The position numbers and the translations under genes were made by a program. From assembly GCA_024401305.1 (NCBI GenBank), contig JAKSLI010000038.1, positions 1 through 32,917 of the forward strand: a DNA stretch of 32,917 nucleotides, in the 5' to 3' direction. The stretch comes from Bacteroidaceae bacterium (GTDB lineage Bacteria; Bacteroidota; Bacteroidia; Bacteroidales; Bacteroidaceae). Below the pieces are notes generated by a model, which saw only the letters and a list, made by a program, of their open reading frames with translations, ran no database searches and was not told where the DNA came from. The stretch's first letter is position 1. Every line of letters starts with the position of its first letter. Positions 1-32,917 of this stretch are shown here, piece by piece.

Positions 1-2
1 CA

Positions 3-1691
3 CCTTTCGACGGCCGAGCTTCCATCGACAACGCTTGCGTCTGCTACGCTGCGCTGCAACAACTGACGGCCTCCCCCAACCCCTCCACAGGGAGGGGGGA
101 TACCATCCGGACGGCTACACTCCCCCTTGTGGGGGAGTCGGAGGGGGTCAGTGCTTTTGCGCAGCTCGAACCCGTTGCCATGCGTATGGAGGTCAAGGAA
201 GGCAAGCGCGGACTCACCCTCATCAACGACACCTACAATTCCGACATTGTCTCTCTTGACATCGCCCTCGCCTTCATGTCTCGCCGCAAGGACGCGGAAG
301 AGCGCAAGAAGGTGCTCATTCTCAGCGACATACTCCAGACAGGCATTGAACCGGAAGAACTTTACACAGAAGTTTCCCGACTCGCAAAGATTCGCGGCAT
401 AGACTATTTCATCGGCGTTGGCGAACAGATTTCCGAGCATCAGGACCTCATCGACATTCCGGAGAAGCACTTCTTCCTGACCACAGACGAACTCCTCAAG
501 GACCCTCTCCAACTCCACTCCGACTCCATCGTCCTCATCAAGGGTGCTCGCAGCTACCATTTCGACCGCATAACGGATGCTCTTGAGCTGAAAGTCCACG
601 AGACAATCCTCGAAGTCAACCTCAACGCACTCGTTGACAACCTCAACTTCTACCGCTCCCACATGTCCGAGCAGACGAAGCTCGTTGCCATGGTCAAGGC
701 TGACGCTTACGGTGCCGGTGCTGTCGAGGTGGCAAAGGTTCTGCAGGACCATCAGATAGACTATCTCGCCGTTGCCGTTGCCGACGAAGGCGTGGAACTT
801 CGCAAGGCTGGCATCAAGGCTCCTATCATGATAATGAACCCAGAGATGACGGCTTTCAAGACCATGTTCGACTACAAGCTCGAGCCAGAGGTCTATAACT
901 TCCGTCTTCTGGGCGCACTCATCAAAGCAGCTCAGCAGCAGGGAGTTACCGATTATCCAGTACACATCAAGCTCGACACCGGCATGCATCGTCTCGGTTT
1001 CAATCCAATGACCGAAATCGAACAGCTCGTGGAGATATTGAAATCGCAGAAAGCTATCACACCTCGCTCCGTATTCTCTCATTTCGTAGGTGCTGACGAA
1101 GACCGCTTCGACGATTTCTCAGCCTCTCAGTTCAGCAAGTTCGAGCACGGCAGCAACATTCTCCAGAGTGCCTTCTCGCATAAGATCCTTCGCCACATCG
1201 ACAACTCCGCAGGCATCCTCCATTTCCATGACCGCCAGATGGACATGTGCCGACTTGGCATCGGACTCTACGGCGTGAACAATCGCGACAATTCCATCAT
1301 AAACAATGTCTCTACGCTCAAGACCACAATCCTCCAGATTCGTGATGTCTGCAAGGAAGACACCGTAGGCTACAGCAAGCGCGGCGTTCTGGAAAGAGAT
1401 TCCCGCATAGCAGCCATCCCTATCGGTTATGCCGACGGACTCAACCGTCACCTCGGTCGCGGCAACTGCTACTGCCTCGTCAACGGCAAGAAAGCACCAT
1501 ACGTAGGCAACATCTGCATGGACGTAGCGATGATTGATGTCACCGACATCGACTGTCAGGAAGGCGACAGCGTGGAAATCTTCGGAGCAAACCTCCCTGT
1601 CACAGTCCTCTCCGACGCCCTCGACACCATTCCTTACGAGGTGCTCACATCCATCTCCAGCCGCGTAAAGAAGGTTTACGTGCAGGAGTAA
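3..1691 (+). CDS. murF-alr: Bifunctional MurF ligase / alanine racemase, 5' end cut off by the window
   Basis: Cytoplasmic peptidoglycan enzyme. The MurF half adds D-Ala-D-Ala to UDP-MurNAc-tripeptide using ATP; the racemase half makes D-Ala from L-Ala with PLP. This fusion is established in Bacteroidota. The frame is open from base 3 with no stop. The MurF C-terminal domain shows the family segments LEPVAMRMEVKEG and LINDTYNSD (about bases 165-255). The racemase half begins near base 600. Its PLP lysine lies in MVKADAYGAG (codon 696-698), its catalytic tyrosine in IGYADG (codon 1428-1430), and VGNICMDVAMIDVTD follows. A GC-rich palindrome (69-149) is inserted in frame between CYAALQQL and AFAQLEPVAM, adding about 27 residues absent from ordinary MurF. 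A GTG at 129 could be mistaken for a start but lies inside this insertion. A strong terminator follows at 1799. Most N-terminal MurF sequence, including the ATP site, is outside the window. Confidence 0.93.
   Translation, partial: PFDGRASIDNACVCYAALQQLTASPNPSTGRGDTIRTATLPLVGESEGVSAFAQLEPVAMRMEVKEGKRGLTLINDTYNSDIVSLDIALAFMSRRKDAEERKKVLILSDILQTGIEPEELYTEVSRLAKIRGIDYFIGVGEQISEHQDLIDIPEKHFFLTTDELLKDPLQLHSDSIVLIKGARSYHFDRITDALELKVHETILEVNLNALVDNLNFYRSHMSEQTKLVAMVKADAYGAGAVEVAKVLQDHQIDYLAVAVADEGVELRKAGIKAPIMIMNPEMTAFKTMFDYKLEPEVYNFRLLGALIKAAQQQGVTDYPVHIKLDTGMHRLGFNPMTEIEQLVEILKSQKAITPRSVFSHFVGADEDRFDDFSASQFSKFEHGSNILQSAFSHKILRHIDNSAGILHFHDRQMDMCRLGIGLYGVNNRDNSIINNVSTLKTTILQIRDVCKEDTVGYSKRGVLERDSRIAAIPIGYADGLNRHLGRGNCYCLVNGKKAPYVGNICMDVAMIDVTDIDCQEGDSVEIFGANLPVTVLSDALDTIPYEVLTSISSRVKKVYVQE
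69..149. repeat. Full-length palindromic element, in-frame copy inside murF (copy E1)
   Basis: The 81 bp contain two GC-rich hairpins: CCCCTCC-ACA-GGGAGGGG at about 81-98, and ACTCCCCC-TTGT-GGGGGAGT at about 119-138. They flank the near-palindromic core CCATCCGGACGG (103-114). Outer tails are C-rich on the left and end GGAGGGGGTC on the right. The core and both hairpins match the copy at 22152-22232. The length is a multiple of three and carries no stop in the murF frame. The core is read here in a different codon phase from the other full copy, so the element is open in at least two frames. Both boundaries are inferred by alignment with the second copy, to within a few bases. Confidence 0.85.
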
Positions 1692-1695
1692 AATC

Positions 1696-1929
1696 CACTG
1701 ATACTATTTTGTCATCACTGGCACTCGTTTTCGCAACTCTATGAGTTATGCATAAAAACCGTGGCAGTTACGAACAAAAACTCATACAGTTTTTACCCAA
1801 AACTCACTGCTTTTTACCCCAAAAAGCAGTGAGTTTTTTTGCTATCTGTAACTCCCATGCTATCAACCAGTTACAAAAACGGACATAAGCCATAGAAATA
1901 CCCCAAAAGCACTGATACTATTTTGTCAT
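1696..1929. repeat. 20-bp direct repeat pair in the murF-alr downstream region
   Basis: CACTGATACTATTTTGTCAT occurs at 1696-1715 and again, identically, at 1910-1929. The first copy starts 5 bp after the murF-alr stop codon; a terminator hairpin lies between the copies. The 362-base gap 1692-2053 holds these repeats, the terminator at 1799 and a 9-bp-period repeat at 2010-2036 (ATTCG followed by four variable bases, three times). No coding sequence was seen. The origin is unknown; a duplication or a relic of a small mobile element would both fit. Confidence 0.7.
1799..1840 (+). terminator. Rho-independent terminator of murF-alr
   Basis: A perfect 15-bp stem pairs AACTCACTGCTTTTT (1801-1815) with AAAAAGCAGTGAGTT (1821-1835) around the loop ACCCC. 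Two further A-T pairs can form outside it. A run of T follows to 1840. Because A bases precede the stem, it could also work on the minus strand for the convergent regulator gene that ends at 2054. Confidence 0.88.
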
Positions 1930-2053
1930 TTTCCGCCTATCTCCACACATATTTTACGCGTATCAAGAAGGCAATCTACGTTAGGCACAAAAGGTTCGTT
2001 ACCATTTATATTCGTTCTATTCGCGAGATTCGTGCTCTAAAATTACTGCCGAC

Positions 2054-3160
2054 CTAAACCTGATTGCTTCCCTGCTTCTGGATGAACTCGTTCAGCTTGA
2101 CCTCCGCCGGGAGATTGAACTTTTTCCTCAACCTGCTGCGCCCCATCTCAACACTCTTCACGTTTACGCCAGTCATCTTTGCTATATACGAAACTTTGCG
2201 ACCTTCTAGGATAAGCATACATAGAAGGAGATCATGATTCGTCAGACGTCCTTCCACAAGGCTGTTCATATTGCGCTCAAACATAGGATATTGCAGCCTC
2301 ATCGTATCCATATACTCCTTGATGCTCGCCTTTCTTTTCAGCTTCTCTGCATTCTGCTCCATCTCTGAAGATAGAGCTTCCATCTTGCTCTCTTTCTCGG
2401 TAAGAACCTCCATCTGCTTCTCCATCTCTTCGATCTTACCCTTGATCAAATCCCGTTCTTCCTGAAGAATCGTCTTGATATTTGCCAACTCATTGGCATT
2501 CTCCGGGCGTTGCTTCCAAACAAAATAGGCGTTGACACTATTGAGAAGCATATTACACACCAAATAAACGTTCTCTACGATAAGATCGCTGAAATAAGGA
2601 CATAAAACCGAATATAGCACTATCACCGTGATGCCAATTCCAAGAACCCACATCGTCCAGTTTTTGGATGGGTAATTGCCATCTGTGGCATACGACAGCA
2701 AGTAGTTGTATTCCCTCAGGCTCTTGACCATTCGCACCGTGAACACCAACAGGTAAACGGTGAGCCATACACTAAGTATTATCACATAGGAGAACCCATC
2801 TGTCAATAAAGCGATGGCGAAGATAACAAACAAAGGGACTTCACTCAGCAACAAATGAAGCCATCGCGTTCTCCATGGAAGCACTTCCAGATCCTGCTTG
2901 CATATACATTCTATCACCAAAAAGAAGAATGGCAGACCTAACGCATCCACAAAGAAGCTAATTTGCATCTGATTGTGGACAATCAACTCAGGAAAGAGAT
3001 GCGCCACCAATTCAAACAGGCACTGTAACGCTGACACGAGTCCGAACCACGCAAACGCCTCACGAAACGGAGCTTTTTCGCTGCGATTCACATAAGCGAC
3101 AACGAAGAAGCATAGATAGAGGCTGAAGCATGCGCCAACAAGGAAATTATTGATAATCAT
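2054..3160 (-). CDS. Membrane-anchored helix-turn-helix transcriptional regulator
   Basis: The predicted 368-aa protein has an N-terminal block of about seven hydrophobic segments (roughly residues 1-205). A charged coiled coil follows (about 219-277, rich in EEME, KMEALSSEMEQ), then a C-terminal helix-turn-helix (about 307-358, MLILEGRKVSYIAKMTGVNVKSVEMGRSRLRKKF) of LuxR/sigma-4-like type. It probably binds DNA while held in the inner membrane and responds to an envelope signal. The frame could extend to a TTG at 3208, but the ATG at 3160 is preferred because the longer start needs a rare codon and overlaps a repeated AAATAGGGGT motif. A TATCTTTG box sits only a few bases upstream (3165-3172), which would give an almost leaderless message. 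It is divergent from the secreted-protein cluster at 3507, a natural candidate target by position only. The ligand and regulon are unknown. Confidence 0.8.
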   Translation of the reverse strand: MIINNFLVGACFSLYLCFFVVAYVNRSEKAPFREAFAWFGLVSALQCLFELVAHLFPELIVHNQMQISFFVDALGLPFFFLVIECICKQDLEVLPWRTRWLHLLLSEVPLFVIFAIALLTDGFSYVIILSVWLTVYLLVFTVRMVKSLREYNYLLSYATDGNYPSKNWTMWVLGIGITVIVLYSVLCPYFSDLIVENVYLVCNMLLNSVNAYFVWKQRPENANELANIKTILQEERDLIKGKIEEMEKQMEVLTEKESKMEALSSEMEQNAEKLKRKASIKEYMDTMRLQYPMFERNMNSLVEGRLTNHDLLLCMLILEGRKVSYIAKMTGVNVKSVEMGRSRLRKKFNLPAEVKLNEFIQKQGSNQV

Positions 3161-3187
3161 GCTGCAAAGATAATAATATAATTCAGA

Positions 3188-3240
3188 AAATAGGGGTGTT
3201 ATTGCCAAAAACCTATACTTTTTCTCTTAAAAATAGGGGT
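3188..3240 (+). promoter_or_regulatory. Repeated AAATAGGGGT motifs in the divergent intergenic region
   Basis: AAATAGGGGT occurs at 3188-3197 and 3231-3240, 43 bp apart and in the same orientation. A shorter version, TAGGGGTAT, lies at about 3356-3364. They fall between the membrane-bound regulator and the secreted-protein cluster, where operators would be expected. The rest of the 346-base gap 3161-3506 is AT-rich and contains the promoter at 3377 and no ORF of note. A role as binding sites is inference. Confidence 0.4.
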
Positions 3241-3376
3241 ATAAAGGTATTCCCCCCCATAAAACATCCCTATTTCACGCCCCAAACACTCATTTTTCAC
3301 ATCTCCAAACAAATCAATTACATAGTAATACAACTATATTTTTCCGCGATTTTGTAGGGGTATCAGCCTTTTACCT

Positions 3377-3408
3377 ATTGTCTATCCCATATAATTAATG
3401 TAACTTTG
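3377..3408 (+). promoter_or_regulatory. Bacteroidota-type promoter for the secreted-protein cluster
   Basis: A -33 element (ATTG, 3377-3380) is followed after 20 bp by TAACTTTG (3401-3408), matching the Bacteroidota sigma consensus TTTG/TTG and TAnnTTTG. Transcription would start near 3415, leaving a leader of about 90 nt before the ATG at 3507. No Shine-Dalgarno sequence is visible, as is usual in this phylum. Confidence 0.78.
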
Positions 3409-3506
3409 CACGGTTTTGGAATGTGTTCTGCCAAAATGATCCAATAAGCATTTACACTACATCATTTCAAAAATATTAACAAATAAAAAAATAAACAAAA
3501 CATAAT

Positions 3507-6500
3507 ATGACAAGAAAACTTTTATTTTTATGGGCAATGCTCCTCAGCCTCTTCACTTCTGTCAATGCGCAGAACTGGACGTGGACGGGAGAGACGGCTG
3601 CAGCTGGAGATTTTTATCTCTATAATGTAGGTTTCAAAGGCTTCTTGAATTATGCGGGATCAGTTTCTGTCTCGGCGAACAACACGCCTACGTCTATGTG
3701 GAAATTCTCTAATGCAAGCAGTGGTAACATCTCAACTTCGTACAATAACAAAACTTATTACATTTATGTTGAAAAAACGGGAACAGGAGGAAGCGCAAGC
3801 ATTAGGACAAATACCGCAACTGTAACCATCGCGCCAAGTTCTATTACGAGTGGAGCATATAAGATTCAACACACAAAAACCGGCATAGGATCAGGCACTC
3901 GATATTTTAATGTTGAAAATGCAACTAAGGTATCTGCTGCATCTACTAATGGTGTAAATAACGACTGGTATTTAATTTCCGAAGCACAAAAAACTGCGCA
4001 TGACAATTACATCGTTGCTTGGACGAAGTTGAACGCACTTAGTTCAATAAACCCTTCTATGCCGAAGGCTGCAGAGGTTTCTAATGCTTTGGCCGCTGCC
4101 ACAAATTATGACAATGCTGCTGAGAACACAAAGACTTTGAACGATTTGCTCACAGCATGCTTTAAAGCTGCCACAAAAGAGAATCCGTTGAATGTAACAA
4201 TGTTCATCACAAACCCTGGCTACGAAGCTTCTACATGGAATGACGGTTGGACTGCAGACAATTTCGGTCATCAGAACAACGGAAAAATGAATGTGAATTA
4301 TGCAGAAATGTGGTCTGCTGAAGGAACACTTACTTCTGGCAAGATCTCGCAGACCCTTCACAATCTCCCTGTAGGAACATACAACCTTTCTGCCACTGTA
4401 ACTGGCGGTTTTGTAGGCGAAACATCAATGTACGCAATGGAAGAAGCTCGCAAGGTTGTGGTCCCAGGTATTGAAGACGACCCTGTGCAGCATCCGGTTG
4501 TACCTTTCGTAATACACAATGATACAGAAGGACAGAATGTAGAGATAGGTTTCAAGCGTGATGATTGTCAGTATTGGACAGCTGTTGACGATTGGACTCT
4601 CTCGTATTATCCTGTTGACGAATACGAATACAACAACGGTATTCGTCTTGACGGTTCTTACCTCAGCAAGCCTGCTTACACAGGAACTCCTATGGAAGGC
4701 GTTGATCCTCAGCATGACAACGACGCGCTCCTCGTAGTAACTTGGCGTGACAACAGCACCAACGACCTAGAGGCTTCTTGGGCACTTGCTGCTAACTCAA
4801 AAGCTGAAGTATGGGTGGATGGAGCAAAGACTGCAGATGCAGATCTCCTTACAGACTTCCGCTCTTCACACTACGACAACGGTTTCGGTCTTTACATTCC
4901 TAACTTCGACGAAACAAAGACTTATACGGTCAAGGTTCCTGAAAACGTATTCGGATACACCGCTGTTGGTCATGGTAACGAAGCGTTTGAGATTAACGCA
5001 GTTCAGTCTCCATTGAAGGACGGCAAGTACTTCGTCGTTGTAAAGGGAACTGGCAAGCACGTCAGCCGTGGTAAGGGTTTTGGTACTCAAGCAATCCTTG
5101 ACTACTACGGTGTACCAATGCTCGTGCAAACAGCAGGTCTTACAACATTCAAGTTCCTCGACAATAATGCATTCCTTGGTTCTGAACCATCTGACGACTG
5201 GCTCTTTACCGACATACAAGGTTCTGAAGGCAATAAAGTTCGCCGCTATGTTTTGATAGCAGGCGAAGGTGCTCACGAAGGCGAATTCCAGTTCTATGCT
5301 CCAGCTCGCGACAAGTACCTTAGTCACGTACAGAACTCTATTGAAGGTGAATCTTACGATGCCGTAAACGAGGGTGGCAATGCCGACTACTTCCAGTTCG
5401 AGGTTCTTGACGCAGAAGGCTACGCTACTCACCTCGCAAAGATAGAGGAAGACGAGGCAATCCGTGTTGCTGCTCATGCTGGTTTTGTGGTTAAGAACAA
5501 AGCTGAATATGACGAACTGATTTCAAAATGGGAGACTCAAGATTTAACAACCATCTTCCCAAGCAATGATACAGAAGCAACTAAGGCCGCTGAGTATCAT
5601 GAGAAGAAGAATGCAGAGCTTGCATGCGATGCCATATGGAAATGTACTCCTCGTGACCTCGTAGGTGGTGAGAAGGTTAAGCTCACACTTGACAAAGGTC
5701 TCTACGTGATGGATTGCGATGCATTCCAGCAGGCAATGGACCTTGCTACGCTTCAAGCAAACCAAGGTTTCCGCGGTCTTACTTATATGTATGTAAAGGT
5801 AGGCAGCGAGATGTACAAGTCGCAGCTCAAGTCTATTACTGAGACAACAGGCACAATCCCAACTGACGAAGCTTCTGCCACTACAGCTCTTGATGCCGGC
5901 ACATACCGCAACCAGGTGATCTTCTACGTACCTGAAAAGGGCACAACAGTAGAATTCGGTGTAGAAAACCCTCAGCGTCTTGGTAACGGCGTTGATGAGA
6001 CTGCCGGTTCATGGGTAGCCTTCAAGAACATCAAGGTTGAGAAGTTCAATGCAGAACTTGACGAAGCAAATCTCACATGCAAGGCAGGAATGTACGGCAC
6101 TTTCGTAGCTCCTTTCGATGTCATCATCCCAGACGACATCATGGTAATGGATGTTCAGTTAGAATATGACAACAGAATTGTTGTGATAGAAAGAGCACTC
6201 ACTGCGGGCGACAACAGCAAAAAAATCCTCCCTGCCGGAATTCCTGTAATTGTAAAGAACACTTCAGACCAAGACATCATTGACAAGATTTACCGTGATG
6301 TAAAGACCGTTGAGGATGAAACTGTCACAGACAACAATAGCGTTCTCACAGGCTCGCTCGTAACTAACCATCAAATCCGTACAGGATCATTCGTATTGCA
6401 GACTCAGGAAGGTTTGCAGGCGTTCTACATCGTAGTAGACGAGAAGCCTTTCATATGCCAAAAGAACCGTTGCTATGTAAAGACATCAGGCAGCCAGGGC

Positions 6501-6683
6501 GGTGGTCAAGCAAAGGTGCTCAACATCATTGAAAGCGATGAAGCTAACGGCATCCACGAGGTGGAATCAGCAAACAGCAACAAGCCTGAGACAACAGCAA
6601 TCTACGATCTCAGCGGTCGCCGCGTAACAACAACCCAGAAGGGTATCTATATCATTAACGGAAAGAAAGTTGTAAAGTACTAA
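3507..6683 (+). CDS. Large secreted multidomain protein with T9SS-type sorting tail
   Basis: The predicted product is 1058 aa. A signal peptide (residues 1-21, ending VNA-Q) is followed at once by a module opening WTWTGETAAAGDFYLYN (about 24-155). Next are a helical linker and a carbohydrate-binding-like beta module (about 230-370: ITNPGYEA, a tryptophan-rich stretch, ISQTLHNLPVGTYNLSATV, then WTAVDDWTLSY). A lectin-like segment lies near 501-640 (DGKYFVVVKGTGKHVSRGKG). A module near 854-1010 contains YGTFVAPFDVIIP and LQAFYIVVDEKPF. The end (about 1030-1058) reads IYDLSGRRV, then GIYIINGKKVVKY, the form of a type IX secretion C-terminal signal. The first module, the carbohydrate-binding-like module and the C-terminal module recur in the hydrolase at 7035. 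No catalytic domain was recognised, so it may bind polysaccharide or act at the cell surface. It probably leads an operon with the next two genes. Function is inferred. Confidence 0.88.
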   Translation: MTRKLLFLWAMLLSLFTSVNAQNWTWTGETAAAGDFYLYNVGFKGFLNYAGSVSVSANNTPTSMWKFSNASSGNISTSYNNKTYYIYVEKTGTGGSASIRTNTATVTIAPSSITSGAYKIQHTKTGIGSGTRYFNVENATKVSAASTNGVNNDWYLISEAQKTAHDNYIVAWTKLNALSSINPSMPKAAEVSNALAAATNYDNAAENTKTLNDLLTACFKAATKENPLNVTMFITNPGYEASTWNDGWTADNFGHQNNGKMNVNYAEMWSAEGTLTSGKISQTLHNLPVGTYNLSATVTGGFVGETSMYAMEEARKVVVPGIEDDPVQHPVVPFVIHNDTEGQNVEIGFKRDDCQYWTAVDDWTLSYYPVDEYEYNNGIRLDGSYLSKPAYTGTPMEGVDPQHDNDALLVVTWRDNSTNDLEASWALAANSKAEVWVDGAKTADADLLTDFRSSHYDNGFGLYIPNFDETKTYTVKVPENVFGYTAVGHGNEAFEINAVQSPLKDGKYFVVVKGTGKHVSRGKGFGTQAILDYYGVPMLVQTAGLTTFKFLDNNAFLGSEPSDDWLFTDIQGSEGNKVRRYVLIAGEGAHEGEFQFYAPARDKYLSHVQNSIEGESYDAVNEGGNADYFQFEVLDAEGYATHLAKIEEDEAIRVAAHAGFVVKNKAEYDELISKWETQDLTTIFPSNDTEATKAAEYHEKKNAELACDAIWKCTPRDLVGGEKVKLTLDKGLYVMDCDAFQQAMDLATLQANQGFRGLTYMYVKVGSEMYKSQLKSITETTGTIPTDEASATTALDAGTYRNQVIFYVPEKGTTVEFGVENPQRLGNGVDETAGSWVAFKNIKVEKFNAELDEANLTCKAGMYGTFVAPFDVIIPDDIMVMDVQLEYDNRIVVIERALTAGDNSKKILPAGIPVIVKNTSDQDIIDKIYRDVKTVEDETVTDNNSVLTGSLVTNHQIRTGSFVLQTQEGLQAFYIVVDEKPFICQKNRCYVKTSGSQGGGQAKVLNIIESDEANGIHEVESANSNKPETTAIYDLSGRRVTTTQKGIYIINGKKVVKY

Positions 6684-6702
6684 AAAAGCACAAAGTAGAA
6701 AT

Positions 6703-6909
6703 ATGAAAAAGAAATATATTGCCCCAAAATCAAGATCAATAAAACTTGATTCCGAAGACCTGATGCTGACTACTCAAAGCATCCCCAAAGGCGCAGTTAA
6801 TCCCTATCAAGCAGACCCTAGCACGAAAGTTCCAATGGACGCACGCGAAGTAGAATCAGGAGTTTCTTTCGAATATTATCCTGCAGATCCTACTTATGGA
6901 CAAGATTAA
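6703..6909 (+). CDS. Small conserved-looking protein between two secreted proteins
   Basis: The 68-aa product starts MKKKYIAPKSRSIKLDSEDLM and has an acidic, proline-rich second half (YPADPTYGQD at the end). It has no hydrophobic segment and no cysteine. It lies 19 bp after the large secreted protein gene and before the hydrolase gene, in the same direction and with no promoter of its own, so it is probably co-transcribed. Short Bacteroidota proteins with an MKKxYIxPxxxxxxL-type opening are familiar, but I know of no assigned function for them. It could be a small accessory protein or a processed peptide. The ATG, AT-rich upstream context and length support real coding; function is unknown. 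Confidence 0.65.
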   Translation: MKKKYIAPKSRSIKLDSEDLMLTTQSIPKGAVNPYQADPSTKVPMDAREVESGVSFEYYPADPTYGQD

Positions 6910-6916
6910 GGTATCC

Positions 6917-6999
6917 ATGCAAACGACATGACGAGACTAGCGGTTTGCATATATTCATAACAATATCATTAGGCGAGAACTCCCCGGAAAAGGGAGTTC
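6917..6999 (+). other. Two hairpins in the intercistronic gap before the hydrolase
   Basis: ATGCAAAC (6917-6924) pairs with GTTTGCAT (6943-6950). GAACTCCC (6977-6984) pairs with GGGAGTTC (6992-6999) around a 7-nt loop. Neither is followed by a clean T-run, and no TAnnTTTG promoter was found before the next start at 7035. They are more likely RNA-processing or partial attenuation structures, tuning the downstream hydrolase against the upstream gene, than full terminators. Confidence 0.45.
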
Positions 7000-7034
7000 C
7001 CGTCTGTTGCATTTTAATGATATCTGAAAAACAA

Positions 7035-10000
7035 ATGAAACTATCAAAGGTATTATTGCTCAGTTTTCTTGCGCTGTTTACTGCTTCCCTATCGGCTCAA
7101 ACAGTAAACGTACCGTTCTCCACAAATGCAGCGGGAAAGAAACTCCCTATAAACTGGGGTATGGACACGGCGTGGGACGACCTCTACAACGTGAGTTGGG
7201 GTGTGGAGCACTACGGAACAAACTTCACCACAGGACGTATATCTTTCCAACCATACGAGCTTGTTGATGCGTCAAAGATAGACAGCAAGGCAGACAACTT
7301 CGGTCTCCCACAGAAGATGGCTCGCAAGCTCCAACAGCGCATTAACCGCATAAAGCTTACTGGAACTACAAAGGTTGCAATAAACTGCGACCATGAAGCG
7401 TTGGTTAAGGGGATGGACGATAATGGTAACCTTATTGGAGAATTTGATTCAGACAAAACAGGCTACAACAATTATGTCACTACCAATAATTCAACAAACA
7501 CTTCTCGCTGGCTTGCACTTATAAAAGCAACCGTAAAATACACTCAGGCACAAGGGCTGGAAGTGGTGAGTGTTGCACCGTTCAATGAGTCTGACTATGG
7601 ATGGAATCAGTACCGTGGCAATGAGAATAACGGTATGGCACGATTCAATGAGATTGCCCAAGCGATAAAGAATGACGCATTCTTCAAAACTGGTGAAGGT
7701 AAGAACATTCGTGTTTGTGGTGGTAATACCCTAAATTGCGACAGAGCATTGCCTTGGTATAACTCTCTAAGAAATAATATCGACGAAGGTAATACTCACC
7801 AACTTGCAGGTTCTTTCGAAAATTATGCAGATTTCTTCACGCAGGTCCGTCAAGATGGCAAAGTTGCAACAGGAGATGAGTTACACAATGTAGGCGAGGC
7901 TATAGTTGGCGCAGAATATGGCATGCAGAACGGTATTTGGTGGGGTGTAGATGCCAAGGCTCGTGGTGAGTTTATGCACGACTCTAATGAAGGCGTTCGC
8001 ATCGGTTATGCAGAAGACCGCAGTCATTGGACATCAGCTGCCGTTTATCGCAATGACAAGAGCAACCAAATTCATGGTTTCATCGGTTCAAGCGAACGTC
8101 AGGCAAACGCTTCTACATACAATTTCCAATGCACAGATCGTGAGGTATATTTCAATGGCTACGGTCCTCAGAAGGAATGGAGCGTAACGACTGTTGGTGG
8201 TGCTGCCGGAAGTTACCAAAATGGACAGATAAACTACGAACGTTTCTTTGACATCACCTATGGCGAGGACGTTCAGTCGTCTCCTATTGACGGCAACTAC
8301 CAGATTATGAGTGCTGCCGACATGAAGCTTATCACAAGCAATGCTTACGGCAACGATGTTACTGCAAATGCTCAGGCTAACAACACCTCTCAGCGTTGGC
8401 ATATCTATCCTGACAATGTAAAGAATATCAGCGACTGCTCATATTGGTTCATTGACTTGCAAAGTGATGGCAATCAGCATCTTAACCTACGTAACGGAAA
8501 CATGAATGCAGGCTCAAAGGTACTGACATACAATGCTAACCATGATGCCCTTGAGCAGTGGTATTTCCGTTATGCAAAAGACGGATATTTCTATATCATC
8601 ACTCGCAGAACAAATAAGTATCTCTATAATAACAACGGCGTTATCAGTGTAGAGAATGCACCTAATGCATCTTTATCCGACACTCAGCTTAAGCACTATC
8701 TCTGGCGCTTGATGCCTACAAACGCTACAGCAGAGCAAACTGCACCTGCTGCGCCTACTGGTCTTGAAGCTAGTGATGTAAAGACTAACTCCGTTCAGAT
8801 TAATTGGTCAGCTGTTTCGGAAGGCAATGTAACATACAACATCCTTCGCCAGGATGCTAACGGTTGGAACACTATCGTTCGCTGTCAGTCTGGCACATCA
8901 TTCACTGACACTAAAGTAGAATCAGGCAGAGCCTACAACTACAAGGTGCAGACTGTTGACTATAGTGGCAACCGTTCCGAGGCTTCAGAGGCAATAAGTG
9001 TTGTTATACCAGGCGGTCAGAACACATCTGACTATACCGCAGGACAATGGGAATGGACAGGAGAGACTGCTGCGGCAGGTAGTTGGTATATCTATAATAA
9101 AGCCAATAATGTATTCTTAAAGAAGACTAGTGCCGTTGACAGCAACCCTTCAAATGCTACACTATTCACATTGTCCGGAACTTCCAATGCAACTATTTCA
9201 TATTCCGACAATGGAACGAAGTATGTTTATGAAAGCGCGGGTACCCAAAGTTGGGGTACAACGAACACTAATAAGTGGACAATTCTAAACCAAACAGGTG
9301 GATATTATATTTATCATAGAGATCCAGGGTATGGTTGGGGTACACGAAATCGTTATATATCATTAAGCAATACTGCCGTTAGCTATGCATATCAGAACTT
9401 CACAAATGCGAACCGTTTGCTTCAGTTCATTTCTGAAAACCAAATAACCAAGTACGCCTTGATGTCAGACTACACCTCTGCCTTCAATGGTGCAGCAGGT
9501 TATCTGTCCAAGGATATCTCGTCAGAGTTGAAGACAGAGCTGGAAGAAGTGCTTGATGATTGCGATGGCACAATCAATTATCAGAATATTGAGGGTTATA
9601 TCAAAAGGCTCAATACCATTTCAGAAGAATGCCAGAACTATCTTGACCAACATCCGACAAGCAATGACGACTTCACAGGACTTATCATCAACCCAACAAT
9701 CATTCAGAATGGTACTGTAACAGACCTTCCTACAGGTTGGAATGCCTCTAAGCATCAAACCGACAATGACCACTACACCCAAGATACAGGCAACACTCGC
9801 CTTGAGGCTTGGTCATATCCTAATGACTTGGATGTAGATTACTATCAAACAATACTCTTGCCAAACGGCCTTTATACTTTGGCTGCCGACACTCATCAGG
9901 ATGGTGACGGTAATGCTTGCCTTTATGGCGAGACTTACGATTTGAGACCGTTCGAAACCAAGATGCCAGTAGGATTAGGTATTGAGCATGAAGCTAACAC

Positions 10001-11333
10001 AGAGGTGCAGAATATCCTCGTTACCGACGGTACGTTGAGAATAGGCATTAAGATTAACGATACTTACAACTGGATAACTGCCGACAACTTCACTCTCACT
10101 CGCGTTAGCACTCCAGAAGAGACTTCTCTCAGTTATTACACAGATGCAGTAGCTTACCTCAACGAGTTGGCTGAAGCTCAGATGGTTCGCAATATCGATA
10201 AAACAGAGTTGCTTGCTGCTCGCAAGGCTGCAAACTACTGCGATGAGAATGTTGCCGCATACGAGAAAGCCATAAACGATTATGCTGCTGCTATCAAGCA
10301 CGCTCAGGCAATGGAAGAAACAGAACCAGAGTTCTCGGGCACTTGGATAGGACAGTCAGGCATTTATATCAACACATTCGCAGAACGCTATAACGGAGAC
10401 ACCCCTTATCCTACAGGACGCATTCTCTATCAAGTTGCAGATGGGCTTGTTCCTAGCGCTACATACGAGATTGAGTTCTCTGCTGCTGCCAATGTGGCTC
10501 GTAACCTTGCCACATCAAATGCAGGTGATGGCATTGCTTACATCTTCGCAAACGACGAAAAGCAAGACATACCTGTCGTATATCAGGATGCTTGTACCCC
10601 ACTCGTCTATAAGCTTACTGCCACTGCTGATGCAGAAGGTAAGATTGCTTACGGTATTGCAAACAAAAAGACTGGTGGCCAGTGGTATGTTGCTCAGAGT
10701 AGATCCATCAAACTCCTCGGCACACCTTACACAGCCAATCTCACTGTACAGGCAAGCAAATTTGGAACTTTCGTAGCACCTTTTGATGTTGTTCTGCCAG
10801 AAGGTATCACTGCGTACTCTGCAAAAGATAGCGAACGGAGTATTCAGCTCACCCAGATTCATGAAAGTGGTGAGACATTGCAAGCTTACACTCCTGTAAT
10901 CTTGAAGAACAATACAGACGAACCGATCACTGAGGACTTTACTAAGAGCGACTTCACTCCGGAACACATTTATGCCACAGCAGGTCCTTTGACAGGTGTT
11001 CTTATCTCTGGCGACTTCGTTCCTGTAGGCGACTTCGTTCTCCAGACGCAGCAAGAGTTGCAAGCATTCTATATCGTGGTTAAGGAAAAACCTTTCACTT
11101 GCGCACAGAACCGCTGCTACTTGATATCAGGAACCTTCACAGATGGCGACGAAAAGCAACAAGTGAAGCAGTTCGTAATAGTCACTGACGACGAGACAGC
11201 CATCAAGGATGTCCGCGACAATGTCAACGGCGAAAAACCACTTGTAATCTACGACCTCAGCGGTAGAAAGGTTAGCGTAGAATCTGCCAAAAATGGTATC
11301 TATATCATAAATGGCAAGAAGTACATCAGATAA
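7035..11333 (+). CDS. Secreted multidomain glycoside hydrolase (clan GH-A, GH30-like) with T9SS tail
   Basis: An upstream in-frame ATG at 6945 exists, but MKLSKVLLLSFLALFTASLSAQ at 7035 is a proper signal peptide, giving 1432 aa. Residues about 24-410 look like a TIM-barrel hydrolase: APFNESDYGWNQ holds the likely acid/base Glu185, and VGAEYGMQNGIWWG holds a candidate nucleophile Glu294. Then come a ricin-type beta-trefoil (about 416-562, ending ALEQWYF and YLWRLMP), a fibronectin type III domain (about 571-660), and a WTGETAAAG module (about 671-810) shared with the 3507 gene. A carbohydrate-binding-like module (about 882-1023), a helical stretch, another beta module (about 1099-1230), the shared FGTFVAPFDVVLP module (about 1234-1385) and a sorting tail (IYDLSGRKV, GIYIINGKK) complete it. 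Exact GH family and substrate are uncertain; a complex plant or mucosal glycan is plausible. Confidence 0.85.
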   Translation: MKLSKVLLLSFLALFTASLSAQTVNVPFSTNAAGKKLPINWGMDTAWDDLYNVSWGVEHYGTNFTTGRISFQPYELVDASKIDSKADNFGLPQKMARKLQQRINRIKLTGTTKVAINCDHEALVKGMDDNGNLIGEFDSDKTGYNNYVTTNNSTNTSRWLALIKATVKYTQAQGLEVVSVAPFNESDYGWNQYRGNENNGMARFNEIAQAIKNDAFFKTGEGKNIRVCGGNTLNCDRALPWYNSLRNNIDEGNTHQLAGSFENYADFFTQVRQDGKVATGDELHNVGEAIVGAEYGMQNGIWWGVDAKARGEFMHDSNEGVRIGYAEDRSHWTSAAVYRNDKSNQIHGFIGSSERQANASTYNFQCTDREVYFNGYGPQKEWSVTTVGGAAGSYQNGQINYERFFDITYGEDVQSSPIDGNYQIMSAADMKLITSNAYGNDVTANAQANNTSQRWHIYPDNVKNISDCSYWFIDLQSDGNQHLNLRNGNMNAGSKVLTYNANHDALEQWYFRYAKDGYFYIITRRTNKYLYNNNGVISVENAPNASLSDTQLKHYLWRLMPTNATAEQTAPAAPTGLEASDVKTNSVQINWSAVSEGNVTYNILRQDANGWNTIVRCQSGTSFTDTKVESGRAYNYKVQTVDYSGNRSEASEAISVVIPGGQNTSDYTAGQWEWTGETAAAGSWYIYNKANNVFLKKTSAVDSNPSNATLFTLSGTSNATISYSDNGTKYVYESAGTQSWGTTNTNKWTILNQTGGYYIYHRDPGYGWGTRNRYISLSNTAVSYAYQNFTNANRLLQFISENQITKYALMSDYTSAFNGAAGYLSKDISSELKTELEEVLDDCDGTINYQNIEGYIKRLNTISEECQNYLDQHPTSNDDFTGLIINPTIIQNGTVTDLPTGWNASKHQTDNDHYTQDTGNTRLEAWSYPNDLDVDYYQTILLPNGLYTLAADTHQDGDGNACLYGETYDLRPFETKMPVGLGIEHEANTEVQNILVTDGTLRIGIKINDTYNWITADNFTLTRVSTPEETSLSYYTDAVAYLNELAEAQMVRNIDKTELLAARKAANYCDENVAAYEKAINDYAAAIKHAQAMEETEPEFSGTWIGQSGIYINTFAERYNGDTPYPTGRILYQVADGLVPSATYEIEFSAAANVARNLATSNAGDGIAYIFANDEKQDIPVVYQDACTPLVYKLTATADAEGKIAYGIANKKTGGQWYVAQSRSIKLLGTPYTANLTVQASKFGTFVAPFDVVLPEGITAYSAKDSERSIQLTQIHESGETLQAYTPVILKNNTDEPITEDFTKSDFTPEHIYATAGPLTGVLISGDFVPVGDFVLQTQQELQAFYIVVKEKPFTCAQNRCYLISGTFTDGDEKQQVKQFVIVTDDETAIKDVRDNVNGEKPLVIYDLSGRKVSVESAKNGIYIINGKKYIR

Positions 11334-11374
11334 TCAGCAAACAGGTTACAACAATCTGTTAATTAAAAGAATCG

Positions 11375-11408
11375 AGGTGAGCACAGCAATGTGTTCACCT
11401 TGTTTTTT
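11375..11408 (+). terminator. Rho-independent terminator of the secreted-protein cluster
   Basis: AGGTGAGCACA (11375-11385) pairs with TGTGTTCACCT (11390-11400) around GCAA, with a single G-T wobble. A T-rich tract follows to 11408. It closes the 3507-11333 transcription unit. Immediately afterwards the sequence repeats CCGTAACCGCAA twice in tandem. Confidence 0.82.
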
Positions 11409-11479
11409 GCCGTAACCGCAACCGTAACCGCAATTTACAGAATATATTTGTATCACGACACAGATTTCTGCCATAAACC

Positions 11480-11510
11480 TTGCATATATTGTATTGATTT
11501 TGTAATTTTG
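11480..11510 (+). promoter_or_regulatory. Bacteroidota-type promoter for the AAA ATPase
   Basis: TTG (11480-11482), then 20 bp, then TAATTTTG (11503-11510). The expected start near 11517 leaves about 37 nt of leader, nearly all of it made of a tandem 15-bp repeat (ACAGCCATAAAATTT at 11523-11537 and 11538-11552) that ends directly before the ATG. Confidence 0.75.
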
Positions 11511-11553
11511 CACCCAAATTTTACAGCCATAAAATTTACAGCCATAAAATTTC

Positions 11554-12912
11554 ATGAAGAAATTCTACGATAGAACGCGCGAAATAACCGAGCTTAAGGA
11601 GTTGCAGTGCCAAGCTTACAACGACTACTCCCGGTTCGTTGTGCTCACAGGCAGAAGGCGTGTGGGCAAGACAAGCCTTGTGTATAAACTTATGAGCGAG
11701 ACGCAAGAAGAAGCTCCGGGCTTATACTTCTTTGTGGGCAGAAAGACCGAAACAGTTCTGGTCAGAACCTTCGTACAGGAGATTCGCGAGAAGCTTGGGG
11801 AGTTTGTTCCAGACGGAATGACCTCCTTCCGTGAACTTTTCCAGATGATACTGGAGATTGGCAAGCGGAAGAAGTTCACACTCTTCATTGATGAGTTTCA
11901 GGAGTTTGACAACATAAACCCTGGCATCTTCAGCGACATGCAGGAACTATGGGACGAATACAAGAAGCTGACAAATGTCTGTCTGATAGTGTCCGGCTCT
12001 ATTTTCCGCATGATGGAAAAGATCTTCAAGGACGAAGAGCAACCACTCTTCGGCAGGGATGACAGCACAATCAAGCTGAAGCCTTTCAATACAGAGACAA
12101 TAAAGGAGATTCTTGGCGATTACAAGCCTGACTACACCTCGGAAGACCTTCTAGCACTTTGGACGATTACGGGCGGTGTGGCTCGTTACATAGAGCTTCT
12201 GATGAATAACAGCTGTACAAACGTAAAGAAGATGGTTCACTACGTTTGTTCAAGCGGTGACAGCTACTTTGTGGATGAAGGCAAGAAAATCCTTATCCAG
12301 GAGTTCGGCAAACAGTATGGCACGTATTTCAGTATCCTTGACCAGATAGCTCACGGCGATGTTACGCAGAGCGAGATAGAGGGTGCTCTCGGCATGAAGA
12401 GCCTTGGAGGACAGATGAAGATACTCGAAGAGAAATACGGCATCATCAAGAAGAAGCGTCCTATCGGTGCCAAGGAAGGCAGCCAGACGGTACGTTATGA
12501 GATACAAGACAATTTCTTCCGTTTCTGGTTCCGTTACATACACAGATACTCTGCTCTCATAGAGCTACAGAACATGCCAGCACTGGAGAACATCATCACC
12601 AACGACTACACGACCTTCTCTGGCATAGCCCTTGAACGTTGGTTCCGTCAGAAGATGATGGAAAGCTGCCGATACAAGCAGATTGGCGGATGGTGGCAGC
12701 CGAATGGAGTAAACTCCAAGGGCAACAGCGATGACTTTGAGATTGACATCGTTACCGAAACTCTTGAAGGCGATGTTGAAGCATACGAAGTGAAACGCAA
12801 TCCTCAGAAGTACTCCCCTGCCCGACTGGATGAGAAAGTCACAGAGATGAAGCGACGCTTATTCAGAAGCAAGGAAGTCACAAAGAGGGGGCTTTCAATG
12901 GAGGATATGTAA
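11554..12912 (+). CDS. AAA-type ATPase with DUF234-like, nuclease-fold C-terminal domain
   Basis: The 452-aa protein is of the archaeal-ATPase/DUF234 kind that is widespread in Bacteroidota. The N-terminal P-loop ATPase has Walker A GRRRVGKTS (Lys39) and Walker B LFIDEFQEF (Asp113-Glu114), followed by SGSIFRMM as a probable sensor region. A helical winged-helix-like middle (about 250-330) leads to a C-terminal domain with FEIDIV (Glu396, Asp398) and AYEVKRNP (Glu412, Lys414). That spacing resembles the PD-(D/E)XK nuclease signature. It has its own promoter and no partner gene. The biological role of this family is not established; a defence or DNA-transaction role is speculation. The ATPase call itself is secure. 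Confidence 0.88.
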   Translation: MKKFYDRTREITELKELQCQAYNDYSRFVVLTGRRRVGKTSLVYKLMSETQEEAPGLYFFVGRKTETVLVRTFVQEIREKLGEFVPDGMTSFRELFQMILEIGKRKKFTLFIDEFQEFDNINPGIFSDMQELWDEYKKLTNVCLIVSGSIFRMMEKIFKDEEQPLFGRDDSTIKLKPFNTETIKEILGDYKPDYTSEDLLALWTITGGVARYIELLMNNSCTNVKKMVHYVCSSGDSYFVDEGKKILIQEFGKQYGTYFSILDQIAHGDVTQSEIEGALGMKSLGGQMKILEEKYGIIKKKRPIGAKEGSQTVRYEIQDNFFRFWFRYIHRYSALIELQNMPALENIITNDYTTFSGIALERWFRQKMMESCRYKQIGGWWQPNGVNSKGNSDDFEIDIVTETLEGDVEAYEVKRNPQKYSPARLDEKVTEMKRRLFRSKEVTKRGLSMEDM

Positions 12913-12959
12913 TAAAGAAGTTAGAGAAGTTAAAGCTTGCGAAACTTATACAGCACATA

Positions 12960-12991
12960 TAAAAAATAACGGGGCTCTCACGAGTCCCGTT
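12960..12991 (-). terminator. Minus-strand rho-independent terminator
   Basis: Read on the minus strand, AACGGGACTC (12991-12982) pairs with GAGCCCCGTT (12977-12968) around GTGA, with one wobble, followed by ATTTTTT. On the plus strand the stem is followed by ACACACAC, so it is directional and does not end the ATPase gene. It could serve the candidate small RNA or the corA message. Confidence 0.75.
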
Positions 12992-13115
12992 ACACACACA
13001 ACAACAATCAACCGTTAATGTCAACCACTAACGGTCACAATTAACAATTTAACAATTATGTTTCTTTCCTCCCATTGGTTTCCCAACTTTAGAGAGAGTC
13101 TGCTATGTTTTATCG
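12960..13115 (-). ncRNA. Candidate small RNA with its own promoter and terminator
   Basis: On the minus strand a consensus promoter (13120-13150) is followed about 150 nt later by a terminator (12960-12991). No ORF longer than about eight codons lies between. The predicted transcript has a GNRA-type hairpin, TTGG-GAAA-CCAA (about 13083-13072), and a second stem pairing ACCGTTA with TAACGGT (about 13034-13010) before the terminator stem. It sits in the 383-base gap between the ATPase and corA. It does not obviously match tmRNA, RNase P RNA or SRP RNA. Existence as an RNA is inferred only from the paired signals. Confidence 0.5.
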
Positions 13116-13119
13116 CTTG

Positions 13120-13150
13120 CAAAGGTAAGCATATATTTTGACATATCAAA
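13120..13150 (-). promoter_or_regulatory. Minus-strand promoter upstream of the candidate small RNA
   Basis: On the minus strand TTTG (13150-13147) is followed after 19 bp by TACCTTTG (13127-13120), a consensus Bacteroidota promoter. The start would be near 13113. No protein gene lies downstream before the terminator at 12960. Confidence 0.7.
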
Positions 13151-13236
13151 AGAAAAAGCAAACTATTTTCGTTTTTGCACTCTTTTTTAACTTTCCTTTG
13201 CTCAAAAGCACCGTTTCGCGCAAACATTTACACCGG

Positions 13237-13269
13237 TAGCTTTGCCTTTAGCCTTTAGCTTTTAGCCTC
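13237..13269. repeat. Heptanucleotide (GGCTAAA-type) repeat, first copy
   Basis: On the minus strand this reads as successive GGCTAAA/AGCTAAA heptamers. The same kind of array occurs at 16213-16246, and a shorter one at about 32604-32626, all between genes. The function is unknown; it may be a slippage-prone spacer. Confidence 0.5.
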
Positions 13270-13295
13270 AACTTGAACTTGTGAAAGTTGAATTG

Positions 13296-14243
13296 CTATA
13301 TCAACCTCTTCAACTTGAACCACCATACGGTGCCAGCCGAAACTATGATGGACAGAACGAGTGCCATTGGGAATCCCCACCAGGCTTCTTCCATTCCGTT
13401 TACGAGGTTCATACCGAAGAGCGAGGCGATGAATGTCGGGAGCATGAGGATGATGGAAACGGAGGTCAGCGTACGCATCACGGTGTTCATGTTATTGTTG
13501 ATGATACTCTGGTACGTGTCCATCGTACTCTCCAGGATGTTCGAATATATCTGCGTGGTTTCCTTCGCCTGCGACATCTCGATGTTGACGTCCTCGATGA
13601 GGTCGGCGTCAAGTTCATCGATCTGCAGCTTGAACTTCAGTTTTGCAAGGAGGTTCTCGTTGCCACGGATGGATGTTGCGAAATATGTGAGCGAGTCCTG
13701 AAGGCGTGAGAGGCTGATGAGCGATGCGTTATTGACATTCTTGTCGAGGTTGCGCTTTGCCTGGTCAATGAGGGTGTTGATTTGCTTGAGTCGCTTCAGG
13801 TACCACACTGCGCTGCAGAGGAACACGCGGAATGTCATATCGACAAAGTCGGTGAAACCTACGCCACGCTTCTGCTGATAGCTCACGAAATCAATCATCA
13901 TGTTGGTCTCTTGGAAACAAACGGTGAGAGTGACATCGCGCTTGTGGATGATACCAAGCGGAATGGTGGTGTAAGGCGTGCGAGAGCGCACCTCACGAAC
14001 GAAAGGAATACGAAGGATGATGAGCATCCATCCGTCGTCATATTCATAACGAGCTCGCTCATCGGTATCGGCAATGTCGGTGATGAAATAATCAGGGATG
14101 TTGAACTTCTGCTCAACATACTCACGGTCGTCCTCTGTAGGACATGTCATTTGGATCCAGCAGTTTGGCTCCCATTCAGGAATGACGCGCAGTCCTTCCT
14201 TGTAGTTCCAATAAGTTCTCATAAGCTTTGATTCATGCTTCAT
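13296..14243 (-). CDS. corA: CorA-family Mg2+/divalent cation transporter
   Basis: The 315-aa protein has a long soluble N-terminal domain, a long charged helix (about 130-250) and two C-terminal transmembrane helices joined by the diagnostic GMN motif (SLFGMNLVNGMEEAWW), ending FKLKRLI. CorA proteins are homopentameric inner-membrane channels for Mg2+, sometimes Co2+ or Ni2+. The start is either Met1 (14243) or Met8 (MRTYWNYKEG, 14222). It is transcribed from a consensus promoter at 14454-14484, leaving an unusually long leader of about 200 nt that may sense Mg2+. The neighbours are unrelated. Confidence 0.92.
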   Translation of the reverse strand: MKHESKLMRTYWNYKEGLRVIPEWEPNCWIQMTCPTEDDREYVEQKFNIPDYFITDIADTDERARYEYDDGWMLIILRIPFVREVRSRTPYTTIPLGIIHKRDVTLTVCFQETNMMIDFVSYQQKRGVGFTDFVDMTFRVFLCSAVWYLKRLKQINTLIDQAKRNLDKNVNNASLISLSRLQDSLTYFATSIRGNENLLAKLKFKLQIDELDADLIEDVNIEMSQAKETTQIYSNILESTMDTYQSIINNNMNTVMRTLTSVSIILMLPTFIASLFGMNLVNGMEEAWWGFPMALVLSIIVSAGTVWWFKLKRLI

Positions 14244-14283
14244 TTACCGTTCTAATGTACTGACTATCAATAAATCTGACTTA

Positions 14284-14388
14284 TTAAACTTATTCTAAAG
14301 TACATAAGTTATATAAGTTTAATTTATTGACCAATATAAGTGTACATACGTGAAGCAAAGCCTGAGAAATAGAGCCTTATGCCTCACG
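14284..14388 (-). promoter_or_regulatory. Structured leader of the corA message
   Basis: Within the roughly 200-nt leader two inverted repeats stand out: CGTGAAGCA (14349-14357) with TGCCTCACG (14380-14388), and TTAAACTTAT (14284-14293) with ATAAGTTTAA (14313-14322). Together they could form mutually adjacent hairpins before the start codon. No known Mg2+ riboswitch was recognised. The 347-base gap 14244-14590 holds this leader and the two divergent promoters, with no other gene. Confidence 0.4.
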
Positions 14389-14453
14389 CATCAAACAGTA
14401 AAGTTTTCCGCGTAATAATCGTCCATTTGGTGTTAATAATTGGTTTATCGCTG

Positions 14454-14484
14454 CAAAATTAATAATAAAAAGGGAAACATCAAA
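14454..14484 (-). promoter_or_regulatory. Promoter of corA
   Basis: On the minus strand TTTG (14484-14481), 19 bp, then TAATTTTG (14461-14454). The start would be near 14447, about 200 nt before the corA ATG. It lies back to back with the promoter at 14513-14543. Confidence 0.75.
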
Positions 14485-14512
14485 GTGAAACAGCAAGTTT
14501 TTTCAGAAAAGT

Positions 14513-14543
14513 TTTGTGGATTATATAAATAATCGTAATTTTG
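14513..14543 (+). promoter_or_regulatory. Promoter of the 93-aa small protein
   Basis: TTTG (14513-14516), 19 bp, then TAATTTTG (14536-14543), with an expected start near 14550 and a leader of about 40 nt rich in A and T. Confidence 0.78.
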
Positions 14544-14590
14544 CAAGCAGATAAATCAATAACTTAACCATTAAACAATTTAATAATACT

Positions 14591-14872
14591 ATGGATTTCG
14601 GACAAATTCTCGGTCAACTTCAGGGTCAACTCGGTGATAAGGTTGATCTCTCTTCAATCAAAGGTAAGGCAGATGCCAACAAAATTCCAGAACTTCTCAA
14701 TGGCGTAGAGCTTCCTTCAGCAGCAAAGGATCTCCTCTCCAAGCTTCAGGCTGGCGGCGCAGGCGACCTCGATGGCGACGGCGTTCAGGAGAGTCTCGTA
14801 GATGAACTCAAGGGCAAGGCTGAGCAGGTTCTCGGCGGCGGACTCCTCGGCGGTCTTTTCGGCAAGAAGTAA
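14591..14872 (+). CDS. Small glycine-rich protein of unknown function with an EF-hand-like loop
   Basis: The 93-aa product has an amphipathic start (MDFGQILGQLQGQLGDKVDL), a middle loop DLDGDGVQE resembling a calcium-binding EF-hand or dockerin loop (about residues 59-67), and a glycine/leucine-rich end (GGGLLGGLFGKK). There is no signal peptide. It has a consensus promoter and codon use typical of the neighbours, so it is very probably real. The acidic loop could bind Ca2+, but one such loop is weak evidence. Family not recognised. Confidence 0.75.
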   Translation: MDFGQILGQLQGQLGDKVDLSSIKGKADANKIPELLNGVELPSAAKDLLSKLQAGGAGDLDGDGVQESLVDELKGKAEQVLGGGLLGGLFGKK

Positions 14873-14937
14873 TATTCTGCTATTTACATTAAATAGGGAC
14901 GATATACTCTAGACACATAAACCACTGATTATATCTT

Positions 14938-15086
14938 AAACCGCAGATTCAACCTAATTCTCGCAGATTCTACCTAATTTATATTTATAATTCAACCAAA
15001 ATTATTGCCACCTGCGCAGCATCTTTTGAATTATTAAACAAAATTATCTGCGTTAATCTGCGCGAATTTGGTTGAATCTGCGGTTT
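14938..15086. repeat. Nested inverted repeat with CGCAGATT units
   Basis: AAACCGCAGATTCAACC (14938-14954) is the exact inverse of 15070-15086. Inside it a second pair, AATTCTCGCAGATT (about 14957-14970) with AATCTGCGCGAATT (about 15054-15067), matches with one difference. The unit CGCAGATT or its inverse recurs several times. It fills the gap between two convergent genes and could terminate both, or be a small non-autonomous palindromic element. Confidence 0.65.
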
Positions 15087-15116
15087 TATATGACTTTTTC
15101 CAAGGTGTTTTTCGTA

Positions 15117-15920
15117 TCAATCCCTCATTATAGACTCCGACACTTTCTGATATATTTCCTTTGTCATCGCATCCGAAATCAGCGAGATATGCTCGTTTAC
15201 CACGGAGAGATCCTTGCGAACAGCGGGACCTGTCTGCGCCTGTTGCGGTGGCAGATGGAAGAGTTTGTCGGTGACTTCCTTCAGCAGCGGTAGCATTACG
15301 GTATAGTCGAGACCGATGGTGTGGAGCTGTTCATCGGCAAGGGTCACCATGTGATTCGTGAAATTGCTTGAGAACACGGCTGCTATGTGCAGCACCTTTC
15401 GCTCGGCAGAAGAGAGTTCCTTTACATTTACGAAAACCTTCTCGGCAAGTTCCTTCAGCACGAGCATTGTCTCCGCGTTGCTTGCTTCAAGGAATATTGG
15501 TATCTCGCTGTATTCCAGAGCCTTCGTCTTGCTGAATGTCTGCATAGGATAGAACACGCCATGATTGCAGAAATGGCTTTCCAGAAGACTCATCGGCTTC
15601 GTGCCTGCCGTATGAACCACGATGGCATGCTGCGCCTCATCACCGAGTCTTTCCTTCAGTCTTGCTGCAACCTCGCCAATGACATCGTCCTTTACACATA
15701 TAATATATATTATAGGTTTCAATAGGTTCAATGGTTTCAATGAAACTTCTGAAACCTCTGAAACTTCTGAAACCCATGAAACTTCTGAAACCTCTGAAAC
15801 CCCTGAAACCTCCGCATTCAATGTGCGACTGTCCAAGAGATCGCATTCCAAGCCTTTTTCCGTGAAGGCTTTATGCAGGTGAGTGCCAACGTTTCCGCGG
15901 CCTATAATGGTAATTCTCAT
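15117..15920 (-). CDS. Rossmann-like / DUF2520 NAD(P)-binding protein with internal 9-bp repeats
   Basis: The N-terminal Rossmann fold (MRITIIGRGNVGTHLHKAF) is followed by a DUF2520 helical domain (HTAGTKPMSLL, GVFYPMQTFSK, HIAAVFSSNFTNHM, GPAVRKDLSVV). Such proteins resemble NADP-dependent reductases of the ketopantoate or pyrroline-carboxylate type; the substrate is unknown. Met4 (15920) is preferred over Met1 (15929) because a TAATTTTG box at 15934-15941 on the minus strand leaves almost no leader. An EVS-rich stretch is inserted between LLDSRTLNA and LKPLNLLKPI, encoded by eight 9-bp repeats (15742-15813). It breaks the normal link between the second and third Rossmann strands, presumably as a surface loop. 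Confidence 0.87.
   Translation of the reverse strand: MRITIIGRGNVGTHLHKAFTEKGLECDLLDSRTLNAEVSGVSEVSEVSWVSEVSEVSEVSLKPLNLLKPIIYIICVKDDVIGEVAARLKERLGDEAQHAIVVHTAGTKPMSLLESHFCNHGVFYPMQTFSKTKALEYSEIPIFLEASNAETMLVLKELAEKVFVNVKELSSAERKVLHIAAVFSSNFTNHMVTLADEQLHTIGLDYTVMLPLLKEVTDKLFHLPPQQAQTGPAVRKDLSVVNEHISLISDAMTKEIYQKVSESIMRD
15742..15813. repeat. Eight tandem 9-bp repeats inside the DUF2520 gene
   Basis: GAAAC followed by four variable bases (TTCT, CTCT, CCAT, CCCT or CTCC) is repeated eight times without interruption. On the minus strand this encodes repeated E-V-S triplets. The 9-bp unit preserves the frame whatever the copy number. Degenerate related sequence (GGTTTCAAT) extends to about 15715. 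Confidence 0.9.
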
Positions 15921-16004
15921 GTTATTCATGGAGCAAAATTAAGATTTTTCGCACTTTTACTAAAATAAATGAATGAAAATGTTCAATTATTCTATAATAT
16001 TTAT

Positions 16005-16127
16005 TAATTTTGCAGTCGCTTAACAAGCAAAATACATAATCATTATTAACGTAGGCGCGAGGATTTCCGAGCCGTAAACAAGAGTATTTAGTACTCGTTC
16101 TACACGAAAGGGGGCAATTAATTACCC
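16005..16127 (+). ncRNA. Candidate structured RNA or distal leader upstream of rpsU
   Basis: A TAATTTTG box (16005-16012; no clear -33) precedes a compact foldable segment. GTAG (16051-16054) pairs with CTAC (16100-16103), enclosing a GC-rich hairpin (GGC at 16054 with GCC at 16073) and the hairpin GAGTA-TTTAG-TACTC (16082-16096). GGGGG (about 16110) could pair with CCC at 16125. This three-way-junction shape lies in the 402-base gap 15930-16331, before the second promoter. It might be a small RNA or an upper leader of rpsU. Part of it resembles 18841-18865. No known RNA family was recognised. Confidence 0.35.
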
Positions 16128-16154
16128 AGAAATACTAAAAAGAACATATAAAAA

Positions 16155-16185
16155 TTGGCAGGTTCAGAATTATTTTGTAATTTTG
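16155..16185 (+). promoter_or_regulatory. Promoter of rpsU
   Basis: TTG (16155-16157), 20 bp, then TAATTTTG (16178-16185). The start would be near 16192, leaving a leader of about 140 nt that contains a heptanucleotide repeat array (16213-16246). Confidence 0.8.
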
Positions 16186-16212
16186 CACCCCGAAAATTCG
16201 CAGACAAACTGC

Positions 16213-16246
16213 GAGGCAATAGGCTAAAGGCTAAAAGCTAAAGGCC
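16213..16246. repeat. Heptanucleotide (GGCTAAA-type) repeat in the rpsU leader
   Basis: GGCTAAA, GGCTAAA, AGCTAAA in tandem, followed by GGCC. It is almost the same as the array at 13237-13269 in the opposite orientation. Here it lies downstream of the promoter and so would be transcribed. Confidence 0.55.
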
Positions 16247-16331
16247 TTATCCCAAATTCGTGTAAAAACAAAACTAAATATTAACGGACAATTCATACGA
16301 AAAGTCCAACCTAAAAACAAGATTAACAAAA

Positions 16332-16526
16332 ATGATTATCGTACCAGTTAAGGAGGGCGAAAACATCGAACGCGCTCTCAAGAAGTTCAAGAAGAAGTTT
16401 GAAAGAACAGGTGTTATTAAGGAGCTCCGCGCTCGTCAGCAGTTTGACAAGCCATCTGTAAAGAAGCGTCTCAAGATGGAGCACGCTATCTATGTTCAGA
16501 AGCTTCGCACTGAAGAAGATCAGTAA
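16332..16526 (+). CDS. rpsU: Small ribosomal subunit protein bS21
   Basis: The 64-aa basic protein opens MIIVPVKEGENIERALKKFKKKFE and matches bS21 over its full length. In Bacteroidota bS21 helps hide the anti-Shine-Dalgarno end of 16S rRNA, which explains why genes in this phylum rarely carry a Shine-Dalgarno site. In Flavobacteriia, rpsU itself can carry a strong one for self-regulation. Here the bases before the ATG (GATTAACAAAA) show none. A terminator follows directly, then xerC. Confidence 0.97.
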   Translation: MIIVPVKEGENIERALKKFKKKFERTGVIKELRARQQFDKPSVKKRLKMEHAIYVQKLRTEEDQ

Positions 16527-16545
16527 TAACAAACTATACTTCAAG

Positions 16546-16580
16546 CCCATGCTCCACAACGGAGTGTGGGTTTTTGTTTT
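16546..16580 (+). terminator. Terminator between rpsU and xerC
   Basis: CCCATGCTCC (16546-16555) pairs with GGAGTGTGGG (16561-16570) around ACAAC, with two wobbles, followed by TTTTTGTTTT (16571-16580). The T-tract ends exactly where the xerC ATG begins, so xerC expression from the rpsU promoter would depend on read-through. Confidence 0.78.
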
Positions 16581-17468
16581 ATGCTTTCCGCTTTCGTAAA
16601 CTACCTTCGCAACGAGCGCAACTACTCCGAACAGACCATCGTCTATTACGAGAGGGCGAACCGTGATTTCCAGGAGTATTTCAAGTTTATGGATTCCACT
16701 CTTTCGTGGACTTCCATAGACAAGGATGTTGTGCGCATGTGGATGGAAAGCCTGATGGACCAAGGCGAAACAGCAGGAACCGTAAACAAGAAGCTTTCTG
16801 CCCTTCGTGCATTCTTCCGCTATCTGCTCAGAAAGAAGATCATCACCGTCAATCCGATGGCAACAATCAAAGGTCCGAAGAAAGAGAAACCGCTGCCAAT
16901 GTTCGTACGCGAGAGTGAGATGAACAGGCTTCTTGACACCTACAACGCAGAACCTTCCGACTACGAGCAGATCCTTGCCCGCACCATCGTTCTCATGCTT
17001 TACGAAACAGGCATGCGTCGCGCCGAGTTCCTCGGTCTGAAAGACAAGGACATTGACTTCACATCGCACCAGATAAAGGTTACCGGTAAGCGTGACAAGC
17101 AGCGCATCATTCCTTTCGGCAACGAACTGGAGGAAGCTGCACGAGAATACATGAGAGTCCGTGACGAACGATTTCCTTCGCATCCCGATTCATTCCTTAT
17201 CAGCAAGAGAGGCAACGCCCTGAAAGAGAGCGCTTTCGGACTGATCGTAAAACAGCAACTATCTCTCGTAACATCAATAAAAAAGCGCAGCCCACACGTG
17301 CTACGCCATTCTTTCGCCACCGCCATGCTCAACAACGGTGCAAATATTGAGAGTGTCCAGAAGATTCTCGGTCACCAAAGCCTTGAAACTACACAGGTCT
17401 ATACCCACACCACCTTCGAGCAACTAAAGAAGGCTTACGAGAAAGCTCATCCGAGAGACAAAGAGTAA
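16581..17468 (+). CDS. xerC: Tyrosine recombinase, XerC/XerD type
   Basis: The 295-aa site-specific recombinase belongs to the family that resolves chromosome dimers at dif. The N-terminal SAM-like DNA-binding domain (LSAFVNYLRNERNYSEQT) precedes a catalytic domain with all active residues: Arg146 (TGMRRAE), Lys170 (TGKRDK), His239 and Arg242 (HVLRHSFATAML), His265 (LGHQSLETT) and Tyr274 (QVYTHTT). A longer frame from GTG 16566 runs through the terminator stem, so the ATG at 16581 is used. Its location directly after rpsU is the usual arrangement in this phylum, supporting a housekeeping Xer protein rather than an integrase. The hibernation-factor gene often found next is absent; a palindrome stands there instead. 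XerC versus XerD cannot be separated by eye. Confidence 0.93.
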   Translation: MLSAFVNYLRNERNYSEQTIVYYERANRDFQEYFKFMDSTLSWTSIDKDVVRMWMESLMDQGETAGTVNKKLSALRAFFRYLLRKKIITVNPMATIKGPKKEKPLPMFVRESEMNRLLDTYNAEPSDYEQILARTIVLMLYETGMRRAEFLGLKDKDIDFTSHQIKVTGKRDKQRIIPFGNELEEAAREYMRVRDERFPSHPDSFLISKRGNALKESAFGLIVKQQLSLVTSIKKRSPHVLRHSFATAMLNNGANIESVQKILGHQSLETTQVYTHTTFEQLKKAYEKAHPRDKE

Positions 17469-17481
17469 ATTATACAAAAGT

Positions 17482-17516
17482 GCACAAAAGGGTCAGACCC
17501 CTTTGTGCAATTTTTA
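17482..17516. terminator. 29-bp palindrome (GCACAAAAGGGTC family), bidirectional terminator
   Basis: Left arm TGCACAAAAGGGTC (17482-17495), right arm GACCCCTTTGTGCA (17497-17510), one mismatch, followed by ATTTTT on the plus strand. It lies between the convergent xerC and phospholipase genes and can end both. The identical palindrome recurs at 23169-23197, so it is a dispersed repeat used as a terminator. Confidence 0.8.
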
Positions 17517-17524
17517 CGAAAACA

Positions 17525-18832
17525 TTACAACCAAGAAGCAAGGAGATGGGCAAACCATCCCTTTGTTTTCATGCCGCGTGTCTGCCATTCGTTCCACGAT
17601 TCCTTTGTAAGCAAAAAGCAGCGGGTGCGCTTGTCGTTGTCAAAAACCTGCTCCATCTGATGCGTTGTCTCACGATCCAGGATAACGACATTCTCCTCGT
17701 AGTCAAAACGAAGACTGCGGGCATCGAGGTTTGTACTGCCAACGGTGCAGAACTTTCCGTCAACGCAGATGATCTTGGTATGATGGAAACCGCCTTCGAA
17801 TATCCAAACCGTTACGCCCTGCTTCATAAGCTTGTGGGCATTGTAGAAACCACAGTCGGGAGTTAGCGGAATATCACTGTTGCGACTAAGCATAATCTCC
17901 ACCTTCACGCCACGCTTCACGGCATTCTTGAGTGCCTTCTTTATCTTGCGGTTGAGCGTAAAATAAGGATTGATGAGTTTTATGCTGTCCTTGGCGTTGT
18001 TGATAGCCGTGAGATAGAATGTGCGCATGACCTTCGGCGTTATGCCTGGCTCACGGTTTGCAATGCCGAGACGCTTCTTGAAAGCAGTAGAAGTTGTGTC
18101 CTTCTTAAGATTTCTTGTGATATAATCAGCATTTGCGCAAGCGTGGTAATACTTCGCGCCACCAATCTTTTGCTTTGCAGTCTTGTTCCAAATACGGAGG
18201 AAAATGGTCTGCAGCGTATTGACTTCCTCACCTTGTATGCGGCAGTGCATGTCGTGCCATTCGCCAACTTGCTCAGTGCCGTGGATGTAGTAGTCGGCAA
18301 CATTCATTCCACCAGTATAAGCCACGCGACCGTCAATAACAACTATCTTGCGATGGTCACGCGCCCAGACATGATTAACCCAAGGAAAAGCCAACGGATC
18401 GAACTCAAAAATCTCTATTCCTCTCTCGCGAATACTCTTCATGTGGTGATTCTTCAGCGGGCGGTTGTTTGAAGAATTGCCGAAAGAATCAAACAATGCT
18501 CTCACCTCTACTCCTTCCTTTGCCTTCTCTGCAAGCAAGTCGAAGAGACTGTTTGCTATGGAATCGTTGCGGAAGTTGAAGTACTCCAAATGCACGGATT
18601 CCTTGGCATTTCGGATAGCCTTGAACATATCGTCAAACTTCTCCTGACCGTTCAAGAGAAGAACAACGCTGTTGTTATCCGAAAAGCTCACGCCCTCCTT
18701 CTCCAGAGCTTGCTGGATAACCTCCCCTTGCCCCTCCACAGGAAGGGGAAGTTCATCTCCGAATCCCTCAGTTGGAATAATAAAAAACAAGAGAAGGAGA
18801 ATTATTTTGAATATTGACTTTGACATTAACAT
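17525..18832 (-). CDS. Phospholipase D-family protein, cardiolipin synthase-like
   Basis: About 435 aa from the ATG at 18832. Two HKD catalytic motifs are present: DHRKIVVIDGR (His160) with GGMN, and HHTKIICVDGK (His351) with GSTNLDARS. This is the arrangement of bacterial cardiolipin synthases, which join two phosphatidylglycerols at the membrane. The N-terminal hydrophobic stretch SIFKIILLLLFFII is a signal peptide or membrane anchor. The frame continues upstream to an ATG at 18874, but that region holds a motif shared with 16051-16076, so the shorter start is preferred. Near the N-terminus a half palindromic element (18719-18750) encodes LPLPVEGQGE in frame. It lies downstream of tsaD, probably co-transcribed, separated by another half element. 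Exact substrate unproven. Confidence 0.88.
   Translation of the reverse strand: MLMSKSIFKIILLLLFFIIPTEGFGDELPLPVEGQGEVIQQALEKEGVSFSDNNSVVLLLNGQEKFDDMFKAIRNAKESVHLEYFNFRNDSIANSLFDLLAEKAKEGVEVRALFDSFGNSSNNRPLKNHHMKSIRERGIEIFEFDPLAFPWVNHVWARDHRKIVVIDGRVAYTGGMNVADYYIHGTEQVGEWHDMHCRIQGEEVNTLQTIFLRIWNKTAKQKIGGAKYYHACANADYITRNLKKDTTSTAFKKRLGIANREPGITPKVMRTFYLTAINNAKDSIKLINPYFTLNRKIKKALKNAVKRGVKVEIMLSRNSDIPLTPDCGFYNAHKLMKQGVTVWIFEGGFHHTKIICVDGKFCTVGSTNLDARSLRFDYEENVVILDRETTHQMEQVFDNDKRTRCFLLTKESWNEWQTRGMKTKGWFAHLLASWL
18719..18750. repeat. Half palindromic element inside the phospholipase gene (copy E4)
   Basis: Tail AACCTCCCCTTG is followed by the hairpin CCCCTCC-ACA-GGAAGGGG, the same tail-plus-hairpin unit as one half of the element at 22152-22232. 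It encodes LPLPVEGQGEV on the minus strand and leaves the frame intact. Confidence 0.75.
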
Positions 18833-18891
18833 TGACTTTTGACGACTCGGAAATCTTCGCCCTGCATTCCTCATCCACTCAGTTTGTAATT

Positions 18892-18931
18892 ACTCCCCTC
18901 CCATAAGGGGGAGGGGCTGGGGGTGGGGCTC
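18892..18931. repeat. Half palindromic element between tsaD and the phospholipase gene (copy E5)
   Basis: Hairpin CCCCTCCC-ATAA-GGGGGAGGGG (from about 18896), then the tail CTGGGGGTGGGGCTC. It ends one base before the tsaD stop codon (minus strand), so insertion seems to have occurred exactly at the 3' end of tsaD. There is no T-run, so it is not an obvious terminator. Confidence 0.75.
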
Positions 18932-19957
18932 TTATACCTTTGAATACGCTGGAGCATCAATCGGACAGAACTCCTTGTTTTTATACTTGAATGTGGCAGC
19001 CGCAGCAATCATCGCAGCGTTATCTGTCGTATAAGAGAATTTCGGGATATAGATTGTCCAACCATAACGCTTTGCATGGTCTTGGAAAGCATTGCGAAGA
19101 CCGTTGTTCGCACTAACGCCGCCAGCCACTGCAACATGCTTTATGCCAGTCTGCTTCACTGCAAGGCGCAGCTTCTTCATGAGGATTTCCACGATGGTGT
19201 ATTCAAGACTTGCTGCAAGATCTTCCTTGTGATGCTCAACGAAATCAGGGTCTTCCTCAATCCATTTGTTTAGGCTGTAGAGGAAACTTGTCTTCAGTCC
19301 GCTGAAACTATAGTCGAGATTCTTGATGTTTGGTTTGGCAAAAGCGAACGCCTTTGGATTACCTTGGCGTGCAAGTCTATCAATGATTGGACCACCAGGA
19401 TAACCCAAGCCCATAACCTTCGAACATTTGTCGATAGCTTCACCTGCCGCATCGTCAATTGTCTGACCGAGAATCTCCATGTCATCGTAAGCATTCACCT
19501 TGATAATCTGCGAGTTACCACCACTAACGAGCAAGCAGAGGAATGGGAATGGAGGTGGTGTCTGGTCATTGTCGGCAGCCTTTATGAAGTGCGCCATGAC
19601 ATGACCTTGAAGGTGGTTGACATCAATGAGCGGAATATTCAAGCTTCGACCCAAACCTTTCGCCAGACTAACACCTACGAGCAGCGAACCCATAAGTCCT
19701 GGTCCACGAGTGAAAGCGATGGCAGAGAGTTCGCTCTTGTCCACGCCAGCCTGCTTGAGAGCCTCGTGAACAACAGGCACAACATTCTGCTGGTGAGCGC
19801 GAGAAGCAAGTTCCGGCACCACACCACCATAGCTTTCATGAACTTTCTGTGAAGCAGTGACATTTGAAAGGAGCACTCCGTCGCGCATAACGGCAGCAGA
19901 AGTGTCGTCGCAAGAAGATTCTATAGCTAATATGCAGCAGTTTTCTGTATTCATCAT
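18932..19957 (-). CDS. tsaD: tRNA N6-adenosine threonylcarbamoyltransferase
   Basis: The 341-aa protein transfers the threonylcarbamoyl group to A37 of ANN-decoding tRNAs, working in the cytoplasm with TsaB and TsaE. The signature features are all present: LAIESSCDDTSAAV at the N-terminus, GGVVPELASRAHQQN, the metal-binding histidines in VNHLQGHVMAHF, FPFLCLLVSGGNSQI, and DDAAGEAIDKCSKVMGLGYPGGPIID. Length is normal. The start MMNTENCC could be Met1 or Met2. A minus-strand -7 box at 20037-20044 probably drives it. It reads towards the phospholipase gene. Essential in most bacteria. Confidence 0.97.
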   Translation of the reverse strand: MMNTENCCILAIESSCDDTSAAVMRDGVLLSNVTASQKVHESYGGVVPELASRAHQQNVVPVVHEALKQAGVDKSELSAIAFTRGPGLMGSLLVGVSLAKGLGRSLNIPLIDVNHLQGHVMAHFIKAADNDQTPPPFPFLCLLVSGGNSQIIKVNAYDDMEILGQTIDDAAGEAIDKCSKVMGLGYPGGPIIDRLARQGNPKAFAFAKPNIKNLDYSFSGLKTSFLYSLNKWIEEDPDFVEHHKEDLAASLEYTIVEILMKKLRLAVKQTGIKHVAVAGGVSANNGLRNAFQDHAKRYGWTIYIPKFSYTTDNAAMIAAAATFKYKNKEFCPIDAPAYSKV

Positions 19958-20036
19958 GTAATTTACAATTTACGGATTTCTTGCGCTCCAGTTGGTGCTC
20001 AGGCGCAAGCGGAGTCCAAATTACAAATTTGAGGGG

Positions 20037-20044
20037 CAAAATTA
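20037..20044 (-). promoter_or_regulatory. Probable -7 element for tsaD
   Basis: TAATTTTG on the minus strand (20044-20037) fits the Bacteroidota -7 box, about 80 nt before the tsaD start. No clear -33 TTTG was seen at 19-21 bp. The leader contains an inverted repeat, CTTGCGC (19980-19986) with GCGCAAG (20003-20009). Confidence 0.5.
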
Positions 20045-20095
20045 CGAAATATATTATTAATAATGTGTGTTAAACTCCAAAAACTCGCAAAAGGT

Positions 20096-20126
20096 TTTGT
20101 ATGTTTAATAAAAATCATTACCTTTG
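20096..20126 (+). promoter_or_regulatory. Promoter of the DMT transporter
   Basis: TTTG (20096-20099), 19 bp, then TACCTTTG (20119-20126). The start would be near 20133, giving a leader of about 180 nt. The leader holds an imperfect inverted repeat, CACGAGTTACACGAGT (20182-20197) with ACTCGTGTTACTCATG (20267-20282). The 354-base gap 19958-20311 contains these signals and the tsaD promoter, and no gene. Confidence 0.75.
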
Positions 20127-20311
20127 GCGCTTCAAACAAAACACTAAACATTGAATCAAGCAAGATTTCAAACACAAGTTTCACGAGTTACACGAGTCCT
20201 TGCATAAAAGTATACTAATAGTTACACAAGCAAAAAACTCGTTAATCTTTTGAAAGCTATATAAAAACTCGTGTTACTCATGCAACCCGTGTTTATATAA
20301 CTGTAAGTCTC

Positions 20312-21241
20312 ATGGTAAATTATAGAAAGATTGGAGGACACCTGGCTGCGTGTGGAGCTTATTCCATTTTCGGATTCAACATCATACTCACCAAAGATCT
20401 CACAAACTCACATATCTTCACACCGCTCTCGCTCTTCACTCTCAGAGCACTTGGAGCAGGATTGCTTTTCTGGACACTATCTCTTTTCACAAAAAAGGAA
20501 ACCGTTGACCGCAAGGACTTTATACAGATTTTCCTCGCAAGCCTTCTCGGCTATTTCGGAACACAGATAACATTCCTCATCGGCATAAACTACACTACCC
20601 CACTCGACTGCTCCATCATCTCGACTCTCGGTCCGGTGTTCACGATGCTCGTGGCAGCTGTCGTCTTGAAAGAGCCTATTACGACAAAGAAAGCAGGTGG
20701 CGTTCTGCTGAGTTTGGCTGGCATCATCCTGCTTATCATGAGTAGTACGACAGCCGTTGCCGATCCAACGAGAGTGACCACTCCTGGAGGAATTATCCTA
20801 TTGGTGCTCAACTGCTTATGCTTCGCAGCATATCTTGGCATCTTCCGCCCGATAATCCAGAAATATTCCGTTGTGACATTCATGAAGTGGATATTCCTCT
20901 TCTCGTTTGTCTTGGCAGCACCGTTCTCTGCAGGCGATTTGTTTGCCGTAGATTACGCAGCAGTACCACTGGGATGTTACCTTGACCTTGGCTACCTAGT
21001 GCTCTTCGCAACCTTCATTTCCTACTTCCTCATACCTGTAGGTCAGAAGGAATTGCGTCCAACATTGGTCAGCCTCTACTCATACGTTCAGCCAATAATA
21101 GCCTCTGCATTAGGCATTTATCTTGGCATGGACCGCATCACACTCACCAAGACACTCGCACTCATAGCAGTCATTTCGGGTGTCGTTATGGTAAATAAAA
21201 GTCCCCAAAGACCCCCTAGCCCCCCAAGGGGGAACTCTTAA
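20312..21241 (+). CDS. EamA/DMT-family membrane transporter
   Basis: The 309-aa protein has about ten transmembrane helices in two EamA repeats (first about residues 8-143, second about 160-297). Characteristic stretches are TPLDCSIISTLGPVFTMLVAAVVLKEP in the first repeat and LVSLYSYVQPIIASALGIYLGMD in the second. The family exports amino acids, drugs or metabolites across the inner membrane; the substrate cannot be deduced. The final residues (SPQRPPSPPRGNS) are encoded by a half palindromic element that supplied a new C-terminus and stop, so the native tail is probably altered. Confidence 0.9.
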   Translation: MVNYRKIGGHLAACGAYSIFGFNIILTKDLTNSHIFTPLSLFTLRALGAGLLFWTLSLFTKKETVDRKDFIQIFLASLLGYFGTQITFLIGINYTTPLDCSIISTLGPVFTMLVAAVVLKEPITTKKAGGVLLSLAGIILLIMSSTTAVADPTRVTTPGGIILLVLNCLCFAAYLGIFRPIIQKYSVVTFMKWIFLFSFVLAAPFSAGDLFAVDYAAVPLGCYLDLGYLVLFATFISYFLIPVGQKELRPTLVSLYSYVQPIIASALGIYLGMDRITLTKTLALIAVISGVVMVNKSPQRPPSPPRGNS

Positions 21242-21480
21242 TAGCATTATTCGCTTCAAACACTTATTATAACAAACATTTATCAAGAATTAGTGAATTA
21301 GAGATTTTTTTTATATATCAGGTTCTCTTATTCGCTTGAATTCAAAAGAATTATAAGAACAGAGCAAAAAAGAAAATTCTCTAATTCACTAATTCTTGAT
21401 TATAAAAAAAATACTATCACTTACTAATATTCAATCCCCATAATCAATTAAAAGTTCCCCCTCGGGGGGCTAGGGGGTCT
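21210..21480. repeat. Nested inverted-repeat block bounded by half palindromic elements (E6, E7)
   Basis: Outer arms: GACCCCCTAG then the hairpin CCCCCCAAGGGGGAACT (21210-21238), and its near-exact inverse at 21450-21480 containing GGGGGGCTAGGGGGTCTC. Inner arms: ATCAAGAATTAGTGAATTAG (about 21281-21300), inverse at about 21381-21400. The left outer arm overlaps the end of the transporter gene; the right outer arm ends just before the ATG at 21486. The whole block resembles a small non-autonomous element with layered terminal repeats. No ORF lies inside. Confidence 0.7.
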
Positions 21481-21485
21481 CAGAT

Positions 21486-23144
21486 ATGATCAAAGAACTT
21501 CAACTCCGCATACTTCCACAGATAGCAGGCGACAGCAATCGTCTTCGCGACTATCTCTCTGACGAATACGCAATCAGAAAGCCAAGCATCAAGGGCGTTC
21601 GAATATTGAAACGCTCCATCGATGCCCGCCAAAGACAGGTGTTCGTCAATTTGAAAGTGCGTATCTATATTAATGAAGAGCCAACGGACGATGAATATAT
21701 CAGCATAGACTACAAGCCAGTTTCTGGCAAGCGTCAGGCTGTTGTCGTAGGCGCTGGTCCTGCGGGACTTTTCGCAGCTCTTCGTCTCATTGAGCATGAC
21801 ATAAAGCCTATCGTCATTGAACGAGGCAAGAATGTTCGTGACCGCAAGAAGGACATCGCAAACATCTCTCGCGAAGGTTATGTTGACCCGGAAAGCAACT
21901 ATTCCTTTGGCGAAGGTGGTGCCGGTGCCTATAGCGATGGAAAGCTCTACACTCGCTCAAAGAAGCGCGGCTCGGTGGATAGAATTCTCAACATTTTCTG
22001 TCAGCATGGCGCATCTACTGCCATTCTCGCGGACGCTCATCCGCATATCGGCACTGACCGATTGCCTAGAGTGATCGAGAACATGCGCAACCAGATTATC
22101 CGTTGTGGCGGCGAGGTGCATTTCCAAACGAAGATGATTTCGCTCATCACCGACCCCCTCCTACTCCCCCACAAGGGGGAGGGCTACCATCCGGATGGCA
22201 ACCCCTCCCCTGTGGGGAGGTCGGGAGGGGTCAGAGGCATCATCGCCAAAGACCTCACAACTGGCGAAGAGCGTGAGATACTCGGTCCTGTTATCCTTGC
22301 CACTGGTCATTCTGCGCGTGATGTCTATCGTTATCTGAACGCGGCAAACATTCTCATTGAACCGAAATCGCTTGCTGTTGGTGTGAGACTTGAACACCCT
22401 TCTCATCTCATCGACCAGATTCAATATCACTCTCGCGATGGTCGCGGAAAGTATCTCCCTGCTGCGGAATACAGCTTCGTCACACAGGTTGAAGGTCGTG
22501 GCGTGTATAGTTTCTGCATGTGCCCAGGCGGTTTCGTGGTACCAGCAGCCAGCGGTCCTGAGCAGTTGGTTGTCAATGGTATGAGTCCATCGTCCCGTGG
22601 TGGCAAATGGAGCAATAGCGGAATGGTTGTTGAAGTCACTCCAGAGTCGGTTGCGTCTTCCCTCCCTCACAGGGAGGGTCAGGGTGGGTCTCCACTAATC
22701 ATGCTCGAATACCAAGAAGAGCTTGAACGCCTCTGCTATAATAATAAAGGTGAGAAACTTGCCGCTCCATCACAGCGAATGGCAGATTTCGTGAACAACC
22801 GCATCTCAACAGACCTTCCAGCCTCTTCATATTCTCCTGGCGTCATCTCTTCCCCACTCCATTTCTGGATGCCGAAGGATATTCGCACTCGTCTGCAGCA
22901 GGGTTTCAAGGATTTCGGAAAGAAGAGCCACGGTTTCCTCACAAACGAAGCAATCCTTATTGCCATGGAAACCCGCACATCAGCGCCTGTTCGCATCGTT
23001 CGTGACAACGAAACTCTTCAGCATGTTGAAGTCAGCGGACTTTATCCAGCAGGTGAAGGTGCCGGTTATGCTGGCGGAATCGTATCGGCTGCCATCGATG
23101 GCGAACGCTGTGCAGATGCTTTGGCAGAGTTATTGGGTGAATAA
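21486..23144 (+). CDS. FAD-dependent dehydrogenase-like protein with two in-frame repeat insertions
   Basis: The 552-aa flavoprotein is of the large NAD(FAD)-utilising dehydrogenase type (COG2509-like). A short N-terminal domain precedes the FAD-binding Rossmann motif AVVVGAGPAGLFAALRLIE (about residues 85-102), then YSFGEGGAGAYSDGKLYTR, ILATGHSARDVY, and the C-terminal FAD segment VSGLYPAGEGAGYAGGIVSAAIDG. The reaction is not known. Residues 223-249 (DPLLLPHKGEG onward) and about 392-402 (SLPHREGQGGS) are encoded by palindromic elements and interrupt normal sequence (TKMISLIT to GIIAKDLTTGEE). Without them the length, about 513 aa, would be typical. It sits downstream of the DMT gene beyond the nested repeat, with no clear promoter of its own. 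Confidence 0.9.
   Translation: MIKELQLRILPQIAGDSNRLRDYLSDEYAIRKPSIKGVRILKRSIDARQRQVFVNLKVRIYINEEPTDDEYISIDYKPVSGKRQAVVVGAGPAGLFAALRLIEHDIKPIVIERGKNVRDRKKDIANISREGYVDPESNYSFGEGGAGAYSDGKLYTRSKKRGSVDRILNIFCQHGASTAILADAHPHIGTDRLPRVIENMRNQIIRCGGEVHFQTKMISLITDPLLLPHKGEGYHPDGNPSPVGRSGGVRGIIAKDLTTGEEREILGPVILATGHSARDVYRYLNAANILIEPKSLAVGVRLEHPSHLIDQIQYHSRDGRGKYLPAAEYSFVTQVEGRGVYSFCMCPGGFVVPAASGPEQLVVNGMSPSSRGGKWSNSGMVVEVTPESVASSLPHREGQGGSPLIMLEYQEELERLCYNNKGEKLAAPSQRMADFVNNRISTDLPASSYSPGVISSPLHFWMPKDIRTRLQQGFKDFGKKSHGFLTNEAILIAMETRTSAPVRIVRDNETLQHVEVSGLYPAGEGAGYAGGIVSAAIDGERCADALAELLGE
22152..22232. repeat. Full-length palindromic element, in frame inside the FAD protein gene (copy E2)
   Basis: 81 bp. 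Outer tail GACCCCCTCC, hairpin CTCCCCC-ACAA-GGGGGAG, perfect palindromic core CCATCCGGATGG (22187-22198), hairpin CCTCCC-CTGT-GGGGAGG, and outer tail GGGAGGGGTC, which is the inverse of the first tail. Exactly 27 codons without a stop. It corresponds end to end to the copy at 69-149. Confidence 0.9.
22660..22690. repeat. Half palindromic element, in frame inside the FAD protein gene (copy E3)
   Basis: Hairpin CCCTCCCT-CA-CAGGGAGGG followed by the tail TCAGGGTGGGTC, equivalent to the right half of the copy at 22152-22232. It encodes SLPHREGQGGS without disturbing the frame. Two insertions in one gene are unusual. Confidence 0.78.
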
Positions 23145-23153
23145 ACACAAATT

Positions 23154-23197
23154 TGCACAAAAGGGTCATGCACAAAAGGGTCAGACCCCTTTGTGCA
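23154..23197. repeat. GCACAAAAGGGTC palindrome with a duplicated left arm
   Basis: TGCACAAAAGGGTCA (23154-23168) is directly followed by a full palindrome (left arm TGCACAAAAGGGTC from 23169, right arm GACCCCTTTGTGCA to 23197), the same palindrome as at 17482-17510. It lies just after the FAD protein stop codon and can form a terminator-like hairpin followed by AAAA. Confidence 0.8.
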
Positions 23198-23273
23198 AAA
23201 ATATCGCGGTTGTACTCGCCCCGCATCATGATTTTTGCGTTAACAATCGTTAATAACGGTTAAAAATATGCGC

Positions 23274-23320
23274 AAAACGGAAGAATTTTATCGTTTTTCG
23301 GTAATTTTCTTCCGTTTTTA
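23274..23320 (+). terminator. Terminator-like hairpin before the DUF2975 promoter
   Basis: AAAACGGAAGA (23274-23284) pairs perfectly with TCTTCCGTTTT (23308-23318) across a 23-nt loop, followed by T-rich sequence. It would insulate the downstream promoter, which starts at 23321, from the FAD gene. Confidence 0.6.
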
Positions 23321-23351
23321 TTTGGTACTTTCCAAAATAGTTTTACCTTTG
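23321..23351 (+). promoter_or_regulatory. Promoter of the DUF2975-HTH pair
   Basis: TTTG (23321-23324), 19 bp, then TACCTTTG (23344-23351). The start would be near 23358, about 35 nt before the ATG at 23393. Confidence 0.78.
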
Positions 23352-23392
23352 CAGCAGAAAAATTTATCGTTTTACAATAAAACTTTACTGAA

Positions 23393-24058
23393 ATGAAGGT
23401 AAAATTCAACATTCTCTGCATCATTATCGTACTGCTTTCCATTTGGGGAATGACAAGTCCAATGATAATGTCATCTACGACTAACATGTATGGCGAAGGA
23501 AAAACCGAGAAGGACTTTTTCGAAAGAATGAAATCCCTCAACCTTAGCGGTCCAACGGAAATACTACAGCTTTGGCCAAAGGATGCCGACCACTGGTTCG
23601 CAGATAGCATCTACAACAAGAAGTCGGGCAAGGTAGAACCAATGCAGATCTTCAGTGCGCAGGTTCACTCTTCTGTTGTCAAGAATGCCGATTCAAACGA
23701 TGGTTTCTACGCCATGCTCCGCGGCTTCTCACTCGGTTTGATAATGATGGTTTTCACACTATTGTTCATAAGCATCATCATTTCCGTGAACAGAGGAAGG
23801 ATATTCACAAGGAGTCTTGAAAACCGATTGAGCATTTGCGGATGCTTGCTTATTGCGGAATATTTGCTAAGACATATCTACGCATACTATCAGGCAGGAA
23901 AACTCGCAGAACTCTATGATTTTGAGAACTATAGCCTTTCGAATTATTCTGATCCAATGGTCACTTTCTTCGCTATCGGCGGTGTCGGTCTGTTGCTTAT
24001 GGCACAAATCTTCGCAATAGCTCGCAAGATGAAGGAAGAGCAGGATCTCACAATATAA
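23393..24058 (+). CDS. DUF2975-like membrane protein
   Basis: The 221-aa protein has four predicted membrane segments: one at the N-terminus (FNILCIIIVLLSIWGM), then a polar, probably extracytoplasmic region (about 25-115), then LGLIMMVFTLLFISIIISV, SICGCLLIAEYLLRHIYAYY, and VTFFAIGGVGLLLMAQIFAIAR. This layout and its HTH neighbour match DUF2975 proteins, which are usually encoded next to a small Cro-like regulator (as with yoaS-yozG in Bacillus). Membrane sequestration of the regulator is a plausible but unproven role. Its stop codon overlaps the first of two repeats that separate it from the next gene. Confidence 0.8.
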   Translation: MKVKFNILCIIIVLLSIWGMTSPMIMSSTTNMYGEGKTEKDFFERMKSLNLSGPTEILQLWPKDADHWFADSIYNKKSGKVEPMQIFSAQVHSSVVKNADSNDGFYAMLRGFSLGLIMMVFTLLFISIIISVNRGRIFTRSLENRLSICGCLLIAEYLLRHIYAYYQAGKLAELYDFENYSLSNYSDPMVTFFAIGGVGLLLMAQIFAIARKMKEEQDLTI

Positions 24059-24134
24059 CACTAAACACATAAACACTAAACACTAAATCGTGTTACAAGT
24101 TTAACACTAAACGCGTAAACACTAAATTGTGTTA
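24056..24134. repeat. Two related TAACACTAAA-rich repeats between DUF2975 and the HTH gene
   Basis: The units at 24056-24095 and 24102-24134 both start TAACACTAAAC and end GTGTTA, so each is a direct repeat of the other with inverted ends, containing internal AAACACTAAA copies. The first overlaps the DUF2975 stop codon. They may be an operator for the adjacent HTH protein or a simple dispersed repeat. Confidence 0.6.
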
Positions 24135-24159
24135 TTTCATAATCCGAAAAAATTCAACC

Positions 24160-24366
24160 ATGGCAATAATAGTAAATGTAGATGTGATGCTGGCAAAGCG
24201 CAAGATGCAATCGGGCGAACTTGCTGAGCGCATCGGTATCACAGCAGCAAATCTCTCCGTCCTAAAGACAGGAAAGGCTAAGGCCATTCGCTTTACGACA
24301 TTGGAATCTATTTGCAAGGCACTCGACTGTCAGCCTGGCGACATTCTTGAATACCGTCCAGAATAA
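24160..24366 (+). CDS. Small Cro/C1-type helix-turn-helix regulator (YozG-like)
   Basis: The 68-aa protein is a single HTH domain: MLAKRKMQSGELAERIGITAANLSVLKTGKAKAIRFTTLESICKALDCQPGDILEYRPE. The ATG at 24160 (MAIIVNVDVM) is chosen over 24127 because the family starts with this short strand. It is the standard partner of DUF2975 membrane proteins and probably regulates its own operon. It is followed without a gap by a 9-copy hexanucleotide repeat; loss of the stop codon would extend the protein with Thr-Lys/Ala-Lys units. Confidence 0.9.
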   Translation: MAIIVNVDVMLAKRKMQSGELAERIGITAANLSVLKTGKAKAIRFTTLESICKALDCQPGDILEYRPE

Positions 24367-24420
24367 ACGAAAACGAAAGCGAAAGCGAAAACGAAAGCGA
24401 AAACGAAAGCGAAAACGAAA
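24367..24420. repeat. Nine tandem (A/G)CGAAA hexanucleotides
   Basis: ACGAAA and GCGAAA units alternate irregularly for exactly 54 bp, starting at the base after the HTH stop codon and ending 71 bp before the outer-membrane protein gene. Hexamer copy number can change by slippage. A GC hairpin, TCCGGAGC with GCTTCGGA (about 24440-24460), follows. No promoter was found in this gap. Confidence 0.9.
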
Positions 24421-24491
24421 ATCAATCAACAAGCCCCCGTGTCCGGAGCGTCAGCTTCGGATATCCATAAGAATCACAAAAAAAGAAAAAT

Positions 24492-27401
24492 ATGAAAAGA
24501 CTATTAACCTCAATTATTGTTTCAATCATCACCCTCGCAACCTTTGCCCAAATGCCTATGCAGCAGCCTTTTGAGCTCACTGGTAAGGTCGTAGATTCAA
24601 AGACCGGAGAAGGTCTTATGGGTGCAATCATCAAGGCAACCTCTTCCGATGGCGGTAGCGGCACATTCGCCGTTGCTGACTCTGTCGGTTCATTCACACT
24701 CAAGTTCGAGCAGTTCGGACGCTACGAAATAGAATATTCCTGCATTGGCTATAAGACAAAGACTTCAAGCCAGCAGTGGATCTACCGTGGTGCTAAGCTT
24801 TCTACAATGAAACTCAAGGAAGACAACACAGTGCTCAAGGAAGTTACCGTAACAGGCTTGGCAAACCGTGCTGCCGTAAAGGGCGATACTCTCGTCTATA
24901 GCGCTGATGCCTTCAAGGTTATGGACGGAGCATCGGCAGCAGAACTCGTAAACAAGATGCCTGGTATCACCGTTGACCGTGAGGGTGTTAAGGCACAAGG
25001 CGAGAAGGTTCAGAAGCTCACTGTCGATGGCAAGGAGTTCTTCGAATACGACCCACAGCTTGCCCTCAACACACTGCCAGCAGAAGTTGTAAGGGATGTT
25101 CAGGTATATGACAAGAAGAGCGACAAGGCTGAGATGACTGGCTTCGACGACGGTGCTCGCATGAAAGCAATGAACCTCAACACAAAGGCTTACAAGCGCA
25201 ATGGCGTTTTCGGTAAGATCTATGGTGGTGGCGGTGTTGCCTTCGGTACAAGCAATCCACTTCTCGGAAGCCTCGGCGATGGCGGCCTTTTCAAGGGTGG
25301 TTTCAACCTCAACATATTCTCTGACACTCGCCGCATCTCTCTCCTCGGACTCACAAACAATGTTGACCAGACATTCTTCGACTTCGGCGACCTCAACGAC
25401 GCTAAGGCAAACGACTCTTATGGCGTTGCTGTTCACGAGAATGGTGTAGCTCGTGCAAATGCATTCGGACTCAATTTCAACGACGAATATCTTGGCGGCA
25501 AACTGAAGGTTTCTTCAAGCTATTTCACAAACATCACTCGCCACGAATCTGCCGATTCAACCGAGATGAACCGCACTGATATGTCTCTCGCTAGCATTGG
25601 CAAGAGCACTGGTCTCATCCATAACAACAAGCACATCTTCAACTCTCGCATCACATTCGACATCGACAAGAACAACACCCTTCTCTTCATTCCAAAACTC
25701 ACTTACCTGAAGCGTGACACTGAAAGCAATTCCACTTCACGCTCTTGGCTCCACGACCTTGACTCTCTCAACATGAATCCAGCTCTCATGAGCGACATCC
25801 GTACTATTGAGAAGACTCATTCTACAGGCGATTCTGAGGAGTTCACGGCATCTGCTTCCCTTCGTTTCACACACCGTTTCCCAGCCAAGATGGGACGTTC
25901 GCTCAGTGCAGAAGTTAGTGGTAGCGTAGCAAACCGTTCGGCTACAAGCATCGACGAAAGGGATGTCAACAGCATCATCAGCAGCAATGGCAACAAGAAC
26001 CATTCAAACACAAGCAATCTCGGTGCAAATGTTTCCTTCACTGAACCTCTCGCTGAGAAGCACCTTCTCGAACTTGGTGTAAGCACAAACTACAACCAGA
26101 GCCACGACTACAACAACTACTACAGCGGCACCACCGTTCCCGAAGATTTTTCTTCGGTCAATCCTGACCCATTCAACTCATTCTCAAGCAATTCCCACAA
26201 CTTCAACTACAGCGGCTACGCTAACTACAACTGGCGTTTCGGCGACTTCACGCTCATCCCTTCAATCTCTTACAACCACAAGCGTGACTACAGCTCTCGC
26301 ACATACGACTACTGGGACACTACCCTTCCTGGAGCGTTCGCATCTGGTTCCCAAGACCCATCGGAATCCCTCACTCGCTCTTATTCTTGGGTTAAGCCAT
26401 CCATCCAGTTCAACTGGCGCAAGATGACATCTTTCGTTCGCGCAAGCTACTCTATGGACCAGAGCACTCCTAACATCAGCGATCTCTACACAAAGCTCGT
26501 CACTTCAAATCCTTACAGCTTCTTCGTAGGAAATCCTGATTTGCAGACAAGCCAGAGCCACCGCTTCAATGTGAACTTCTCTACTTCAAATCCAATGAAG
26601 GGTACAAACATCTATGCAATGATCAACTATTCTCACTCTGCCAACGGCATCGGAACATCAAGCATCAACAACCTTTCAAAGGAATCCGTTCTCCTTTCTG
26701 ATCTCCCTGGCTATGGCAACGACCCTCGCTTTGAAGGTTTCGCAGTACCAGTTTCAGGTAGCATAAGCACAAGAATCAACAACGGTAGCACAAACAACTT
26801 CATGACATACATGATGTACAGCGCTCCTATCAAGGCTATCTCTTGCAACTACAACATCGGCATCAACGCAACTTACAGTTCTTCTCCACAGGAGATGACA
26901 TACTACCTCGGCAAGAACTCAGACGGCTCAGCCAACCTTCGCAAGCTTAACGGTACTCACCAGATGTACTCTATTACCCCTAATGTTGCCCTCACAAGTA
27001 CAATGGAGAAGATTGACTTTGCCATCTGGTACACTATGCCATATTACAAAACATGGTCTGACATCGAATCTTCACGCAATGTATCACAACTTCAGCACAA
27101 CATCGACGCTTCCCTCAAGTGGGAATTCCTTCCAGGTCTCGTCGCTCAGGTGGAAGACGAATGGCAGAACCTTGCAGATGCTCGCGACAACTCTCGCATC
27201 AACCAGAACATCACAAACATCTCTCTCGCAAAGAAGTTCGGCAAGAAGAACAGCTGCGAGATCAAGCTTGAGGTTCACGACCTCTTCAACCAGAACAAGG
27301 GCTATAACTCTATGGTAGCCTCCGGCATGGAATATTCTTCATGGAGCAAGCAGATGCCTCGCTACGCAATGGCCACATTCACTTATCAGCTGAAGAAATA
27401 A
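24492..27401 (+). CDS. TonB-receptor-like outer-membrane beta-barrel protein
   Basis: The 969-aa protein has a signal peptide (1-19, ending TFA-Q), a carboxypeptidase-regulatory-like beta domain (about 26-112, ELTGKVVDSKTGEGLMGAIIKAT), a plug domain (about 115-215, VLKEVTVTG, DTLVYSADAFKVMDGASAAELVNKMPG), and a long beta-barrel of the OMP_b-brl_3 type, rich in alternating aromatic and polar residues. It has no SusD partner next to it, so it is not a standard polysaccharide-utilisation pair. The ligand is unknown; it may transport peptide, metal or siderophore, or act structurally. It follows the HTH gene after a 125-bp gap with the hexanucleotide repeat and may be co-transcribed with it. Confidence 0.92.
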   Translation: MKRLLTSIIVSIITLATFAQMPMQQPFELTGKVVDSKTGEGLMGAIIKATSSDGGSGTFAVADSVGSFTLKFEQFGRYEIEYSCIGYKTKTSSQQWIYRGAKLSTMKLKEDNTVLKEVTVTGLANRAAVKGDTLVYSADAFKVMDGASAAELVNKMPGITVDREGVKAQGEKVQKLTVDGKEFFEYDPQLALNTLPAEVVRDVQVYDKKSDKAEMTGFDDGARMKAMNLNTKAYKRNGVFGKIYGGGGVAFGTSNPLLGSLGDGGLFKGGFNLNIFSDTRRISLLGLTNNVDQTFFDFGDLNDAKANDSYGVAVHENGVARANAFGLNFNDEYLGGKLKVSSSYFTNITRHESADSTEMNRTDMSLASIGKSTGLIHNNKHIFNSRITFDIDKNNTLLFIPKLTYLKRDTESNSTSRSWLHDLDSLNMNPALMSDIRTIEKTHSTGDSEEFTASASLRFTHRFPAKMGRSLSAEVSGSVANRSATSIDERDVNSIISSNGNKNHSNTSNLGANVSFTEPLAEKHLLELGVSTNYNQSHDYNNYYSGTTVPEDFSSVNPDPFNSFSSNSHNFNYSGYANYNWRFGDFTLIPSISYNHKRDYSSRTYDYWDTTLPGAFASGSQDPSESLTRSYSWVKPSIQFNWRKMTSFVRASYSMDQSTPNISDLYTKLVTSNPYSFFVGNPDLQTSQSHRFNVNFSTSNPMKGTNIYAMINYSHSANGIGTSSINNLSKESVLLSDLPGYGNDPRFEGFAVPVSGSISTRINNGSTNNFMTYMMYSAPIKAISCNYNIGINATYSSSPQEMTYYLGKNSDGSANLRKLNGTHQMYSITPNVALTSTMEKIDFAIWYTMPYYKTWSDIESSRNVSQLQHNIDASLKWEFLPGLVAQVEDEWQNLADARDNSRINQNITNISLAKKFGKKNSCEIKLEVHDLFNQNKGYNSMVASGMEYSSWSKQMPRYAMATFTYQLKK

Positions 27402-27424
27402 GAGTGTAGGATTCAGTATTCTGA

Positions 27425-27473
27425 ATGCAGAATTGGGCTGCGCAATATTATCGCGTTGGTTCTGATTCTGCAT
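27425..27473. other. Inverted repeat after the outer-membrane protein gene
   Basis: ATGCAGAAT (27425-27433) pairs with ATTCTGCAT (27465-27473), and ATTCAG...CTGAAT forms a smaller hairpin just upstream. It lies in the gap before the nucleoside-transporter promoter and may end transcription, although the T-run is short. Confidence 0.5.
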
Positions 27474-27501
27474 TCTGCATTTCGGTTTTTTGGACTTTTT
27501 C

Positions 27502-27532
27502 TTTGATATTTGCAAAATAATCTTTAACTTTG
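27502..27532 (+). promoter_or_regulatory. Promoter of the nucleoside transporter-nucleotidase operon
   Basis: TTTG (27502-27505), 19 bp, then TAACTTTG (27525-27532). The start would be near 27539, giving a leader of about 57 nt. Confidence 0.8.
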
Positions 27533-27595
27533 CCGCGTGTTATGCACTCTTAATTCATAACCACAATCCTGGTAACAAACTAATACCTCATAAAA

Positions 27596-28855
27596 ATGAA
27601 TACAAAATTCCGTTTAACTCTGATGAACTTCCTGCAGTTTGCCGTGTGGGGAGCTTATCTTACTTCCATGGGAACCTACCTCGCTGGTGCGGGTTTCGGA
27701 TCAATTATCGGCTGGTTCTATGCCATTCAGGGCGTTGTTTCAATCTTCATGCCGGGCATCATGGGCATCGTTGCCGACCGTTGGATTCCTGCGCAGCGCT
27801 TGCTTGGTCTTTGCCATGCCATGGCTGGTATGCTTATGTGCGCTGCCGGCATTTACGGCCTTTCTGAAAGCGCTAACATCTCATTGCTTTTCACTCTCTA
27901 CGCTTGCAGTGTAGCATTCTACATGCCAACACTTGCTCTCTCTAACAGCGTGGCATTCAACGCATTGACAAAGGCTGGTCTCGACACAGTGAAGGATTTC
28001 CCACCTATCCGCGTATTCGGAACTGTCGGTTTCATCTGCACAATGTGGGTCGTTGACCTCTGCGGTTTCCAGCCTACAAGCAAGCAGTTCATCGTATCGG
28101 GTGCTCTCAGCATCATTCTTGCCATTTATGCACAGACACTTCCTGCATGTCCTGTCAAGGGCAAGTCGGAAGGCGGTGAGCAGCAGTCGCTCGTTCAGGC
28201 TCTCGGTCTCGATGCATTCAAGCTCTTCAAGGACTATCGCATGGCTGTATTCTTCATTTTCTCAATGCTTCTCGGCGTTAGTCTTCAGATTACTAACGGC
28301 TATGCAAACCCATACATCACTTCATTCCAGGGCATTGCAGAATATGCAGACACATTCGGCGCTCAGCACGCCAACATCCTCATCTCTTTGAGTCAGGTCA
28401 GCGAAACTTGCTGCATCCTGCTTATCCCATTCTGCCTCAAGCGTTTCGGCATCAAGAATGTTATGCTCATTGCCATGACAGCATGGGTGTTCCGTTTCGG
28501 ACTCTTCGGCACTGGTAACCCTGGTTCTGGCGTTTGGATGTTCGTTCTTTCATGCATCGTTTATGGTGTTGCATTCGACTTCTTCAACATCTCTGGCGCA
28601 CTCTATGTTGACCAGAACACAAACGAATCTATCCGCTCTTCTGCACAAGGTTTGTTCATGATAATGACCAACGGTCTCGGTGCTACTGTGGGAACTCTCA
28701 CAGCACAAGCCATCGTCAACCATTATGTTTACGACCAACCAGAGGCTATGCAGATTGAAGGCTGGCGCACATGCTGGTTCATCTTCGCAGCATACGCTCT
28801 CGTCGTTGGTATCGCATTCCTTTTCCTCTTCAAGAACAGCAAGAAGGAGGCATAA
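27596..28855 (+). CDS. Nucleoside:H+ symporter family MFS transporter (NupG-like)
   Basis: The 419-aa inner-membrane protein has about 12 transmembrane helices. It matches the NupG/XapB nucleoside transporter branch of the major facilitator superfamily: LMNFLQFAVWGAYLTSMGTYL at the start, GIVADRWIPAQRLLGLCH, NSVAFNAL and FPPIRVFGTVGFICTMWVVD. It imports nucleosides with protons. Only 5 bp separate it from a secreted 5'-nucleotidase gene, which supports nucleoside salvage: the enzyme dephosphorylates nucleotides outside the inner membrane and this protein takes up the product. The exact substrate range is not visible. Confidence 0.92.
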   Translation: MNTKFRLTLMNFLQFAVWGAYLTSMGTYLAGAGFGSIIGWFYAIQGVVSIFMPGIMGIVADRWIPAQRLLGLCHAMAGMLMCAAGIYGLSESANISLLFTLYACSVAFYMPTLALSNSVAFNALTKAGLDTVKDFPPIRVFGTVGFICTMWVVDLCGFQPTSKQFIVSGALSIILAIYAQTLPACPVKGKSEGGEQQSLVQALGLDAFKLFKDYRMAVFFIFSMLLGVSLQITNGYANPYITSFQGIAEYADTFGAQHANILISLSQVSETCCILLIPFCLKRFGIKNVMLIAMTAWVFRFGLFGTGNPGSGVWMFVLSCIVYGVAFDFFNISGALYVDQNTNESIRSSAQGLFMIMTNGLGATVGTLTAQAIVNHYVYDQPEAMQIEGWRTCWFIFAAYALVVGIAFLFLFKNSKKEA

Positions 28856-28860
28856 CGCAC

Positions 28861-30249
28861 ATGAAAAAGACTCTCTTTGCCATATTAATTTTCGCAGCAT
28901 TCGCGGTTTCCGTCTCTGCTCAGGACGGCAAGTTGAAGTTCCTGGCTGTCAACGACATGCACTCTCACATAGAGCATTTCCCTAAACTTGCATTCATCGT
29001 TGACAGCATCCGCAAGCAATGTCCAGACCTACTGCTCGTTGCTGCTGGCGACAACCGCACGGGAAATCCATGGAACGACATGGCTGCTGAGCCAAACCTG
29101 CCTATGGTAGAACTGATGAATGAACTCGGTTTCTGCATGTCAGCAATGGGCAACCATGAGTGCGACGAAAGCCAGGCATCGTTTGCCAACACTATCAACA
29201 AGAGCAAGTTCCCTTATCTCGTGGCAAACATGTATCCGGCAGACTCTCTCGGCATCCATACAATGCCTTTCAAACTCTTCGAACACAACGGATTAAGCGT
29301 TGCCGTACTCGGACTCATCGAACTCAATCCGCAGGGTTATCCTAACGCCCATCCGGACAAGATGCGAGGACTTCGCTTCACTCAGCCAATGCTTGAAGCC
29401 GACCGCTACACATGGCTTCGCAATCAGTGTAATGTCTATGTATTGCTTAGCCATCTCGGCTACCAAGACGAGGTTAAGCTTGCAGCGCAACACCCTGAGT
29501 TTGACGTGATTATCGGTGGTCATTCGCACGATCTCATCAAAGGCGAGAAGCACAACGGCGTGTTCATAACCCAAGCCCAATCCTACACGGAATATGTCAA
29601 CGAGATTGATGTCACTGTAGAAGGCGGCAAGGTTACAAAGACCACTTGCAAATCCATTCCGATAAAGGCGGCTACAGGCGTCAACGAGAAGGTGAAAGCC
29701 ATGGTGGACGAATATGCAAACAGCCCTGCATTGAAGCGCGTTCTCACCACTGCCACAGAGCCTTTCGCATCAAAGGAAGAACTCGGATTCATGATGACAG
29801 AAGCCATCAAGGCAGAGGCTGGTGTTGACATCGTTGCACAAAACACTGGCGGCATTCGCATGAACTCAATGCCTGCTGGTCCAATCACCGTAGAGACCAT
29901 TCTTTCCATGGATCCATTCCACAACAAGGTCTTCATCTACGAGATGACCGGCGAGCAGGTCGTACAGTTCTTAGAAGAGCAGAAATACCTCTTCGTTGCC
30001 GGCGTGAGATACAGGCTCGAGAACAATGGCGATCACAACAAGGCAATCGTGAAGAACGAGGACGGTTCTAAGTTCAATCTCAAGAAAACATACCGCATCT
30101 CAACAAACGACTATGTTGCCAGCGTGTCAAAAATGCTGAAGACAATGACGCCAGAGGACATCAACAAGACCACTACCGACTGCATCATCTCTTATCTCGA
30201 GAAGCAGCCAAGCGTAAACTACAAGGGCGCAAGCAGTATGCTGAAATAG
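28861..30249 (+). CDS. Secreted 5'-nucleotidase / metallophosphoesterase
   Basis: An upstream in-frame ATG (28771) lies inside the transporter gene. The ATG at 28861 gives a clean signal peptide (MKKTLFAILIFAAFAVSVSAQ) and 462 aa. The N-terminal calcineurin-like phosphoesterase domain has the metal-binding motifs NDMHSH (Asp32, His34), GDN, GNHE (97-100), LSHLG and GGHSHD (His221, His223). The C-terminal 5'-nucleotidase domain has QNTGGIRMN and DPFHNKVFIYEMTGEQ. It hydrolyses nucleoside 5'-monophosphates, possibly also 2',3'-cyclic nucleotides, in the periplasm or at the surface. It is tightly linked to the nucleoside transporter. Separate N- and C-terminal domain proteins occur elsewhere; here they are fused as usual. 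Confidence 0.94.
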   Translation: MKKTLFAILIFAAFAVSVSAQDGKLKFLAVNDMHSHIEHFPKLAFIVDSIRKQCPDLLLVAAGDNRTGNPWNDMAAEPNLPMVELMNELGFCMSAMGNHECDESQASFANTINKSKFPYLVANMYPADSLGIHTMPFKLFEHNGLSVAVLGLIELNPQGYPNAHPDKMRGLRFTQPMLEADRYTWLRNQCNVYVLLSHLGYQDEVKLAAQHPEFDVIIGGHSHDLIKGEKHNGVFITQAQSYTEYVNEIDVTVEGGKVTKTTCKSIPIKAATGVNEKVKAMVDEYANSPALKRVLTTATEPFASKEELGFMMTEAIKAEAGVDIVAQNTGGIRMNSMPAGPITVETILSMDPFHNKVFIYEMTGEQVVQFLEEQKYLFVAGVRYRLENNGDHNKAIVKNEDGSKFNLKKTYRISTNDYVASVSKMLKTMTPEDINKTTTDCIISYLEKQPSVNYKGASSMLK

Positions 30250-30346
30250 AAAAAAATCGTCTTTGCGTTTTTACATAATGTATTTATATAGTTCAAATAT
30301 ATGCGTAACCCTATTAGAAATTAGTACTTATTAACCAATATTTTCT

Positions 30347-32602
30347 ATGAAAACTAGAATCCTAACAATCCTTATGCTGTGTGCAGTTGTTCTCACAGCA
30401 AGCGCACAATTCCAGCGCAGAGATCCTTTTGCAGGTCTCAAGACTCTCCAAGAGGCGTACAAAGATTACTTTATGATTGGTGTGGCTGTTAACCAGCGTA
30501 ACATCTCTACACCAGAGCAGGTTGACCTTATCAAGACAGAGTTCAACAGCATCACTGCCGAGAACGATATGAAGCCAGGCGAAATGCACCCAGCTCCAGG
30601 CGTTTGGAACTTCGAGCGTGCAGACAAGATTGCTGATTTCTGCCGTAAGAACGGTATCAAGCTCCGTGGTCACAACCTCATGTGGCACTCACAGATGGCT
30701 GAATGGATGTTCTACGACTATGACAAGAAGAAGGAAAAGGAACTCAACGAGCTCGCTACTCAGCCACGCCAGCGTCCACAGGGCGGTCAGCCAGGTCAGC
30801 GCGGCATGCGTCCTGCTAGCCCATACGCAGGCTTGAAGTATGTTAGTAAGGAAGTTCTCTATCAGCGTATGAAGGAGCACATCGATGTTGTAGTAAAGCG
30901 TTATAGCGATGTTATCTACTGCTGGGACGTATTCAACGAGGCTATCAGCGACTCTAAGTGGGGCGAACCACTCCGCGACTCTCACTTCTTCAAGATCGTT
31001 GGCAACGACGAATATATCCGCAAGGCATTCCAGTTCGCTCACGAGGCTGACCCTAAGGCTCTCCTCTTCTATAATGATTATAATGAGTGCGATCCAACAA
31101 AGCGCGACCGCATCTACAACATGATCAAGAAGATGAAGGAAGATGGTATTCCTGTTGACGGTATCGGTATGCAGGCTCACTACAACATCTACGGTCCTTC
31201 TGAGGAGGATATGGAAGCTGCTATCCAGAAGTATTCTGAGATCGTTGACCACATCCATGTTACTGAGCTTGACATCCGCGTAAACCAGGAAATGGGTGGT
31301 CAGCTCCAGTTCTCTCGCAACGAGGGTGCCAAGGTTACAAACGACCAGAAGACTCTCCAGGAGTACCAGTACAACAAGTTCTTCCGTCTTCTCCGCAAGT
31401 ACCACGACAAGATTGACTGCGTTACATTCTGGAACCTCTCTGACCGCGACTCATGGCTCGGTGAGAACAACTACCCACTCCCATTCGATAAAGAATACAA
31501 GAAGAAGAACCTCTACAAGGTACTCGTAAGCTTCGATCCTAAGATTGACAATGCTCAGCCAAAGGAGGACTTCAAGCCTTGTGCTACTTGTCAGCCAGGT
31601 CAGGAAAATCCACAGGTAAACTCTGAGGGTTACATCCGCTTCAAGGTAAATGCTCCTGCTGCTACATACGTTATCGCATCAGCTGGTCTCGGCGGTGGTA
31701 TGGCAGGTACTGTCCTCAAGAAGCAGAAGGACGGTTCTTTCGTTGGTACTACTCTTACTCCAGAGGACGAAGGTTTCCACTACTATACTCTTTCTATCGA
31801 CGGCGCTCAGGTTCTCGACCCAGGCACTGCAAGCTTCTACGGTGGTTGCCGTTGGCAGAGTGGTACTGAAGTTCCTGCTCACGACGGTGAGTTCTACGCT
31901 AACCGCAGCGACATCGAGCACGGTAACCTCCAGAAGGTTCGCTTCTTCTCAAAACACACAAACATGATGAAGGACGCTTGGGTTTACACTCCAGCAGGTT
32001 ACGACAAGTCTAAGCAGAAGTACCCAGTACTCTACCTCCAGCACGGTTGGGGCGAGAACGAAACATCTTGGAACATCCAGGGTAAGGCAGACCTCATCAT
32101 GGACAACCTCATCGCAAACAAGGAGTGCGTTCCTTTCATCGTTGTCATGACTTACGGTATGACTAACGAGGCTCGCTTCGGCACTATCGGTCAGTTCAAC
32201 ACTAAGGACTTTGAGACTGTTCTCGTTGACGAACTCGTTCCTTACATCGACTCACACTTCCGCACAAAGGCTAACCGCGACAACCGCGCTATGGCAGGTC
32301 TCTCAATGGGTGGTATGGAAACTCACTCTATCACTCTCAACCGTCCAGAAGTGTTCGGCTACTGGGGACTCTTCTCAGGTGGCACTTACAGTCCAAAGGA
32401 ACTCGAAGGCAAGCAGGCTCCTAAGCTAATGTTCATCACTTGCGGTAGCAAGGAAGGTCCAGACCGCGTAAAGGCAGCTGTTGAAGAACTCAAGACTGCT
32501 GGCTTCAATGCTGAGGCATACATCTCAGAAGGCACAGCACACGAATTCCTCACATGGCGTCGCAGCCTCCACGAGCTCGCTCCAATGCTCTTCAAGAAGT
32601 AA
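30347..32602 (+). CDS. Bifunctional GH10 endo-xylanase / CE1 feruloyl esterase
   Basis: The 751-aa secreted enzyme has a signal peptide about 1-20 (ending TASA-Q). The GH10 TIM barrel (about 27-415) contains acid/base Glu198 in WDVFNEAIS and nucleophile Glu307 in HVTELDIRV. A linker and an E-set/CBM48-like domain follow (about 424-520, GYIRFKVNAPAATYVIAS). Then comes an alpha/beta-hydrolase esterase (about 525-751) with Ser653 in GLSMGGME, His732 in GTAHEF and a possible acid Asp706. It would cut the xylan backbone and remove feruloyl side groups, as does the experimentally known Xyn10D-Fae1A of Prevotella ruminicola with the same layout. An odd Gln/Gly/Pro-rich loop (about 139-163) interrupts the barrel. 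No clear TAnnTTTG promoter was found in the 97-bp gap upstream. A strong terminator follows. Confidence 0.95.
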   Translation: MKTRILTILMLCAVVLTASAQFQRRDPFAGLKTLQEAYKDYFMIGVAVNQRNISTPEQVDLIKTEFNSITAENDMKPGEMHPAPGVWNFERADKIADFCRKNGIKLRGHNLMWHSQMAEWMFYDYDKKKEKELNELATQPRQRPQGGQPGQRGMRPASPYAGLKYVSKEVLYQRMKEHIDVVVKRYSDVIYCWDVFNEAISDSKWGEPLRDSHFFKIVGNDEYIRKAFQFAHEADPKALLFYNDYNECDPTKRDRIYNMIKKMKEDGIPVDGIGMQAHYNIYGPSEEDMEAAIQKYSEIVDHIHVTELDIRVNQEMGGQLQFSRNEGAKVTNDQKTLQEYQYNKFFRLLRKYHDKIDCVTFWNLSDRDSWLGENNYPLPFDKEYKKKNLYKVLVSFDPKIDNAQPKEDFKPCATCQPGQENPQVNSEGYIRFKVNAPAATYVIASAGLGGGMAGTVLKKQKDGSFVGTTLTPEDEGFHYYTLSIDGAQVLDPGTASFYGGCRWQSGTEVPAHDGEFYANRSDIEHGNLQKVRFFSKHTNMMKDAWVYTPAGYDKSKQKYPVLYLQHGWGENETSWNIQGKADLIMDNLIANKECVPFIVVMTYGMTNEARFGTIGQFNTKDFETVLVDELVPYIDSHFRTKANRDNRAMAGLSMGGMETHSITLNRPEVFGYWGLFSGGTYSPKELEGKQAPKLMFITCGSKEGPDRVKAAVEELKTAGFNAEAYISEGTAHEFLTWRRSLHELAPMLFKK

Positions 32603-32632
32603 TAAGCTAAGCTAAGGCTAAAGGCACTATAA

Positions 32633-32680
32633 AGGGTGCATCGGTTATTCAATGTAACTGATGCACCCTATTTCTTTGTT
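32633..32680 (+). terminator. Rho-independent terminator of the xylanase-esterase gene
   Basis: AGGGTGCATCGGTTA (32633-32647) pairs with TAACTGATGCACCCT (32655-32669) around a 7-nt loop, with one wobble, followed by T-rich sequence. The 315-base tail of the window (32603-32917) holds this terminator and the decamer repeats at 32753-32856, and no gene. Confidence 0.85.
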
Positions 32681-32752
32681 TCACGCAGTAATTCTCGTTT
32701 CCGCCCTATTCCCTATCTGTCCAAAACAAATTAGTGTTTGATTTTTCGCCAC

Positions 32753-32856
32753 AACTCTCCACCTCTCTGCAAGCCACTCTGAAGCAACTGACAATCAAAA
32801 AGTTACATTTGCGGAGAGTTTACTCAACTCTCCGCAACTCTCCACCAACTCTCCGC
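32753..32856. repeat. AACTCTCC(G/A)C decamer repeats with a perfect hairpin
   Basis: AACTCTCCAC or AACTCTCCGC occurs at 32753, 32826, 32836 and 32847. An inverted copy, GCGGAGAGTT (32811-32820), makes a perfect 10-bp stem with 32826-32835 around TACTC. The close packing suggests binding sites or the edge of a larger repeat beyond the window. Confidence 0.6.
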
Positions 32857-32917
32857 AGCCGAAGTAAGCGTCTCCGCGATGACGCATTGCATGTAAAATT
32901 AAAAGTCGCCAAGGTTT

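Follow-up and report, generated by a model that had tools for sequence, protein, structure and literature searches.

The murF-alr gene at the start of a Bacteroidaceae contig carries an in-frame palindromic insert that is very probably one copy of a lineage-specific, short, non-autonomous palindromic family, whose tolerated in-frame copies in genes would persist as translated peptide. The stretch of DNA that we analyzed, hereafter the window, comprises positions 1-32,917 of the forward strand of contig JAKSLI010000038.1 (Bacteroidaceae bacterium, GCA_024401305.1). The element (69..149, + strand, 81 bp, subfamily A) encodes the peptide ASPNPSTGRGDTIRTATLPLVGESEGV and is built from a CCATCCGG-type centre between two inverted hairpin units of ~32 nt, the first a diverged copy (68..99, +; 30.6 bits with the unit model) and the second inverted and near the consensus (118..149, -; 50.8 bits). 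A prior sequence-only reading had described an 81-bp double-hairpin element that has no stop codon and keeps the frame, and we confirm this, as the element lies inside a murF-alr ORF (3..1691, +; 562 aa seen) that stays open through it. Directly 3' of the insert, Pfam places Mur_ligase_C (PF02875; 180..551, +; residues 60-183), followed by the alanine racemase N and C domains (615..1679, +; residues 205-426 and 436-559). Since the window begins where the contig does, the 5' half of murF, which is an essential gene, is absent from the window. The insertion site lies just before the MurF C-terminal domain, and the alignment with Escherichia coli MurF (1gg4) starts at residue 307 of that protein; as judged from these domain positions, the site fits an exposed interdomain linker.

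When compared with dinucleotide shuffles, the 69-149 sequence folds only modestly better (z -2.2, both as DNA and as RNA). Despite this modest score, it represents a real repeat family, since, counting itself, it has at least 49 DNA matches at 42 or more places in its own genome, with 40 of 83 candidates scored. Rfam returned no match above the gathering score across the whole window. A typical full copy consists of GACCCCCTCCGACTCCCCCACAAGGGGGAGGG, then a CCATCCGG-type centre, then the inverse, and matches to the unit model number at least 125 in the own genome (G000; 150 of 854 candidates scored) and at least 83 in the closest relative that we found (G060; 150 of 810 candidates scored). Each of these two genomes is represented by one metagenome-assembled genome (MAG), and the own genome is 86% complete. 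The 99 units listed among the 125 or more in the own genome merge to 80 elements, of which 18 are +- doublets, a tally that counts murF as a single because its weaker unit is outside the 99 listed; single units also occur. Base A is enriched immediately upstream of the units, with frequencies of 0.53 at -1 and 0.49 at -2 (98 flanks). Across the genus, a unit match was found in at least 34 of 299 genomes, the own genome included, with up to three candidates scored per genome, and the number of element places is 0 in the next relative (G061) and 1 in G028. No exact match of the 25-nt unit core was found in viral contigs.

To place the insert among related MurF proteins, we measured the segment that runs from PF.. 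to LEPVAMR, which spans 54 residues in the window, 34 residues in 105 other sequences, and 33 residues in one. These 107 sequences, the window counted, are not 107 independent species, with several genomes present in both source lists, and they derive from 110 that were tried on both strands, leaving out L051, L059, and L071. Judged by eye, L059 has no insert; in L071, a goat Prevotella MAG, an unrelated GA/AT-rich stretch immediately 5' of the match at 2501 breaks murF at the same linker and is out of frame as assembled. The closest relative (locus L062 of G060) is a horse-faeces MAG that is 88% identical downstream. Of the 27-residue MurF insertion that had been proposed, the insertion itself is borne out by the alignment (54 versus 33-34 residues), while the figure of 27 describes the codons of the element and not the net change: the gain relative to the closest relative is 60 nt, or 20 residues, because about 12 native residues are gone, with 32 window residues occupying the place of the 12 native residues GLPEQTIIERMK in L062. 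Element-free sites, for which the same reading had suggested comparing strains, are present both here, in the 106 MurF segments of 33-34 residues, and in further genes of G060. The relatives recovered are Prevotella, Prevotellaceae, and Bacteroidaceae, mostly MAGs, in keeping with the Prevotella-type host that had been suggested.

A second murF allele occurs in the same assembly, where contig C33 terminates in the murF 5' half and carries a different in-frame insert at the same site. Since its flanks are identical to those of the window contig (C48) at 54 of 60 bases, the C33 allele probably comes from a co-binned sister strain or species. The C33 insert belongs to subfamily B, while the C48 insert belongs to subfamily A.

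The family interrupts many other genes of the own genome, including those for LpxB (three inserts), RsgA, TruA, TrmH, RecN, SufD, and a flavin adenine dinucleotide (FAD) enzyme in addition to murF. We compared fourteen host genes with their counterparts in G060, G061, G004, and G028, where these were found. Occupancy differs between the two related genomes: murF, LpxB (all three sites), MTAN, SufD, and the FAD enzyme are without the element in G060; TatD, RecN, and PLPdc are also without it there, yet have a longer or different loop; and RsgA, TrmH, TruA, M20, and NIF3 are filled in both. That both MAGs share five filled sites disfavours an assembly artefact. For the RND transporter, G060 gave only a 36%-identical paralog, which precludes a comparison. 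Third codon positions dominate the differences from G060 in 10 of 10 genes tested, and among 542 codons of murF-alr itself, 183 differ synonymously and 77 non-synonymously; by this pattern of substitution, the interrupted genes are under purifying selection, and the enzymes that they encode would presumably retain their activity.

The cleanest empty-site pair is provided by the second complete element of the window (22152..22232, +), which lies in frame in an FAD-dependent oxidoreductase ORF (PF21688; 21486..23144, +). Its net gain is 69 nt relative to the closest relative and 22-23 residues relative to four relatives, with 34 residues between the anchors in the own genome versus 11-12 in the relatives. 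The same gene holds a weak unit match (ASSLPHREGQGGSPL; 22659..22690, -; 16.5 bits); the closest relative has a similar stretch, which three other relatives lack or have in shorter form. In RsgA, the anchors are 37 residues apart in the own genome, 9 in G061, and 7 in G028. On the other hand, TruA has 20 residues between anchors in both the own genome and G061, and NIF3 has 27 residues versus 31 in G061. Since neither of these shows a net gain, single units at such sites may stand in for residues of the native loop or be partly fortuitous.

LpxB is 466 aa long in the own genome versus 367-393 aa in 25 aligned relatives; the search matched 36 of 40 genomes (own included), with matches mostly split at the inserts, and two of the elements are neighbours (C104:8046 and C104:8156-8239). 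Besides its three elements, the own LpxB (L182) has an extra 7-residue stretch near TLPAGRSTR that is missing from nearly all aligned relatives. The LpxB of G022 (L302) has an unrelated, charged 16-residue stretch at the position of insert 1, and the SufD of Prevotella G028 (L282) has its own two-hairpin insert, in frame and of different sequence. Elsewhere in the own genome, a 799-aa ORF (L187, G000:C13:10180-11868) holds four in-frame elements. At some sites the occupant differs between genomes: one and the same TrmH site is occupied by subfamily A in the own genome and by subfamily B in G060, and in G060 TruA and RsgA carry a further hairpin stretch within the older one. Different elements at the same site could reflect either recurrent targeting of loops or replacement by recombination.

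Scoring the genome-wide copies by codon phase, a check proposed with the sequence-only reading, revealed a strong in-frame bias. The input was the same 99 listed units of the own genome, merged to 80 elements. Where a strong coding signal is present on both sides and on one strand, 29 of 31 merged elements are free of stops and keep the frame, and these lie in 26 ORFs; the two exceptions are one element with stops and one with a frameshift. Against an expectation of one third, this gives p = 3e-12, although elements sharing an ORF are not independent. Under a looser rule, 77 of the 80 elements could be scored, the other 3 being at contig edges, and these divide into 36 in frame in coding sequence, 1 in the same frame with stops, 1 frameshift, and 39 mixed or intergenic. 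The left flank of the murF copy is too short for the script, so its phase was judged by hand; with murF included, the looser list holds 37 in-frame elements in 32 ORFs. As a control, we drew 2000 windows at random from these regions, elements included, which gave 1257 in frame, 724 mixed, 13 frameshift, and 6 stop calls. Since shifts and stops are this rare among random windows, the phase test itself rarely reports a shift. The codon score behind it was trained on ORFs from these regions, including ones that contain elements. The elements are also rarer in coding sequence (36 of 77) than the random windows are (1257 of 2000). In G060, 22 merged unit-model sites (27 of the 83 or more matches, at least 2 of the sites being subfamily B) gave 8 in frame, 12 mixed, 1 frameshift, and 1 stop.

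Subfamily B is asymmetric, with a directional spacer between its hairpins, and is found mainly in G060, with 30 matches there and 3 in the own genome, one of which is the C33 murF copy. Among 22 merged sites in G060 (27 of the 30 matches), 12 are in frame, 9 are mixed, and 1 is a frameshift. All eight full-length copies found by DNA (7 in G060 plus C33) are in frame, in the same orientation, and encode one peptide, with two of the eight lying in near-identical gene copies (C5 and C16). The peptide is rich in Pro, Gly, and polar residues (SPTPxLPPxGGSxxNDSA..NLSPTGGGVGGGL, in the G060 copies SPTPxLPP..NLSPTGGG-like). Of five shorter in-frame copies in G060, four use that same frame and one (C14) uses another; at the in-frame site C23:129485, the ORF opens with the peptide, which may precede the start codon. 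Among nine copies selected for their peptide, none has either of the other two forward frames open, while six have one or more open reverse frames, so the frame bias of subfamily B stems partly, but not wholly, from openness. Genes that carry full or partial copies encode, among others, MnmG, RlmN, a SpoU methylase, an M20 peptidase, an aminotransferase, a TonB receptor, a SpoIID protein, an AAA helicase, and a flippase-like protein, with one of ten having no Pfam match. A search for the peptide in 200 genus genomes gave C33 of the own genome as its only match. One possible reading, which we put forward tentatively, is that these are selfish palindromes adapted to life in proteins, with subfamily B as a mobile flexible linker selected for a harmless peptide over DNA function and able to replace other subfamilies at permissive loops.

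We considered whether the family could be a REPIN/REP element moved by a RAYT (a Y1 tyrosine transposase), with its genic copies incidental. Two inverted hairpin units or singles in many copies are what such elements look like, and matches to PF01797 above the cut-off occur in the own genome (two), G060 (two), G061 (one), and G028 (one). A unit-like hairpin precedes the ORF of the strongest of these Y1 matches (L293 on C21 of G060, 71 bits) by ~0.35 kb, and atypical flanking structures have been described for Bacteroidetes TnpA-REP subclass 2.6 (PMC6006769). However, the own-genome matches are weak (28 and 24 bits): the Y1 gene on C34 has no unit within its 3.3-kb locus, the one on C87 merely adjoins a gene holding a unit, and no RAYT gene flanked by repeats was found in the own genome (86% complete, as noted). 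G061 and G028 each have a Y1 match yet hold 0 and 1 element places, and just 17 of the 99 units contain GTAG or CGTC. Together, these findings make this explanation unlikely.

Other explanations concern murF more directly. The contig begins 68 bp upstream of the element, and C33 supplies a second murF 5' half with a different insert at the same site, as might be expected if murF were a decayed pseudogene or if two strains had been assembled into a chimera; this is very unlikely, since murF-alr has 562 open codons, intact domains, and the signature of purifying selection, both murF alleles are in frame, and similar inserts occur in other genes, some of them common to the second MAG. Inserts skipped during translation are known as byp elements, and a hairpin-forming insert in a conserved gene would suit such skipping; byp-like skipping, or splicing, would leave a normal protein. 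We regard this as extremely unlikely, since skipping would remove the need for a stop-free frame, yet 29 of 31 elements are in frame. Ordinary growth of a low-complexity linker with no mobile element could find support in the unrelated stretches at the same places in L071 murF and at LpxB site 1 of L302 (16 residues), but the other 106 measured murF segments are all 33 or 34 residues, and for murF this idea is contradicted by the insert matching a dispersed repeat at 42 or more places, which renders it hardly credible.

We therefore return to a dispersed palindromic family whose genic copies are tolerated. Most likely, a non-autonomous element of two inverted ~32-nt units, or of single units, spreads via some enzyme, and its insertions would land both in intergenic DNA and inside genes. 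Those that break the frame or do harm would be purged by selection, while stop-free, in-frame genic copies, probably at loops or linkers, would survive and be translated as extra Pro/Gly/polar peptide. In murF, the added peptide would sit just before the C-terminal domain. The elements would be mobile, and their inserts, as judged from alignment, would lie in exposed loops. No target-site duplication was visible by eye in the pair alignments, whose flanks are diverged.

The sequence-only reading had likened the element to Rickettsia palindromic elements (RPEs), and the element-free sites in relatives, the in-frame bias, the purifying selection, and about thirty host ORFs support that likeness. 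RPEs and Wolbachia palindromic elements are likewise described in frame in unrelated conserved genes, with orthologs filled at the same place and RPE inserts at solvent-exposed places (PMC2229807, PMC10969869, PMC3767692), RPEs being 105-146 nt long (PMC2229807). The Prevotella-group repeat is also in frame inside unrelated conserved genes (29 of 31 elements; 14 genes compared), but it belongs to another phylum, has a GC-rich two-hairpin unit of about 80 nt, occurs as single units too, and places different subfamilies at one site. By analogy of behaviour rather than sequence, the comparison supports an element that works like RPEs, and we do not claim RPE membership.

Likeness to other known systems is more limited. 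REPs tagged with GTAG or CGTC are described, in PMC3733652, as palindromes of 20-40 nt, present as singles and inverted dimers and mostly intergenic; R. conorii, O. terrae, and others also have copies inside genes, where dimers encode 20 to 30 residues. The family studied here shares the short palindromes, the singles and inverted dimers, and the in-gene copies, but 82 of the 99 units, taken together with 4 nt of flanking sequence, contain neither tetranucleotide, and 36 of 77 elements are in genes under the looser rule. Membership of the tagged REPs was rejected, with the tag anywhere in only 17 of 99 units. REPINs, too, have two inverted units forming a larger hairpin in many copies; a search of the own genome, 86% complete, revealed no Y1 gene with flanking units, and we do not assign the family to a REPIN/RAYT system. 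MITEs such as Correia or ERIC are, according to PMC2229807, small repeats of the non-autonomous kind, some of which form in-frame fusions with genes. The family resembles them in this and may differ from them in having no visible target duplication, its flanks being diverged. The sequence-only reading knew of no such palindromes in Prevotella, and our full-text search of open-licence literature likewise found no description of in-gene palindromes there; PMC3733652 and PMC2229807 describe them for other groups.

These findings suggest that protein-coding palindromes are not confined to the Rickettsiales and the REP-rich species in print and can be pervasive in the genes of one gut lineage of Bacteroidales. 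The related genome pair offers, for one set of genes, naturally filled and empty versions of a site, and so makes it possible to measure tolerance, insertion preference, and loop evolution. Where the inserts lie in conserved enzymes (MurF, LpxB, and RsgA), they point to candidate permissive sites, and annotation and structure work on such lineages should expect palindromic inserts in genes.

The window holds several other repeats. A separate palindrome, TGCACAAAAGGGTCAGACCCCTTTGTGCAA, occurs at 17481-17510 and 23154-23198, and its second copy is preceded by a partial tandem copy. Two members of a related short family (GACCCCCTAGCCCCCCAAGGGGGAAC), inverted relative to each other, occupy 21209-21242 and 21447-21480, with the first member overlapping the 3' end of ORF 20312-21241, and L005 has a similar stretch whose in-frame translation is DPLAPQGG. 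A unit-like hairpin at 18721-18748, 86% identical to the first element half, lies near the N-terminus of ORF 17525-18874 (-), and a nine-base, CTGAAACCT-like tandem array is found at 15731-15819.
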